DNA from: Demequina subtropica
Lineage (GTDB): Bacteria; Actinomycetota; Actinomycetes; Actinomycetales; Demequinaceae
Assembly: GCF_000971235.1 (NCBI RefSeq)
Contig: NZ_BBMB01000015.1
Span: 1 to 64,000, forward strand
Direction: 5' to 3'
DNA length: 64,000 nucleotides
Shown: piece by piece, positions 1-64,000 of the stretch
How positions within the stretch are numbered: the first letter of the stretch is position 1
Layout: every line of letters begins with the position of its first letter
The notes under the pieces: model-generated
Seen by the model: only the letters and a program-made list of their open reading frames with translations
Database searches by the model: none
Told to the model about the DNA's origin: nothing
Position numbers and translations under genes: made by a program

Positions 1-1
1 G

Positions 2-1651
2 CTCGCGGCGCTGATCGTCGTGATGCTCCTGGGCCATTGGCAGGAGATGAAGGCGGTCGGCCAGGCGCAGGGCGCCCTCGCCGCGCTTGCCGAGCTCCTT
101 CCGGACGATGCGGAACGCACCATCCCCGACGGCGGCACCGAGCACGTGAGCATCGGGGACCTCCAGAACGGCGACACCGTCGTGGTGCGCCCGGGAGGTC
201 GCATCCCGGCGGACGGCACCATCGTCAAGGGCGACGCCAGCATCGACGAGTCGATGATCACGGGGGAGTCCGCGCCGGTCGCCAAGCACGAGGGCGACCG
301 CGTGGTCGCAGGCACGGTCGCGACGGACGGGTCGCTCCGCGTCGAGATCACGGCGACGGGCGATGACACCGCGCTCGCGGGCATCCAGCGCATGGTCCAG
401 GACGCGCAGAGCAGCCGTTCGGGCACACGCAGGCTCGCGGACAGGGCGGCGGCCTGGCTGTTCTGGATCGCACTCGCCGCCGCCGCGCTCACCTTCGCGA
501 TCCACGCCGCCATCGGCGATCCCGCCCAGGGCCTCAGCGCCGCGGTCAGCGTCCTGGTGATCGCGTGCCCGCACGCGCTGGGCCTCGCGATCCCGTTGGT
601 GATCGCGATCGCGACCTCGACCAGCGCGAAGCAGGGCATCCTCATCAAGGACACTTCGGCGCTCGAGGCGATGCGGACCGTCGACGCGGTGCTGTTCGAC
701 AAGACGGGCACCCTGACGCGCGGCGAGCACGCGCTCACCGAGGTGGCGAACATCGACCGCTGGGAGGCGGACCGGGTGCTCGCGCTCGCGGCGGCAGCCG
801 AATCCGACTCCGAGCACCCGATCGGCCGCGCCGTGGTCGCCGCAACCCAGGACAAGGGGATCGACGTGCCGACCGCCGAGGGCATCGATGCCGTCCCCGG
901 CAAGGGTGTCCGCGCACGCGTCGACGGCAAGGACGTGGCCGTGGGCGGCCCGGCGCTTCTCGCCCAGCTGGGCGTCGACGTGCCGGACACCCTGGCCGAT
1001 GCGGCGGCCCGATGGCGCTCCACGGGCGGCGCGGTGCTGCACGTGGTGGTCGACGGCGAGGTGGTCGGCGCCTTCACCACCGCGGACCCGATCCGCGACG
1101 AGTCCCGCGAGGCGGTCGAGGCGCTCCACGCGCGCGGCATCGACGTCGCGCTCATCACGGGCGACTCCCGCGCGGTCGCGGAGGCCGTCGCGGGCGAGCT
1201 CGGCATCGACGACGTCTTCGCGGAGGTCCTGCCCGACGACAAGGACAAGGCGGTCGGCGACCTTCAGGGCAAGCGCAAGAAGGTCGCGATGGTGGGCGAC
1301 GGGGTGAACGATGCGCCGGCGCTGGCGCGCGCGGATGTGGGCCTCGCGATCGGCGCGGGAACCGACGTCGCGATGGAGGCCGCCGGCGTGGTGCTCGCGG
1401 GCTCCGACCCGCGCGCGGTCGCGAGCGTGATCACGCTGTCGCACGCGAGCTATCGCAAGATGCGCCAGAACCTCGTCTGGGCCACCGCCTACAACGCGGT
1501 CGCGATCCCGGTGGCGGCGGGGGCGTTCCAGTGGGCGGGCCTCACCATGCCGCCCGCGGTCGCGGCGATCGCGATGAGCCTGTCGACCATCGTGGTCGCG
1601 GCGAACGCGCAGCTGCTCCGGCGCGTGAGCCTCAAGCCGGCAGAGGCCTGA
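2..1651 (+). CDS. CopB-type heavy-metal P1B ATPase, C-terminal part (partial at window edge)
   Basis: A membrane pump that would export copper or silver with ATP. The frame is open to the left edge, so the N-terminus and first membrane helices are missing. Visible motifs: HWQEM just after the edge; the actuator TGES (about nt 260-271); the metal-binding membrane motif CPH in [12 protein letters not shown] (nt 566-574); the phosphorylation site DKTGTLT (from nt 698); an HP motif (SEHPIGRA); and [10 protein letters not shown] in the hinge. A CPH rather than CPC motif places it in the P1B-3/CopB branch, usually linked to Cu(II) or Ag(I). Two C-terminal membrane helices are present and the stop is intact. 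The metal is inferred from the family. Confidence 0.93.
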
Positions 1652-1669
1652 GGCTCGCGCCGCGGGGGG

Positions 1670-3013
1670 TCAGCCCGCCGCGAGCTTCTCCAGCAGCAGC
1701 GCCTGCGCGAGCACCATGCGCTCGATCTCGGCCGGGTCGACGCTCTCGTCGGACGCGTGGATCCGCGACTTCTCCATGTCCTCGGGCCCCCAGAGCGCGA
1801 ACTCCGCGGACGGGCAGGCCTCGTGCAGCGTCTGGAGCAGCGGGATCGAGCCGCCCGAGCCGACCTCGCTGACCTCCATGCCGAAGGCCTCCGTCATCGC
1901 CTCGCGCGCCGCCGCGACGGCCGCGCCACCCCCGGGCACCAGGAACGCCGGCGCCGCCTTGACGCGCTTCACCTCGACCTGCGCGCCCCACGGCGCGTGG
2001 GTCTCGAGGTGGGCGACCAGGGCGTCGAGCTCCGCCTCGGGGTTCGATCCGGGCACGATGCGCATGGAGATCTTCGCGCTTGCGGCCGGGTGGATCACGT
2101 TGGAGGAGTCCTTGATCGACGTGATGTCGACGCCGATCGCGTTGATCGACGGCTTGGCCCACAGCCGGTCGGAGATGGTCCCGGTGCCGATCAACGAGAC
2201 CCCCGGCAGCAACGGTGCACCGTCGCGGAAGCTCTCCTCGCTCTGCACCGCCCCCTCCCACGTACCGGTGGTGACGCCTGCGACGGCCACCTCGCCCGCA
2301 TCGTCCACGAGCGAGGACAGCAGGCGCGCGAGCGCCATCATCGCGTCGGGCGCGGCGCCGCCGAAGACGCCCGAGTGGAGCGGGTGGTCGAGCGTGCGGA
2401 CCGTCACGGCGCAGGACACGTCGCCCCGCAGCGCGGTGGTGAGCACGGGCTCGCCCGCGACCAGGTTGCCCATGTCGCACACGACGAACAGGTCGCACTG
2501 GAACAGGTCGGGGTGCGCCTCGACGAACTCCTCGAGGTTGCTCTCGGTCTCCTCCATGCCCTCGAGGATGAGCCGCAGCGTGACCGGAGGCTGCCCGTCG
2601 AACGCGCGCAGCGTGCACAGGTGCGTCGCGATGCCGGACTTGTCGTCGGCGGCGCCGCGGCCGTAGATGCGGCCGTCGTCCTTGACGGTGGGCATGAACG
2701 GCTCGGTGGTCCATCCCTGCGAGACGGCGGCCGGCTGCACGTCGTAGTGCGCGTACAGCACCACCACCGGGGACCCGGGCGGCCCCGCGATCTCGCCGTA
2801 GATGGGCGGATAGCCCCACGGCACGTCCATGAGGCGCGCGTCGGCGAAGCCGGCCTCCTGGACCAGCTCGAGCGTGCGCTGCGCCATCGCGTGCACGGGC
2901 TCCTCGGGATACCCGGGGAACGCGATCGACGGGATCGAGATGAGCTCCTTGAGGTCCTCGATGACGCCGGGCATGAGGTCGTGGACCTTCGCGGCCATGG
3001 ACGATGCGGGCAT
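1670..3013 (-). CDS. M20/M25/M40 family dipeptidase
   Basis: A 447-residue cytoplasmic zinc peptidase of the M20 dipeptidase branch (CNDP/PepV-like), likely cleaving dipeptides. The metal ligand and catalytic motifs are clear: YAHYDVQP, GRGAADDKSG with the bridging Asp, GMEETES with the catalytic Glu pair, CDMGN and a C-terminal IHASDE segment carrying the last His. The dimerisation lid domain lies between. The start has GAAAGG about 11 nt upstream. The gene ends 18 nt from the metal ATPase, which converges on it. The dicarboxylate transporter begins upstream on the same strand with only 29 nt between, so the two may form one peptide or organic-acid operon. Confidence 0.9.
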   Translation of the reverse strand: MPASSMAAKVHDLMPGVIEDLKELISIPSIAFPGYPEEPVHAMAQRTLELVQEAGFADARLMDVPWGYPPIYGEIAGPPGSPVVVLYAHYDVQPAAVSQGWTTEPFMPTVKDDGRIYGRGAADDKSGIATHLCTLRAFDGQPPVTLRLILEGMEETESNLEEFVEAHPDLFQCDLFVVCDMGNLVAGEPVLTTALRGDVSCAVTVRTLDHPLHSGVFGGAAPDAMMALARLLSSLVDDAGEVAVAGVTTGTWEGAVQSEESFRDGAPLLPGVSLIGTGTISDRLWAKPSINAIGVDITSIKDSSNVIHPAASAKISMRIVPGSNPEAELDALVAHLETHAPWGAQVEVKRVKAAPAFLVPGGGAAVAAAREAMTEAFGMEVSEVGSGGSIPLLQTLHEACPSAEFALWGPEDMEKSRIHASDESVDPAEIERMVLAQALLLEKLAAG

Positions 3014-3042
3014 GGGTGAACGCCTTTCCGTGCGGATGCGGA

Positions 3043-4389
3043 TCAGAAGAATGCGCCGATGAGCGCGCCGACCACGACTGTAGTGACCGAGAGGATCGCC
3101 ATCGGCACGAAGAAGCTGTGGTCGAGCAGCTTGGTGCCCAGCTTGGTCGACCCGGTCTCATCGAAGTTGGCCGCCGCGATCTGAGGACCGTTGGCGGGAA
3201 GCGTGTAGACGCCGCCGAGGCCGCCGGCCCACATGCCGGCGACAGTGCCGACGGGCAGGCCCGCGGCGAGCCCGATGGGGACGATGGTGTTGGTCGCGGT
3301 CGACTGGCTGGTGGTCATCGCTGCGACCAGGAACACCGCGAGCGCGAAGATGAAGCGGAAGTCGGTGACCCAGGAGCCGACCGTGGAGACGATGTAGTCC
3401 TCGTGCGCGGCGATGAAGGTCGCCGTGAGCCACGCGATGCCGAACAGCGCGATCGCCGCGACCATGCCCGCCTTGAACACGGACTGGTCGGGCACCGATG
3501 CGACCTTGGGCCGGCCCACGAAGATGATGATCGCGCTGACGACGAGCATCACCAGGATGATCGTGACCCCCATGCCGACGCGCACCTCCTCGCCGTCGAC
3601 CGTGTAGGTGGGGCGCAGGACCTCGAAGATGCCGAACATCACGATCGCGAGCACGCCCAGCAGGAACGTGATCGCCGCGTTCCTGCCGCGCGACGTGTAG
3701 GTGAGGTGCGCCGTGGAGCTGCCCCCCGCATCGTCCCGGAGGGCAGCGACGGCGCCGGCCGCGATGCGCTCCTGGATCTCCGGGTCGTCGTCCATGTCCT
3801 TCCACATGCGGTTCACCACGAGCGACGTCACCACGATGCCGATGACGCACGCGGGGAACGTGATCGCGAGGATCTGCGCGAGCCCGAGGTTGTACGGCGC
3901 GACATCGGTGAAGGCGAGCATCGCGGCCATGGCGGCGGACACCGGCGAGGCGGCGAGCGCGATGCCCGACTGGACCACCGTGACCGTGAGCGGCCGTGCC
4001 GGCCGGATGCCGTTCTTGACGGAGAGGTCGTAGACCACGGGCAGCAGCGGGAAGACGATGTTGCCGGTCCCGGCGCCCGCGCAGAACAGGAACGCGGTGA
4101 GCGGTGCGATGACCGTGATCTGCTTGGGGCGCTTCTCGATCACGCGCGCCGCCATGGCGACCATCCAGTCGATGCCGCCCGCGGCCTGCATGAGCGCCGC
4201 CGACGTGACCACGCCGAGGATGATGCCGATCGCGGTGATGGGGGCCTCGCCCGGCGCTTCCCCGAAGAGGAACACGAGCACGAACATGCCGACGCCGCCC
4301 CAGATGCCGACGCCCACCCCTCCGGCGCGTGTTCCCAGCACGATCGAGCCGAGCACCACGATCGCCTCGAGCACGAAGCTGATGGTCAT
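3043..4389 (-). CDS. Dcu family anaerobic C4-dicarboxylate transporter
   Basis: A 448-residue polytopic inner-membrane carrier. The N-terminus (VVLGSIVLGTRAGGVGVG), the AGAGTGNIVFPLLPVVY segment and the ASPVSAAMAAML segment match the DcuA/DcuB family, which exchanges succinate, fumarate, malate and aspartate. About ten to twelve hydrophobic segments are visible. A GGAGGGG ribosome site precedes the ATG. It lies 29 nt upstream of the dipeptidase on the same strand and probably shares its mRNA. Dcu carriers are typical of fumarate respiration, but no fumarate reductase is in view, so the exact substrate is inference. Confidence 0.88.
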   Translation of the reverse strand: MTISFVLEAIVVLGSIVLGTRAGGVGVGIWGGVGMFVLVFLFGEAPGEAPITAIGIILGVVTSAALMQAAGGIDWMVAMAARVIEKRPKQITVIAPLTAFLFCAGAGTGNIVFPLLPVVYDLSVKNGIRPARPLTVTVVQSGIALAASPVSAAMAAMLAFTDVAPYNLGLAQILAITFPACVIGIVVTSLVVNRMWKDMDDDPEIQERIAAGAVAALRDDAGGSSTAHLTYTSRGRNAAITFLLGVLAIVMFGIFEVLRPTYTVDGEEVRVGMGVTIILVMLVVSAIIIFVGRPKVASVPDQSVFKAGMVAAIALFGIAWLTATFIAAHEDYIVSTVGSWVTDFRFIFALAVFLVAAMTTSQSTATNTIVPIGLAAGLPVGTVAGMWAGGLGGVYTLPANGPQIAAANFDETGSTKLGTKLLDHSFFVPMAILSVTTVVVGALIGAFF

Positions 4390-4482
4390 GGTCCGCCCCT
4401 CCGGGGCCGGTGGAGGCCCTGAATACGGACATTACGCGCGCGCTCCGACACGCGCCCGTCGAGGGACGATGCGGCGCCCGGG
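4390..4482. other. Short intergenic region upstream of the Dcu gene
   Basis: This 93-bp gap between the Dcu start and the xylB stop holds an AT-richer stretch (AATACGGACATTA) about 35-45 bp upstream of the Dcu ATG that may contain its promoter. I see no clear terminator hairpin. Confidence 0.3.
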
Positions 4483-5910
4483 TCAGCCCGCGTAGGCCGC
4501 CGCGGCCGCGGCGTACGCCGTCATGATCTCCGGCCGGGTGTCCTTCTCGGGTGCCGCGACCACCGCGAGCGGCCACTCCGGCCGCGAGCCGGTGAGCGCC
4601 CACGCCGCCTGCACCGCTGCGCCCGCCGCGACGTACTCGCCGGGCTCGGGGACCTCGACGGGCACGTCGAACACCTGCGCGGCGATGGCCTGCACCGCGG
4701 GGTTCTGCGCCGATCCGCCGACCAGCAGCGCGCGCGTCGCGGACACCCCCGCGGACAGGATCGCCTCCATGCCGACGGCCTGGGCCGCGAGCATGCCCTC
4801 GATCGCGGCGCGTGCCATGTTCGCGCGCGTGGTGTTGGCCAGCGTCATCCCCGACAGCGTCGCGGTGGCGTCCGGCAGGTTCGGGGTGCGCTCGCCCTCG
4901 AAGTAGGGGACCAGGGTGAGGCCGCCTGCTCCGGGCTCCGCGGAGAGCGCGAGGGCGCCGAGCTCGTCGTAGTCGACGCCCAGCACGCGGGCGAACGCGT
5001 CGAGCACGCGCGAGGCGTTGAGCGTGCACACGAGCGGCAGATGCTCGCCCGACGCGGAGGCGAAGCCCGCCACGATCCCCGTCGCGTCGCGGAAGCCCTG
5101 CTCGGTCACCGCGAACACGGTCCCGGACGTGCCGAGCGAGATCACCGCGTCGCCCACCGCGGCCCCGAGGCCCAGGCCCGCCGCGGCGTTGTCGCCTGCG
5201 CCGGGACCCACCAGGCAGCCCTCGTGGCCGGCGATCTCGGGCAGGACCGTGCCCGCGCTCTCGCCGGGCCCGAGCACGCGCGGGACCACCGCATCGTGCC
5301 CCAGCGCGGCGATCAGGAGGTCGCGGTCGTACTCGCCCGTGGCGGCGCTCCAGTAGCCCGTGCCGGAGGCGTCCGAGCGGTCCGTGGTGAGCGCCTCCAG
5401 ATCCGGTCCCAGCGGGGACGAGCCGTCAGGCCCGTAGCCCCGGAGCCGCCACGTCAGCCAGTCGTGGGGGAGGGCCACGGCGGCGACGCGCGCGGCGTTC
5501 TCGGGCTCGGCGTCGCGCAGCCAGCGCAGCTTGGTCGAGGTGAACGATGCGACGGGCACCAGGCCCGTCCTGTCGGCCAGCGCATCGACGCCGAGCTCGG
5601 CGATGAGGTCCGCCGCCGCGCCCGCGGAGCGCGTGTCGTTCCACAGCAGCGCGTCGCGGACCACCTCTCCCGAGGCGTCGAGCGCGACCATCCCGTGCTG
5701 CTGCCCGCCCACGGAGATCGCGGCGACGTCGGAGAGGCCGCCCGCCTCGGCGAGGGCGGCGAGCAGCGCGTCCCACCAGAACGCCGGGTCCACGGACGTG
5801 CCGTCCGGGTGCGACGCGCGTCCGGTGCGCACCACGGCTCCCGTGTCGAGGTCGCGGATCACCACCTTGCAGGACTGGGTGGAGGAGTCGACGCCGGCGA
5901 CGAGGGTCAT
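4483..5910 (-). CDS. xylB: Xylulokinase
   Basis: Phosphorylates D-xylulose to xylulose 5-phosphate, feeding the pentose phosphate pathway. It is 475 residues long, normal for FGGY kinases. The N-terminal phosphate-binding motif [10 protein letters not shown], the GQQHGMV segment, [11 protein letters not shown], and the C-terminal [21 protein letters not shown] plus [11 protein letters not shown] are typical of XylB. GAAAGG lies upstream of the ATG. It follows xylA on the same strand after 95 nt containing a strong hairpin, so it is probably co-transcribed with partial read-through and is under the same xylose control. Confidence 0.95.
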
Positions 5911-5946
5911 GCGCGGGCCTTTCGCTGATCAGGAGGAGAAGGGAGG

Positions 5947-5989
5947 GGCGCCCCGCCCGCCCCAAGGAGGGAGGGCGGGGCGGGGCGCC
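5947..5989 (-). terminator. Strong GC hairpin between xylA and xylB
   Basis: Arms GGCGCCCCGCCCGCCC (5947-5962) and GGGCGGGGCGGGGCGCC (5973-5989) pair almost perfectly around a 10-nt purine-rich loop. There is no T run, so it may be a partial terminator or an mRNA-stabilising stem that lowers xylB relative to xylA. Confidence 0.6.
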
Positions 5990-6005
5990 AGGGAGGGGGA
6001 GAAGG

Positions 6006-7196
6006 TCAGCGTGCGCCCATGAGGTGCTCGACCGCGAGCTGCTGCAGGCGGACGAAGCCGAAGCCCTTGCCGTTGTAGTAGGCATCGGCGTCGAAGTCCT
6101 CGTAGGCCGAGGTGTCGGCGAGCAGGTCGGAGACGGACTCGCCCGCGCCGAGCGTGGTCTGCGCGAGCTCGTGCTGCTTGGTGGCCGCGATGGCCTCCTG
6201 CACCTCGGGGTCGGCACGGAACGCGGCGGCGCGCTCCTTGAGCGCGAGGTACATCCGCATGTTCGCCCGGGCGGACTCCCACACGCCGTCGAAGTCCTCG
6301 GTGCGCGAGGGCTTGTAGTCGAAGTGGCGCGGGCCCGTGTAGGACGGGCCGCCGTCGGGGCCGCCGTTCTCGAGCAGGTCCACGAGCGCGAACGCGTTCT
6401 GGAGGTCGCCGTGGCCGAACACCAGGTCCTGGTCGTACTTGATGCCACGCTGGCCGTTGAGGTCGATGTGGAACAGCTTGCCCTGGTACAGCGCCTGCGC
6501 GATGCCGGCGGTGAAGTTCAGGCCGGCCATCTGCTCGTGGCCTACCTCGGGGTTGAGGCCCACGAGCTCGGGGTGGTCGAGCGTCTCGATGAACGCCATC
6601 GCGTGGCCCACGGTGGGGAGGAGGATGTCGCCGCGGGGCTCGTTCGGCTTGGGCTCGATCGCGAACTTGAGGTCGTAGCCCTTCTCCAGCACGTAGGCGC
6701 CGAAGATGTTCGCCGCCTCGCGGTAGCGCTCGAGGGCGACGCGGATGTCCTTCGAGAAGTCGTACTCGGCACCCTCGCGGCCGCCCCACATGACGAAGGT
6801 CGTCGCGCCCAGCTCGGCGGCGAGGTCGATGTTGCGCAGCACCTTGCGCAGCGTGAAGCGGCGCACCGCGCGGTCGTTGGACGTGACGCCGCCGTCCTTG
6901 AACACGGGGTGCGTGAAGGTGTTGGTGGTGATCATCGGGATCTTCATCCCGGTCTCGTCGCACGCCTTCTTCAGCGCGTCGATCGCCGCGCGGCGGTCCG
7001 TGTCCGAGCAGCCGAACGGGAAGAGGTCGTCGTCGTGGAACGTCATGCCGTACGCGCCGAGCTCGGCGAGCTTGTGGATCGCCTCGACCGCGCCGAGCGG
7101 CCCGCGCGTCGCGGTGCCGAACGGGTCCGCGGCCGGCCAGCCGATGGTCCAGAGGCCGAACGTGAAGTGATCGGCCGGGGTGGGGGTGAGCGACAT
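6006..7196 (-). CDS. xylA: Xylose isomerase
   Basis: Interconverts D-xylose and D-xylulose in the cytoplasm as a metal-dependent TIM-barrel tetramer. It has 396 residues, the length of the compact actinobacterial class I enzymes. Visible signatures are FGLWTIGW, the catalytic His in [11 protein letters not shown], the metal ligands in [11 protein letters not shown] and [13 protein letters not shown], and [28 protein letters not shown] upstream of ATG is a modest ribosome site. It is the first gene of the xylA-xylB unit and is divergent from a ROK repressor, with a palindrome over its promoter. Confidence 0.97.
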
Positions 7197-7229
7197 GCTC
7201 GAACTCCATTCGTCATTGAGCGGGTTAAA

Positions 7230-7272
7230 ATGTTCCCGCAGGAAACATATACCCGACGCGGGGTGCCGTCAA
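7230..7272 (-). promoter_or_regulatory. xylA promoter with overlapping XylR-type operator
   Basis: On the minus strand TTGACG (7267-7272) and TATATG (7246-7251) form a promoter with a 15-bp spacer. The near-palindrome ATGTTCCCGCAGGAAACAT (7230-7248) covers the -10 and start region. This is the expected place for repression by the divergent ROK protein. The assignment to XylR is inference from position. Confidence 0.6.
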
Positions 7273-7438
7273 AGCGGGGCTCGGGCGAGGTCGCACCGGC
7301 GGCGGTCCGGTCCGCGGCCTGAGCGTCCCGAGCCGGGTCGCACGCCGCGATTCCGCGTCCTCACCGCCCCGATCGGCGGTGGTGGGGGACCCGGCGAGCG
7401 GGAGTCCCGGGCATACTGACGAGCACGAAGGAGGAACG

Positions 7439-8620
7439 ATGCCAGAGGCGATGGGGATCACGGACGCGACCGACGAGTCGCCCGCGGAGGCGCGCGTCGC
7501 CGCCGCGCGCGGCAGCCGGAACGACCACACGCGCCGTCACAACCTCTCGGCCCTCCTCACCGCGGTCCACTACGGCGGCCCGCTCACGCGCGCGCAGCTC
7601 ACGCGCGACACCGGCCTCAACCGCTCGACCATCGGCGGCTTGGTGACGGAGCTCGCGGAGCTCGGGCTCGTGGTCGAGGACGCCGCCGCGGAGACGGGCG
7701 CGGTCGGGCGCCCGAGCCTCATCGTGCGCCCGCGGCGCGACGTGGTCGCGCTCGCGCTCCACCCCGATGTGGACGCGCTCGAGCTGGGCGCCGTCGCGAT
7801 CGACGGCACGGTGCTCGCGCGCCGGCGCACCTCGGTCAGCGCCCCGCCCACGCCCGCCGATGCGGTGGCGTTCGCATGGGAGGCGGCCCGCGAGGTCGCG
7901 GCGGAGCTCGACGGGCCGCGCGTCGCCGGGCTTGGTGCCGCGGTGCCGGGCCTGGTCTCGGTCGGCGGGGAGGTGGTGGTCGATGCGCCGCACCTCGGCT
8001 GGCGCGAGGTGTCGTTCAAGGAGCGGCTCGCGGAGGCGCTCGAGCTCCCCGTGACGGTGGGTAACGACGCCAACATGGGCCTGAGGGCGGAGTGGAGCTT
8101 CGGGGCCGCGCGCGGCATCGACACCGTGGTCTACCTCAACGGATCCGCTTCGGGCATCGGTGGTGCGGCGCTCGTGGGTGGGCGGATGCTCCGCGGCGGG
8201 CGCGGCTACGGCGGCGAGTTCGGCCACATGATGATCCGCTCGGACGGCGAGCGCTGCTCGTGCGGCCGCCGCGGCTGCCTCGAGACCGAGGTCAACGCCC
8301 CACGCCTCGACGCCGCCGCGCACGACGACGCGGCGCTCGACGCCTACGCCGAGACGCTCGCCCTCGCGATCGCGAACCTCGAGTGCGCCTTCGACCCCGA
8401 TGCGGTGCTCCTCGCGGGCTACCTGGGCGGGCTGTTCGACGTGCGCCGTGAGCTGGTCCAGCAGCGCGTCCGCGCGCTCGCGTTCCGGCCCGACGCGGAG
8501 GACGTGGCGATCGCCCGGGCCGCGCTCGGCGGCAACCGGCTGCTCATCGGCGCGGCAGAGCGCGCGTTCGCGGCGCTGCTGCAGGATCCCGCCGGCACGG
8601 CGCTGACGGTGTCCGCGTGA
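7439..8620 (+). CDS. xylR: ROK family transcriptional repressor (XylR-like)
   Basis: A 393-residue regulator with an N-terminal winged helix-turn-helix (LTRDTGLNRSTIGGLVTELAELGLV, about residues 55-85) and a ROK sugar-kinase-like domain. The latter contains GNDANMGLRAEW, the GGAALVGGRMLRGG segment and the zinc-binding cysteine cluster CSCGRRGCLE. The frame is open 60 nt further upstream, but GAAGGAGGA six bases before the ATG at 7439 decides the start. It is divergent from xylA, so it most likely represses xylAB in the absence of xylose. Its stop overlaps the next gene by four bases. Confidence 0.9.
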   Translation: MPEAMGITDATDESPAEARVAAARGSRNDHTRRHNLSALLTAVHYGGPLTRAQLTRDTGLNRSTIGGLVTELAELGLVVEDAAAETGAVGRPSLIVRPRRDVVALALHPDVDALELGAVAIDGTVLARRRTSVSAPPTPADAVAFAWEAAREVAAELDGPRVAGLGAAVPGLVSVGGEVVVDAPHLGWREVSFKERLAEALELPVTVGNDANMGLRAEWSFGAARGIDTVVYLNGSASGIGGAALVGGRMLRGGRGYGGEFGHMMIRSDGERCSCGRRGCLETEVNAPRLDAAAHDDAALDAYAETLALAIANLECAFDPDAVLLAGYLGGLFDVRRELVQQRVRALAFRPDAEDVAIARAALGGNRLLIGAAERAFAALLQDPAGTALTVSA

Positions 8621-9567
8621 TCACGGTCGGGGTGCCGTCGGTCGAGGTCGCCGAGGCGCTGGGCGACCCGGGGGAGGGCGCCCGCGTGATCGTGTGGAAC
8701 CCCGCCGAGAGCGAGGTCCCGGAGGCCGAGCGCGACCGCATCGTGCTCATGTGCATGCCGCACTGGACGGGCGGGCGCCGCGTCTACGGGCGCCTTGCCC
8801 AATGCCCGAACCTGCGTGTGATCCAGATCGCCTCGGCGGGCTACGAGCACATCGCGCCGTTCGTCCCGCCGGGCGTCGCGCTCGCGAACGCGCGCGGCGT
8901 GCATGACACGCGCGTCGCCGAGATGACGCTGCTGCTCGCCCTCGCGTCCCAGCGGCGCCTGCCGCAGTTCCTCGACGCGCAGCGTCGCGGCGCGTGGGAG
9001 CCCGATCAGGACGCGCCCTCGCTCGCCGACTCGCGCGCGCTCATCGTGGGCTACGGGAGCATCGGTGAGGCGATCGCGGTGCGCCTGCGCGCGAGCGAGG
9101 TGCACGTCGAGGGGGTCGCGCGCACCGCGCGCACCGCTCCCGACGGGACGTTGGTCCACGCGATCGCGGACGTCCATGGCGTGCTGCCGAGCTTCGACCT
9201 CGTCATCGTGGTCACCCCGCACACGGAGGAGACCGACAAGCTCGTCGATGCGGGCTTCCTCGCCGCCATGAGGGACGATGCGCTGCTCATCAACGTCGGG
9301 CGCGGCAAGGTGGTCGACACCGAAGCCCTGCTCACCGAGCTCGAGAGCGGGCGCCTGCGCGCCGCGCTCGACGTCACCGATCCCGAGCCGCTTCCCGACG
9401 GCCACCCGCTGTTCCACGCGCCCGGGTGCATCGTGGTGCCGCACATCGCCGGCACCGAGCGTCTCACCAACCGTCGCTACACGGACCTGGTGCGCCGTCA
9501 GATCGACGCGCTCGTGCGCGGCGAGGAACCCGTCAACATGGTGCTGATAGGCGCCTTCCCCGCGTAG
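8617..9567 (+). CDS. D-isomer-specific 2-hydroxyacid dehydrogenase
   Basis: A 316-residue NAD(P)-dependent dehydrogenase. The Rossmann motif is IVGYGSIGEAIAVRL, the catalytic Arg lies in LINVGRGKVVDTEAL, the Glu in DVTDPEPLPDGHPL and the His in PHIAGTE. It starts with GTG overlapping the xylR stop (GTGA), so it is translationally coupled to the repressor. The substrate cannot be read from the sequence: glyoxylate/hydroxypyruvate or a sugar-derived 2-keto acid are possible. The coupling to xylR hints at a role linked to pentose metabolism, but this is weak inference. Confidence 0.88.
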   Translation: MITVGVPSVEVAEALGDPGEGARVIVWNPAESEVPEAERDRIVLMCMPHWTGGRRVYGRLAQCPNLRVIQIASAGYEHIAPFVPPGVALANARGVHDTRVAEMTLLLALASQRRLPQFLDAQRRGAWEPDQDAPSLADSRALIVGYGSIGEAIAVRLRASEVHVEGVARTARTAPDGTLVHAIADVHGVLPSFDLVIVVTPHTEETDKLVDAGFLAAMRDDALLINVGRGKVVDTEALLTELESGRLRAALDVTDPEPLPDGHPLFHAPGCIVVPHIAGTERLTNRRYTDLVRRQIDALVRGEEPVNMVLIGAFPA

Positions 9568-9644
9568 CCCCCCATCGCGGGGAAGGCACCGCCCCTCAGG
9601 CCCGAGCACATCGCGCTCGGTGAACGACCCCCCTCACGCTCAGG

Positions 9645-11177
9645 CTAGACCCGCGCGGGTCGGCGCGCGCGGCGAGGGCTCGGGCCCGCCGACGCGTCGA
9701 CGCGGCCGTCGGTCACCGCGGTCCACAGGTGCATCGCGGCGTAGGCGCGCCACGGCCGCCAGGCCTCCGAGGCGGACGCGAGGGCCGCCGCGTCGAGCCC
9801 GGCCGCACGCTGCAGCACCAGGTCTCGCGCGGGGAAGGCGTCGGGGTCGCCCAGCGCGCGCAGGGCCACGTACTCCGCGGTCCACGGCCCGATCCCGGGG
9901 ATGGCGAGCAGCGCGCGCCGCGCCTCGGCGCGATCCGCGCCGGGTCCCAGGTCGAGCGTGCCGTCGAGCATCGCGCGCGCCGCCGCGGAGATCGCGCGCC
10001 ATCGCGCCTGCGGGACCAGCCCGCTCGCGGGGTCGACGTCGGCGAGCGCCTCAGGCCCGGGAAACACCCTCCCCAGGCCGGTCGGGACGGTCACCATACG
10101 TGGATCCGCCTCATGGTCGCCTCGCGGGACGCTCAGCTCCGGAGCCCAGCGCTCGACCAGCGTGCCGAGCGTCCGCCGCGCGCCCACCACGCTCACCTGC
10201 TGGCCCACGATTGCCCGGACCACCATCTCGAAAGGCTCGACGGCCCCGGGCACGCGCAGCCCGGGCACAGCCTCCACGTGCGCGGCAAGCAGCGGCGCGG
10301 CGCCCAGCGCGGCGTCGACGGCCGCGGGGTCCGCGTCGAGGTCGAGCAGGCGCCGGCAGCGGGCGACCGCGGCGCCGAGGTCCCGCACATCCGTGAGCGA
10401 CAGGCTCGTGCTCACGTAGCCGTCGGCGGGAGCGAGCGCGACCCGCCCCGGACCGTGCGGCAGCGCGAGCGTGCGGGAGTAGATGCCGCCGTCCCACGAC
10501 TCGACGCCGTCGACCGCTCGCGCACCGAGGAACGCGAGCGTGCGTGCCGTCGCGGCCGGAGAACGATGCCGCAGGCGCAGCTCGAGCCGCGCCTCGCCGG
10601 CCGGGGTCGCCTCGCGTGACGCGTGGCGGCCGCGCACCTGCGACGGGGTGAGGTCCCAGGCCGCGCGGGCGGCGTCGTTGAACTGCCGCACCGAGCCGAA
10701 CCCCGCCGCGAAGGCGACGTCGGACACCGGCATCGGCGTGCCCTCGAGCAGCGCTCGCGCATGGTGGAGACGATGCGCGATGGCCAGGGCCTGCGGGCTC
10801 GCGCCGAGCTCCTCGACCAGCACGCGCGACACGTGCCGCTCGGTGTACCCGAGGCGGCGCGCCAGTCCCGCGACGCCCTCACGCTCGACCAGGCCGTCGT
10901 CGATCATCCGCATCGCGCGGCTCGCGATGTCCTCGCCCACCCTCCAGCGGGGCGAGCCGGGCGCATCGTCCGGGAAGCACCGGCGGCATGCGCGGAACCC
11001 CGCCCGTTGGGCGGCGGCTGCGCTCGGGTAGAAGGTGACGTTGGCGCGCGCGGGGGTGCGTGCCGGGCACGACGGGCGGCAGTAGATGCCCGTGGTGCGC
11101 ACCGCCGTGAAGAACTGCCCGTCGTAGCGGGCGTCCTTGCCGTGGATCACCGCGTACCGCGTGTCGTCGTTCCACAT
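9645..11177 (-). CDS. Ada-type methyl-sensing regulator fused to AlkA-type DNA-3-methyladenine glycosylase
   Basis: A 510-residue DNA alkylation repair protein with three parts. An N-terminal Ada zinc domain carries the four cysteines in YCRPSCPAR and CRRCFPD. An AraC-type helix-turn-helix (LARRLGYTERHVSRVL and VAFAAGFGSVRQFND) follows. The C-terminal AlkA glycosylase has the helix-hairpin-helix IPGIGPWTAEYVALR and the catalytic Asp in FPARDLVLQ. The Ada C-terminal O6-methylguanine transferase domain is absent. I chose the ATG at 11177 because family members begin shortly before the D-x-R-Y-D-G-x-F motif; the frame extends to 11228 without a better ribosome site. It probably both senses and repairs alkylation damage. 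Confidence 0.92.
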   Translation of the reverse strand: MWNDDTRYAVIHGKDARYDGQFFTAVRTTGIYCRPSCPARTPARANVTFYPSAAAAQRAGFRACRRCFPDDAPGSPRWRVGEDIASRAMRMIDDGLVEREGVAGLARRLGYTERHVSRVLVEELGASPQALAIAHRLHHARALLEGTPMPVSDVAFAAGFGSVRQFNDAARAAWDLTPSQVRGRHASREATPAGEARLELRLRHRSPAATARTLAFLGARAVDGVESWDGGIYSRTLALPHGPGRVALAPADGYVSTSLSLTDVRDLGAAVARCRRLLDLDADPAAVDAALGAAPLLAAHVEAVPGLRVPGAVEPFEMVVRAIVGQQVSVVGARRTLGTLVERWAPELSVPRGDHEADPRMVTVPTGLGRVFPGPEALADVDPASGLVPQARWRAISAAARAMLDGTLDLGPGADRAEARRALLAIPGIGPWTAEYVALRALGDPDAFPARDLVLQRAAGLDAAALASASEAWRPWRAYAAMHLWTAVTDGRVDASAGPSPRRARRPARV

Positions 11178-11285
11178 GCCACGAGTGTGACCCAAGGCCG
11201 GGCGGTCGCGCTCGCGGTGATCGGACATGGCCTGAGGGGCCCGGCGTGCGCGGAGCGCCCCTCGGCGGTGCTCCGCGCGGCGCGG

Positions 11286-11609
11286 TCAGGCGGTCAGTCC
11301 TCCGCTCGCGATCGCGTGGGCCGCGAACACGAAGTACGCGATCTGCACGGCGGTCGCCACGCCGTATCCGAGCGCGAGCCCCGCCCTGGCTCGGCGGGTG
11401 GCCGCGGACTCGCCCCGGCGGATCGCGCGCATGCTGGCGTGCCCGAACGCGATCGCGGCGGGGAACAGCAGCAGCGATCCGGCGGCGACGGCCGCGGTCG
11501 CAAGCCAGTCCTTGCGCCGGTCCGGTCGCCGGCGCAGGTACGGGTAGTAGCCGTGGGGCAGCTCGGGGTGGCCCACGTAGCCCAGGTACTCACGTGCTGG
11601 GGTCTCCAT
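11286..11609 (-). CDS. Small two-helix membrane protein (DUF4190-like)
   Basis: A 107-residue protein with a Tyr/Pro-rich cytoplasmic N-terminus (LPHGYYPYLRRR) and two hydrophobic helices joined by a basic, Ala-rich loop (RAIRRGESAATRRARAGL). This layout resembles DUF4190 membrane proteins of actinobacteria, of unknown function. The ATG at 11609 is chosen because GGAAGGAG lies seven bases upstream; an in-frame ATG at 11660 has no such site. It is a single gene between the Ada-AlkA gene and the photolyase. Confidence 0.7.
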   Translation of the reverse strand: METPAREYLGYVGHPELPHGYYPYLRRRPDRRKDWLATAAVAAGSLLLFPAAIAFGHASMRAIRRGESAATRRARAGLALGYGVATAVQIAYFVFAAHAIASGGLTA

Positions 11610-11751
11610 GACCGCTCCTTCCCGTCGAGGGAGGGCGTCGCACCGCGGGGGCGTCGGCATCGGCCGTGCGCCTGGGTGGGGCGCCCTCGCTGGCGGGACT
11701 CACGCTACGGCGCGCGTGTGTCGTCGCGGTGTCGGTCGGGAAATAACCTTG

Positions 11752-13065
11752 TTACGCCCGTGCGTGCCGCAGCGCGGCGAGCGCGACCTCGCGCTCCGCG
11801 GCGTGGTCGACCATCGGCGCGGGGTACGCGGGGGTGTCGAGCTCGGGGACCCAGCGCTCGACGTAACGTCGCTCCGGGTCGTACCGCGCCGCCTGGGTGG
11901 ACGGGTTGAAGACGCGGAAGAACGGTGCGGCGTCCCGACCGGTGCCCGCGACCCACTGCCAGTTGAGCTGGTTCTGCGCGTGGTCGTAGTCGAGCAGGGC
12001 GCGGCGGAAGTGATCGGCGCCGCGCTGCCACGGCAGATGCAGGTCCTTCACCAGGAAGCTCGCGACCACCATGCGGACCCTGTTGTGCATCGTGCCCGTC
12101 GCGGCGAGCTCGCGCATGCCCGCGTCGACCAGTGGGAAGCCGGTCCGGCCGTCGCGCCACGCCATGAACGCCTCGTCGGCCTCCCTGCCGGTGGTCCAGT
12201 GCGAATCCGGCATCACGGGGGTGAGCGACTCGCGCTGCGCCCTCGGGTGGTGGAAGAGGACGTCCGCATGGAAGTCGCGCCACGCGATCTCCGATTCGAG
12301 CTTGCGCGCCGCCTCGCCGGGGACGGCGCCGGTGGCGGCAAGCAGCGTGCGCGGGTGGAGCTGGCCGAGCGCCAACGGCACCGAGACGTGGGAGGTCGAG
12401 TCGAGGTCGGGCCGGTCGCGCTCGGCGGCATAGCGCGCGAGGTCGCCGTCGACGTAGTCCTCCCAGGCCTGGACGATGCGCTCCTCGCGGAACTCGTGAC
12501 GGACCGCGAGGGGGTCGTCGGCGTCGCCGTGGGCGGCCCGCTGGTCGAGGTCGACGTCCGATGCGACGCGCGCGAACGCGCCCGGGTCCGCGCGCGGCGC
12601 CGGCGCCGGCCAGCCGTGCTCCCGCCACGCGCGCGAGAACGGGGTGAAGACCTTGTACTCGGTCCCGTCCCCCTTGACGATGCGCCCCGGCGCCACGGCG
12701 TAGGGCGTGCCGACCAGGCGCAGCTCACGGCCGTCCGCCTCGAGCGCCGCGCGCACCGCGTCCTGCGCGGCGATGCCCGCGGGGGAGGCCTCGCGCGACG
12801 CCACGACCGTCTGCGCATCGTGCTCGCGTGCGACCGCGAGCACCGCATCGGCCGCCTCGTCGCTGCGGACCCCGAGCGCCCCGCCCGTGTCCTCCCGTAG
12901 GCTCCACAGCGCCCGCGCGAGGTGGGCGCGGCGACGACCGGACCACAGGTGGACGCCGCGGTTCCATGCGAAGACCGCCGCGGCCGGGCCGTCCTCCTGG
13001 GCGACGAGCAGGGCCGGGTTGTCCGCGAGCCGTGCGTCTCTGCGCACCCACCACACCGACGTCAT
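11752..13065 (-). CDS. Deoxyribodipyrimidine photolyase (cryptochrome/photolyase family)
   Basis: Repairs UV-induced cyclobutane pyrimidine dimers using light and FADH. The 437-residue protein has the N-terminal antenna Rossmann domain (VWWVRRDARLADNPAL) and the FAD domain with WRDFHADVLFHHPRA, the TMHNRVRMVVASFLVKDLHLPW helix, and DYDHAQNQLNWQW followed by FRVFNPSTQ. All are class I CPD photolyase features. No strong ribosome site is seen before the ATG. It lies next to another DNA repair gene, but the two are separated by the small membrane protein and are not clearly one operon. Confidence 0.93.
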   Translation of the reverse strand: MTSVWWVRRDARLADNPALLVAQEDGPAAAVFAWNRGVHLWSGRRRAHLARALWSLREDTGGALGVRSDEAADAVLAVAREHDAQTVVASREASPAGIAAQDAVRAALEADGRELRLVGTPYAVAPGRIVKGDGTEYKVFTPFSRAWREHGWPAPAPRADPGAFARVASDVDLDQRAAHGDADDPLAVRHEFREERIVQAWEDYVDGDLARYAAERDRPDLDSTSHVSVPLALGQLHPRTLLAATGAVPGEAARKLESEIAWRDFHADVLFHHPRAQRESLTPVMPDSHWTTGREADEAFMAWRDGRTGFPLVDAGMRELAATGTMHNRVRMVVASFLVKDLHLPWQRGADHFRRALLDYDHAQNQLNWQWVAGTGRDAAPFFRVFNPSTQAARYDPERRYVERWVPELDTPAYPAPMVDHAAEREVALAALRHARA

Positions 13066-13107
13066 GGTGTGGCCAACGCCTGGGCGGCCCGGCGTGATTC
13101 CACACCC

Positions 13108-13147
13108 TTGACGGCATATCGATCATCGTTATTATCGACTTTCGATA
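13108..13147 (+). promoter_or_regulatory. Promoter and TATCGA operator of the DUF2975/XRE operon
   Basis: TTGACG (13108-13113) and TATTAT (13130-13135) are spaced by 16 bp. The perfect dyad TATCGA-CTT-TCGATA (13133-13147) overlaps the -10 and start site, and another TATCGA copy sits in the spacer (13117-13122). This is a good candidate site for autoregulation by the downstream XRE protein. Confidence 0.65.
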
Positions 13148-13158
13148 GGGGGTGGGCG

Positions 13159-13851
13159 ATGAAGGTCATGGTGAGGCGCTCCGCGATCGGGGTGGTCCAG
13201 TGGTGCGCGCTGGCCCTCGCGGTCGTGTCGGCGGTCTGGGCGCTGGCGTGGGCGCTCGGTCCGAACGGGCTCGACGCGGTCGAGTTGTGGCGTCTCGGCG
13301 ACGTGCTCATGTGGTCGGACGCGAACACCATCGGCCCGAACGAGGCCGTCACGATCGACGGGGAGGCCGGTGTGCAGTCCGCGATCGCGGCGCAGGAGCT
13401 CGCGGGAGGGATGCGAGACACGGCGAACGGCACCGTGGGCGTCGAGTTCTACGGAAACGAGTCGCATCTCACCATCTATGGGGCATCGCGCGTCGAGCAG
13501 CTCGCGTGGATGGCGGTCCGCGCGCTCCCGCTCGCCGGGGTCGCCGTGATCTGGTGGCTCGTGTTCCGCATCCTCGGCGATATCCGTCGGGCGGCGGGGT
13601 TCGTGCCGACCGTGGCCCGCCGCATCATCGCGATCGGGGCGCTCGTCGCCGTCGGCTCGCCACTTGCGGAGTGGGCGCAGTGGGCGGTCGCCGACTGGAT
13701 CGTCGAGGACTCGGCTGCGGGAGCCGTGGCGACGGCGGCGCCGCTCGCCGTCAACCTGTCGGTCGTGGTGATGGGTCTCGTCATCGTGGCCCTGGGCGTG
13801 GCATGGCGCGAGGCCGCGGCGATGCGGAGGGACCTGGAGGGTCTGGTGTGA
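13159..13851 (+). CDS. DUF2975-like multi-spanning membrane protein
   Basis: A 230-residue membrane protein with an N-terminal helix (residues about 8-30), an exposed region of about 90 residues, and three further helices. The helix layout and the coupling to a small XRE regulator match DUF2975 family loci, whose function is not known. The ATG at 13159 follows AGGGGGTGGG. Its last four bases (GTGA) overlap the start of the XRE gene, so the two are translationally coupled. A membrane sensor controlling a cytoplasmic DNA-binding partner is a reasonable inference. Confidence 0.7.
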   Translation: MKVMVRRSAIGVVQWCALALAVVSAVWALAWALGPNGLDAVELWRLGDVLMWSDANTIGPNEAVTIDGEAGVQSAIAAQELAGGMRDTANGTVGVEFYGNESHLTIYGASRVEQLAWMAVRALPLAGVAVIWWLVFRILGDIRRAAGFVPTVARRIIAIGALVAVGSPLAEWAQWAVADWIVEDSAAGAVATAAPLAVNLSVVVMGLVIVALGVAWREAAAMRRDLEGLV

Positions 13852-14075
13852 GCCCCGCCGAAGTCGACGACCACCGCATCGTCTGCACGCTCGACGCGAT
13901 GCTCGAGGCGCGCGGCATGACCCTCACCGAGCTCGCTGAGCGCGCGGGCGTCACCGTCGTGAACCTCTCGGTGCTCAAGAACAACCGTGCGCGCGCCGTG
14001 CGCTTCTCCACGCTCACCGCGATCTGCCAGGTGCTGGACTGCGACGTCTCGGACCTCCTTCGCGTCGGCGCCTGA
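13848..14075 (+). CDS. Small XRE family transcriptional regulator (YozG-like)
   Basis: A 75-residue Cro/CI-type helix-turn-helix protein: MTLTELAERAGVTVVNLSVLKNNRA contains the recognition region, followed by FSTLTAICQVLDCDVSDLL, typical of YozG-like partners of DUF2975 proteins. It starts with GTG inside the end of the membrane protein gene. It is the likely DNA-binding component that recognises the TATCGA dyad in the operon promoter. Confidence 0.85.
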   Translation: MSPAEVDDHRIVCTLDAMLEARGMTLTELAERAGVTVVNLSVLKNNRARAVRFSTLTAICQVLDCDVSDLLRVGA

Positions 14076-14128
14076 CTCGCCGGAGATGCGAGCGCTCGCG
14101 CTCGCGCGGTGAGGCCGCGCATGGCGAA

Positions 14129-14158
14129 GGCCCCGCCCGGCATGCGCCGGACGGGGCC
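14129..14158. terminator. Bidirectional terminator hairpin
   Basis: GGCCCCGCCCGGC-ATGC-GCCGGACGGGGCC forms a 13-bp stem with one wobble and a 4-nt loop. It lies between the convergent XRE and FMN reductase genes and can end both. Confidence 0.7.
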
Positions 14159-14176
14159 CTCGACCGAGCTCAGGTG

Positions 14177-14740
14177 TTACGCGACGGCGACCGGCGCGTG
14201 CTTCTCGACGTGCGCGATCGCGGCGTTGACGAACCCGCCGAGCACGGCGGCCGAGGCCTCGTCCTGAAGCGAGCCGTCGGCGCCGAACGCGTCGGCGCGG
14301 TAGTGGAAGAAGGTCTCGGGCTGGCCCATGGTCGGGGCGTCGTAGTGGCCCAGGATCGCGCGCAGGTGCTGCTGCGCCGCGGCCGTGCCGGCGGCGCCGA
14401 TCGAGGCGCCCATGATCGCGACGGGCTTGCCCGCGAACGAGCCCTGGCCCCACGGGCGGGCCGACCAGTCGAGGGCGTTCTTGAGCACGCCGGGGATCGA
14501 GCGCGAGTACTCCGGGGTCACGATGATGACGCCGTCGACGTCCGCGATCGCCTGCTTCCAGTCGCGCGCCACCTGCGGGTAGTCCGCGTCGTGGGCGTAG
14601 TCGTAGAAGGGCAGGTCCTTGTACTCGAGGAAGACGAACTCGACGTCGTCGCTCGCGGCGAGGCCGGGCAGCGCGTTCGCGACCTGGCGGTTGATGGAGG
14701 CGTCGGCGATGGAGCCGACGATGATGCCGATGCGGGTCAT
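14177..14740 (-). CDS. NADPH-dependent FMN reductase (flavodoxin-like)
   Basis: A 187-residue flavodoxin-fold oxidoreductase. The N-terminal FMN phosphate loop (GIIVGSIADASINRQVANAL) and the VTPEYSRSIPGVLKNALDW segment are diagnostic of the NADPH:FMN/azo-/chromate-reductase family. The ATG at 14740 is chosen for the CAGGAG site and because the flavin loop follows directly; the frame extends 57 nt upstream. Two near-identical boxes (GTTGACRCGTCAYC) lie upstream, suggesting stress-responsive control. The physiological substrate is open: quinone, chromate or free FMN. Confidence 0.9.
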   Translation of the reverse strand: MTRIGIIVGSIADASINRQVANALPGLAASDDVEFVFLEYKDLPFYDYAHDADYPQVARDWKQAIADVDGVIIVTPEYSRSIPGVLKNALDWSARPWGQGSFAGKPVAIMGASIGAAGTAAAQQHLRAILGHYDAPTMGQPETFFHYRADAFGADGSLQDEASAAVLGGFVNAAIAHVEKHAPVAVA

Positions 14741-14806
14741 GGGAGTCTCCTGTTCAGGGTGAGGGTGGAGGCGCCGACTCCGTCGTCGGTCGATCACCCG
14801 AACAAG

Positions 14807-14844
14807 GGTGACGTGTCAACTATTCCAGAAGATGACGCGTCAAC
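14807..14844 (-). promoter_or_regulatory. Tandem GTTGACRCGTCAYC boxes upstream of the FMN reductase
   Basis: Minus strand copies GTTGACGCGTCATC (14831-14844) and GTTGACACGTCACC (14807-14820) are spaced by 24 bp. Each contains a TTGAC-N2-GTCA dyad. They include the stop codon of the preceding paralogue. They are likely binding sites of an unidentified regulator, possibly overlapping the -35 region. Confidence 0.5.
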
Positions 14845-15514
14845 CAAGCGGAGCGGGGTCGGCCACCGCCGCCATCGCCTGCGTCGCCAGCGGCACGCCG
14901 ACCTCCGGGCTCCGGGGCGCCGGGCCCGCGGCGTCGATGGCCGGCACGGGCGTGGACGGGACCGCGGCACGCGCGCGCCGCACGTGGACGGTGAACCCTG
15001 CCGCATCCGCGACCAGCTCCGCGGCCTGCTGCCACAGCGCGGCGTCGGAGCACTCGCCGGCCTCGCCGAACGCGGCCGGATCCATCGCGAGCGAGCGCTC
15101 GGGCTGGCCCGCGACCTCCGCGCCGGCATCCATGAGGACCGTGCGGAGGTGTGTGACGGGCGAGAAGAGCCCCTCGCCCGGGCGGGCGACGCCCGCGATC
15201 ATCACGGGCATGCCCGCGAGGGGGCTGGGCGACGATGCCGCCCAGTCGAGCGCGTGCTTGAGGGTGCCGGGGATCGAGCGCTCGTGGCTCGGCGTCACCA
15301 CGATGAGCCCGTCGACACCCGCGAGCGCGCACTTCCAGGCCGCTCCGGAGGAGGGCATGGGCGCATCGGTGTACGGCGGGTGCATCGGCAGCGCCTGGGG
15401 CGTCAGCTCCACCAGCGTGGTGCCGCGCGGTGCGGCGCGGTGAAGCAGCGAGGAGAGCAGTCGCGTCGATCGCGCCTGCGGGAGCTGGCCTAGCAGCAGA
15501 CCGATCGTCGGCAT
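14840..15514 (-). CDS. NADPH-dependent FMN reductase paralogue with divergent flavin site
   Basis: A 224-residue paralogue of the downstream reductase. The fold is recognisable (GLLLGQLPQARSTRLLSSLL and VTPSHERSIPGTLKHALDW), but the usual P-E-Y segment near the flavin reads P-S-H-E, and the C-terminus is longer and rich in Ala and Pro. The ATG at 15514 has AAGGGGGAACG upstream. It may be a flavoprotein with altered cofactor or substrate use. It lies about 100 nt upstream of the canonical copy on the same strand, so the pair likely arose by tandem duplication. Confidence 0.75.
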   Translation of the reverse strand: MPTIGLLLGQLPQARSTRLLSSLLHRAAPRGTTLVELTPQALPMHPPYTDAPMPSSGAAWKCALAGVDGLIVVTPSHERSIPGTLKHALDWAASSPSPLAGMPVMIAGVARPGEGLFSPVTHLRTVLMDAGAEVAGQPERSLAMDPAAFGEAGECSDAALWQQAAELVADAAGFTVHVRRARAAVPSTPVPAIDAAGPAPRSPEVGVPLATQAMAAVADPAPLG

Positions 15515-15588
15515 CGTTCCCCCTTGGGTCGCCCGGGTCAACGGCGCGGCGCCCCGCGCGATTCCCGACGGGTGGCAGAAACCCCTGG

Positions 15589-16338
15589 TCAGTCCTCCAA
15601 GGTCTGCGCGTAGACGGCGATCGCGTCCCTCAGCAGCTCCGCCGCGCCGTCGCCGTGCTTGTCGTAGGTCGCGCGGAAGCGGGGGTCATCGACGTACATC
15701 GCGCCGAGCCCGGCGTACGCGTCCCGCCCGGGCGTCCAGAACAGCGAGACCCAGGCGTGGTGGCGTGCGACCAGCGCCTGCGCCTCGTCGCCCTCGGGGT
15801 CGGCGTCGGCCGCTGCGAGGCGGCCCAGCGCCTCCGCGATCGCCTCGTGCTCCGCGAGGTGGGCGCGCTGCGCATCCTTGTCCAGCGAGCCCCACGCGGC
15901 GTTCGACCGAGCGACCGCATCGTCGCCCCAGCGCTCGCGTGCCTCGGGCTCGTAGCGGCTGTTGTCGAATCCTTCGAACATGTCGTCGGCGGACATGGGA
16001 ATTCCCTTCTCGAGGCGGGTGATGGTGCGCTCGACCGTCTCGGCGAGCGCGGCGAAGCGGTCGCGCTGCGCGAGCAGCGCCACGTGGTGGTCGCGCATGA
16101 GCGCGGCGGTGAGCGCGGCATCGTCCGTGTCGACGATGCGCGCGATGGTGTCGAGCGGGACCTCGAGCTCGCGCAGCACCAGGATGTGCTGGAGGCGGAG
16201 CAGCTCCGTCTCGCCGTAGTGCCGCCGGCCGTCGTGCCCGGTCCAGGCGGGGGAGAGCAGCCCGATCGCGTCGTAGTGACGCAGCGTGCGGCTGGTCACG
16301 CCGGTGATCCGGGCGACGGCGGAGATGTCGAGGTCCAT
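15589..16338 (-). CDS. MerR family regulator with TipAS-like C-terminal domain
   Basis: A 249-residue regulator. An N-terminal MerR winged helix (DISAVARITGVTSRTLRHYDAIGLL) is followed by the dimerising helix and a C-terminal helical domain (RYEPEARERWG, then HAWVSLFWTPGRDAYAGLGAMYVDDPRF) of the TipAS antibiotic-recognition type. TipAL relatives sense thiopeptides or other large ligands and activate their own promoter. The second in-frame ATG (16338) is chosen because the promoter's -10 box is seven bases before it, which implies a leaderless mRNA. The ligand is unknown. Confidence 0.88.
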   Translation of the reverse strand: MDLDISAVARITGVTSRTLRHYDAIGLLSPAWTGHDGRRHYGETELLRLQHILVLRELEVPLDTIARIVDTDDAALTAALMRDHHVALLAQRDRFAALAETVERTITRLEKGIPMSADDMFEGFDNSRYEPEARERWGDDAVARSNAAWGSLDKDAQRAHLAEHEAIAEALGRLAAADADPEGDEAQALVARHHAWVSLFWTPGRDAYAGLGAMYVDDPRFRATYDKHGDGAAELLRDAIAVYAQTLED

Positions 16339-16345
16339 GCCGACC

Positions 16346-16376
16346 ACGGTAGGAGTTGACGTCGCGTCAACGTCAA
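16346..16376 (-). promoter_or_regulatory. MerR-type promoter (19-bp spacer) with dyad operator
   Basis: On the minus strand TTGACG (16371-16376) and TACCGT (16346-16351) are 19 bp apart, the stretched spacing that MerR activators correct. The perfect dyad GTTGACG-TCG-CGTCAAC (plus-strand reading, 16355-16371) fills the spacer. This is strong evidence of autoregulation. Confidence 0.8.
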
Positions 16377-16394
16377 CCGCGGCGTGCAGCGCAA

Positions 16395-16426
16395 GGGCCC
16401 GGGGTGCCGCGCGGCACCCCGGGCCC
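16395..16426 (-). terminator. Terminator of the choice-of-anchor I gene
   Basis: GGGCCCGGGGTGCC-GCGC-GGCACCCCGGGCCC is a perfect 14-bp stem with a 4-nt loop just after the stop codon of the upstream minus-strand gene. It separates that gene from the MerR promoter. Confidence 0.8.
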
Positions 16427-16434
16427 GGGCGGGA

Positions 16435-18153
16435 TCAGCGGTGCTGCGCGGGCCGACCCTTGCCCTTCGCGGAACGGTCGACCGTGACGGTGTCGACCGA
16501 GTACAGCGTGGTGGTGCCGGAGACCTCGTTGCCGACCGCGAGCATCGGCGATCGCGTGGGCGAGTCCTTCGCCGCGATGAACGCGAGACCCTCGGGGCCC
16601 AGGTCACCCGCTGCGGAGGACTCGGGGTCCGCCTCGAAGTCGCGGTTGTTGACGTAGGTGACGAACTCGGCGCACGCAGGCGAGGTCACGTCGTAGACCA
16701 TCACGCCGCCGATGCGCTCGAGACCCACGAACGCGTAGGTTCGGCCGCGCACCTCGCCGATGGTGACGCCCTCCGGCTCGGGCCCCTTGGCGTCCGAGCG
16801 CGAGTCGAGCTCGGTCTCGTCGTTGCTCGAGTTGAAGTACTCCGGCAGCGCCTCCGCGGTGATCTGCTCGAAGGCGTCACCCGAGTCGAACACCTGCGTG
16901 CCGTCGGTGGTCCAGATCGAGAAGGACCGCCCGCCGAACGCGTAGAGCTCGTCGTAGCAGCCCAGGTCCTCGTTGAAGCCCGATGCGGTGGAGACGTCGA
17001 GGCGGCCGAGCGAGCCCTTCTTCAGCTGGTCGCCGGTGAGGACGCCGTCGCACAGCAGGCCGTCGTCAGCGAGGTCGGCGATGCGGATCGACTCCTCGTA
17101 CTCGTCCGGGCCCTCGTTCCAGTCGTCGCGCGCGTCGCCCTCGTTCGCGGTCACCAGATAGGTCGTGCCGCGCGAGGTGAAGGACGCGACCGAGTCGGGC
17201 ATGTACAGGCTCTTCACCGGGATCGTCTGGATCGCGATGGCATCGTCCTTGTCGGAGGGGTCGATGCCGTTGCCCTCGAGCGAGAGGTCCTTGGCGCCCA
17301 GCGACCACAGGTCGGTGACGGTGGCGGCGCGCAGGTCGACCACCGCGATCGCGTTGGCCTCCTGGACGGTGACGTAGGCGGTGCGGGACCTCGCGTCGAC
17401 GGTCACGTACTCGGGCTCGAGGTTGCGCGACGCGGGGTAGGGGAGGCCGTCGTCGGACGTCGGGCCGAACACCCGCACACCGTCGGGGAGCGCATCGCCC
17501 TCGTAGGCGTGGAAGTCGGCGGTGCGGACGGCCGACTGCACGGGGGCCGCGACCTTCTTGGGGAGGGTCACGATGCTCACGGTCCCCTCGGGGTCGACCT
17601 CGTAGGTCTCGTTCGGCTCGCCCTCGTCCGCGGTGATCGCCATGCGCCCGTCGGGCGTCACCGTGACCATGTCGGGCTGCGCGCCCACCCGCACCGCGCC
17701 GAGCGCCTCGCCGTCGGTGTCGAAGAACGCGAGCCAGCCCGGATCCGTCTTGGTCGCGGCCTCGACCGCCACCACGACGAGGCCGTCCTCGCGCACCGCG
17801 ACCGAGTTCGCCTCGGAGCCCGCGGGGATCGCGGTGCCCGCGGCGTCCACGATGCCGGCCACGGCGAGCGTGCCGACGAGCGACGGGGCCGTCGGGTCGG
17901 ACGCATCGAGCACGTTGACCTCGCCGACGTTCGCGTCGACGCTGTAGAGCTGCTGCGAGCGCGCGTGGAACGCGACGATCTCCGCGGCGGAGGCGTCGAA
18001 CACGCCGGTCTCGTAGGTCCCGAGCGGGGCCACGGCGAGCGCGGCGTCGTCGGCGGAGAGGGTGGTCGGGCCGCTCACGATCGCGGCGGTCGCAGGTGCC
18101 GCCGCGGCGGCGGCGAGGGCGGTGGCCGCGCATGCGGCAAGGAGCAGCTTCAT
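16435..18153 (-). CDS. Secreted choice-of-anchor I family beta-propeller protein
   Basis: A 572-residue exported protein with a short Sec signal (MKLLLAACAATALAAAAAAPATA). It is followed by a propeller-like domain typical of the choice-of-anchor I family: FHARSQQLYSVDANVGEVNVLD, VTPDGRMAITADEGEPNE, YLVTANEGDARDD, GPEPEGVTIGEVRGRTYAFVGLERIGGVMVYD. The family often occurs with extracellular phosphatases and nucleotidases, but its biochemical role is not settled. The C-terminus is short and basic with no clear LPXTG or membrane helix, so the protein is probably released. A PHO-box-like array upstream suggests phosphate-starvation induction. Confidence 0.85.
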   Translation of the reverse strand: MKLLLAACAATALAAAAAAPATAAIVSGPTTLSADDAALAVAPLGTYETGVFDASAAEIVAFHARSQQLYSVDANVGEVNVLDASDPTAPSLVGTLAVAGIVDAAGTAIPAGSEANSVAVREDGLVVVAVEAATKTDPGWLAFFDTDGEALGAVRVGAQPDMVTVTPDGRMAITADEGEPNETYEVDPEGTVSIVTLPKKVAAPVQSAVRTADFHAYEGDALPDGVRVFGPTSDDGLPYPASRNLEPEYVTVDARSRTAYVTVQEANAIAVVDLRAATVTDLWSLGAKDLSLEGNGIDPSDKDDAIAIQTIPVKSLYMPDSVASFTSRGTTYLVTANEGDARDDWNEGPDEYEESIRIADLADDGLLCDGVLTGDQLKKGSLGRLDVSTASGFNEDLGCYDELYAFGGRSFSIWTTDGTQVFDSGDAFEQITAEALPEYFNSSNDETELDSRSDAKGPEPEGVTIGEVRGRTYAFVGLERIGGVMVYDVTSPACAEFVTYVNNRDFEADPESSAAGDLGPEGLAFIAAKDSPTRSPMLAVGNEVSGTTTLYSVDTVTVDRSAKGKGRPAQHR

Positions 18154-18227
18154 CGGTTCCTCCGGGGTCTGGTGCGCGGACCGCCGTCCCGCATCGTCCC
18201 TGAGAGATCGGGTGCCGCGTCGAACTC

Positions 18228-18287
18228 AACGTACTGAGCGCAAGGTGACGAAACGGACATCGTGCGGTGAATCCTCGGTGAACGTTG
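18228..18287 (-). promoter_or_regulatory. PHO-box-like 11-bp repeat array and promoter of the choice-of-anchor I gene
   Basis: Units starting GGTGAAC (18277), GGTGAATC (18266) and GGTGACG (18244) lie in exact 11-bp register, with a degenerate unit at 18255. Read on the minus strand they are GTTCACC-type repeats like actinobacterial PhoP boxes. A -10 (TACGTT, 18228-18233) follows 10 bp after the array, so a bound PhoP would sit at -35. Confidence 0.7.
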
Positions 18288-18309
18288 GGGCGGGCGTGCC
18301 GTCGCGCCC

Positions 18310-18345
18310 AGCGCCGCGCCCAGCGCCGCGCCCGGCGCCGCGCCC
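18310..18345. repeat. Three copies of a 12-bp GC tandem repeat
   Basis: AGCGCCGCGCCC occurs twice and GGCGCCGCGCCC once, head to tail, between the choice-of-anchor I promoter and ilvD. No function is evident; slippage is likely to make the copy number variable. Confidence 0.7.
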
Positions 18346-18434
18346 CTTCGTGCAGGAAAGGTGCGAGGAACCCGCAGACAACCCATGCGTCGTCGGTGTC
18401 CACCATGCGGGCACCGTGTCCCACGCGAGCGCCC

Positions 18435-18440
18435 TAGACT
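18435..18440 (+). promoter_or_regulatory. ilvD -10 box (leaderless transcript)
   Basis: TAGACT ends seven bases before the ilvD ATG, and there is no Shine-Dalgarno sequence, so transcription should begin at or next to the start codon. No convincing -35 is visible. Confidence 0.55.
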
Positions 18441-18447
18441 CGCGCGT

Positions 18448-20145
18448 ATGACGCAGACTCCCGACATCAAGCCCCGCTCGCGCCAGGTCACCGATGGCCT
18501 GGAGGCGACCGCGTCGCGCGGCATGCTCCGCGCGGTCGGTCTCGGTGACGACGACTTCGCGAAGCCGCAGATCGGCATCGCGTCCTCGTGGAACGAGATC
18601 ACGCCCTGCAACCTCTCGCTGCAGCGCCTCGCCGCCGCCTCCAAGAACGGCGTCCACGCCGGCGGCGGCTACCCGCTCGAGTTCGGCACCATCTCCGTCT
18701 CCGACGGCATCTCGATGGGCCACGAGGGCATGCACTTCTCGCTCGTGTCGCGCGACCTCATCGCGGACTCGGTCGAGACCGTGATGATGGCGGAGCGGCT
18801 CGACGGCAGCGTCCTGCTCGCGGGCTGCGACAAGTCGCTCCCCGGCATGCTCATGGCCGCCGCGCGCCTGGACCTCGCGAGCGTCTTCCTCTACGCGGGC
18901 TCGATCATGCCCGGCCACGTCAAGCTCTCGGACGGCACCGAGAAGGACGTCACCATCATCGACGCGTTCGAGGCCGTCGGCGCGTGCGCCGCGGGTCTCA
19001 TGTCCGAGGAGGACCGCCTCGCGATCGAGAAGGCGATCTGCCCAGGCGAGGGCGCGTGCGGCGGCATGTACACCGCCAACACCATGGCGTCCGTGGGCGA
19101 GGCCCTCGGCATGTCCATCCCCGGCTCGGCGGCCCCGCCGAGCGCCGACCGTCGCCGCGACTACTACGCCCACAAGTCGGGCGAGGCCGTCGTGGAGATG
19201 CTCCGGAAGGGCATCACCGCGCGCCAGATCATGACCAAGGAGGCCTTCGAGAACGCGATCGCCGTGGTCATGGCCTTCGGCGGCTCGACCAACGCCGTCC
19301 TTCACCTGCTCGCGATCGCGAACGAGGCCGAGGTGGACCTCACGCTCGACGACTTCGCGCGCGTCGCCGCCAAGGTCCCGCACCTGGGCGACCTCAAGCC
19401 GTTCGGGCAGTTCGTGATGAACGACGTCGACCGCGTGGGCGGCGTCCCCGCCGTCATGAAGACGCTGCTGGACGCGGGCCTCATGCATGGCGACGTCATG
19501 ACCGTCACCGGCAAGACCCTCGCCGAGAACATGGACGAGCTCAAGCCCGCCAAGATCGACGGCCGCGTGGTCCGCGCGCTCAACAACCCGATCCACAAGT
19601 CGGGCGGCATCACCATCCTCAAGGGCTCGCTCGCTCCCGAGGGCGCCGTGGTGAAGTCCGCAGGCTTCGACGACGACGTCTTCGAGGCGACCGCCCGCGT
19701 GTTCGACCGCGAGCGTGCCGCGCTCGACGCGCTCGAGGCCGGCGAGATCCAGAAGGGCGACTGCGTGGTCATCCGCTACGAGGGCCCCAAGGGCGGCCCC
19801 GGCATGCGTGAGATGCTCGCGATCACGGCGGCCATCAAGGGCGCCGGCCTGGGCAAGGACGTGCTCCTCGTCACGGACGGTCGCTTCTCCGGCGGCACCA
19901 CCGGCCTGTGCGTGGGCCACATCGCCCCCGAGGCGGTCGACGGCGGCCCGATCGCCTTCGTCCGCGACGGCGACAGGATCACGCTGGACGTGGCCCACGG
20001 CACGCTCGAGGTGCTTGTCTCCGAGGAGGAGATGGAGGCCCGCAAGGAGGGCTGGGAGCCCATCCCGGCGCGCTTCACCAAGGGCGTCCTGGGCAAGTAC
20101 CAGAAGCTCGTGGGCTCGGCGTCGAAGGGCGCCGTCCTCAGTTGA
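18448..20145 (+). CDS. ilvD: Dihydroxy-acid dehydratase
   Basis: Third common step of valine, isoleucine and leucine synthesis: dehydrates 2,3-dihydroxy-3-methyl acids to 2-keto acids. The 565-residue Fe-S enzyme shows [13 protein letters not shown], the cluster cysteine in [27 protein letters not shown], and the C-terminal [21 protein letters not shown]. The ATG at 18448 is chosen since it begins the family's conserved N-terminus and follows a -10 box by seven bases; upstream in-frame codons are non-homologous. Its last 105 bp are duplicated at 21576-21680. Related genes ilvBNC, leuB and ilvE lie elsewhere in the window. Confidence 0.97.
20041..20145 (+). repeat. Left copy of 105-bp direct repeat (ilvD 3' end)
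   Basis: The last 34 codons and stop of ilvD are repeated at 21576-21680 with three substitutions by eye. The two copies bracket the metalloprotease and lipoprotein genes. Confidence 0.95.
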
Positions 20146-20260
20146 GCCATAGACGTGCGACGGCCTACATGAGAGCGGCGGCGTGGCCGTCGCGTCACTC
20201 TCGAGAGTCCAGGTAGACGTCCTATGGACGCGTGTGCTGGCCGTGCTCCACGATGTGCCC

Positions 20261-20887
20261 GTGAAGAAGCTGCTCGCGTTGGTGGGTGTTGCGACGACGC
20301 TGGGTCTGTCGCTCACCGTGGCGGGGGGCTCACCGGCGGAGGCATACTGCATGTTCGCCACGAGCTATCGCTGGCCCAGCATCTCGATCACCGTCAATGG
20401 CGACCTGACATGGAACTCCACGACCAAGGAGTATGTGAACACGACGGTGCGGAGTTGGAACGCGGTCTCGCCCGCGCCGCTGAGCTACGGGAACGCCACT
20501 TGGATGACCGCCGTGCCGTCGGAGACGACCGGCCTTGTCTTGACCCGCGGTCGCTTCGGAGGGGACTCCTCAGCTCCGGGCATGGCGCCGGGCTCGCTGA
20601 CGGCGAACCACTCGAGAGTGGAAGTCATCTACTCGTCCTACAGCAGTCGGTGGCTGTGGTCCAACGTCGCCCACGGTCCGTGGAAGGACTCGGGCCAGGT
20701 CACGACCGACATCCGTACCGTGACCGTGCACGAGGTCGGGCACGCTGCGGGACTCGCGCATCCGTGGGAATGCACAGGGGCGTTCACCACGGCTGAGTCC
20801 GCATCGGTCATGAACGCGCAGTGGACGGCATTGAGGCGTTCACCTACTACCGACGACAAGGCGGGGTTCAATGCTCTGGGGTACTGA
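20261..20887 (+). CDS. Secreted matrixin-like zinc metalloprotease
   Basis: A 208-residue exported protein. A signal peptide (KKLLALVGVATTLGLSLTVA, cleavage near SPAEA-Y) precedes a small catalytic domain with the zinc motif HEVGHAAGLAH (HExxHxxGxxH) and a downstream Met (ASVMNAQW) that fits the Met-turn of M10/metzincin proteases. The start is uncertain: GTG at 20261 gives a compact signal peptide but has no strong ribosome site. The base composition is visibly less GC-rich than the neighbours. It lies in the segment flanked by the duplicated ilvD end and is followed after one base by a lipoprotein gene. Confidence 0.75.
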   Translation: MKKLLALVGVATTLGLSLTVAGGSPAEAYCMFATSYRWPSISITVNGDLTWNSTTKEYVNTTVRSWNAVSPAPLSYGNATWMTAVPSETTGLVLTRGRFGGDSSAPGMAPGSLTANHSRVEVIYSSYSSRWLWSNVAHGPWKDSGQVTTDIRTVTVHEVGHAAGLAHPWECTGAFTTAESASVMNAQWTALRRSPTTDDKAGFNALGY

Positions 20888-20888
20888 T

Positions 20889-21527
20889 GTGAGTCCAACG
20901 ACCCGTGCCGCGGGGTTGCTGCTCGCCGCCGTGCCGCTCGCGGGCTGCGCGGGCGGAGCTGAGGCCTGGGAGTGGCAACCGGGCGAAGACGCGTCGGCCG
21001 CGCCAGAGGCGCACTACTACTACGACTATGCGCAGGACAACGAGTTCACAGTCGGTCCCGTCACGGCCGTCGTCACGTTCGAAGCCCTCTCGCACAATGT
21101 CCTCGTCGACGGGACTGACGCCTCCGAGCCGTGGACTTATACCCCAGCCGAGGTCAAGATCGTTGGGCCCGGCAACTCGGGCCTCGAGACCGGAGACCTC
21201 CTCAGCGTCGCGATCCCGGGTGGCACGGCCGAGGGTGTGACTGCGCCGTCGCTGTGGAAGTTCGACAAGGCGGAGATCGACCCGGAGTCACGCTATCTCC
21301 TCAGCTGGACACCGTACGAGTACCCGAACTTCACGCTCGAGAGCGTCGTGGAGTTCCTATACGAGTACGACGCTGCCACTGGCGAGCTCGAGCGGCTTCA
21401 GGCGAATCCAGAGGAGCCTCTCGGTGGTGCTCCCGCCGTCTTCACGCCTGAGGACGAGCCGGTCACGGTCGCGGGGGAGCCCGCCGTACCTGGGACCGCG
21501 GACGCAGTGGAGTCGTTGCTCGACTGA
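20889..21527 (+). CDS. Putative lipoprotein, unknown function
   Basis: A 212-residue protein with a lipoprotein signal (RAAGLLLAAVPLAGC, lipobox LAGC) and an acidic, Tyr-rich mature part (EAHYYYDYAQDNEFTVG) predicted to be mainly beta. GTG at 20889, one base after the protease stop, has a TGGGG site; an ATG at 20871 overlapping the protease is also possible. I recognise no family. Its tight coupling to the protease suggests it is an inhibitor, chaperone or surface partner of that enzyme, which is inference only. Confidence 0.65.
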   Translation: MSPTTRAAGLLLAAVPLAGCAGGAEAWEWQPGEDASAAPEAHYYYDYAQDNEFTVGPVTAVVTFEALSHNVLVDGTDASEPWTYTPAEVKIVGPGNSGLETGDLLSVAIPGGTAEGVTAPSLWKFDKAEIDPESRYLLSWTPYEYPNFTLESVVEFLYEYDAATGELERLQANPEEPLGGAPAVFTPEDEPVTVAGEPAVPGTADAVESLLD

Positions 21528-21575
21528 CTCCAGGGATGGTGTGCGCCTGCCACGATGTCGGCTCCTGGATGGCAG

Positions 21576-21680
21576 CGCAAGGAGGGCTGGGAGCCCATCC
21601 CGGCACGCTTCACCAAGGGCGTCCTGGGCAAGTACCAGAAGCTCGTGGGCTCGGCCTCGAAGGGCGCCGTCCTCAGCTGA
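21576..21680 (+). pseudogene. Duplicated ilvD 3'-end fragment
   Basis: Encodes, in frame, the last 34 codons of IlvD plus stop, about 1.4 kb downstream of the real end, without a start codon or the rest of the gene. Three silent or near-silent differences separate the copies. A strong hairpin follows. It is most simply read as the ancestral 3' end left behind when the intervening DNA was inserted, or as a tandem duplication junction. Confidence 0.9.
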
Positions 21681-21692
21681 ACCCATCGTTCG

Positions 21693-21730
21693 AGGGACGA
21701 TGCACGGGGCAGGCCCCGCGCATCGTCCCT
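21693..21730 (+). terminator. Terminator after the ilvD fragment
   Basis: AGGGACGATGC-A-CGGGGC-AG-GCCCCG-C-GCATCGTCCCT folds into a 17-bp stem with a single A-C mismatch. It was probably the original ilvD terminator. Confidence 0.75.
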
Positions 21731-21819
21731 TGTCGATTGCGGCGCGTGGCGCAAGGATCATCGGAGCGTCACCGCGTGCCTCTAGGGTGCAGTGGTGAAC
21801 GCTCGACGGAAGGGATCGT

Positions 21820-23370
21820 GTGGCTGACGAGCGCGAGGGTGAGGCGGCAACCGCGGGCGCGCGCGTGCCCGCCGCGCTGAGATCGCCCCGGGTCTGGATC
21901 CCCGCGGCCGTCGCTGCCGTGGTGCTCGTCGTGACGCTGGCGGTCCTGCTCGTGCTGCCTGCGGCCAACGACCGTGCGGCGGCCGAGGCGCCGCGCGTGA
22001 GCCCGAGCCCGACGCACGTCTCCCCGTCGCCGACGCCGGTGCCGACGACCACCCCCACGCCGCAGCCGTCCGACGCGGCGACGCCCGCGCCGAGCGCCAC
22101 GCCGGACGCGGAAGCCGGGGTCGCACCCCTCGACGCGGCGCAGGCCAGCGCGTGCGTGCCGGACCTCGCGCTGCCCGTCGCGCTGCAGGCGGCCACCCAG
22201 GTGCTGCCGGGGGACGAGGGCGCTGTGTCGGCCGACGCCTCCGTGACGCCGCTCGCGGGTTCGCCCTCCTATCGGGACGTGAGCTTCTCCGCGGACGGCT
22301 CCCGCATCGCCGTCACGGAGAGCAACGACGGGGCATCCACGTTCCGACTGCTCGACGTGAGCGGCACGGACTCGCGTCTCGATCTCGCCTCCGAGGGCGA
22401 GCCGCGCCTCGCGTGGAACTCGACGCGGCGCACGCTCGCCGTCGCGCGGAAGCTCGACGGCGGTGCCGTCGAGGTCTCGACCGTCGACGCGGACTCCGGA
22501 GAGCAGACCGTCGTGGGCCTGTTCGCGGGTGCCGGTGCCGAGTCCGTCGCGTGGTCCGCGGACGGCGCCTGCCTCGCGGTCGCGGTGCGCGATGCCGCGG
22601 CCCCGGGTGCGAGCGAGGACCCGCAGGCGCACACGATCTCGACCATTCGGCTCTCCGATGGCGCCGTCACCGCGATCGACAACGGACTGATGCCGGTCTT
22701 CGCCGAGGACGGCACCCTCATCTATCGCAAGGTCGACGGCGGGCGGCTCGAGCTGTGGTCCTCCTCGCTCGACGGCATGGATCAGGGCGTCATCGGACAC
22801 GGCGCGGGCAAGCTCTACACCGCACGGACCGTGGTGACGCCAGCCGTGCTCTCCGCCGACCGCGGCGCCCTCGCGTACACCGAGCAGAGCTCGCCCGTCG
22901 CGGTGCGCGTGGTGAACCCCGACGGCACGCACGATGCGCTCGTGGCCACGCTCGATCTGCCCTGGGCGCGCGTGCGATGGATGCCCGACGGCGTCACGCT
23001 CCTCGTCGACGACTGCGACGGGAGCGCCGCCGCGTGCGAGGTGTGGCTGGTGGACAGCGTGTCCGGCGCCGCGGAGCAGGTGAAGGTCCCGCACGCGCGC
23101 GGCACCGGCCTGAGCCACCCGACCCCGCTCCCGGACGGCTCCGGGGTGGTGGTGATGGTCGACAAGCCGTCCGCGGACGGGCAGCCGGCGACCTCGTGGC
23201 CCGTGGCCGTGCGCGACGGCAAGGCCACCAAGCTCACGGACCCGCAGCCGGGGTCCGCCGCATCGGCGCCCGCGTGGTCCCCGGACGGCGATCGCCTGCT
23301 GATCTCGCTCGGACCCGTGTCGAGCGGCGACCATGCCGTCGCGGGACGCTTCCTGGTGACGCGCCGCTGA
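21820..23370 (+). CDS. Membrane-anchored TolB/WD40-like beta-propeller protein
   Basis: A 516-residue protein with a short cytoplasmic N-terminus, one helix (VWIPAAVAAVVLVVTLAVLLVLPA), a Ser/Thr/Pro linker (PSPTHVSPSPTPVPTTTPTP) and an extracellular domain. The latter has repeated propeller blades such as YRDVSFSADGSRIAVTES, AWSADGACLAVAV and APAWSPDGDRLLISLG. GTG at 21820 follows GGAAGGG. A paralogue with the same design lies at 30435. No enzymatic motif is seen; a sensory or surface-binding role is inferred. Confidence 0.75.
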   Translation: MADEREGEAATAGARVPAALRSPRVWIPAAVAAVVLVVTLAVLLVLPAANDRAAAEAPRVSPSPTHVSPSPTPVPTTTPTPQPSDAATPAPSATPDAEAGVAPLDAAQASACVPDLALPVALQAATQVLPGDEGAVSADASVTPLAGSPSYRDVSFSADGSRIAVTESNDGASTFRLLDVSGTDSRLDLASEGEPRLAWNSTRRTLAVARKLDGGAVEVSTVDADSGEQTVVGLFAGAGAESVAWSADGACLAVAVRDAAAPGASEDPQAHTISTIRLSDGAVTAIDNGLMPVFAEDGTLIYRKVDGGRLELWSSSLDGMDQGVIGHGAGKLYTARTVVTPAVLSADRGALAYTEQSSPVAVRVVNPDGTHDALVATLDLPWARVRWMPDGVTLLVDDCDGSAAACEVWLVDSVSGAAEQVKVPHARGTGLSHPTPLPDGSGVVVMVDKPSADGQPATSWPVAVRDGKATKLTDPQPGSAASAPAWSPDGDRLLISLGPVSSGDHAVAGRFLVTRR

Positions 23371-23399
23371 GGTTCGCCCGCGGGCTCAGCGCCGCGGGC

Positions 23400-25145
23400 T
23401 CAGCGCCGTGCGCCGGCGGCGTCCTCGGCCGCGGCCTGACGCGCCCAGAGGCGCGCATACGCGCCGTCCGCGGCGAGCAGCTCGCGGTGCGTGCCCCGCT
23501 CGACGATGCGCCCGGCGTCGACCACGACGATCTGATCGGCGTCCACGATCGACGTGAGCCGGTGAGCGATCACCGCGACGGCGCGGCCGCGGCGCACGGT
23601 GCGCATCGCCTCGCCCAGGCCCGCCTCGGTGGCGGCGTCGAGCTGGCTCGTGATCTCGTCGAGCACCAGCACGGGGGCGTCGCGCAGCAGCGCGCGGGCG
23701 ATCGCGACGCGCTGACGCTCGCCGCCGGACAGCTGCGTGCCGTGCTCGCCCACGGGCGTGTCGAGCCCCTGCGGCATGCGGGCGAGCGTGTCGGTGAGCG
23801 CGGCATCGGCGCACGCCGCGAGCAGCTCGCCGTCCGTGGCCTCGGGCCGCGCGAGCAGCAGGTTGTCGCGGATGGACCCCGCGAACAGGTACGGGCGCTG
23901 CGGCACCACGGACACGAGCCTCCGCAGATCCGCGTCGGCGAGGTCGCGCGCGTCGACGCCGCCGAGCGTGACGCTTCCCTCGCCCGGATCGTGGAAGCGC
24001 GCGATGAGCGCGCCGATGGTCGACTTTCCCGCGCCGGAGACGCCGACGAGCGCCGTGGTGGTGCCGGCCGGGATCGTCATCGTCACCCCGTCGAGGGCGG
24101 GTCGCGCGGGAGCGTCCCGACCGTCGCCCGCGTCGACCGCGGGGTAGGAGAACACGACGTCCGTGAGCGCGACATCGAGCTCGCCGCGAGGCGCCGCGGC
24201 GGGGACGAGCGGCTCGGGCGTGGCGGGAGCCGCGTCCATCACCTCGCGCAGGCGTCCCGCGGCCGCGTACGCCTGGTCGAGCTCGGCGGCGAACTCCTCG
24301 ACGGCGACCACGGCCGGCGTCGCGCCGAGCACCGCGGCGGCCGCGACCACGGCGGTCTCCCAGCCGAGGGGGAGCGCCGCGGCCAGCGCGAGCATCGGCG
24401 TCGCGACCACGAGCGTCTGGGTCAGCCCGCGGCGGGTGGAGGCCCACCGGGCGCGCGTCGCCTGGAGCGCCGCCGCCTCGCGGCCGATGGCGTCGAGCCC
24501 CGCGAGCCGGCGCTCCTCGGCGGAGAAGGCGACCACCTCGGACACGCCCTGGATGGTGTCGGTGACGTGCTGCGCGAGCGCCCCGCGGCGTTCGCGGAGG
24601 CCGGCCGAGGCGGCCACGGACGCCCGAGCGCCGAGCGATGCGACGCAGAGCATGAGCAGCCAGCCGGCTGCAGCGACGCCTGCGGCGGCGGGGGAGACGG
24701 CGAGCGCGAGCCACGCGCCGACCCCGGCCGGTACCAGGACGGCCGTGAGCGCCGGCCCTATGGTGTGCGCGAAGAACACCTCGACGCGGTCCACGTCGCG
24801 GGTCGCGCGCGAGAGCAGGTCGCCGGTGCGCCGGCCCTCGACGGCGGCGGGCGCCTGCGGCTCGAGCCGCGCGAACATCATGACGCGCAGCAGCGCGAGG
24901 GCCTTGAAGGCGACGTAGTGGCCCGCGTACTGCTCGAGATAGCGCGCGAACGCCTTGACCAGGGCGATGGCGACCAGCGTCCACAGCACGGGCGCGATCG
25001 CGCCGCCGTCCAGCGCGGTGGCGATCCCGCCGGCCGCGACCACGAGCAGCGCGACGCCGCAGACGAGCGCGACGGTGCGCATGAGGATGGAGATGCTCAG
25101 CGGCGCGAGCACCGGGCGGGCGACGTTCAGCAGCCAGCGGGTCAT
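23400..25145 (-). CDS. ABC transporter permease/ATP-binding protein (CydC-like)
   Basis: A 581-residue half-transporter with six N-terminal helices fused to a nucleotide-binding domain: Walker A GVSGAGKS, signature LSGGERQR, Walker B VLVLDE, His loop AHRLT. The ATG at 25145 overlaps the stop of the upstream half-transporter by four bases, so the two form a heterodimer. Such pairs resemble CydDC thiol exporters, but no cytochrome bd genes are visible. A peptide or siderophore transporter is also possible. Confidence 0.82.
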   Translation of the reverse strand: MTRWLLNVARPVLAPLSISILMRTVALVCGVALLVVAAGGIATALDGGAIAPVLWTLVAIALVKAFARYLEQYAGHYVAFKALALLRVMMFARLEPQAPAAVEGRRTGDLLSRATRDVDRVEVFFAHTIGPALTAVLVPAGVGAWLALAVSPAAAGVAAAGWLLMLCVASLGARASVAASAGLRERRGALAQHVTDTIQGVSEVVAFSAEERRLAGLDAIGREAAALQATRARWASTRRGLTQTLVVATPMLALAAALPLGWETAVVAAAAVLGATPAVVAVEEFAAELDQAYAAAGRLREVMDAAPATPEPLVPAAAPRGELDVALTDVVFSYPAVDAGDGRDAPARPALDGVTMTIPAGTTTALVGVSGAGKSTIGALIARFHDPGEGSVTLGGVDARDLADADLRRLVSVVPQRPYLFAGSIRDNLLLARPEATDGELLAACADAALTDTLARMPQGLDTPVGEHGTQLSGGERQRVAIARALLRDAPVLVLDEITSQLDAATEAGLGEAMRTVRRGRAVAVIAHRLTSIVDADQIVVVDAGRIVERGTHRELLAADGAYARLWARQAAAEDAAGARR

Positions 25146-26725
25146 GCGGCACCTCCCACGGTGACGATGCGGGTGGAGGAGGACAGCACGGCCTCGGTGT
25201 GGCCCACGGCGAGCACGGTGCGGTCCTCGCACAGCTCGGCGATCGCGGCGAGGATCTCGGCCTCGGCGTCGAGGTCGGTCTGCGAGGTCGGCTCGTCGAG
25301 GAGCAGGATCGGCGCGTCCGCGAGCAGGGCCCGCGCGATGCCGACGCGCTGCGCCTGGCCACCGCTCAGCGACATCCCGCGCTCGCCGACCGGGGTGTCG
25401 AGCCCGCGTGGCCACGCGCGCACCTCGGCCTCGAGGCGCGCGCGCCTGAGCGCCTCCCAGAGGTCCGCCTCGCTCGCCTCGGGAGCCGCCAGCCGGAGGT
25501 TCTCGGCGAGCGAGCCGGTGAACAGATACGTCTGCTGTGCGACGATCCCCAGGCGGCGGTGCAGCCAGGCGGGGGAGACGTCGCGCACCTCGTGCCCGCC
25601 GACCCTGACCGCGCCCGACTGGGCGGCGAGGTGCCCCTGGATGAGCCCGAGCACGGTCGACTTGCCGGCTCCCGAGCGTCCCGCGAGCACCACGCGCTCG
25701 CCGCGGCGGACCTCGAGCGAGAAGCCGGCGAGCACCGGCGTGGAGGCGTCGCGGCCGTACGTGAACGTGACGTCCTCGAGCACGATCGAGCCGTCGTCGT
25801 CGGTCGGCTCGGGCGCATCGGCGGCCGCGCGGGGCATCGGGGTCGCGAGCGTGCGCGCGATCTCCTTGCCCGAGGCGATCCCGCCCATGCCGATGTAGAA
25901 GAACTGGCCGATGCGGTCGACGGGCTCGGTCATCAGCGTCGACAGCAGGACGACCGCGACGGCCTCGCCGGCGGTCAGGGTCCCGGCGGCGGCCCCGGCC
26001 ATCGCGAGGCCGGTCGCGAGCACGATCATCGCGAGCGAGAAGACGGCGTCCGTCACGAACAGCACCAGCTGGTTGCCCGCGAGCAGGCGCATGACGTCGG
26101 CGCGCACACGCTCCGCATGCACCGCCAAGGCGGCGCCCCGCGCCCGGCCCGCCCCGAGCCCGCGCAGCGTCGGCAGCCCCTGAAGCGAGTCAAGGTACTC
26201 GGCGGCCAGGCGGCGCGCGGAGGCCCGGTAGCTGGTCGAGACCTTGCGGAAGATCTTCCGGAAGCCGCCGATCGCGAGCGGCACCACGGGGACCGCGGCG
26301 AGCAGGAGCAGCGCGATCCGCAGGTCGATCGCGGCGGCGATGATCGCGACGACCGCGAGGGGCGCGAGCAGCGACCCGATGACCGAGCCGAGGAACGTCG
26401 CGCGGTACTGCGCGGAGCGCTCGACGGCGTCGGTGCTCGTGGACACGAGGCGCCCGGCCTGCGCTCGCGTGCGGTGCACGGGGCCCAGCGCGATGACGTG
26501 CCGGACCAGCCGTGTGCGGTCGGAGCCCTCGAGCGCGACCTGGTCGCGCGACGCGGCGCGGGTCGAGTACCACGAGCTCGCGCCGACGAGCGCGGCGATG
26601 CCGATGGCGGCGAGGGCGAGGGCGCCCGCGTCGCCGTCGTCGATCGCACGTCCGGCCTGGAGGTACAGGAGCGCCGCGAGGACGGTCGCGAGGACGCCCA
26701 GCACGAGGGGTCGGTAGGTCAGCAC
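25142..26725 (-). CDS. ABC transporter permease/ATP-binding protein (CydD-like)
   Basis: The 527-residue partner half-transporter: six helices, then Walker A GRSGAGKS, signature LSGGQAQR, Walker B ILLLDEPTSQ. Its H-loop reads GHTE. The GTG at 26725 is preceded by TAAGAT six bases upstream and no ribosome site, indicating a leaderless mRNA. It is the first gene of the two-gene operon. At 527 residues it is a little short for the family, starting almost directly in the first helix. Confidence 0.82.
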   Translation of the reverse strand: MLTYRPLVLGVLATVLAALLYLQAGRAIDDGDAGALALAAIGIAALVGASSWYSTRAASRDQVALEGSDRTRLVRHVIALGPVHRTRAQAGRLVSTSTDAVERSAQYRATFLGSVIGSLLAPLAVVAIIAAAIDLRIALLLLAAVPVVPLAIGGFRKIFRKVSTSYRASARRLAAEYLDSLQGLPTLRGLGAGRARGAALAVHAERVRADVMRLLAGNQLVLFVTDAVFSLAMIVLATGLAMAGAAAGTLTAGEAVAVVLLSTLMTEPVDRIGQFFYIGMGGIASGKEIARTLATPMPRAAADAPEPTDDDGSIVLEDVTFTYGRDASTPVLAGFSLEVRRGERVVLAGRSGAGKSTVLGLIQGHLAAQSGAVRVGGHEVRDVSPAWLHRRLGIVAQQTYLFTGSLAENLRLAAPEASEADLWEALRRARLEAEVRAWPRGLDTPVGERGMSLSGGQAQRVGIARALLADAPILLLDEPTSQTDLDAEAEILAAIAELCEDRTVLAVGHTEAVLSSSTRIVTVGGAA

Positions 26726-26731
26726 CGGTCA

Positions 26732-26737
26732 ATCTTA
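26732..26737 (-). promoter_or_regulatory. -10 box of the ABC transporter operon
   Basis: TAAGAT on the minus strand lies six bases before the GTG start. Leaderless initiation is inferred. Confidence 0.55.
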
Positions 26738-26797
26738 ACGGGACGGGTGCGTTGCGAAATTCGGGCCCGAGGTCCTGGGGTGCCGGGTGCGCAAGCG

Positions 26798-26837
26798 GGC
26801 CCCGCAGCGTCCGCGCGGAAGCGGACGATGCGGGGCC
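26798..26837 (-). terminator. Terminator of the TetR-DUF5692 operon
   Basis: GGCCCCGCAGCGTCCGC and GCGGACGATGCGGGGCC pair over 17 bp with one mismatch around a 6-nt loop, 24 nt after the DUF5692 stop. Confidence 0.75.
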
Positions 26838-26861
26838 TTCCTGTCGCAGGGGAGGGGGAGG

Positions 26862-27848
26862 TCAGACGGTCGCCTCGGCGCGCTCGCGGTCGACGCCGGC
26901 CGCGGCCAGCTGCGCGTCCGACGCGCCCGGGATCGTCTCGACCACACGGCGGTAGGCCGGGGTGTCGTCGTAGATCTCGACCGTGAGCGGGTTCTTGCGA
27001 CCCGCGCGCATCTTGCGGATCTGGTAGACGGCCAGGGCCACGTTGGCCGCGAGGGAGATCGCGGAGACCGTGAACAGCGCGGCCGGGTCGTGCGAGGAGT
27101 CGACCGCGAAGGACGAGTCCGAGACGAAGGCCGGCACGGCCATGGTCCACATCATCCAGAACGCGAGCGTGTGCGCGCGGTGCTGGAGCCACGCGCCCTT
27201 GCGGATGAAGAACGCGGGGATGGTGCAGCTGATGAGGAGCGCGGCGCCCGCGTAGAACGAGTGGTCGCCCACGCAGTTGTAGACGTACGCGAAGTTCCAG
27301 AGGTCGTACGCGATGATCCAGGGCCAGATCATGTCGGGGTAGATCATGTCCTTGGTCTTGTCGCGCGAGATGTAGATGCCCATCCAGCCCGTGATCGCGA
27401 GCAGGTTGATGAGCCCGGCGACGCCGTTCATCCAGTTCCAGGAGCCGGAGAGCATGTAGACGCCGTCGACCATGCCGTCGGCGTTCATCGCGCCCACCTG
27501 GAAGTCGCGGATGCACGCCTCGAGGATGTTGAGGGCGAGGATGCCCGCGGGGAACATGAGCGCCCACCGGTTCTTCTGCAGGCGCGGGATGTGGCGGATC
27601 GCGAGGAAGCCGAGGCATCCGGCGAGCGCGGAGTACACCTTGACCCAGTGGAACCACGTGCCGGTGGAGGAGCCCTCCCCGGCGGTGTGCGGCCAGACGA
27701 AGATCGTCAGCACCACCGGCACGGCGATGAAGAAGAACATGCCGGCCCAGGGTCCGTGGCGCGACAGCTCGTTGAGCCCGATCAGGGCCCCGAGCACCAC
27801 GAACCACATGACCCCCTGGGCCAACGTGATCGATTCGAACAGGAACAT
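26862..27848 (-). CDS. DUF5692-like multi-spanning membrane protein
   Basis: A 328-residue integral membrane protein with eight or more helices, rich in Trp and with conserved polar positions (NELSRHGPWAG, SWNWMNGVAGL, AYDLWNFAYVYNC). It resembles DUF5692 proteins of unknown function. The start has GAAGGAG. It begins one base after the stop of the TetR regulator, so expression is tied to that repressor. Small-molecule export or sensing is possible but unproved. Confidence 0.75.
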   Translation of the reverse strand: MFLFESITLAQGVMWFVVLGALIGLNELSRHGPWAGMFFFIAVPVVLTIFVWPHTAGEGSSTGTWFHWVKVYSALAGCLGFLAIRHIPRLQKNRWALMFPAGILALNILEACIRDFQVGAMNADGMVDGVYMLSGSWNWMNGVAGLINLLAITGWMGIYISRDKTKDMIYPDMIWPWIIAYDLWNFAYVYNCVGDHSFYAGAALLISCTIPAFFIRKGAWLQHRAHTLAFWMMWTMAVPAFVSDSSFAVDSSHDPAALFTVSAISLAANVALAVYQIRKMRAGRKNPLTVEIYDDTPAYRRVVETIPGASDAQLAAAGVDRERAEATV

Positions 27849-27849
27849 C

Positions 27850-28494
27850 TCACTCTCCTTCGAGCAGCTGATCCCGGCCGGGGGCCCGGGAGGTGTGAGG
27901 CGCCAGCCGGAGGGTCTGGCGTACGAGGTCGGCGAGCACGTCGTCGCCGATGTCTGGGGTGGTGCGCATCACGCCGACGATGCCGTGCAGGAGCATCGTG
28001 AAGGTCGCGCGCACGTGGCGGATCTCGATGGTGTGCCGAGCCGCGTAGGCCGGGATGGTGGTCGCCTCGAGCACGTCGAGCAGAGCCGTCACGGACTGGT
28101 CGACGTAGCGCACGTACAGGCCCGCATCGTCGAAGCGGGGCAGCGGGTGCGCGGTATCCGCAGCGCCGTCGATCCGGTGGGGAAGGTTGCGCCGGAACAG
28201 CTGGATGTAGGTGCGCACGGCGCCGTCGATGTCGCCCGGGGTGCGCGCCGCGTCCCACGCGCGGAGCTCGTCGGCGAAGTCCGCGACGCACGCGTCGAGC
28301 ACCTGGGTCACCAGCTGGTCCATCGAGCCGGCGTAGTGGTACACGAGCCCTCGCGTCACGCCGACCTCGTCGGCGATGTGCTGGAACGTGGTCGCCCGCA
28401 CGCCGCGCTGCGCGAACATGCGGCGCGCCGCGGCGATGATCTCCTCGCGGCGAGCGTCGGGCGCCTTCACGATGCGGGAGCGGCGGGGGTCCAT
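27850..28494 (-). CDS. TetR family transcriptional regulator
   Basis: A 214-residue regulator with the TetR helix-turn-helix in its first 60 residues (REEIIAAARRMFAQRGVRATTF, then VGVTRGLVYHYAGSMDQL). It is followed by an all-helical ligand domain with no recognised ligand. The ATG lies six bases after TACGGT, so the mRNA is likely leaderless. A dyad over its own promoter points to autorepression and control of the co-transcribed DUF5692 gene. Confidence 0.9.
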   Translation of the reverse strand: MDPRRSRIVKAPDARREEIIAAARRMFAQRGVRATTFQHIADEVGVTRGLVYHYAGSMDQLVTQVLDACVADFADELRAWDAARTPGDIDGAVRTYIQLFRRNLPHRIDGAADTAHPLPRFDDAGLYVRYVDQSVTALLDVLEATTIPAYAARHTIEIRHVRATFTMLLHGIVGVMRTTPDIGDDVLADLVRQTLRLAPHTSRAPGRDQLLEGE

Positions 28495-28500
28495 GGCAGG

Positions 28501-28529
28501 ACCGTAGCGCCCATTGACACATCGTCAAT
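28501..28529 (-). promoter_or_regulatory. tetR-type promoter with operator dyad
   Basis: On the minus strand TTGACG (28523-28528), a 16-bp spacer and TACGGT (28501-28506) form the promoter. The dyad ATTGAC-ACATC-GTCAAT (28513-28529) covers the -35 and spacer, as expected for a TetR repressor site. Confidence 0.7.
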
Positions 28530-28654
28530 TGGGACGGAGGTCCCGACCGGAAGGTGCGTCTGCGGCGCGCCGTCGCGAGGTCGTCGACCCAGGTAGAAGC
28601 CGCGTGCTACGGTGCGCCACATCGCGCGGTCGCGCGGCTTCTTGAGGGGGAAGA

Positions 28655-30319
28655 ATGACGACTGGCCAGCCCACTACGCCTGACGCCGAGGTCCTGGACC
28701 CGCAGACCTCGCCGGCGCGGCTCGGCGAGATCGTCCAGCAGCGGCCCGACCTCGGTGCGGCGGTCGCCCGTCATCCGCAGGCCTACCCCGCGCTGCTCGA
28801 CTGGCTCGCCGCCTACGGCGACCCGCACGCGCGCGCGACGGTCGCCGCCATCCGCGCGGCCGCGGCTGCTCCCGTCGCCCCGGTCGCCTTCGCACCCGAG
28901 CCCGCCGCAGCCTGGGCGGCGGCCCCCGCGGCGGCCGCGTACCCGTCTCCGGTCGCGGTGGCGGATCCCGCGGCGCCGGCCCCCGAGCAGGCCGACGTGG
29001 ATGTCCTCGGGGCGACCCGGCCGCGTCCTCGCGGGCGCATGGTCGCGGGGATCGTCGCGGGCGTGGTCGTGCTCGTTCTCGCGGCGGGTGGCGCGTTCGC
29101 CTACCTCACCTTCTTCCATGGCGCGGGCAGCCCGCAGGGCGCGGTCGAGAAGCTCGTCGATGGTGCGCTCAGCGGGGACATGGTCGCGCTGGGCACGTCG
29201 ATCGCGCCGTCCGAGCGCGCGCTGATCCAGGACATGGTGGACGGCCTCACCGAGGTCGCGGAGGCCCAGCTCGGCGACCTCGACGGCATGGAGGACATCT
29301 ACGACGTCGACGCGGTGCTCGACACGGTCGACATCGACCTCAGCGGCATGGTCTATCAGACCGAGGAGCTTGCCGACGGCGTCTCCGTCGTGCGCATCGA
29401 CGGCGGCGTGATCTCCGCCGATGTGGACAAGTGGCCGTTCGTCGACGCCGTGATGGAGCAGGTCGACGCGATGGTGGAAGCCAGCTCGGAGCAGATGGCG
29501 GAGCTGGGGCTCGACGACTCGATGATCGACGCGGAGCTCGACACGGCTCGCGAAGGCGTCGAGTCCTGGGTGGACGAGACGTTCCCGTGGGAGCTCGACA
29601 TCGCCGACGTCATCGCCGAGCAGCGCCAGTACATGGACGGGGACATGGCGGACAAGTCGCCCCTCGCGTTCGTCACGGTCGACGAGGGCGGGTGGTACGT
29701 GAGCCCGATGCTCACCGTCGCCGAGCTCGCCGCCTACTCCGCCTTCGGCACCGACGAGCGTGGCTCCGAGGTGGTCGCCGCGCTCGACTTCGCCACCCCT
29801 GAGGACGCCGTGGCCGGCACGGCCGACGCGATCGAGGAGTTCTTCGCGACCCAAGACCTGGAGACGCTCGCGGCGGTCATGCCGCTCCCGGAGCGCCGTC
29901 TCATGTCGATCTACGGCGACCTCGTCATGGAGGGGGACATGTCCGGGGCGCCCGACGTCGCCCTCGACATCGCGGACCTCGACGTCGAGGCCACGGGCGA
30001 CCGTGCCCTCGCGGAGATCCTCGGGTTCACGCTCGCCGTCGAGCCGAACGACGGCTACTCGGACCCCACCACCATCACCTACAGCGACGGCTGCTTCACC
30101 ATGGAGAGCGACTACACGGACGAGTTCTGCCTCGCGGACGCGATGGCGTTCACGGCAGGCTTCTCCGTCGAGGACGTCACGCTCACGGTGCTGCGCGAGG
30201 GCGACGGCTGGCTCGTCAGCCCGATCGCGACGCTCGGCGACTACATGGTGCGCATGACGGAGATGTACGCCGAGATGAGCCAGGACGGCTCGCTCGAGGA
30301 GCTGATGTACGGGTTCTGA
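28655..30319 (+). CDS. Variant leucine-rich repeat domain membrane protein
   Basis: A 554-residue protein. The first 65 residues (DPQTSPARLGEIVQQRPDL, then AVARHPQAYPALLDWLAAYGDP) match the cytoplasmic variant leucine-rich repeat domain common in actinobacteria. After an Ala/Pro linker comes one membrane helix (MVAGIVAGVVVLVLAAGGAF, about residue 130) and a large acidic extracellular domain. That domain has two related halves, each beginning with a DUF4878-like GAVEKLVDGALSGDM or DAVAGTADAIEEFF segment. AGGGGGAAGA precedes the ATG. The function is unknown. Confidence 0.75.
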   Translation: MTTGQPTTPDAEVLDPQTSPARLGEIVQQRPDLGAAVARHPQAYPALLDWLAAYGDPHARATVAAIRAAAAAPVAPVAFAPEPAAAWAAAPAAAAYPSPVAVADPAAPAPEQADVDVLGATRPRPRGRMVAGIVAGVVVLVLAAGGAFAYLTFFHGAGSPQGAVEKLVDGALSGDMVALGTSIAPSERALIQDMVDGLTEVAEAQLGDLDGMEDIYDVDAVLDTVDIDLSGMVYQTEELADGVSVVRIDGGVISADVDKWPFVDAVMEQVDAMVEASSEQMAELGLDDSMIDAELDTAREGVESWVDETFPWELDIADVIAEQRQYMDGDMADKSPLAFVTVDEGGWYVSPMLTVAELAAYSAFGTDERGSEVVAALDFATPEDAVAGTADAIEEFFATQDLETLAAVMPLPERRLMSIYGDLVMEGDMSGAPDVALDIADLDVEATGDRALAEILGFTLAVEPNDGYSDPTTITYSDGCFTMESDYTDEFCLADAMAFTAGFSVEDVTLTVLREGDGWLVSPIATLGDYMVRMTEMYAEMSQDGSLEELMYGF

Positions 30320-30434
30320 CAGGACCGACCCAACCGATCTGCCTGCGGCGTCGTTATGGGATCGAGACGCGTGGCGACCCGGACTTGGCATGCGGTGCCG
30401 CTAGGGTCTCAGGAACCGATCGGCTGGGGGCGGC

Positions 30435-31940
30435 ATGTACGAGCAGGCGCAGGATTCGACGGCGGGCGCACCGGAGCCCGGTGCGAGCGGCTGGTCCGCG
30501 TGGGCCGCCGCGCTGCGGCCGCCCAAGGTGTGGGTGCCGACCGCCGCAGCGGCCGCGGTCATCGCGCTGTCGATCGCCATCGTCGTGGTGCAGGCGAACG
30601 CGGACGATGCGGTGGCCACCGCCGATGCGCCGTCGTCGAGCCCGACCCCCAGCGTCACCGCGACGGCCGAGCCCGCGGTCGTGGCAGCGCCCGCGCCATC
30701 GCCCTCTTCCAGCGCGTCGCCGATCGCGACCGCGACCCCGTCGCCTGAGCCGAGCGCATCGGCGACGGCGGCGCCCGCGCCCGTGGACGAGCCCGTGGCC
30801 ATCGCGCCGCCGTACGTATGGAACGTCGACTCCGCGGGCGAGGCACGCGACCTGGGAACCACCCCGAACGCGTTCTTCGCGGTCGAGACCACGCCGGATG
30901 GCGCCGCGTACGTCGCACGCGCCACCAAGTTCAGCGGCGGGCGCGAGTCCTCCTTGATCTATGCGGGCTCCCTGGAGTCCGGGCCTCTCCAGGCGCGGCA
31001 GCTCACGGTCTCGACCCTCACCACGCTCGAGCTCGCGCCCGCGGGCCATGAGCTGCTCATCGGCACGTCGGGCAAGGACGGAGACGCGCTCGAGGTGGTC
31101 GACGTTGTCACCGGTGATGTCACCTGGTCGCTCGACTTCCCCGGTAGGACCGTGGTGAACGCCCAGTGGAGCCCGGCAGGCGGCAGCATGGTCGTCTCCC
31201 TCGGGGCGGGCAACGACTGGAGCCTCGACGGCGCGGCGAACTCGATCGTCGTGGTGGACCGGGCGTCCTCGCGGGTCACCGAGGTCGCGACCGGTGCCCG
31301 AGGGACGTTCGCGCCGGATGGCCGCGCGGTGGTCTACTACGCATCGCGCGATGGCGGGATCCGGCTCTACCGCACGCTGCTGGCCTCCGGGAGCGAGCAG
31401 GCGATCTCCGCGCAGGAGCTGACCCTGGAGGACCCCTCGGTCTACGCGCTCGCCACGCTCGTGTGGGACCCCACCGGCACGTGGTGCGCGTACTCCTACA
31501 ACCAGGGTGACGATGTCGAGCCGGTGCGGCTCTTCGCTGCCGACGGCACCGGCGATCGCGTGGTGCCGGGTGTGAGCGACTACCGCGGCATCCGGTGGGC
31601 TCCCTCGGGGCAGAAGTTCTCCGTCATCGGCTGGGACGACGTCGCGGTGGTGGACGTCGCCGACCCGACGCACCCGGACGTGCTCGACGATCGCGAGCAC
31701 GGGGTCTCCAACCTCCTGCCGCTGTCCGTCGCCTGGACACCGGACTCCTCCGGGCTGATCGTCAACGGCTCGACCCGCTCGGGCTCGTGGAGCGGTCTCT
31801 TCGACACGTCGACCATGGACCCGAGCTGGCTCACCGTCGAGGGCGACCGGTACTCGGGTGCGACCTGGACCGCGGACGGGCGCTGGCTCATCCAGGACAA
31901 CGACGGCACGCTGATGGCGCGTCGCACCTTCGTGGGCTGA
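30435..31940 (+). CDS. Membrane-anchored beta-propeller protein (paralogue of 21820-23370)
   Basis: A 501-residue protein of the same design as the one at 21820: short cytoplasmic head, one helix (VWVPTAAAAAVIALSIAIVV), Ser/Pro/Ala-rich stalk and an extracellular propeller (NAQWSPAGGSMVVSLG, IRWAPSGQKFSVIGW, VAWTPDSSGLIVNG, ATWTADGRWLIQDN). GGGGGCGGC precedes the ATG. It follows the leucine-rich repeat variant protein on the same strand after 115 nt. A surface sensor role is inferred only from the layout. Confidence 0.75.
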   Translation: MYEQAQDSTAGAPEPGASGWSAWAAALRPPKVWVPTAAAAAVIALSIAIVVVQANADDAVATADAPSSSPTPSVTATAEPAVVAAPAPSPSSSASPIATATPSPEPSASATAAPAPVDEPVAIAPPYVWNVDSAGEARDLGTTPNAFFAVETTPDGAAYVARATKFSGGRESSLIYAGSLESGPLQARQLTVSTLTTLELAPAGHELLIGTSGKDGDALEVVDVVTGDVTWSLDFPGRTVVNAQWSPAGGSMVVSLGAGNDWSLDGAANSIVVVDRASSRVTEVATGARGTFAPDGRAVVYYASRDGGIRLYRTLLASGSEQAISAQELTLEDPSVYALATLVWDPTGTWCAYSYNQGDDVEPVRLFAADGTGDRVVPGVSDYRGIRWAPSGQKFSVIGWDDVAVVDVADPTHPDVLDDREHGVSNLLPLSVAWTPDSSGLIVNGSTRSGSWSGLFDTSTMDPSWLTVEGDRYSGATWTADGRWLIQDNDGTLMARRTFVG

Positions 31941-31954
31941 TCGAGGCGCGCGTC

Positions 31955-31991
31955 CCGCGGGTCCCTGATGCTCGTCGCGAGGGACCCGCGG
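31955..31991 (+). terminator. Terminator upstream of the ilv leader
   Basis: CCGCGGGTCCCT (31955-31966) and AGGGACCCGCGG (31980-31991) form a perfect 12-bp stem with a 13-nt loop, ending the propeller gene before the ilv promoter. Confidence 0.75.
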
Positions 31992-32041
31992 TCTCAATAT
32001 GTAAGATGGTGAACCACGATGTGAGATTCACTGTCCATCTG

Positions 32042-32071
32042 GTGACACGCGCCCGGAGCCGGGCGTAGAGT
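32042..32071 (+). promoter_or_regulatory. ilvB leader promoter
   Basis: GTGACA (32042-32047), an 18-bp spacer and TAGAGT (32066-32071) precede the leader peptide ATG by seven bases. Upstream, AGATGGTGAA and TTCA-CTGT-CCATCT (about 32003-32040) form an interrupted inverted repeat that could be a regulator site. Confidence 0.6.
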
Positions 32072-32078
32072 CGCTGGC

Positions 32079-32120
32079 ATGCAGACGATCCTCGTACGAG
32101 TTATCGGGCGCGCGGACTAG
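32079..32120 (+). CDS. ilvB operon leader peptide (13 residues)
   Basis: Reads MQTILVRVIGRAD then stop, so 5 of 13 codons are Ile, Leu or Val, clustered at positions 4-9. The ATG follows a -10 box by seven bases, which fits leaderless translation. It lies directly upstream of paired hairpins and a U-run terminator before ilvB, the classic arrangement for ribosome-mediated attenuation by branched-chain amino acid supply. Confidence 0.85.
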   Translation: MQTILVRVIGRAD

Positions 32121-32179
32121 CCCCGAACCCCAGCATCGTCCGCGCGCTGACCCCGAAGCCGCCAGGCTGAGGGGTTTTT
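32108..32179 (+). promoter_or_regulatory. ilvB transcription attenuator
   Basis: Stem 1 is GCGCGCGGAC (32108-32117) paired to GTCCGCGCGC (32138-32147), overlapping the end of the leader peptide. The terminator CCCC-GA-AGCC-GCCA-GGCT-GA-GGGG (32151-32174) is followed by five T. Stalling at the Ile/Leu/Val codons would change which stem forms. The exact antiterminator pairing is not obvious because the two stems are adjacent rather than overlapping. Confidence 0.75.
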
Positions 32180-32231
32180 GCATGCGAGGCGGACGCGAGG
32201 ACCGCCTCACCCCGACCCCCCAGGAGAGAAG

Positions 32232-34103
32232 ATGGCACAGGTTCAGGCCAAGCCGGGCATGCCCGCGGCCCGCATCGCCCGCCAGGCGTCAGGCGCGCCC
32301 ACGCTGGCGCGCCCCACGCCGCAGTCGAACCCCGACCCGGCGCTCAACGGTGTCCAGATGACCGGCGCCGAGGCGATCATCCGGTCGCTCGAGTGCGCGG
32401 GCGCCACCGACGTGTTCGGCATCCCTGGCGGCGCGATCCTCCCCACCTACGACCCCTTGATGGACTCGCAGCGCCTGCGCCACATCCTGGTGCGTCACGA
32501 GCAGGGCGCCGGCCATGCCGCGCAGGGCTACGCTCACGCCACCGGCAAGGTGGGCGTGTGCATCGCGACGTCCGGCCCGGGCGCGACCAACCTGGTCACC
32601 CCGATCGCGGACGCGAACATGGACTCCATCCCGATGGTCGCCATCACGGGCCAGGTCGGCGCCGCGATGATCGGCACCGACGCCTTCCAGGAGGCGGACA
32701 TCGTGGGCATCACGGCGCCCATCACCAAGCACAACGTGCTGGTGACGGACCCGGCGGAGATCCCCAAGGCCATCGCCGAGGCCTTCTACATCGCGAGCCA
32801 CGGCCGTCCCGGCCCGGTGCTGGTCGACATCGCGAAGTCCGCGCAGCAGGCGACCACCACGTTCCAGTGGCCCGGCCGCATCGAGCTCCCCGGCTTCAAC
32901 GCGGGAGCCCGCCCGCACCAGAAGACCATCCAGGAGGCCGCGCGCCTGCTGGCCACCGCGCGCCGCCCCGTGCTCTACGTCGGCGGCGGCGTGATCCGCG
33001 CCGGCGCATCGGCCGGGCTGCGCAAGCTCGTGGACCTGTCCGGAGCGGCCGTGGTGACCACGCTCATGGCGCGCGGCGCTCTGCCCGACAGCCACCCGCA
33101 GCACCTGGGAATGCCCGGCATGCACGGCACGGTCGCGGCGGTCGCGTCGATGCAGAAGGCGGACCTGGTGGTGTCGCTCGGTGCGCGGTTCGACGATCGC
33201 GTCACCGGCGCGCTGAACAGCTTCGCGCCGCACGCGACCATCGTCCACGCGGACATCGACCCGGCGGAGATCGGCAAGAACCGCGCCGTCGACGTGCCGA
33301 TCGTCGGCGACCTCAAGGACGTGTTCGAGGCGCTCGTCCCGGCGCTCGCCGCGGAGCACGAGCGTCACGGCAAGCCCGACCTCGAGGCCTGGTGGGCGCA
33401 GCTCGACGACTGGCGCACCACCTACGCGCTCGGCTACACGCCCACCAAGGACCAGCTCTCGAGCCCGCAGCACGTGATCCAGCGCCTGGGGGAGCTCAAC
33501 GACCCCGACCGCACCATCTACACCGCGGGAGTGGGCCAGCACCAGATGTGGGCCAGCCAGTTCATCAAGTACGAGCACCCCAACACCTGGATCAACTCCG
33601 GTGGTCTGGGCACCATGGGCTTCTCGGTGCCGGCGGCGATGGGTGCCCAGGTGGGCGCGCCCGACAAGCAGGTGTGGGCGATCGACGGCGACGGCTGCTT
33701 CCAGATGACCAACCAGGAGCTGGTCACCTGCGCCATCAACGAGATCCCGATCAAGGTCGCGATCATCAACAACTCGAGCCTGGGCATGGTCCGCCAGTGG
33801 CAGACGCTCTTCTACAACGAGCGCTACTCGAACACGGATCTGCACACGGGCCACGGCACGCGCCGCGTCCCCGACTTCGTCAAGCTCGCCGAGGCGATGG
33901 GCTGCGTGGGCCTGCGCTGCGAGTCCGACGCGGACGTCGACGCCACCATCAAGCGCGCCAACGAGATCGACGACCAGCCCGTGGTCGTGGACTTCACCGT
34001 GTCGCGCGACGCGATGGTGTGGCCGATGGTCGCGGCCGGCAAGTCGAACGACGAGATCCAGTACGCGCTCGGCATCGCGCCGCAGTGGGACCGGGAGGAC
34101 TGA
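32232..34103 (+). CDS. ilvB: Acetolactate synthase large subunit
   Basis: Catalytic thiamine-diphosphate subunit that condenses pyruvate into acetolactate or acetohydroxybutyrate. It has 623 residues. The catalytic Glu sits in [23 protein letters not shown], ThDP binding in [15 protein letters not shown] plus [13 protein letters not shown], and the FAD region in the centre. CAGGAGAG seven bases upstream fixes the ATG at 32232. It heads the ilvB-ilvN-ilvC operon and is preceded by an attenuator. Confidence 0.97.
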
Positions 34104-34106
34104 CCC

Positions 34107-39968
<5,862 letters not shown>

Positions 39969-39974
39969 CCTTCG

Positions 39975-40003
39975 AGTGTCGAACGGGCGGGACCGCCGGT
40001 CAA
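39975..40003 (-). promoter_or_regulatory. Promoter of the SARP regulator gene
   Basis: On the minus strand TTGACC (39998-40003), 17 bp, GACACT (39975-39980), then six bases to the GTG start. It is a near-consensus promoter for a leaderless transcript. Confidence 0.7.
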
Positions 40004-40016
40004 ACGCTCGGCGCGC

Positions 40017-40070
40017 CGTGCATACCGCGTGCATACCGGCCGTCGGGACGTGCATACCGGGGCGATACGC
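40017..40070. promoter_or_regulatory. Direct-repeat array CGTGCATACCG between the SARP gene and the lipoprotein gene
   Basis: Three exact copies of CGTGCATACCG occur at 40017, 40028 and 40049. Copies 1 and 2 are exactly 11 bp apart; copy 3 is 21 bp on. A degenerate fourth unit (GCGATACG) starts around 40060. Heptameric direct repeats at 11-bp intervals just upstream of a -10 are how SARPs bind. A weak -10 (TGATCT, 40079-40084) lies eight bases after the last unit. Confidence 0.7.
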
Positions 40071-40113
40071 GGCGGGTGTGATCTGAAGGTGACCAGGGGA
40101 GGAGGTGAGGAAG

Positions 40114-40551
40114 ATGAGGACCACGCTGAACTGCCGGACCGGTGCTTGCGGACCGGGGATGGCGAAGGGCCTCGGCGCCGTGGTCGGGCTCGCTGGTGCG
40201 GTCGTGCTGTCGATGACCGCGTGCGCGACGCCGGACGACACCGAGACTCCGGGCGCCGACACCCAGGCCGTCGGGTACGTGTACTCGGGCGGCTCCTGGG
40301 GTTCGCTGGAGGCCGCGAGCGACACCGACGAGGACGATGCCTACGTGCCGATGTCCTGCGTGCCGAAGGGGGCGTACGGCGAGTCGGAGGACGAGGACGA
40401 TGCCTACGTGCCGATGTCCTGCGTGCCGAAGGGGGCGTACGGCGAGTCGGAGGACCAGGACGCCTACGAGCCGATGACCGGAGGCCTGCCGGACTATGCA
40501 CAGCCGGACGGCGAGCCGATGACCGGAGGCCTGCCGGACTATGCCCGGTAG
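40114..40551 (+). CDS. Small putative lipoprotein with internal tandem repeats
   Basis: A 145-residue protein, not recognised. A hydrophobic segment (GLGAVVGLAGAVVLS) ends in MTAC, a plausible lipobox. The mature part is acidic and built of repeats: two identical 21-residue units containing DAYVPMSCVPKGAYG, then a related DAYEPM unit, then EPMTGGLPDYA twice. Each 21-mer has one Cys. GGGGAGGAGG precedes the ATG at 40114; a GTG at 40105 is less likely. A terminator hairpin follows. It is transcribed away from the SARP regulator, sharing its control region. The repeat-protein/SARP pairing recalls AfsS beside AfsR, without detectable homology of the repeats. A multi-core peptide precursor is an alternative, though no modifying enzyme is adjacent. 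Confidence 0.7.
   Translation: MRTTLNCRTGACGPGMAKGLGAVVGLAGAVVLSMTACATPDDTETPGADTQAVGYVYSGGSWGSLEAASDTDEDDAYVPMSCVPKGAYGESEDEDDAYVPMSCVPKGAYGESEDQDAYEPMTGGLPDYAQPDGEPMTGGLPDYAR
40327..40452 (+). repeat. Perfect 63-bp tandem duplication inside the lipoprotein gene
   Basis: Bases 40327-40389 and 40390-40452 are identical by eye, giving two 21-residue units. DNA-level identity implies recent duplication or ongoing homogenisation. A second, 45-bp-period repeat (EPMTGGLPDYA units, from 40468 and 40513) follows. Confidence 0.9.
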
Positions 40552-40570
40552 TGCTGCACCGTCGCGTCAC

Positions 40571-40599
40571 CAGGGGAGGTCCCCATCCGGACCTCCCTG
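40571..40599 (+). terminator. Terminator of the repeat lipoprotein gene
   Basis: CAGGGGAGGTCC and GGACCTCCCTG pair with a one-base bulge, 20 nt after the stop. Confidence 0.65.
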
Positions 40600-40641
40600 T
40601 TCCGCTGCCACCGTTCGGGCCCGCGTGGCGCGCCTCAGCCG

Positions 40642-40660
40642 CGTCTCGCGATGCGAGACG
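40642..40660 (+). promoter_or_regulatory. Palindromic operator upstream of leuB
   Basis: CGTCTCGC-GAT-GCGAGACG is a perfect 8-bp dyad. A -10-like TAGGAT (40688-40693) lies 27 bp downstream, 60 nt before leuB. It may bind a leucine-pathway regulator such as an IclR-type protein; the regulator is not in this window. Confidence 0.55.
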
Positions 40661-40752
40661 GGTTCCCCAACATGTGGACACTTCCCCTAGGATGGAGGCA
40701 GAGCCCGCGGCCCGATGACGGGGCGGGTCAGCATCCGACCGAGGGAGAACCG

Positions 40753-41811
40753 ATGACCACCTACCGCCTCGCAGTCGTCGCCGGCGACGGCATCGGCCCG
40801 GAGGTCGTAGCGGAGGGGCTCAAGTGCCTCGCCGCCGCGACCGAGGGCACCGACATCACGTTCGAGACCACCGAGTTCGACCTCGGCGCCAAGCGCTGGC
40901 ACGCGACGGGGGAGACCCTCACGGACGCGGACCTCGAGGCGATCAAGGGTCATGACGTCATCCTGCTCGGCGCGATCGGCGACCCGACCGTGCCGTCCGG
41001 CGTCCTCGAGCGCGGCCTGCTGCTCAAGCTCCGCTTCGAGCTCGACCAGTACGTCAACCTCCGTCCGTCGCGCCTCTACCCGGGCGAGGTCTCGCCGCTG
41101 AGCGAGCCCGGCGACATCGACTTCGTCGTGGTCCGCGAGGGCACCGAGGGGCCGTACGTGGGCAACGGCGGCGCGCTGCGGGTCGACACGCCTCACGAGA
41201 TCGCGACCGAGGTCTCCGTCAACACCCGTCACGGCGTCGAGCGCGTGGTCCGCTACGCGTTCACCGTCGCGCAGGGCCGCGACCGCAAGCACGTCACGCT
41301 GGTCCACAAGCACAACGTGCTGGTCCACGCGGGTCACCTGTGGCGCCGCACGGTCGAGGCCGTCGCTCCCGAGTTCCCGGACGTGACGTGGGACTACCTG
41401 CACGTGGACGCGGCGACCATCAAGCTGGTCACCGCGCCCGCATCGTTCGACGTGATCGTCACCGACAACCTGTTCGGCGACATCCTCACGGACGAGGCCG
41501 CGGCGATCTCCGGCGGCATCGGCCTCGCGGCCTCCGGCAACGTCAACCCCGACAAGACCGGGCCGTCCATGTTCGAGCCGGTCCACGGCTCGGCGCCCGA
41601 CATCGCGGGCAAGGGCATCGCGGACCCGTCCGCGACCGTCCTCTCGGTCGGCATGATGCTCGACTTCCTCGGCCACAAGGACCTCGCTCAGAAGGTCGAG
41701 GACGCGGTCGCGGCCGACGCCGCGGCCAAGGTCGCCGAGGGTGCCGAGGGCAACGGCCCGCGCTCCACCTCCCAGGTCGGCGACGCGATCGCCGCCCGCA
41801 TCCGCGGCTGA
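40753..41811 (+). CDS. leuB: 3-isopropylmalate dehydrogenase
   Basis: Oxidatively decarboxylates 3-isopropylmalate in leucine synthesis, NAD-dependent. It has 352 residues, the actinobacterial LeuB length. Motifs are [39 protein letters not shown], the metal and substrate residues in [19 protein letters not shown], and [27 protein letters not shown] precedes the ATG. It is a single gene followed by a long palindrome and then ilvE, so partial co-transcription with ilvE is possible. Confidence 0.96.
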
Positions 41812-41831
41812 CCCGCACCTTTGCGCCCTGA

Positions 41832-41878
41832 CGGGACATGAGTGCAGGATCTGTAGCGGATCCGGCACTCATGTCCCG
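41832..41878. repeat. 47-bp imperfect palindrome between leuB and ilvE
   Basis: CGGGACATGAGTGC (41832-41845) and GCACTCATGTCCCG (41865-41878) pair perfectly. GGATC and GATCC extend the stem inside around a 7-nt loop after one mismatch. It could be a terminator, an mRNA processing site or a member of a dispersed intergenic repeat family. Confidence 0.75.
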
Positions 41879-41935
41879 CGGGGAGGCGGGCGGCCACTAC
41901 TCTCAAACCCACCCCCATCACAGGAAGGCCCAGAC

Positions 41936-43045
41936 GTGACCGACACCGCTGCATCGTCCACTGCGGAGGCCTTCCGGGTCGTCCGCAACCCGAGCCCGGC
42001 CACCGATGCCGAGCGTGCCGAGCGTCTCCGCGACCTCGCGTTCGGGCTCCAGTTCACGGACCACATGGCCCACATGACATGGACCGCCGCGGAGGGCTGG
42101 GGCGACCGCCGCGTCGAGCCCTACGGGCCGCTCCCGATGGACCCCGCCGCCTCGGTGCTGCACTACGCGCAGGAGGTCTTCGAGGGTCTCAAGGCGTACC
42201 GCTGGGCCGACGGCTCGGTCCACCTGTTCCGCCCGATCGCGAACGCCGAGCGCCTCAACCGCTCCGCGTGGCGCATGGCCCTGCCCGAGCTCCCGGTCGA
42301 GGACTTCATGGAGTCGATCCACGCGCTCGTGGAGATCGACCAGGCGTGGGTGCCCGATGCGCCCGAGACGTCGCTGTACCTGCGTCCCTTCCTCATCGGC
42401 ACCGACGTCTTCCTGGGGCTGCGCGCCCCCAAGCGCGTCGACTACCTGCTCATCGCGTCCCCGTCCGGCCCGTACTTCAAGGGCGGCGTCAAGCCCGTGA
42501 GCATCTGGGTCGAGCGCGACTACCACCGCGCCGGCCCCGGCGGCACCGGTGCCGCGAAGTGCGGCGGCAACTATGCGGCCTCGCTGCGCCCGCAGATGGC
42601 GGCGATCGAGCGCGGCTTCGACCAGGTCCTGTACCTCGATGCGGCCACCGGCTCCGTGCTCGAGGAGCTCGGCGGCATGAACGTCTTCGCGGTCCACAAG
42701 GACGGCACGGTGCTCACGCCGATCATCAACGGCAACATCCTCGAGGGCGTGACGCGCTCGTCGATCATCCAGCTGGTCGAGGACCAGGACCTCAAGGTGG
42801 TCGAGCGCGACATCACCCTCGCGGAGCTGCGCCAGGGCATCGAGGACGGCGACATCACCGAGGTGTTCGCGTGCGGCACCGCCGCGATCGTCACCCCGGT
42901 GGGCCGCATGGCCTCGACCGACTTCGACGTCACCGTGGGCGACGGCGAGCCCGGCGAGGTCACCCTCGCGGTCCGTCAGCGCCTCACCGACATCCAGTAC
43001 GGCCGCGCGGAGGACACGTACGGCTGGATGACGCGCGTCATCTGA
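41936..43045 (+). CDS. ilvE: Branched-chain amino acid aminotransferase
   Basis: Last step of Val, Ile and Leu synthesis, PLP-dependent fold class IV. The 369-residue protein has FTDHMAHMTW, HYAQEVFEGLKAYRW, the PLP lysine in GGTGAAKCGGNYAAS, FLDA-like YLDAATGSVLEELGGMNVF and ACGTAAIVTPVG. The start is GTG at 41936 with AGGAAGG upstream. A second homologue lies at 62459. The palindrome upstream may separate it from leuB. Confidence 0.96.
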   Translation: MTDTAASSTAEAFRVVRNPSPATDAERAERLRDLAFGLQFTDHMAHMTWTAAEGWGDRRVEPYGPLPMDPAASVLHYAQEVFEGLKAYRWADGSVHLFRPIANAERLNRSAWRMALPELPVEDFMESIHALVEIDQAWVPDAPETSLYLRPFLIGTDVFLGLRAPKRVDYLLIASPSGPYFKGGVKPVSIWVERDYHRAGPGGTGAAKCGGNYAASLRPQMAAIERGFDQVLYLDAATGSVLEELGGMNVFAVHKDGTVLTPIINGNILEGVTRSSIIQLVEDQDLKVVERDITLAELRQGIEDGDITEVFACGTAAIVTPVGRMASTDFDVTVGDGEPGEVTLAVRQRLTDIQYGRAEDTYGWMTRVI

Positions 43046-43062
43046 CCCCTCCCTGAGGGGTC
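43044..43062 (+). terminator. Terminator overlapping the ilvE stop codon
   Basis: GACCCCTC-CCT-GAGGGGTC is a perfect 8-bp hairpin that begins within the TGA stop of ilvE. Confidence 0.65.
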
Positions 43063-43155
43063 GGGACGCTCAGTCCTGCGGTCCTGGCGCCTTCCCCGCG
43101 CCTCGGGACACTCGGTCCTGGTGCGCGTGAGGCGAGGGTCAGGCATCCTGGCCTC

Positions 43156-43599
43156 ATGGCCGTCGCAGACCTCGCCCTCACCAGCCCCGACATCACGTGG
43201 GGCCAGCGCATCGACGACCGCTTCGCCGGTCAGACGGGAGCGGAGACCCCGCGGCTCGTCGTGAGCGGCGTCCCGGCGGGCACGGTCGAGCTCGCGGTGG
43301 TGTGCCACGACCCCGACGCGCCGATGCCGCACGGCTTCACGCACTGGACGCTGTACGGGCTGCCGCCGGTCGATGGCGAGCTCTCGGTCGCGCGCGGGCG
43401 CCCCGGCCCGCACGACGACGACGGCTTCGGTTACGTGGGCCCCTTCCCGCCGTTCGGCCACGGCGACCACCACTACTACTTCTGGGTGTACGCGCTGTCG
43501 CGCAAGGTCGAGGGCACTCCCGACCGCGCGACGTTCCTCGACACGTACGCCGATGCGGTGATCGAGCAGGCGCGCCTGGTCGCGACCTACTCCCGCTGA
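43156..43599 (+). CDS. YbhB/YbcL-type PEBP family protein
   Basis: A 147-residue phosphatidylethanolamine-binding-protein-like fold. The anion-pocket motifs CHDPDAPMPHGFTHWTLYGLP and GPFPPFGHGDHHYYFWVYAL are diagnostic. Bacterial members have no firmly known function. A CATCCT hexamer six bases before the ATG and lack of a ribosome site suggest leaderless translation. It is a single gene. Confidence 0.9.
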   Translation: MAVADLALTSPDITWGQRIDDRFAGQTGAETPRLVVSGVPAGTVELAVVCHDPDAPMPHGFTHWTLYGLPPVDGELSVARGRPGPHDDDGFGYVGPFPPFGHGDHHYYFWVYALSRKVEGTPDRATFLDTYADAVIEQARLVATYSR

Positions 43600-43703
43600 G
43601 CGGGTCCTCGCGCACCCCGAGCGCGGGGCGGCGTCCGCTGGCGCGGCGGCGCCGGCGGGCGCATCCTGAAGGACAGCCCCCGCGTGCCCCGAGGAGAGTA
43701 GTC

Positions 43704-44666
43704 ATGCCTTCCGCGACCCCACGCGTCTCCCGACGCGACGATGCGCGCTACCGCGAGGCGGAGGCGGCCGTCTGGGCGAGCCATGGGATGGCTCCGGTCG
43801 AACGCTGGGTGGAGGTGCCGGGCTACGGGATCCGTGTGCGCGCGCTCGAGCATGGCGACGGGAGGCCGGTGATCCTCGTGCACGGCAACCCGACGGCGGG
43901 CAACGTGTTCGTGCCGCTGGTCGCCGCGTTGCCGGGCGTCCGGGCGATCGTCGTGGATCGCCCGGGCTGCGGTCTGAGCGAGCCGCTCGACTACTCCGGC
44001 ATGACCCCGGAGGACCTGCGCGCCGCGATCACCGGGTACCTCGGGGCGGTCATCGACGCGCTCGTGGGAGGTCCCGTCGACCTGCTGGGCAACTCGGCGG
44101 GCGGCGGCACGGTGGTGGTCGCCGCGGCACAGCTCCCGGAGAAGGTGCGCAGCGTGGTCATCGAGGGTGTGCCCGCGATCCGCGGCATGCAGCTTCCCAG
44201 GCTCCTGCGGCTCAGCTCGCTCACGCCGGTGGCGCGGATAGTGGCCGGTCACAAGGTCAACGAGGCGGACCTCAGGCGCTCCTTCCGGGCGATGGGCCAT
44301 GGCGGGCTCCTCGACGCGGGCGGCCCTCCCGCGGAGGAGCTGGAGTGGCGCATCGCGTTGTCGCGCTACACCGACACCTACTGGCACGAGCTCTCGCTCA
44401 TCCAGCGCACCGCGACGTGGCGCGGGCTCAGGCCCGAGTGGGTCGCGGGCAAGGCGGACCTCGAGGGGCTGCGGATGCCGAGCCTGTGGATCGTCGGCGA
44501 CCGCGATCCGTTCGCTTCGCCGGCGCGTGTGCGGGCATGGGCGCGCCACGCGACCCGCGCCTCGGTTCATGTGATGGAGGGATCGGGGCACCAGCCATGG
44601 CTCGACGATCCGGACCGTCACGCCCGGATCATCCACCGCTGGTGGGCCGAGCAGGCCGTCGCGTAG
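43704..44666 (+). CDS. Alpha/beta hydrolase
   Basis: A 320-residue alpha/beta-fold hydrolase. The oxyanion HGNPTAG motif, the nucleophile elbow LLGNSAGGG with Ser, the acid in WIVGDRDPF and the His in GSGHQPWLDD complete the triad. GAGGAGAG precedes the ATG at 43704; the longer open frame upstream overlaps the PEBP gene and is a shadow. The substrate is unknown. Confidence 0.88.
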   Translation: MPSATPRVSRRDDARYREAEAAVWASHGMAPVERWVEVPGYGIRVRALEHGDGRPVILVHGNPTAGNVFVPLVAALPGVRAIVVDRPGCGLSEPLDYSGMTPEDLRAAITGYLGAVIDALVGGPVDLLGNSAGGGTVVVAAAQLPEKVRSVVIEGVPAIRGMQLPRLLRLSSLTPVARIVAGHKVNEADLRRSFRAMGHGGLLDAGGPPAEELEWRIALSRYTDTYWHELSLIQRTATWRGLRPEWVAGKADLEGLRMPSLWIVGDRDPFASPARVRAWARHATRASVHVMEGSGHQPWLDDPDRHARIIHRWWAEQAVA

Positions 44667-44690
44667 CGCGACGCGCGCGACCCGGGCCGT

Positions 44691-44727
44691 TTGGCATATG
44701 CCAACCTACGGTCGCGTAGGTTAGCCT
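44691..44727 (+). promoter_or_regulatory. Double palindrome and promoter of the acyl-CoA ligase gene
   Basis: TTGGCATATGCCAA (44691-44704) is a perfect 14-bp palindrome. It is followed by the dyad AACCTACGGTCGCGTAGGTT (44703-44722), overlapping the -10 TAGCCT (44722-44727). ATG follows seven bases later, so the mRNA is leaderless. Operators over the promoter suggest repression by a lipid-responsive regulator, possibly TetR-type. Confidence 0.7.
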
Positions 44728-44733
44728 GGGGTC

Positions 44734-46545
44734 ATGCAGAGCAGCATGGCGTCCCCCGCCCTCACCTCCGTCGATGACCACCTTCACCTCACCGCGCTTC
44801 TGCGCGCTCGCGCCGCCGCCGACGCGTCCGCGCCCTTCGCCGAGGTGAAGGACGGCTCCGGCGCCTGGGCGCCGGTCTCCCTGGGCGAGTTCGAGCAGCG
44901 CGTGCGCGCTGTCGCCAAGGGCCTCATCGCCTCGGGCGTCGCTGCCGGCGATCGCGTGGGGGTCATGGGCGACACGAGCCTCGAGTGGTCGGTCATGGAC
45001 TTCGCGGTGCTTGCCGCGGGCGGTGTGACCGTCCCGATCTACCCGTCCTCGTCCGCGCACCAGTGCGCATGGATCATCGAGGACGCCGGCCTCGCGTTCG
45101 TCGCCGCGCAGTCCGCGGAGCAGCAGGGGATGCTGAGCGGGCTCGAGCACGCGCCCGCCGTGCTCGCGCTGACCCCGGAGGGTCTCGACGAAGTCGCGAC
45201 CACGGGCACCGACGTCGCCGACGAGGTCCTCGACGCGCGCACCGCCGACGTGGTCCTGGGCGACCTCGCCTCGATCATCTACACCTCGGGCACCACGGGC
45301 CGCCCCAAGGGCGCGATGCTGACGCACGGCAACCTGGTGAGCCACGTCGCGAACATCGAGCTCGACCCCGACTTCGGCGTGTTCGTCCAGGGCCAGACAC
45401 GTGTGCTGCTGTTCCTCCCGCTCGCGCATGTGTTCGCGCGGCTCGCCATGGTCCTCGCGCTCTCCTCGGGCGCCGTGATCGGGTACTCGCCGAGCCACAA
45501 GACGCTCGCCGCGGACCTCGCATCGTTCCGACCCACGTGGATCCCCCTGGTGCCGCGCGTGCTCGAGACCATCTACAACCGTGCCGACGCCGCTCAGACC
45601 GGGATCAAGAAGAAGATCTTCCGCTGGTCCGCCTGGGTCGCTCGCAAGGTGTCGATGGCCGAGGAGACCGGCGGCCACGGCATCGTCCTCAAGGCGCAGT
45701 ACGCGATCGCCGACGCGCTCGTGCTGAAGAAGATCCGCCACCTGCTCGGCGGGCAGCTCGGCTACGTCCTCGCGGGCGGCGCCAAGCTCACGCCGCAGGT
45801 CGGGCACTTCTTCCGCGGCCTCGGCGTCACCGTCATGCAGGGCTACGGGCTCACCGAGACCACGGCCGCGCACATGGGCACCCCCGCATCCGGTCAGATC
45901 ATGGGGACCGTCGGCCACCCGATCGCGGGCTGCGAGGTCAAGCTCGCCGACGACGGCGAGATCCTGGTGCGCGGCGTGAACGTGTTCGCGGGCTACTGGA
46001 ACGCTCCCGAGGCCACCGCGGCGGCGGTTCAGGACGGCTGGTTCGCCACGGGCGACCTGGGTGAGATCAGCGACGGCGCCCTCACCATCACGGGCCGCAA
46101 GAAGGAGATCCTGGTGCTCTCCTCCGGCAAGAACATCCAGCCCGCGGTGCTCGAGGACTCGATCCGCTCGCACCCGGCCATCCAGGACTCCGTGGTGATC
46201 GGCGACGGCCGCCACTTCGTGTCCGCGGTGGTCACGCTCGACTCGGCGATGCTCCCCGGCTGGCTCGCGGCGCATCACCTGCCCGAGATGTCGCTCGAGC
46301 AGGCGTCGACCCACGATCGCGTGCGCGAGCTGATCGGCCGCGCGATCGCGGCGGCCAACGAGCACGTCTCGCGGGCCGAGGCCATCCGCGAGTTCCGCAT
46401 CCTGCCGCGGGAGTTCACCGAGGTCCGCGAGGAGGTCACGGCCTCGCTCAAGGTGCGCCGTGCGGCCGTCATGGAGCACTTCGCGGACGTGATCGAGTCG
46501 ATCTACGCGCCCGCCGGAGGCGCCGCGCCCGCGGCTCGCTCGTAG
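44734..46545 (+). CDS. Long-chain fatty acid-CoA ligase (AMP-forming)
   Basis: Activates long-chain fatty acids to acyl-CoA through acyl-AMP. The 603-residue protein is of the FAA1/AMP-dependent synthetase type: the phosphate loop [29 protein letters not shown], the hinge ATGDLGEI and the C-terminal [17 protein letters not shown]. It is leaderless from a promoter carrying two palindromes. A hairpin terminates it before the DrrAB pair. Confidence 0.93.
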
Positions 46546-46557
46546 GGCGCCGGGGTC

Positions 46558-46594
46558 CGGGAGGTCCCTGCCCCCACAAGTAGGGACCTTCCCG
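46558..46594 (+). terminator. Terminator of the acyl-CoA ligase gene
   Basis: CGGGAGGTCCCT (46558-46569) pairs with AGGGACCTTCCCG (46582-46594) with a one-base bulge. Confidence 0.65.
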
Positions 46595-46651
46595 AGGTCG
46601 GAGGGCGGACGTAGCCTGACGGGGTCGCAACGAGCCCGGGGGAGGGCGACG

Positions 46652-47608
46652 ATGACGCAGCTGGCGATCGAGACCGAGGGCCTCACCAAGATCTACGGGG
46701 ACACGCGCGCCGTGGACGGCATCGACCTCGCGATCCCGCGTGGCGGGGTCCACGGCTTCCTGGGTCCCAACGGGGCGGGCAAGACCACGGCGATCCGCAT
46801 GCTCGCGACCCTGATCCGTCCCGATGGGGGGAGCGGCCGGGTCCTCGGGTACGACATCGAGCGGCAGTCCGACGAGGTGCGAAGCCGCGTCGGTCTCACC
46901 GGCCAGTTCGCGTCGGTGGACGAGGACCTGTCGGGCCTCGAGAACCTGCGCCTGATCGCGCGCCTCTACGGCTTCCGCGGCGCGGCCGCCACGGCACGCG
47001 CCGACGAGCTTCTCGCGGCCTTCAGCCTGGACGATGCGGCGGACCGGCAGGTGAAGAAGTACAGCGGCGGCATGAGGCGCCGCATCGACATCGCGGCCTC
47101 GCTGGTGGTGAGCCCCGAGCTGCTGTTCCTCGACGAGCCGACCACCGGGCTCGACCCGCGCGCCCGCAACGAGGTGTGGGACATCATCCGTGCGCTCGTG
47201 CGGCACGGCACCACGGTGATGCTGACCACGCAGTACCTGGACGAGGCGGATCAGCTGGCCGACCGCATCTCCGTGATCGACAGCGGCAGGATCATCGCCG
47301 AGGGGACCTCCAGCGAGCTCAAGGCGTCGGTCGGCTCGGGCACGGTCCATGTGCGTGTCATGCACCGCGACGACCGCGACACGGCGCGCGCGATCCTGTC
47401 GAAGGAGCTCGGGGTGGAGCTCGACACCACGCATGACCCGCAGGCCCTGGTCGCGGCGCTCGAGGACCGGTCCGGGGTCACCCGCGCGCTCGCGGCGCTC
47501 GAGTCGGCCGGCATCGAGCTCGCTCAGTTCGCCCTGGGCCAGCCCACCCTCGACGAGGTGTTCCTCGCGCTCACGGGCCACGCAGCCGAGGACGAGGAGG
47601 CGGCATGA
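46652..47608 (+). CDS. ABC transporter ATP-binding protein (DrrA family)
   Basis: A 318-residue ATPase of an ABC-2 exporter. Walker A is [14 protein letters not shown], the signature is [15 protein letters not shown], Walker B is [20 protein letters not shown] and the H-loop is [16 protein letters not shown]-terminal DUF4162-type tail follows. It closely resembles the daunorubicin-resistance DrrA group, whose members export drugs or lipids. GGGGGAGG precedes the ATG. It overlaps the permease gene by four bases. Confidence 0.92.
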
Positions 47609-48450
47609 GCGCCCAGACGGCCACGGAGGAGTCCGCGGCGCCGCGGACCGAGGCGATCGCTTCTGCGCTCACGAGCGTCGCGCGGCCACCGCGCCCGAGC
47701 GCGCTGTCGACGTCGGTGACGTTCGGGTGGCGCGCCCTCCTCAAGATCAAGCACGTGCCCGAGCAGCTCTTCGACGTCACGGTCTTCCCCGTGATGATGA
47801 CGTTGCTGTTCACGTACCTCTTCGGCGGTGCGATCGCGGGATCGCCCGCGGACTACATCGCGTACATCGCGCCCGGTGTCCTGGTGCAGTCCGTGCTGTT
47901 CATCACCATGTACACCGGCTCGAACCTCAGGACGGACATCGACCGCGGGGTCTTCGACAGGTTCCGCTCGCTGCCGATCTGGCGCCCCAGCCCGCTCGTC
48001 GGGATGCTCCTGGGCGACGGGATCCGGTTCCTGGTGGCCTCGCTCATCACCGCGGCGGTGTGCCTGGCGATCGGGTGGCGGCCGGGCGGGGGAGTGCTCG
48101 GCGTGGGCGCAGGGATCGCGCTCGTGCTGGTGTTCGCCTTCTCTCTCGGGTGGATCTGGACGTTCCTGTCGCTCGTGCTGCGGACGCCGCAGGCGATCAT
48201 GGGTGTCGCGGGCTTCACGCTCATGCCGCTGCTGTTCGGCTCGAACATCTTCGTGGACCCGAGCACCATGCCGGGGTGGCTCCAGGCCTGGGTCGACGTC
48301 AACCCGGTCTCCGACCTGGTGACGGCGGTGCGGGCGCTCATGGATGGGACGGCGCTCGGCGGCGAGCTCGCGATGGCCCTGCTGTGGTCCGCCGGGCTGG
48401 TCGCGGTCTTCGGCACGCTCACGATGTGGCGCTACCGCGATCCTCGTTGA
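47605..48450 (+). CDS. ABC-2 type permease (DrrB family)
   Basis: A 281-residue membrane partner of the upstream ATPase with six helices. The ABC-2 signature region [38 protein letters not shown] is conserved, as is [26 protein letters not shown] overlap indicates coupled translation and a stable complex. The exported substrate is unknown. Confidence 0.9.
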
Positions 48451-48520
48451 GCGCATCGTCCCTGGTGGAGCGCAATCTTGCCTGCGCGCGGGACCAAGGG
48501 TGGCACTCGGTGCTTTATGG

Positions 48521-48928
48521 ATGCTGAATAATCTTCCGGTGACAATTGCCCAGGACATCGAACCCCGGACGTACTTCCGATCCTTCGAGGCCGCGCTCGC
48601 GGACTTCCGGCCCCCGGCCGAGAACATCGACCAGATCGTCGACACCGTCCGTGAGCTCCGCTTCGAGCACGTGTACATCCCCGAGTCGCGCGCGTTCATC
48701 GCGCTCGAGCCCGCCGGCGGCGGCAGCCCCGTCGCGTTCATCGCGCACGGCTACATCGCCGTGCACCCCGAGAACGGCGACAACTACTGGGTCGAGCTGC
48801 CCGCGCACCAGGCCGCCGCAAAGGGCTTCGCGGCCGTCGCCGAGAAGGTGGCCGAGGCGGTCATCCCCACGTGCGCCACGTGCTTCACCAACCTTCCGTC
48901 GACGGGTCTGTGCGACTACTGCGACTGA
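48521..48928 (+). CDS. Small protein with C-terminal zinc ribbon, unknown function
   Basis: A 135-residue soluble protein. The N-terminal 100 residues (YFRSFEAALADFRPPAENI, AFIALEPAGGGSPVAFIAHG) match no family I know. The C-terminus CATCFTNLPSTGLCDYC has two Cys-x2-Cys pairs, typical of a zinc ribbon. The start is uncertain: ATG at 48521 or GTG at 48539; neither has a good ribosome site. Confidence 0.65.
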   Translation: MLNNLPVTIAQDIEPRTYFRSFEAALADFRPPAENIDQIVDTVRELRFEHVYIPESRAFIALEPAGGGSPVAFIAHGYIAVHPENGDNYWVELPAHQAAAKGFAAVAEKVAEAVIPTCATCFTNLPSTGLCDYCD

Positions 48929-48957
48929 GATCGCGCTTCATGCCCGATAATTGAACC

Positions 48958-49012
48958 GACTCCGAGGTCGGGTGCCCTTTCCTTCCAGTTCCGGGTTCCC
49001 GATCTCGGAGTC
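48958..49012. terminator. Large inverted repeat between convergent genes
   Basis: GACTCCGAGGTCGGG (48958-48972) and CCCGATCTCGGAGTC (48998-49012) pair with one wobble around a 25-nt pyrimidine-rich loop. It is likely a bidirectional terminator. Confidence 0.6.
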
Positions 49013-49042
49013 CTTGCATGTCCGACCGGCAACGATGCGCGG

Positions 49043-49609
49043 CTACAGGACGTCGTAGACGAGCGTGACGTGCCCGCTCGGCAGGGTGTCGATCTCGCGG
49101 GGTCGAAGGTGCCGGAAGTGGCGCAGGCCGGGCGTGGCGGTCCGTCCCTCGCCGATGAGCACGGGGACGATGCGCAGGCGCACCTGGTCGACCAGCTCGG
49201 CCTGGAGAAGCGCTCCAGCGAGCATGAGGCTGCCCCACAGGATGATGTCGCCCCGGTAGCGGTGCTTGAGGCGTCGCGCGGTGTCGCGCGGCTCTCCCGG
49301 TTCGACCGTCGCGGAGGCGTAGTCGCCCCATGGGGCCCGCGCGAGGGTGTTGCTCACGACGTGCTTGGGGGCGCCGTTGATGAACGAGGCGATCGACTCG
49401 TCCGCTGCGGTGCGCTCCGGCCAGTACTGGGCGAACATGCCGTACGTGTGGCGACCCAGCAGGATCGCGTCGCAGCGCGCGACCATGGCCAGCTGGCCTG
49501 GGTCGTCCGGGTCGAAGTCGCCCGGAGCGGTCATGAAGTCGATCTCGCCCTGCGGTCCGGCTGCAAAGCCGTCCGCGGACACGATCTGCTCGACGATGAG
49601 CCGTCCCAT
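49043..49609 (-). CDS. RibD C-terminal/dihydrofolate reductase-like protein
   Basis: A 188-residue reductase-fold protein: MGRLIVEQIVSADGFAAGP at the N-terminus, ILLGRHTYGMFAQYWP, a nucleotide-binding GDIILWGSLMLAGALLQAELVDQVRL segment and VPVLIGEGRTATPG. These match the RibD_C (YyaP/YwjB-like) family, whose substrates are unknown. The ATG at 49609 lies six bases after a TATCCT -10 box, implying a leaderless transcript; the longer frame upstream is antisense to the next gene. Confidence 0.88.
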   Translation of the reverse strand: MGRLIVEQIVSADGFAAGPQGEIDFMTAPGDFDPDDPGQLAMVARCDAILLGRHTYGMFAQYWPERTAADESIASFINGAPKHVVSNTLARAPWGDYASATVEPGEPRDTARRLKHRYRGDIILWGSLMLAGALLQAELVDQVRLRIVPVLIGEGRTATPGLRHFRHLRPREIDTLPSGHVTLVYDVL

Positions 49610-49667
49610 GGCGCCAGGATAGGCCGCTGCGCCTCGTGTCGGGCGGCGCGGGCTAGGGTCCTGGACC

Positions 49668-50384
49668 ATGAGCATGGGCGACGCGTGGGACCGCATCTGG
49701 GGCGACATCACCGCGTCGGCCCCGCCGTCGTCCGAGGGCGTGTGGATCGCGCTCGGCGCGGTGCTCGTGTCCGTGGCCGTGCCGTCCCTGTGGCACCTGG
49801 TCCGCCACGTGGTGACGCTGGTGCACGAGGCCGGGCACGCGCTCGTCGCGACCCTGCTCGGGCGCGACGTCCGGAGCATCAGCCTCCACTCCGACACCTC
49901 CGGCCTCACGGTGTCGCGCGGTGACGCGCGACGGCTGCCGCTCGCGCTCAAGGCGTTCGCCGGCTACCCGGCTCCGGGCGTCACGGGGCTCGCGATCGCG
50001 TGGGCCGTCGGTGCGGGCCATGGGATCGCGGTGCTGTGGGTGAGCGTCGCGGCTCTGCTGCTCGTCCTGATGCGCGTGCGCAACGTGTACGGCGTGCTCG
50101 TGGTGGTGGCCGTGGCGGCGGGCCTCGGCTGGGCGGCGTGGGCGCTGCCCGACGAGTGGCGCGTGGGGATCGCGTGCGGGCTCGCGTGGCTGCTGCTGAT
50201 CGGGGGAGTGCGCGCGGTGGTCGAGCTGCAGGGTACGCGCCGCGGAGGCGCGCGAGGATCGGACGCCGACGCGCTGGCCCGGCTCACGCACGTGCCTGGC
50301 GGGGTGTGGGTCGCGCTGTTCTGGCTGGTGACGGTCGCGTGCCTCGTGGCGGGTGCGTGGCTGCTGGTCGGGGCTGCGGGCTAG
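49668..50384 (+). CDS. M50-like integral membrane metalloprotease
   Basis: A 238-residue polytopic protein with an HEAGHALVATLLGRDVRSISL motif, the HExxH zinc site of M50 site-2-type proteases, in its first long hydrophobic region, plus five or six further helices. The second half of the M50 site (NPDG-like) is not obvious, so catalysis is uncertain. TAGGGT lies eight bases before the ATG, divergent from and overlapping the RibD-C promoter. Its stop abuts the Vsr stop. Confidence 0.75.
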   Translation: MSMGDAWDRIWGDITASAPPSSEGVWIALGAVLVSVAVPSLWHLVRHVVTLVHEAGHALVATLLGRDVRSISLHSDTSGLTVSRGDARRLPLALKAFAGYPAPGVTGLAIAWAVGAGHGIAVLWVSVAALLLVLMRVRNVYGVLVVVAVAAGLGWAAWALPDEWRVGIACGLAWLLLIGGVRAVVELQGTRRGGARGSDADALARLTHVPGGVWVALFWLVTVACLVAGAWLLVGAAG

Positions 50385-50810
50385 TCAGGAGCGGCGGTCC
50401 AGGACGGCCGCGACGATGCTCGCGGCCACCTCGGCCGGGTCCTCGTGCTCCCAGAAGCGCAGCACCAGCCAGCCGGCCTCCTCGAGGGTGCTGGTGGTCT
50501 CGAGGTCGCGCGCGCGGTTGCGCTCGAGCTTGGGGAGCCAGTACTCGCTGTGGGCACGAGGGCTGGTGCCGTGGACGGGGCACGAGTGCCAGAAGCAGCC
50601 GTCGATGAACACCGCTACTCGCGTGGGGCGGAACAGAAGGTCGGCTGTGCGCCTGACGCCCGGGATGGGCGCGGCGGCGACTCGGTAGCGGAGCCCCGCG
50701 GCATGGACGATGCGCCGCACGGCGAGCTCGGGCTTGGTGTCGCGCTTCCTGTTGCCTCGCATCGACCGCGCGACACCTGGCGTGGAGGCCCAGGAGGCGT
50801 CGCGGTCCAT
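50385..50810 (-). CDS. vsr: Very short patch repair (Vsr-type) endonuclease
   Basis: A 141-residue nuclease that nicks next to T:G mismatches arising from deamination of 5-methylcytosine. The N-terminal MRGNRKRDTKPELAVRRIVHAAGLRYR and the core ADLLFRPTRVAVFIDGCFWHSCP with the metal-binding Asp and the zinc and catalytic His/Cys are typical. Leaderless start: TAGTGT ends six bases before the ATG. It is the partner expected for the C5-methyltransferase at the far end of this island. Its promoter is divergent from the DUF262 operon. Confidence 0.93.
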   Translation of the reverse strand: MDRDASWASTPGVARSMRGNRKRDTKPELAVRRIVHAAGLRYRVAAAPIPGVRRTADLLFRPTRVAVFIDGCFWHSCPVHGTSPRAHSEYWLPKLERNRARDLETTSTLEEAGWLVLRFWEHEDPAEVAASIVAAVLDRRS

Positions 50811-50971
50811 TCGACGACACTACGGTGCGCACTGGACACGCCGCATGTGCCGCAAGCCACAGCAGGATTAGTGCTGGGGGAGAGCGAGAACCGATAGCCT
50901 CGTACACACACATCACAGCCGTCGGCGCGGGTCGTCGACCGGGAAGCGTGCGATCTGGGGGATTGAGGCGG

Positions 50972-53200
50972 ATGCAGTACGCGAGCGCCACCAACAAGGC
51001 CGAGGCTGTCGCCCGGATGTACCACCTCGGGGGCAAGCCGGTGCAACCGCTCGGCCCGGGTGGCAAGGAGAAGCGCTCGGCGCTCGAGGCGCTCGCCTCC
51101 GCTGTCGACATCGATGTCACCGGCACCCCCGGCAAGGCGGAGTGTGGCCGTCACCTCGCCGATGCGGTGCGCGTAGCGTGGAACGAAGAGTGCTACAGCA
51201 CTGGCGGCACCATCACGCTGCTGGGACTCAACCGGCTCGTCGACGGCGTCGTCGAGGTGCTGGTTGCGCGGGATCTGGCACGCGAGGAACACCTCATCAC
51301 CGAACTCATGGAGCTCCCACCGGCGCCGTCGGCGCGGTCGGGCGAGCAGGAAGGGCTGTCGATGCAGCAGATCACGTCCGAGGCCAAGCAGAACATCGCG
51401 GAGCTCATCGCGACGCTGTCACGCGAGGGGGTTGCCCCGGCTGGCGCAACATTCACGGCTGCCGGCGTAACGGCGGACGAGGTTCGATTCGACGATGGCT
51501 CGTGGAGAGAGCTTCTTGCCTCGGTTCAGGTCTGGCTCGCGTTCCCGGATGACCTTGACGCCGAGTCCGCTGAGGCATTCGATGCGAGCCTCGTCGCGGC
51601 GCTTGGGCTGCCGATCTCCGATGCGGATGAAGTCACGGTCGCGGCAAGGCTCACCGAGCGGCTCGAGCAAGCCATCGAGCTGCGTGAGAAGTTCGATGAG
51701 ACGCTCGAGGACGAGGCCGAAGGTGGAGCGACCATCGGCTCCGCATCTCAGGCGTGGAGCGAGGCATGGGCCGAGATCGAGGATGAGGAGACCAGCGAGG
51801 GCTCCGGTCCGATCAAGGCGACCGCGCATACCTGGTCGATCATCAAGTTCGTCACGCTCGCGAACTACGACGAGCTCGAGCTGAGCCCGTCCTATCAGCG
51901 TGCCGATGTCTGGCCAACAGGCGACGCCCAGGCGCTGATCGAGTCGGTGCTACGAGGTATCCCTCTTCCGTCGGTCATCCTGCTGCAGCAAAGCGACAGT
52001 GAAGGAACGCGCTACGAGGCGGTCGACGGGAAGCAGCGCCTGACATCGATCCTCCGGTTCACGGGCAATCATCCCTCGGCGCTCAAGGTTGTTCGTGAGA
52101 AGGCCGTGGCATGGGGTGAGCCAATGCTTGAGCACATCTTCCGTACCGACTATCCCGCCTTCAAGAAGCTCTGGAAGCAGCATGAGTCCGACAGCCTGAC
52201 GGCGCAGGTCGAGCGGTCCCACTACTTCCCGTTCCCATTGCGGAAGGGGGAGGTCAAGCCTCTGAGCGGCGACCTCGCGCCTCTGCGCGGCAGGTACTAC
52301 TCGCAGATCCGTGAAGACAAGATCACGGTCGTGGGCCAGAAGCGCAGGGTCCAGGCCTTGTTCGAAGAGGATTCCGACTACAAGCTTCCCGTCATCGTCT
52401 ACGAAGAGGTGACGACTGGTCAGGTGCATGAGGTTTTCAGCCTCTACAACAAGCAGGGCAAGCACCTCAACGCCGAGGAGATCCGCAACGCGCTGTATCA
52501 CCGTCTGCCGCTCATGAAGGCGCTGCTGGTGACTGCCGGAGACAACGCGAACGTGTCGGAGGTGGCGCCTTTCCTGGCAGCGCACTGGGATGATCTCAGC
52601 TCGACGCCGGACGTGCTCGATGAGTACGGGTTCGGCAAGGCGGGCTACAAGCGCACCAAGCTCCTCTCGTGGGTCGCGGGAGCGCTTCTTGTCGACGACG
52701 GGACCCCGATGTCCCGGTCGACCGCGGGGCAGATCAACGCGCTGCTCAAGACTGTCCAGGACGACAAGAAGCACAGGCTCTGGGACGAGACGGTGGTGCT
52801 CGACGCCATGCTCCTGCTCGACCACGCCGTCGATGCGCATGCGTCGATCCCACCGGAGTGCTGGGCGCCTCAGTTCAAGAGCCAGACGAAGTGGCAGGAG
52901 CTGCAGCTCGTGGGCACGCTGATTGCGCTTGCCGCAGCGCGCGCTGTCTTGGAGGACGAGCTCGACGAGCGAGTCGAAGGCGCGCTTGAGAGCATCCAGG
53001 CTGCGAGCGCATCCGCGGCGTGGAAGCGTCCCGCCAAGACACAGTCGCGCCAGCAGTGGATGCACACGGGGCGTGTCGTCGCCTCGTTCCTGGACATCCT
53101 CGGGGTGGATGCGGCGGAGGCGGACCAGGCGATCGCTGCGAGGTTTGGGCAGTCCGGACTTCGACACCTTGTCTCGCTTGCTGAGGAATCTCAGGCGTGA
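50972..53200 (+). CDS. DUF262 (ParB-like nuclease/GmrSD-N) domain protein
   Basis: A 742-residue protein. After about 110 unrecognised helical residues and an acidic region, a DUF262 core appears: LSPSYQRADVWPTGDAQALIESVLRGIPLPSVIL and YEAVDGKQRLTSILRF, with the DGxQR motif characteristic of the ParB/DUF262 fold found in GmrSD and other defence proteins. No HNH (DUF1524) motif is evident at the C-terminus. The ATG at 50972 has only a weak GAGGCGG site. Its stop overlaps the Z1 gene by four bases. It occupies the position where related systems carry a GHKL ATPase or AIPR protein. Confidence 0.82.
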   Translation: MQYASATNKAEAVARMYHLGGKPVQPLGPGGKEKRSALEALASAVDIDVTGTPGKAECGRHLADAVRVAWNEECYSTGGTITLLGLNRLVDGVVEVLVARDLAREEHLITELMELPPAPSARSGEQEGLSMQQITSEAKQNIAELIATLSREGVAPAGATFTAAGVTADEVRFDDGSWRELLASVQVWLAFPDDLDAESAEAFDASLVAALGLPISDADEVTVAARLTERLEQAIELREKFDETLEDEAEGGATIGSASQAWSEAWAEIEDEETSEGSGPIKATAHTWSIIKFVTLANYDELELSPSYQRADVWPTGDAQALIESVLRGIPLPSVILLQQSDSEGTRYEAVDGKQRLTSILRFTGNHPSALKVVREKAVAWGEPMLEHIFRTDYPAFKKLWKQHESDSLTAQVERSHYFPFPLRKGEVKPLSGDLAPLRGRYYSQIREDKITVVGQKRRVQALFEEDSDYKLPVIVYEEVTTGQVHEVFSLYNKQGKHLNAEEIRNALYHRLPLMKALLVTAGDNANVSEVAPFLAAHWDDLSSTPDVLDEYGFGKAGYKRTKLLSWVAGALLVDDGTPMSRSTAGQINALLKTVQDDKKHRLWDETVVLDAMLLLDHAVDAHASIPPECWAPQFKSQTKWQELQLVGTLIALAAARAVLEDELDERVEGALESIQAASASAAWKRPAKTQSRQQWMHTGRVVASFLDILGVDAAEADQAIAARFGQSGLRHLVSLAEESQA

Positions 53201-55959
53201 CCGTCAACGAGGCTGGGCCTCGTTTCGGGCGCACCGCGGTCGTGAAGGGCGGTGCGGCTGATCGTCCCACGTGGTGGAGCGCATACGAGTCGGTTCTAGC
53301 GGAGTCCGGCATCGGTCGGACGAGCCGAAGCGTGATCCAGTCCGATGCCGAGTACATCGTCGAACGCGGTGTCTTCGGCGCAGGGGATCCGGGTGTCGAG
53401 GCCTGGCCAGAGTCGCGACAGCGGTCCGGCGTCGTGATGGGTGCCGTCCAGTCGGGGAAGACCGCGTCGATGATGGCGGTCACCGCCCTTGCCATGGATC
53501 GTGGCGTGGACTGCATCGTGGTCCTCGCGGGCACACGAAGGTCTCTATGGCTGCAGACGCTCGAGAGGTTCATCGAGCAGATCGATGTGCTTCCGAACCC
53601 GATGGCCCGACGGGACCTGATGCCGACGGCGATGGTCCTTCAGGCGCCCGACGAGGTGCCCACGCCGGCGTCGCTGTACGCGATCCAGCGACAGCGCGTG
53701 CGATCGGCGCTCAAAGCCCGCCGGCCGATCATCGCGATCACCATGAAGAACGTGGCCCATCTCGAGCAGGTCTCCCGGGTGCTCAGGACGGTGGTCGCGC
53801 CGGAGGTCGAGGCGGCGGGGCGCCCCTTCCATGTCCTGGTGATCGATGACGAGGCGGACGACTCGTCGATCGACAATGTGGTCCAGGAGCCAGGGGCAGA
53901 GGCGCTCAGCGTCGACGTCAAGCAGGTGCCACGTCGTATCCGGGACCTGTGGGAGCCGCGCGGCACGTCCGGGGCGACGTTCAACGACCATTACTTCGCG
54001 ACCTATGTCGCGTACACCGCGACGCCGCAAGCGAACTTCCTTCAGGATCCCGACAACCCCCTTGCTCCGCGAGACTTCGTCATCGGGCTGCGGGCGCCGG
54101 GTGCTGTCGGCGAGACCGGCAGCCGTACCAGCACCTATCGAGTGCCCGAAGGGCTGAGCTCCTACTACACCGGCGGCGACGTCTACTACCAGGCGCTCGC
54201 GTCGGTCCCGATGTGCGTGCCTTCGGACGACACGCCGGAGCAGCTCATCGAAGGCGTGCGCGCGTTCCTCGTCGCGGCAGCGATCCGTCGACTCCGAGCG
54301 CCTGAGCGGCAGTCGCCTGCCGAAGTGGTCGGCCAGGCGTTCGCGACGCGAAGCGAAGCGCGTGAGGCGGTGCCGCCGGTGTCCTCGATGCTTGTCAACC
54401 CGGCCTCGGCGATGGGCCGGCATTTCGAGGTAGCGGGAGCGATTCACGCTTGGTCCGCGGGTACCGCGGACGCGGGGCCGACAGACTTCGCGGCGCTTGC
54501 CGACAGGCACCTGCGGAGTGAAGGCATCGCCGCCGACATGGATGCCGACCCTGACGCGTGGACGCGATGGCTCACGCGGTACGCGCAATCCGCCGACGCT
54601 GTCTCCGCGCGGTACGAGGTGTCCGTGCGTCGGGTGCCTCCGGCGACTGAATGGGGCGCGGTTCGCGAGGTGATCCTGCGGGAGATCGTTCCTGCGACGA
54701 CGCTCGCGGTCATCAACAGCGACGAGCACGCCGACGACCGCCCTCAGTTCAGCATTGTCGAGAGGGACGGAAGATGGTACGCCCCAGCGAATCTGTCGAC
54801 CATCTTCGTGTCTGGCAACGTGATGTCACGCGGCCTGACGCTCGACGGTCTGTTGACGACGGTATTCACCCGTTCCGCGGAGAACCCGCTCGCGGACACC
54901 CAGATGCAGATGCAGCGGTGGTTCGGGTATCGCGGCAGCCACATCGACCTCTGCCGTGTATTCATGCGTGCGGAGCAGATCGACCTGTTCACCAGGTTCC
55001 ACGAGAACGACGAGGCGTTGCGTTCAGAAATCCTGCGCGCGATGGACGAGGGCGGCGTACCTCCGGACCCGATGATCCTCCAGGGGCGGGACTTCCTGGC
55101 CACCGGCAAGATCGCAGCCGTGCGGGGTGTCAGCCTCTCGCCCGGGCAGCGCCCCTTCTTCACCCACATGAACCCGTCCGACGACGACGAGGTGAACCGT
55201 GGCATCGTCGCCGGTCTGATGCGCGAGCCGCTCGTCAGGCTCGACGGCCGGAGCTCGCCACGCGGAGTGGTGCTGGAGAGACGATTCTCGATGCTCGAAG
55301 TCGCGGATCTGCTCGACAGCCTCGCGTACTCAGCCCACGGTGCGGACCCGCAGGGCTTCCTCATCGACCGGTGGGCGTCGGTTGCTCGTACCGCGGGCCT
55401 CGAAGACGCGGATCCACACCTGCCGCTGTATCGCGCCCAGCCGACCGAGGGCTATGTGGACCTGCTCGCATCGCCGTTCTCCGTCGCGGCCTACCTGCGC
55501 TATTGGGACGCGTGTCTCAACCGGGACGTACCGGGTTTGTACACGACCGACGAGGTTCCGCATCGGTGGAGTCTCCTCGATCTGCAGGCCCGCAAGCTGC
55601 GCAACCCGCGTTTCTCGGTGGGAGTCCGCTTCGGTGGCGGCGAACCCGTCGTTGAAGGACAGCTGGCCGATGTCGGATTCCTCGTCCGGCCCATCGAGCG
55701 TGCGGTGCTCGATGGGCGGCTTCGGGATCGCGCGTGGGGTTCCCAGAGCGGGCCGTACGGCGATGACTTCTTCGATCTCGAGGCGCGCGGAGACGCCCCG
55801 GTCGAGACGACGGATCGCGTTCGACCGACCGGGTCTGACGGGCTCATCCTCTTCCACGTGATCGATCGAGGACCGGAGAGTCCCACAATCTCCGTCGCGT
55901 GCTCGATTCCGCGCGGTGGGCCTGACTTCGTTCAGGCGCGGAGGCGCGAAGATGGCTGA
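53197..55959 (+). CDS. Z1 domain superfamily II helicase-like ATPase
   Basis: A 920-residue motor protein. Walker A lies in VVMGAVQSGKTASMMAV and Walker B in VLVIDDEADDSS. FVSGNVMSRGLTLDGL and MQMQRWFGYRG correspond to helicase motifs V and VI, and ATPQANFL is motif III-like. These are hallmarks of the Z1 family that accompanies modification-dependent or modification-coupled restriction systems. It starts with GTG in a GTGA overlap and ends eight bases inside the next gene. It probably remodels or translocates on DNA for the nuclease partners. Confidence 0.92.
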   Translation: MTVNEAGPRFGRTAVVKGGAADRPTWWSAYESVLAESGIGRTSRSVIQSDAEYIVERGVFGAGDPGVEAWPESRQRSGVVMGAVQSGKTASMMAVTALAMDRGVDCIVVLAGTRRSLWLQTLERFIEQIDVLPNPMARRDLMPTAMVLQAPDEVPTPASLYAIQRQRVRSALKARRPIIAITMKNVAHLEQVSRVLRTVVAPEVEAAGRPFHVLVIDDEADDSSIDNVVQEPGAEALSVDVKQVPRRIRDLWEPRGTSGATFNDHYFATYVAYTATPQANFLQDPDNPLAPRDFVIGLRAPGAVGETGSRTSTYRVPEGLSSYYTGGDVYYQALASVPMCVPSDDTPEQLIEGVRAFLVAAAIRRLRAPERQSPAEVVGQAFATRSEAREAVPPVSSMLVNPASAMGRHFEVAGAIHAWSAGTADAGPTDFAALADRHLRSEGIAADMDADPDAWTRWLTRYAQSADAVSARYEVSVRRVPPATEWGAVREVILREIVPATTLAVINSDEHADDRPQFSIVERDGRWYAPANLSTIFVSGNVMSRGLTLDGLLTTVFTRSAENPLADTQMQMQRWFGYRGSHIDLCRVFMRAEQIDLFTRFHENDEALRSEILRAMDEGGVPPDPMILQGRDFLATGKIAAVRGVSLSPGQRPFFTHMNPSDDDEVNRGIVAGLMREPLVRLDGRSSPRGVVLERRFSMLEVADLLDSLAYSAHGADPQGFLIDRWASVARTAGLEDADPHLPLYRAQPTEGYVDLLASPFSVAAYLRYWDACLNRDVPGLYTTDEVPHRWSLLDLQARKLRNPRFSVGVRFGGGEPVVEGQLADVGFLVRPIERAVLDGRLRDRAWGSQSGPYGDDFFDLEARGDAPVETTDRVRPTGSDGLILFHVIDRGPESPTISVACSIPRGGPDFVQARRREDG

Positions 55960-57043
55960 ATCGCTCGAAGACTTTCCGCTGGAACCGGCGTACGAGTGGC
56001 TGCGCGAGGAGATCGTCGGGCTGAGATCCGCGTCCGGTGCCGACGCGCGCACCTTGTCGTGGGCTGATGAACGGCGCGAGCTCGGGATCGCCCGTGATGA
56101 GAGGGGCAGGCTAGAGCTCTTCCTGGTGGGAGCGCGCCTTAATCCGGCGAACCCCGTCGTGAAGGAGGCGTTGGCGCACGACGTCTGGACCACGAGAGGA
56201 GGCGATTCTCTCGAGGCGTCTCGATTGCTCATGCCCGCAGCGCCCCATTTCGATCAGGTCGCTGCCTTCATCTGTGCCGAACTGCTCAACAACGGCATGG
56301 ACTCCGACCGTGAAGGGGCGTTCGCACGGACCGAGGCGATCATCGCGCTTGCCCTCCAGAAGGCAAGGCTGGGCAGCGAATTCCTCATCGGGCTCGCCGG
56401 TGAGCTCTTGCTCCTGCGGGCACTTCTCGCACACGCTCCTGCGGCCGCCGAGTTCATCATCGATGCGTGGAAGGGCGCTGGCCGCTCTAGCAGGGACTTC
56501 CAGTTGGCGAACGTCGGCGTCGAGGTCAAGGCCACGACCCATAGTGATGCGGTTCATCACATCCAGGGGCTCCACCAGATCGAGTGCGGGACTCCCGTCG
56601 ATGATCATCCCGAGACCGATCTCTACCTGATGAGCTTCGGCATCTCGTGGCTCGATGCTCATGAGAGCTACGGCACGTCGCTCAGGGACCTCGTCGAGGC
56701 GATCCGCGGGCGGATCGGAGATCCGGAGACCCGTTCAGTATTCGACCGGGCGCTTGAGGCTTACGGGGCGGGCTCGGGTGGTCCCGGCTCCGCGCCGATC
56801 ACGGAGTCGTCGCACTTCGCGGACCGGTTCGACGTGCGGTTCGCACGGCTCTACGACTTGACCGATCCGCTCATCAAACTTCCGACTCGGGATGACCTCT
56901 CAGGGTTCGAGCACATGCAGCTCGATTCGCTGTCGTTCCGTATCCAACTCCCTGAACGCGTCAACGGCGACCTCAATCCCATCCGGACCTTGCCGGATAG
57001 TGCATCGCATCTGCTCGCGAGAGCAGGACTCTTGGCGCGGTGA
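55952..57043 (+). CDS. PD-(D/E)XK motif protein (DUF4420)
   Basis: A 363-residue putative DNA endonuclease. The active site appears as Glu in FLIGLAGELLLLRAL, Asp in SRDFQLANVG and the VEVKATT strand (Asp-x(n)-Glu-x-Lys), as in DUF4420. The ATG at 55952 overlaps the Z1 stop by eight bases and has GGAGGCG before it. It is the last gene of the plus-strand operon, ending 14 bp from the convergent methyltransferase. It is the likely cleaving subunit. Confidence 0.88.
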   Translation: MAESLEDFPLEPAYEWLREEIVGLRSASGADARTLSWADERRELGIARDERGRLELFLVGARLNPANPVVKEALAHDVWTTRGGDSLEASRLLMPAAPHFDQVAAFICAELLNNGMDSDREGAFARTEAIIALALQKARLGSEFLIGLAGELLLLRALLAHAPAAAEFIIDAWKGAGRSSRDFQLANVGVEVKATTHSDAVHHIQGLHQIECGTPVDDHPETDLYLMSFGISWLDAHESYGTSLRDLVEAIRGRIGDPETRSVFDRALEAYGAGSGGPGSAPITESSHFADRFDVRFARLYDLTDPLIKLPTRDDLSGFEHMQLDSLSFRIQLPERVNGDLNPIRTLPDSASHLLARAGLLAR

Positions 57044-57057
57044 CTTCGTCAGGTACC

Positions 57058-58431
57058 TCAGCGTCTCCGAAGCGAGGACGGCGGGGCCGGCGCGGCAGCG
57101 CGCACCGCAGCGACGAGCGTCGGTGGGAGTTCTTCGTAGTTGGCCTCGACGTGCGTCCGGAAGACATGCCATGCGGCTCCCACGGCAACGCCGTTCCCGA
57201 CCTGCTTGTATGACGCCTTGTCACGCTGGTCGCCAAAGGTGAACGCGAGCGGAAGGCCCTGAAGCCGCGCCGCCTCGTGCGGTGTCAAACGACGACGGCG
57301 CGGACCATAGATCGATGTCTGCGTGATGGCGACGAGGGCGGGGAGGTAGGTCGGCGCCTTCGCGCGGACCCCGGACGGACGAAGCTGCATCAGCGTGTCC
57401 CAAAGCGACGCGAGCTCGCCTGCTTGCCATTCGAGCTTGCGACGAGACGGCGGGAAGGCTGCGAACTCCGGATGGTCGTCACGCCACGCGTCGACCACCG
57501 CGCGGTTCGCGTCGTAGAACCTTGCATTCTTGAGGAGGAAGTCTCGCTTCCACGCGGGGAGGAGGTCGAGCATCTGCGCGTCGAGGTCCCGCTCGGGCTT
57601 CCAGTGGTCAGCCCAAAGCGGGAAACCCGGTAGGCGCTTGCCGGTCGCCTGGCGATGGCGCCTGACGAGGTCGTCCCATACTTCGATCCAGAGCGTCTCC
57701 TCCTGGGTCAGGAGGTAGCGGTCGAGGTGCTCGATCGTGCGGTCCTCGTCAAGCACCCATCGGGTGTCCCAGCGATCTGGCGACCACTCTCCTACGGGCT
57801 CTCGTGCGACGAGCGGCTCAGGGTCCAGGCCATCCGCGAGCTCTTGCTGCACCCTCTCGGCACCGATGTAGGTGCCGACGATGAACACGCGGTCACGGAC
57901 CTGAGGTGTGCCGCCAAGCTCCGGGGGCAGGAGATGAGGTGAGAAGACAGTGGGCTTGTCCGATACGCGGTAGCCGAGGTCGCGCAACGTACGGATGATG
58001 ACGTCCCACTCGTGCCGATGCCGCGGACCTGCGATGTTGCGAACATTCTCGAGCAGGACCACGGCGGGCCGGCGCTCCTCGAGGATGCGTGCGATGTTCC
58101 AGAACAGCGTCCCGCGTGCCTCGTCCATGCCGCGCTGCATCCCCGACTTCGAGAACGGCTGGCAGGGGAAGCCTGCGGCGAGCACATCGTGTGAGGGCAC
58201 CGCCACTTCGCCGGAGATCGGTGTCGCGGTTGTGATGTCGGTGTTGATCTCCGGCCGCTTGCCCTCCGGAAGGGGATCGACCCAGTTCCTGGCGTAGGTC
58301 TCGCGGGCCTCTCGGTCGATCTCAGAGACGTAGACGCAACGACCCCCCGCATGATCGAGCATCGCGTGGAATCCGCCGATCCCGGCGAACAGATCCACAT
58401 AGGTGAATGGGGGCTCGCTCGGATCGTGCAT
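57058..58431 (-). CDS. DNA (cytosine-5) methyltransferase
   Basis: A 457-residue type II C5-methyltransferase. Motif I is VDLFAGIGGF, motif IV with catalytic Cys is AAGFPCQPFSKSG, motif VI is LLENVRNIAG, motif VIII is TPQVRDRVFIVG and motif X is KQVGNGVAV. The central target-recognition region is large. The start at 58431 follows a TAAGCT box by seven bases (leaderless); the longer frame upstream is not conserved. It modifies self DNA in the island and creates the substrate that Vsr repairs. The target sequence cannot be read from here. Confidence 0.95.
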   Translation of the reverse strand: MHDPSEPPFTYVDLFAGIGGFHAMLDHAGGRCVYVSEIDREARETYARNWVDPLPEGKRPEINTDITTATPISGEVAVPSHDVLAAGFPCQPFSKSGMQRGMDEARGTLFWNIARILEERRPAVVLLENVRNIAGPRHRHEWDVIIRTLRDLGYRVSDKPTVFSPHLLPPELGGTPQVRDRVFIVGTYIGAERVQQELADGLDPEPLVAREPVGEWSPDRWDTRWVLDEDRTIEHLDRYLLTQEETLWIEVWDDLVRRHRQATGKRLPGFPLWADHWKPERDLDAQMLDLLPAWKRDFLLKNARFYDANRAVVDAWRDDHPEFAAFPPSRRKLEWQAGELASLWDTLMQLRPSGVRAKAPTYLPALVAITQTSIYGPRRRRLTPHEAARLQGLPLAFTFGDQRDKASYKQVGNGVAVGAAWHVFRTHVEANYEELPPTLVAAVRAAAPAPPSSLRRR

Positions 58432-58438
58432 GCCCGCA

Positions 58439-58444
58439 AGCTTA
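58439..58444 (-). promoter_or_regulatory. -10 box of the methyltransferase gene
   Basis: TAAGCT on the minus strand, seven bases before the ATG, with no ribosome site between. Confidence 0.5.
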
Positions 58445-58608
58445 GCTGATCGCGTGTCGTTGCTAGCGCCGATATCTGCGGCTTGGCGGGCGGTGACTTC
58501 CGGGGTGTCGCGGTTGGGCATGGGCGCCATCTCAGCATCCACATCAGACACCGGCGCGCTGCCTGGGGCGATGCGCTTCGCGGGCTGATGCCGACGCCTA
58601 CGGAATAC

Positions 58609-58622
58609 CCTCCCAGGGGAGG
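58609..58622 (+). promoter_or_regulatory. Small hairpin including purine-rich ribosome site
   Basis: CCTCCC-AG-GGGAGG lies 15 bp upstream of the F420 reductase-like ATG and pairs part of its GGGGAGGAGG ribosome-binding tract. It may dampen translation or be chance. Confidence 0.35.
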
Positions 58623-58636
58623 AGGTTCCCGCAACC

Positions 58637-59284
58637 ATGACCACCATCGGCATCATCGGCTCCGGCCGCATCGGCTCCAACGTCGCTCGCGCCGCCACCG
58701 CCGCGGGCTACGACGTCGTCCTCTCCAACTCCCGCGGCCCGGCCACGCTCGGCGACCTTGTCGAGGGGCTGGGGGAGCGCGCCTCCGCCGCCACCCCGGC
58801 GGAGGCGGCGGAGCGAGGCGACCTCGTCCTCGTGGCCGTCCCGCTCGGCAAGATCGACCAGCTCCCGGCCGAGGCGCTCGCGGGCAAGGTCGTGATGGAC
58901 GCCAACAACTACTACCCCCAGCGCGACGGTCGCATCGCGGCCCTCGACACCAACGCCAGCACCACCAGCGGCCTGCTGCAGGCCCTCGCGCCCAGCGCCC
59001 GCGTGGTGAAGACCTTCAACAACATCTACGCGCACGAGATCCCGCAGGACGGCTCGCCGGCCGGCACGGAGAACCGCCGTGCGCTGCCCATCGCCGGCGA
59101 CGACGATGCCGCCAAGCATCTGGTCGCGAGCTTCCTCGATGCGATCGGCTTCGATGTGGTGGACCTGGGCCCCCTGGCGGAGTCCTGGCGCGTCGAGCGC
59201 GACACCCCCGCGTACGGCAAGCGCACCACCGCGTCCGAGCTCGAGGCGATCCTGCCCTCGGTGGCGCGGGTCCAGCAGACGTGA
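58637..59284 (+). CDS. NADPH-dependent F420 reductase-like protein
   Basis: A 215-residue Rossmann protein. IGIIGSGRIGSNVARAATAAGYDVVLSNSRGP is the dinucleotide site. LVLVAVPLGKIDQLP, VMDANNYYPQRDG and RVVKTFNNIYAHEIPQDG match the family that reduces F420 with NADPH, or unassigned NADP-binding relatives. It is a single gene with a strong GGGGAGGAGG site. Whether it really uses F420 is not decidable from sequence. Confidence 0.85.
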   Translation: MTTIGIIGSGRIGSNVARAATAAGYDVVLSNSRGPATLGDLVEGLGERASAATPAEAAERGDLVLVAVPLGKIDQLPAEALAGKVVMDANNYYPQRDGRIAALDTNASTTSGLLQALAPSARVVKTFNNIYAHEIPQDGSPAGTENRRALPIAGDDDAAKHLVASFLDAIGFDVVDLGPLAESWRVERDTPAYGKRTTASELEAILPSVARVQQT

Positions 59285-59329
59285 CCGGCCCGCGCTAGGC
59301 TCCCGTCACCATCTTTGGGGGGAGCGAAC

Positions 59330-59890
59330 ATGATTCCAGGCCAGCAGCCGTCGGCTCATCAGGGCGCAGGCCCGGAGGACCCGCGCATCGCGGGCGTCAC
59401 CGCGCACGGCGACGGAGCCCAGGCGGCGACCCGCACGCGGACCTGGCTCGCGCTCGCGGCGATCGTGCTCATCGTCGGCGCGATCGTGTTCTGGTGGCGC
59501 CTCGCCACGGGTGACGATGCGTCCGCGCGGGAGGCGGCAGCGGCCCAGGGCATCGTGGTCGAGGAGTCGGCGACCGATCTCGTCCAGATCAGCGAGGCTG
59601 ACGGCGGCTTCGCCATCCACGTGGGGGACGAGGCCGCTGACACCTTCGGCGGCTACGGCTTCGAGGTGACCCCGACGACGGCGGACACCGCAGACGGCTG
59701 GGCGGCGTACGCGTGGGACGGCGCCGAGGCCCACGTGAGCTGGGACCCGCGCGCGACGCTGGTGATCGACACGGGCGACCAGGCGTGGCAGGTGGTGATC
59801 TCCTCGCTCACGGGCAACGAGTCCCAGGAGGACGCGACGAGCGCCTTCACAGCCCTCGACGAGGCGGTCGACTTCACGTCCGCCGCGTAG
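59330..59890 (+). CDS. Single-helix membrane-anchored protein, unknown
   Basis: A 186-residue protein: a hydrophilic cytoplasmic head (about 35 residues), one helix (TWLALAAIVLIVGAIVFWWRLA), then an acidic extracytoplasmic domain of about 125 residues. GGGGGGAGCG precedes the ATG. The next gene encodes a protein of the same size and plan, including the EA-x-AAAA-x-GIV segment right after the helix, so the two are tandem paralogues. I recognise no family. Confidence 0.65.
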   Translation: MIPGQQPSAHQGAGPEDPRIAGVTAHGDGAQAATRTRTWLALAAIVLIVGAIVFWWRLATGDDASAREAAAAQGIVVEESATDLVQISEADGGFAIHVGDEAADTFGGYGFEVTPTTADTADGWAAYAWDGAEAHVSWDPRATLVIDTGDQAWQVVISSLTGNESQEDATSAFTALDEAVDFTSAA

Positions 59891-59995
59891 CTCCACACGC
59901 CGCCGATCGGGCGATACCTCGGACGATCCACTGGTCACGTGTAGAAAAAGGACAAACGGCGCGCTACTCTCCACCCAAGGCTGGGGGGTCTTGAT

Positions 59996-60544
59996 ATGAG
60001 CGCAGCGCAGCAGTCGTCGTCACCGGAGGACTGGCGGGATCGAGGAGGATCCGCCGGTCCTGACGTGTCGCGCGCGACGGGCTTCCGCGCCACGACGCTC
60101 ATGGTGATCATGGCCGCGGCCATCCTCGTCGCCAGCCTGGTGTGGTGGTTCACGGTGGCGCGCGGGGACGGGGAGGCGCGATCCGCGGCCGCGGCCGCGG
60201 GCATCGTCGCCTCCGCCGATTCGCGTGTCTCGCAGATCGACGGCGGCTTCCACGTGTCCCGCGACGTCGACACCTCGGGCGGGCTCGTGGTCTACGCCTT
60301 CGACCTGGTCGAGCAGGACCTCCCGTTCGCGCTGCCGGACGATGCGGCGGGCTGGGCGCCGTTCGAGGTGAGGGGCGCCGACGCCTACGCGGTGGGCGAC
60401 CCCATCGCCGCCGTCCACATCGACGCCGGCTCGCACGCGTGGACCGTCACCAATGCGACCAGCTGGTACGCCGACGACGGCTCCTCCGCCGACGAGGTCT
60501 GGGCGCTCGTGCCCGACATGATCGCGTTCGAGGCGCTGGGCTAG
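59996..60544 (+). CDS. Single-helix membrane-anchored protein, paralogue of the upstream gene
   Basis: A 182-residue protein: short head, one helix (TLMVIMAAAILVASLVWWFTVA), then ARSAAAAAGIVASADSRVSQIDGGFHV, aligning with AREAAAAQGIVVEES in its neighbour. The ends also match (HAWTVTNATSW versus QAWQVVISSLTG). GGGGGG and a TACTCT -10 lie upstream, so it can be transcribed alone. The function is unknown. Confidence 0.65.
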   Translation: MSAAQQSSSPEDWRDRGGSAGPDVSRATGFRATTLMVIMAAAILVASLVWWFTVARGDGEARSAAAAAGIVASADSRVSQIDGGFHVSRDVDTSGGLVVYAFDLVEQDLPFALPDDAAGWAPFEVRGADAYAVGDPIAAVHIDAGSHAWTVTNATSWYADDGSSADEVWALVPDMIAFEALG

Positions 60545-60615
60545 TTCCCTCGCCGGGGGCGCGACACAGCCTTCCGTCCCTGGTTCCTGCGCGGTCGCTG
60601 GCCTAGGGTCGAGGC

Positions 60616-61497
60616 ATGTCCATCGACTGGTCGATCCTGGTCCCCGGTCTCATCATCGCCATCGTGGCGGGTGCGGCCGTGGGCGGCTTCCTCGACCTCT
60701 CCCGTCGCGTCGAGGAGCGGCGTACGCGCAGGCGCGAGTTCGCGCAGGAGGCGCCGGTCGCGCTGTCGAGCGCGCACGACCTCCTGATCCCGCCGCTCGC
60801 CAAGGATCCCTCGTCGCTGGTGCCGCCGGAGAGCCTCACGCGCGGCGTCCGCGAGCAGGCCGTGCGGCTCACGCGCGGCACGTCGCGCCAGCGCGCCGCG
60901 GTGCCCGCGATCGACATGGTCCTCGAGATCGACCGCGCGCTCGAGGACCTCGCGGTGCGGGGCCGCGCTCTCGACGGCACGCTCGCGATCGTGATGGCCG
61001 CCGCGCCGCAGTCGCTCGAGCAGCGGCTGGTGCTGCGCCTCGCGACCCAGGCCGTCCAGAAGGATCCGGTGCCTGCGGATGTGATCCCGCGCATCGAGAA
61101 CCCTGAGGCCCAGAACGCGTTCGAGGGCGACCCGGCGCTGGTGCGCGAGGTGATCCGCTACCGCCGCGCGCAGCAGCTGCTTCACGAGGCGCGCGACGCG
61201 TTCGTCGACCACTGGTGGACCGTGCGCGACCTCAGGCTCGCGTCGGAGACGCGCCTCGCGACCGCGCGCCACGAGCAGGGCGAGAGCGGCCGCCGCGCGG
61301 CCAAGGCCGTCGAGCGCGAGCTCGCCGAGGCCATCGCCGCAGACTTCGCGCGCAACTGGAGGCGCATCGACCACGGCATCGCGCTCGCGGAGGTCGCGAT
61401 CGTCGAGCCGTCCTCGCCCGAGTCGCACGCGACGGACGCGCACGATGCGCCGCAGCAGCCGGGCGCGGCTGCTCGCCCGGGCAGGATCCAGCTCTGA
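60616..61497 (+). CDS. N-terminally membrane-anchored helical protein, unknown
   Basis: A 293-residue protein with an N-terminal helix (WSILVPGLIIAIVAGAAVGGFL) followed by a charged, all-helical cytoplasmic domain (RRVEERRTRRREF, RHEQGESGRRAAKAVERELAEAI) and a disordered tail. TAGGGT lies seven bases before the ATG (leaderless). It overlaps the next gene by one base (TGATG), so they are coupled. No family is recognised. Confidence 0.65.
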   Translation: MSIDWSILVPGLIIAIVAGAAVGGFLDLSRRVEERRTRRREFAQEAPVALSSAHDLLIPPLAKDPSSLVPPESLTRGVREQAVRLTRGTSRQRAAVPAIDMVLEIDRALEDLAVRGRALDGTLAIVMAAAPQSLEQRLVLRLATQAVQKDPVPADVIPRIENPEAQNAFEGDPALVREVIRYRRAQQLLHEARDAFVDHWWTVRDLRLASETRLATARHEQGESGRRAAKAVERELAEAIAADFARNWRRIDHGIALAEVAIVEPSSPESHATDAHDAPQQPGAAARPGRIQL

Positions 61498-61844
61498 TGC
61501 GGTGGCTCGGCGGGGGTCTCATCTTCCTTGCGGAGCTCACCATGTACGCCGCGCTCGCGTGGTGGCCCGTCGCGGCCATCGGGGGCATCCTCGGGTGGCC
61601 TCTCGCCTTGCTGCTGCCCATCGTGGTCGGGCTGCTGTGGTTCGTGTCGTTGTCGCCCAAGGCGCCGCGGCCCATCGGCGCCATGCCCACGCTCGTTGCG
61701 CGGACCATGCTCCTCGCGGCGGGCTCGCTGCTCTACGCCTCGATCGGTGCGACCACGATGCTCTGGATCCACACCGCGGCGTGGGTCGTCGGGACGCCCA
61801 TCGCAGTGCGCTGGGCCGTGGAGCCGTCACCCGAGAAGGTGTGA
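61497..61844 (+). CDS. DUF2568 (YrdB-like) membrane protein
   Basis: A 115-residue protein with four hydrophobic helices. LIFLAELTMYAALAWW and LALLLPIVVGLLWFVSLSPKAPRPIG fit the DUF2568/YrdB pattern of unknown function. It is translationally coupled to the upstream gene. The operator of the toxin-antitoxin pair begins directly after its stop. Confidence 0.75.
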   Translation: MRWLGGGLIFLAELTMYAALAWWPVAAIGGILGWPLALLLPIVVGLLWFVSLSPKAPRPIGAMPTLVARTMLLAAGSLLYASIGATTMLWIHTAAWVVGTPIAVRWAVEPSPEKV

Positions 61845-61845
61845 T

Positions 61846-61864
61846 ACCACGGTGATACCGTGGT
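61846..61864 (+). promoter_or_regulatory. Operator and -10 of the RHH/Doc toxin-antitoxin operon
   Basis: ACCACGGTGATACCGTGGT is a perfect 8-bp dyad with a 3-bp centre. The -10 TACCGT (61856-61861) lies inside it, seven bases before the antitoxin ATG. Binding of the RHH protein would block its own leaderless transcript. Confidence 0.75.
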
Positions 61865-61868
61865 GTGC

Positions 61869-62075
61869 ATGGCCATGACGCTGCGCACCACACCCGAGCT
61901 CGACTCCGCGATCTCGCGCCTCGCCCTGCGGTGGGGCGTCTCCAAGACCGAGGCGATCCTCCGCGCAGTTCAGGAGGCCGACGAGTCGCGCTCGCTCGAG
62001 GACGATGCGATGGCGGCGTACGCGCGTGTGTCCAGCGAGTACCGGGAGGCGCTCGACCGGCTGGGCTCGGTGTAG
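61869..62075 (+). CDS. Ribbon-helix-helix antitoxin
   Basis: A 68-residue protein. LRTTPELDSAISRLALRWGVSKTEAILRAVQEA is a ribbon-helix-helix DNA-binding unit, followed by a charged C-terminal tail that would bind the toxin. It is followed after two bases by a Doc-type gene, and a dyad operator covers its promoter. It acts as antitoxin and autorepressor by family analogy. Confidence 0.82.
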   Translation: MAMTLRTTPELDSAISRLALRWGVSKTEAILRAVQEADESRSLEDDAMAAYARVSSEYREALDRLGSV

Positions 62076-62077
62076 CA

Positions 62078-62449
62078 GTGACGCGCTACGTGACGTTCGC
62101 GGTGGCGGTGCGCATCATCGACGCCGAGCGCATCGGGCCCATCCGCGACTCCGGGCTCCTGCAGTCGGCGCTCGAACGGCCGGCCACCACGGTGTTCGGT
62201 CGGGACGCCTACCCCAGCATCGAGGAGAAGGCCGCCGCGCTGATGCACTCCGTGTGCGCGAACCGTGCGCTGAGCGACGGCAACAAGCGGCTCGCGGCGA
62301 TCCTGATGCTCGTGTTCCGCGACCTCAACGGGTATCGCACCACGCTCGACAACGACGGCCTCTTCGACCTCACCATGGCGATCGCCGACGGCACGCTCGA
62401 CGAGGTCGCGGACATCGCCGCGCGGCTTCCCCTGGCTTCGCGGGGCTAG
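62078..62449 (+). CDS. Doc-type (Fic/DOC family) toxin with altered active site
   Basis: A 123-residue death-on-curing family protein. The core VCANRALSDGNKRLAAILMLVFRDLNGY aligns with the Doc motif N-H-x-x-x-D-G-N-K-R, but the catalytic His position reads Arg (NRALSDGNKR). The Asp, Gly, Asn, Lys and Arg are kept. Start GTG at 62078, coupled to the antitoxin. Doc toxins phosphorylate EF-Tu and need the His, so this copy may be inactive, weakened or altered in chemistry. Confidence 0.8.
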   Translation: MTRYVTFAVAVRIIDAERIGPIRDSGLLQSALERPATTVFGRDAYPSIEEKAAALMHSVCANRALSDGNKRLAAILMLVFRDLNGYRTTLDNDGLFDLTMAIADGTLDEVADIAARLPLASRG

Positions 62450-62452
62450 GCT
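62447..62452 (+). promoter_or_regulatory. -10 box of the second ilvE
   Basis: TAGGCT overlaps the stop codon of the toxin gene and lies six bases before the ATG, implying a leaderless transcript. Confidence 0.6.
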
Positions 62453-62458
62453 CGGCGC

Positions 62459-63574
62459 ATGGAGACGCAGGCCCTCACCGCATCGTTCACCGTGATCCCG
62501 AACCGCCACCCGGCTTCGGACGAGGAGCGGTGGCTCGCGATGGAGAACCCCGTCTTCGGCAAGGTCTTCACCGACCATATGGCGCGCGCGACGTGGCGCG
62601 ACGGCGAGGGCTGGGCGGACCACCGCATCGTCGCCCTCGCGCCGCTGCCCATGCATCCCGGCGCCGCCGTGCTGCACTATGCGCAGCAGGCCTTCGAGGG
62701 GCTCAAGGCGTACCGGCACGAGGACGGCTCGGTGTGGCTCTTCCGTCCCGAGGCCAACGCGGCGCGCCTGGCCGCGAGCTGCCGGCGCATGGCGCTCCCC
62801 GAGGTGAGCGAGCAGGACTTCATGGCCGCGCTCGAGGGGCTGATCGCGGCGGACCGCAACTGGGTCCCCGGCACGCCGGGCGCGAGCCTCTACCTGCGCC
62901 CGTTCGTGTTCGCGAGCGAGCCGAGCCTCCTGGTCCAGCCGGCGCACGAGGTCGAGTTCCTGGTGACCGCGAGCCCCGTGGGCGCCTACCTCTCCGCGGG
63001 AGACACGGGGGTCCCCATCTGGGTCTCGCGCGGCTACCACCGCGCCAACCCGGGCGGCACCGGCGAGGCCAAGACCGCGGGCAACTACGCCGCGAGCATG
63101 CTTCCCCAGCAGGAGGCGAAGGAGCACGGCTGCCAGCAGGTGCTGTTCCTCGACGCCAAGGAGGACACGTACGTCGAGGAGTTCGGCGGCATGAACCTCG
63201 TCGCCGTGCGCGCCGACGGCAGCATCGTCACGCCTCGCCTGAGCGGCACCATCCTCCCCGGCATCACGCGTGACTCGATCCTCACGCTGCTGCGCGACGA
63301 GGGCCGCAACGTGGAGGAGCGCGATCTCGCACTCACCGAGATCCTCGAGGGCGTCGAGTCGGGGGAGATCGTCGAGCTGTTCGCGTGCGGCACCGCCGCG
63401 GTGGTGACGCCGGTGGGCCGGCTGGCCTCCGAGGACTTCGACGTGACCGTCCCGCGGGTCGAGGGCGAATCGGTGGCCGATGCGGTCCTCGCCCGCCTCA
63501 CGGACCTCCAGTACGGGCGCGCCGAGGACCCCCATGGCTGGATGCGGAAGGTCCTCGACGCCCCCGAGGGCTGA
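62459..63574 (+). CDS. Branched-chain amino acid aminotransferase, second copy
   Basis: A 371-residue class IV PLP aminotransferase paralogous to the ilvE at 41936: FTDHMARATWRDGEGW, HYAQQAFEGLKAYRHEDG, the PLP lysine in GGTGEAKTAGNYAASM, and FACGTAAVVTPVGRLASEDF. It is leaderless. Differences in the substrate-facing loops (CGGN to TAGN, LRPQ to LPQQ) suggest another keto acid preference or a catabolic role. Its stop abuts that of the convergent mltG. Confidence 0.92.
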   Translation: METQALTASFTVIPNRHPASDEERWLAMENPVFGKVFTDHMARATWRDGEGWADHRIVALAPLPMHPGAAVLHYAQQAFEGLKAYRHEDGSVWLFRPEANAARLAASCRRMALPEVSEQDFMAALEGLIAADRNWVPGTPGASLYLRPFVFASEPSLLVQPAHEVEFLVTASPVGAYLSAGDTGVPIWVSRGYHRANPGGTGEAKTAGNYAASMLPQQEAKEHGCQQVLFLDAKEDTYVEEFGGMNLVAVRADGSIVTPRLSGTILPGITRDSILTLLRDEGRNVEERDLALTEILEGVESGEIVELFACGTAAVVTPVGRLASEDFDVTVPRVEGESVADAVLARLTDLQYGRAEDPHGWMRKVLDAPEG

Positions 63575-64000
63575 TCACTCGGGCAGGACGTCCTCGGGCT
63601 CGATCAGCCCGAGATCGACCGCGTTGAGCTGGTGCTGCTGGAACGTCTCCGCGAAGAGGCCCTCGCCGGTCTCGGGATCGACCAGGAAGAACATCAGGTC
63701 GCCCGACTCGGGGTGCGCGGCGGCGTCCACGGCGCCAAGCCCGGAGGACCCGATGGGTGTGGGCGGGAGCCCCTCGTACATGAAGGTGTTGTACGGCGAG
63801 TCGACCGCGAAGCCGTCGTCCGTGACACGTCGCTCGTAGGCGCCCGTGATGTAGTACAGCGGCGACTCGAGCTGCAGCATCATGCCCGCGTCGAGCCGGT
63901 TGTGGATCACCTCCGAGATCCTCGTCCAGTTGTACGGGTCGCCGGACTCGTGCACCAGGATCGACGCGATGGTGAGCGTCTCCTTCCAGTCCTCGCGCGC
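63575..64000 (-). CDS. mltG: Endolytic transglycosylase MltG, C-terminal part (partial at window edge)
   Basis: Peptidoglycan terminase acting at the outer face of the membrane. The C-terminal 141 codons are visible and the frame is open at the right edge. ETLTIASILVHESGDPYNWTRISEVIHNRLDAGMML contains the conserved catalytic-region Glu and NRL motif. SPYNTFMYEGLPPTPIGSSGLGAVDAA and FFLVDPETGEGLFAETFQQH are characteristic of YceG-like proteins. In many actinobacteria mltG precedes ruvX/aroE; here the downstream side is the convergent aminotransferase. Confidence 0.9.
   Translation of the reverse strand, partial: AREDWKETLTIASILVHESGDPYNWTRISEVIHNRLDAGMMLQLESPLYYITGAYERRVTDDGFAVDSPYNTFMYEGLPPTPIGSSGLGAVDAAAHPESGDLMFFLVDPETGEGLFAETFQQHQLNAVDLGLIEPEDVLPE

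Follow-up and report, generated by a model that had tools for sequence, protein, structure and literature searches.

The best-known role of SARPs is to activate antibiotic clusters. Membrane-bound one-component regulators of the ToxR/CadC type have an OmpR-type winged helix in the cytoplasm, a single membrane helix and an extracytoplasmic sensor, and Apaf-1 is a soluble protein with a caspase-recruitment domain, a STAND NTPase and two WD40 propellers. In AfsR of Streptomyces coelicolor the SARP DNA-binding domain and the BTAD domain are followed by a STAND-type NTPase, and, at its activation target afsS, the 11-bp direct repeats of the afs box overlap the -35 region; the general rule given for SARPs is that direct repeats lie 11 or 22 bp apart and that the 3' repeat is located 8 bp from the -10 (available portion of PMC10936776). 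The SARP-LAL protein PimR, which controls the regulator of a polyene cluster, acts on operators of three and of two repeats that do not overlap the -35 region and requires at least two monomers (available portion of PMC5930380).

The window, i.e. the whole stretch of 64,000 nucleotides from Demequina subtropica that was analysed, carries a gene for a large regulator related to these proteins, P0001, with the following parts.

35721-39968, minus strand: regulator P0001, 1415 amino acids, SARP-nSTAND1-transmembrane helix-propeller
39255-39686, minus strand: BTAD domain, residues 95-238 (Pfam, 110.4 bits, cut-off 22.1)
38178-39194, minus strand: nSTAND1 NTPase region (Pfam, 261.6 bits)
37953-38009, minus strand: predicted transmembrane helix, about residues 654-672, with a basic N-terminal flank
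35724-37943, minus strand: predicted extracytoplasmic double propeller, residues 676-1415 (AlphaFold2, Foldseek, invariant cysteines)

P0001 has the architecture of a SARP, in which BTAD comes after an OmpR-type winged helix at the N-terminus, with the qualification that the winged helix (Trans_reg_C) scores 23.1 bits in Pfam, under the cut-off of 26.2, at the expected place ahead of BTAD. A propeller-type Pfam match is also present. Of 32 homolog readings, 29 show the hydrophobic segment with its basic N-terminal flank between nSTAND1 and propeller; the remaining three end at or before the segment, two at the edge of the fetched DNA and one at a stop codon. The C-terminal 740 residues were modelled by AlphaFold2 with a mean pLDDT of 87.8, and in Foldseek the model resembles WD40 double propellers with strong E-values and low TM-scores (0.26-0.35), a combination which suggests that the two propellers may be arranged differently. 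A pair of cysteines close to the C-terminus is invariant (19/19) and fits an extracytoplasmic location. P0001 appears to span the membrane, with SARP and NTPase inside and the double propeller outside, a topology that we infer from these predictions. Since the predicted helix places the domains in this way, an extracytoplasmic signal would be the likely input. A second SARP-type domain is encoded in the same genome (G000:C21:46556-47194); it reaches 112 bits to the SARP-domain profile and has no strong nSTAND1 match.

P0001 shares with AfsR the succession of SARP DNA-binding domain, BTAD and STAND-type NTPase and, in front of its exported neighbour, a likely counterpart of the afs box, again made of 11-bp direct repeats at the place of the -35 region. 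Where AfsR has a TPR domain, P0001 has the predicted membrane helix and outer double propeller, and it scores 113.4 bits against the AfsR equivalog of NCBIfam, whose cut-off is 1430, and falls outside that family. The half-sites also differ, CGTT(T/C)ATCGNN for AfsR (in the part of PMC10972967 at hand) versus CGTGCATACCG at the P0001 array. Operators of three and two repeats recall those of PimR; unlike the SARP-LAL proteins, P0001 does not contain a guanylate-cyclase/LAL C-terminal half (Pfam), and nSTAND1 and the propeller-type match are found instead. The predicted layout, with a DNA-binding domain inside, a helix and a sensor outside, resembles the ToxR/CadC type, from which P0001 differs by the BTAD and nSTAND1 domains between DNA-binding domain and helix and by a predicted double propeller as putative sensor. 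Like Apaf-1, which appears at rank 25 when the propeller model is compared by Foldseek, P0001 combines a STAND NTPase with two subsequent WD40-like propellers; unlike Apaf-1, its effector is a transcription activator and a predicted membrane helix separates NTPase and propellers. A membrane SARP of this type was not found by title or abstract among the matches listed from the open-licence literature. The words WD40, transmembrane and membrane do not occur in the available main text of a SARP review (PMC10972967), BTAD is absent from the available parts of PMC7159879 and PMC5587647, and SARP is absent from that of PMC7159879 as well. In P0001 a single polypeptide unites the SARP effector with a STAND NTPase, a predicted membrane helix and an outer propeller, and it comes with a rigid, recognisable operator and an exported partner. 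This opens to experiment the question of how a STAND protein might pass a signal from outside on to RNA polymerase.

The repeat array is located in the 145-bp gap between the leftward regulator gene and a rightward gene for a 145-amino-acid protein, P0002. The features of this region and of P0002 are as follows.

39975-39980, minus strand: -10-like hexamer of the regulator, GACACT (17-bp spacer; 6 bp ahead of the GTG start)
39998-40003, minus strand: -35-like hexamer of the regulator, TTGACC (GTCAA at the same place in 11/11 Demequina relatives listed and in other genera)
40017-40027, plus strand: putative operator unit 1, CGTGCATACCG (exact match; ATACC here in 7/7 linked Demequina promoters compared)
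40028-40038, plus strand: putative operator unit 2, CGTGCATACCG (exact match, 11 bp past unit 1; ATACC in 7/7)
40049-40059, plus strand: putative operator unit 3, CGTGCATACCG (exact match, 21 bp past unit 2; ATACCG in 6/7)
40060-40070, plus strand: putative degenerate operator unit 4, GGGCGATACGC (ATAC in 6/7 linked Demequina promoters compared)
40079-40084, plus strand: -10-like hexamer of the exported gene, TGATCT (T....CT in 7/7 linked Demequina promoters compared; sequence)
40100-40105, plus strand: AGGAGG, likely ribosome-binding site of the exported gene (sequence)
40114-40551, plus strand: P0002, predicted exported protein, 145 amino acids (hydrophobic N-terminus, lipobox-like motif, internal repeats)
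40327-40452, plus strand: two perfect 63-nt tandem repeats in P0002
40467-40544, plus strand: two perfect 33-nt repeats in P0002, encoding EPMTGGLPDYA

This array is very probably the operator through which P0001, as a membrane-spanning SARP activator, would turn on P0002. The first-pass annotation had described three identical 11-mers, two of them 11 bp apart, and a degenerate fourth unit 8 bp ahead of a possible -10, and both descriptions are borne out. The copies start at 40017, 40028 and 40049, and the start spacings across units 1-4 are 11, 21 and 11. Unit 4 agrees with CGTGCATACCG in 5 of 11 letters, its ATAC sits 11 bp past the ATAC of unit 3, and exactly 8 bp (40071-40078) lie between it and TGATCT. 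The annotated distance of 14 bp between the array and the -35 of the regulator also holds when counted from start to end, with 13 bp between TTGACC (40003-39998) and unit 1.

Three copies of any 11-mer occurred in 0/5000 shuffles of the 145-bp intergenic region, and no 11-mer was found three times within 60 bp in 300 shuffled windows. The real window holds the CGTGCATACCG array and one other triple, GCGCCGCGCCC, three times at 12-bp spacing in a GC-only run (18311-18345). The 3.08-Mb genome contains four exact copies of CGTGCATACCG, three of them in the array; the fourth (C12:89883) lies inside a coding ORF and was taken as chance. As a single word the 11-mer is not enriched once mismatches are allowed, neither in the window (27 matches with up to two mismatches, 26.6 expected) nor in the genome (52 with up to one mismatch, 56 for the reversed control). 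Single-word counts were therefore dropped as evidence, and the signal is the phased array rather than the word. A motif that is common and unphased across the genome had been named as the refuting outcome; the proposed scan for the phased pair gave no such abundance, with only two matches at up to one mismatch in the own genome, the array itself and C19:161429.

Conservation of the operator was analysed in 15 full-length or near-full-length relatives of P0001 that were collected by protein search, without use of the motif. Exact 8-mer repeats upstream of these regulators were observed at a shift of 11 bp in eight, 21 bp in six, 22 bp in two and 32 bp in five of them, and elsewhere in the range of 8 to 60 bp only the shifts 33 and 34 were positive, with one regulator each. 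In shuffles, an exact repeat at 11 bp was obtained for a mean of 0.07 and at most 2 of the 15. When seven of eight matching letters were accepted, 14/15 regulators had a repeat at 11 bp (shuffles: mean 0.9, largest 5); the sole exception is G074, with no repeat upstream. In the exact and the relaxed comparison alike, the windows of G038, G063, G124a and G124b had been placed after their sites were known. Individual units vary: G030c and G024 have degenerate ones, unit 4 is missing in G030a and unit 3 in G030b. G124 encodes two regulators of the P0001 type, whose repeats read ATATCG and GTACCG at equal spacing, which suggests that site and neighbour change together. G176, found with the propeller alignment, provides an independent check: ATACCG is present at 0, 11 and 33, followed by 8 bp and GAACCT ahead of a lipoprotein-like ORF of about 102 amino acids, with TTGACG on the regulator side (all read by eye). 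The perfect 63-nt and 33-nt duplications in P0002 indicate that local duplication does occur here, which could be extended to the array as a functionless product of slippage or chance; as the core sequence, its phasing and its distances to both promoters are shared between genera, the probability of this origin is practically negligible.

Outside the linked Demequina promoters 28 sites were compared, many of them from related species (Kribbella 6, Nocardioides 5, Agromyces 5); 26 have a hexamer of the form NA...[TC] exactly 8 bp past the last unit, and at the other offsets from 0 to 25 this form appears in only 0-7 of the 28. The count is made without G030c, G024, G025 and G074, in which the last unit is unclear, and without L108, L148 and L203, which are duplicates of G037, G022 and G040. 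The linked Demequina promoters have this form in 0/8 cases and show T....CT instead in 7/8, the window's included; neither hexamer form, and nothing resembling a -10, is found at 8 bp in G038. The locus thus follows the SARP spacing rule, with repeats 11 or 22 bp apart and 8 bp to the -10, the window having a weaker -10 (TGATCT) and a degenerate last unit. Together with the repeats of the relatives at 11, 21-22 and 32 bp, the 26/28 sites support the original reading of the array as a SARP operator on grounds of position and period. New with respect to that reading are the predicted membrane span of the regulator, the exported repeat protein as the product of the target gene and a second site in front of an unlinked exported-protein gene.

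A -35-like hexamer at the usual distance from the -10 of P0002 was not found in the sequence, and a scan for consensus promoters and terminators detected none. We infer binding and activation from this arrangement: SARP domains of P0001 would dock next to each other on the 11-bp direct repeats, and those units that lie closest to the exported gene would replace the missing -35 and bring RNA polymerase to the -10 located 8 bp past the last unit. P0002 would be activated in this way, by the mechanism described for AfsR at the afs box (PMC10936776). This step may be controlled by the outer propeller together with the STAND NTPase, which would relay an extracytoplasmic signal.

As a DNA pattern, the operator can also be used to look for more such systems and their targets. 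A pattern-only scan (ATACCGNNNNSATACCGN{13,15}SATACCG) of an 84,980-species collection matched at least 118 stretches. Among the matches listed (at least 118), 21 stretches contain a gene resembling P0001, and for all but one of them, L198, i.e. in 20, the site lies just upstream of this gene in divergent orientation; four of the 21 (L108, L148, L203 and L194) are genomes already in the comparison. The hosts include Kribbella, Nocardioides, Agromyces, Cellulomonas, Demequina and MAGs of Acidimicrobiales and Nitriliruptorales. Judged by these sequences, the arrangement of regulator, putative operator and exported gene is maintained in several actinobacterial groups. Ninety-seven of the listed stretches have no P0001-like neighbour, many of them in Roseovarius and other Rhodobacterales (L093-L210); these three-unit matches without such a regulator may belong to a repeat element of another kind.

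Across 44 Demequina genomes, 15 matches to the pair pattern were obtained when one mismatch was allowed, of which nine are located beside the regulator, five upstream of unlinked genes for exported proteins and one in a coding ORF (G037:C33, oxidoreductase-like, taken as chance). The count itself is no enrichment over the 10 of the reversed control, so location was used as evidence in its place. The unlinked exported genes form two families, of 218 and 155 amino acids. The first is present in G000 (own genome, G000:C19:160710-161363), G002, G019 and G038, with another set of coordinates at L061:779-1435 (minus strand); it has no Pfam match, and all four genes are preceded by two units 11 bp apart, the first of which reads AGTACCG in G038. 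In G063, from another family of the order, a homolog of the 218-amino-acid protein is the divergent partner of a regulator there. The second family occurs in 2/44 genomes (G016 and G030), again with two units 11 bp apart upstream in both. A -10-like hexamer 8 bp past the second unit is found in 5/6 unlinked exported-gene sites. Going by these copies, at least one unlinked gene for an exported protein in its own genome is probably a further target that P0001 activates via a two-unit site.

Full nSTAND1 regulators are encoded in 9/44 Demequina genomes, and the pattern is matched in eight of these nine and in two of the 35 others, G016 and G019. In all nine the module is inserted between ilvC and leuB, with three modules in tandem in G030. 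The gap between ilvC and leuB is a Demequina hotspot (window 34648-41811; L048, L057 and L058), and C-terminal remnants of the regulator persist there as scars of 52 residues in G019 and 27 in G006. In G016 and G019 no SARP above background was detected, though the exported-gene sites are kept (L088 = G016:C15; L080 = G019:C30), an observation that counts against the SARP reading. Weak OmpR-type DNA-binding matches (26-28 bits) exist in both genomes, and AfsR and PhoP have a common site at afsS (in the part of PMC10972967 at hand), so that the repeats might be bound by another OmpR-type regulator such as PhoP, which uses 11-bp direct-repeat sites too. The position of the site beside the regulator in 20 of the 21 listed loci with a P0001-like neighbour and the different repeat letters of the two G124 regulators at equal spacing make this very unlikely, and the G019 site may be a relic, given the regulator scar kept between ilvC and leuB.

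The regulator gene would have a promoter of its own, whose -35 is close to the consensus. All 17 pattern-scan loci examined that have a facing regulator carry TTGAC near unit 1, at 8 bp in 12 of them and at 18-19 bp in five, and in each it is followed by a spacer of 17-18 bp, a -10-like hexamer and a start codon 6-7 bp further on (18-bp spacers and start-codon distances read by eye). Such a short distance suggests that the regulator mRNA is probably leaderless. The two sites L120_2 and L198, which have no regulator facing them, lack TTGAC. The position of unit 1 relative to the regulator promoter would also suit an array that serves P0001 mainly for autoregulation or repression, with units 1-2 controlling the regulator promoter or the array blocking the exported gene. 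This is unlikely, as the repeats are directed toward the exported gene, for which no -35-like hexamer is seen at the usual distance, and as sites at unlinked exported genes, with no adjacent regulator, mostly keep the 8-bp distance from second unit to -10. Activation of the exported gene by P0001 remains the preferred reading.

The exported partners differ in sequence among loci. Internal repeats that were matched by 0/200 shuffles were identified in 12 of 33 exported candidates (7 Demequina, 5 Agromyces; 21 without), those of the Demequina partners being mostly of the EPMxGGxPxYA type, and lipobox-like motifs were flagged in P0002, G040, G124a, L101, L117, L120, L155 and L163. An adjacent ORF with a hydrophobic N-terminus accompanies the site in 34/39 rows (G074 doubtful), a figure that is not an independent test of export since the choice of ORF required this feature. 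P0002 belongs to no family in Pfam or NCBIfam and gave no match to plasmids; of four other exported proteins compared with Pfam, three had no match and one had two sub-threshold matches. The alignments were made without L214 (exported proteins) and without the L054 row, which was in the wrong frame (SARP).

It is possible that the repeat peptides of the partner are what the propeller senses, and they are attractive candidates for this role. The full form of this idea, a self-contained transmembrane peptide switch in which the outer propeller of the membrane SARP would read tandem peptides released from its own exported target, is tentative and on balance doubtful; the peptides would be EPMxGGxPxYA in Demequina and other tandem peptides in Agromyces, and the response would be to turn on the own and the unlinked exported genes. 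If true, the switch would represent a two-gene signalling class across several actinobacterial orders. In Agromyces sp. ISL-38 the array is enlarged, with five ATACCG units (0, 11, 33, 44 and 66, from L155:4752 onward), and the partner beside this five-unit operator contains three near-identical repeats of 25 amino acids.
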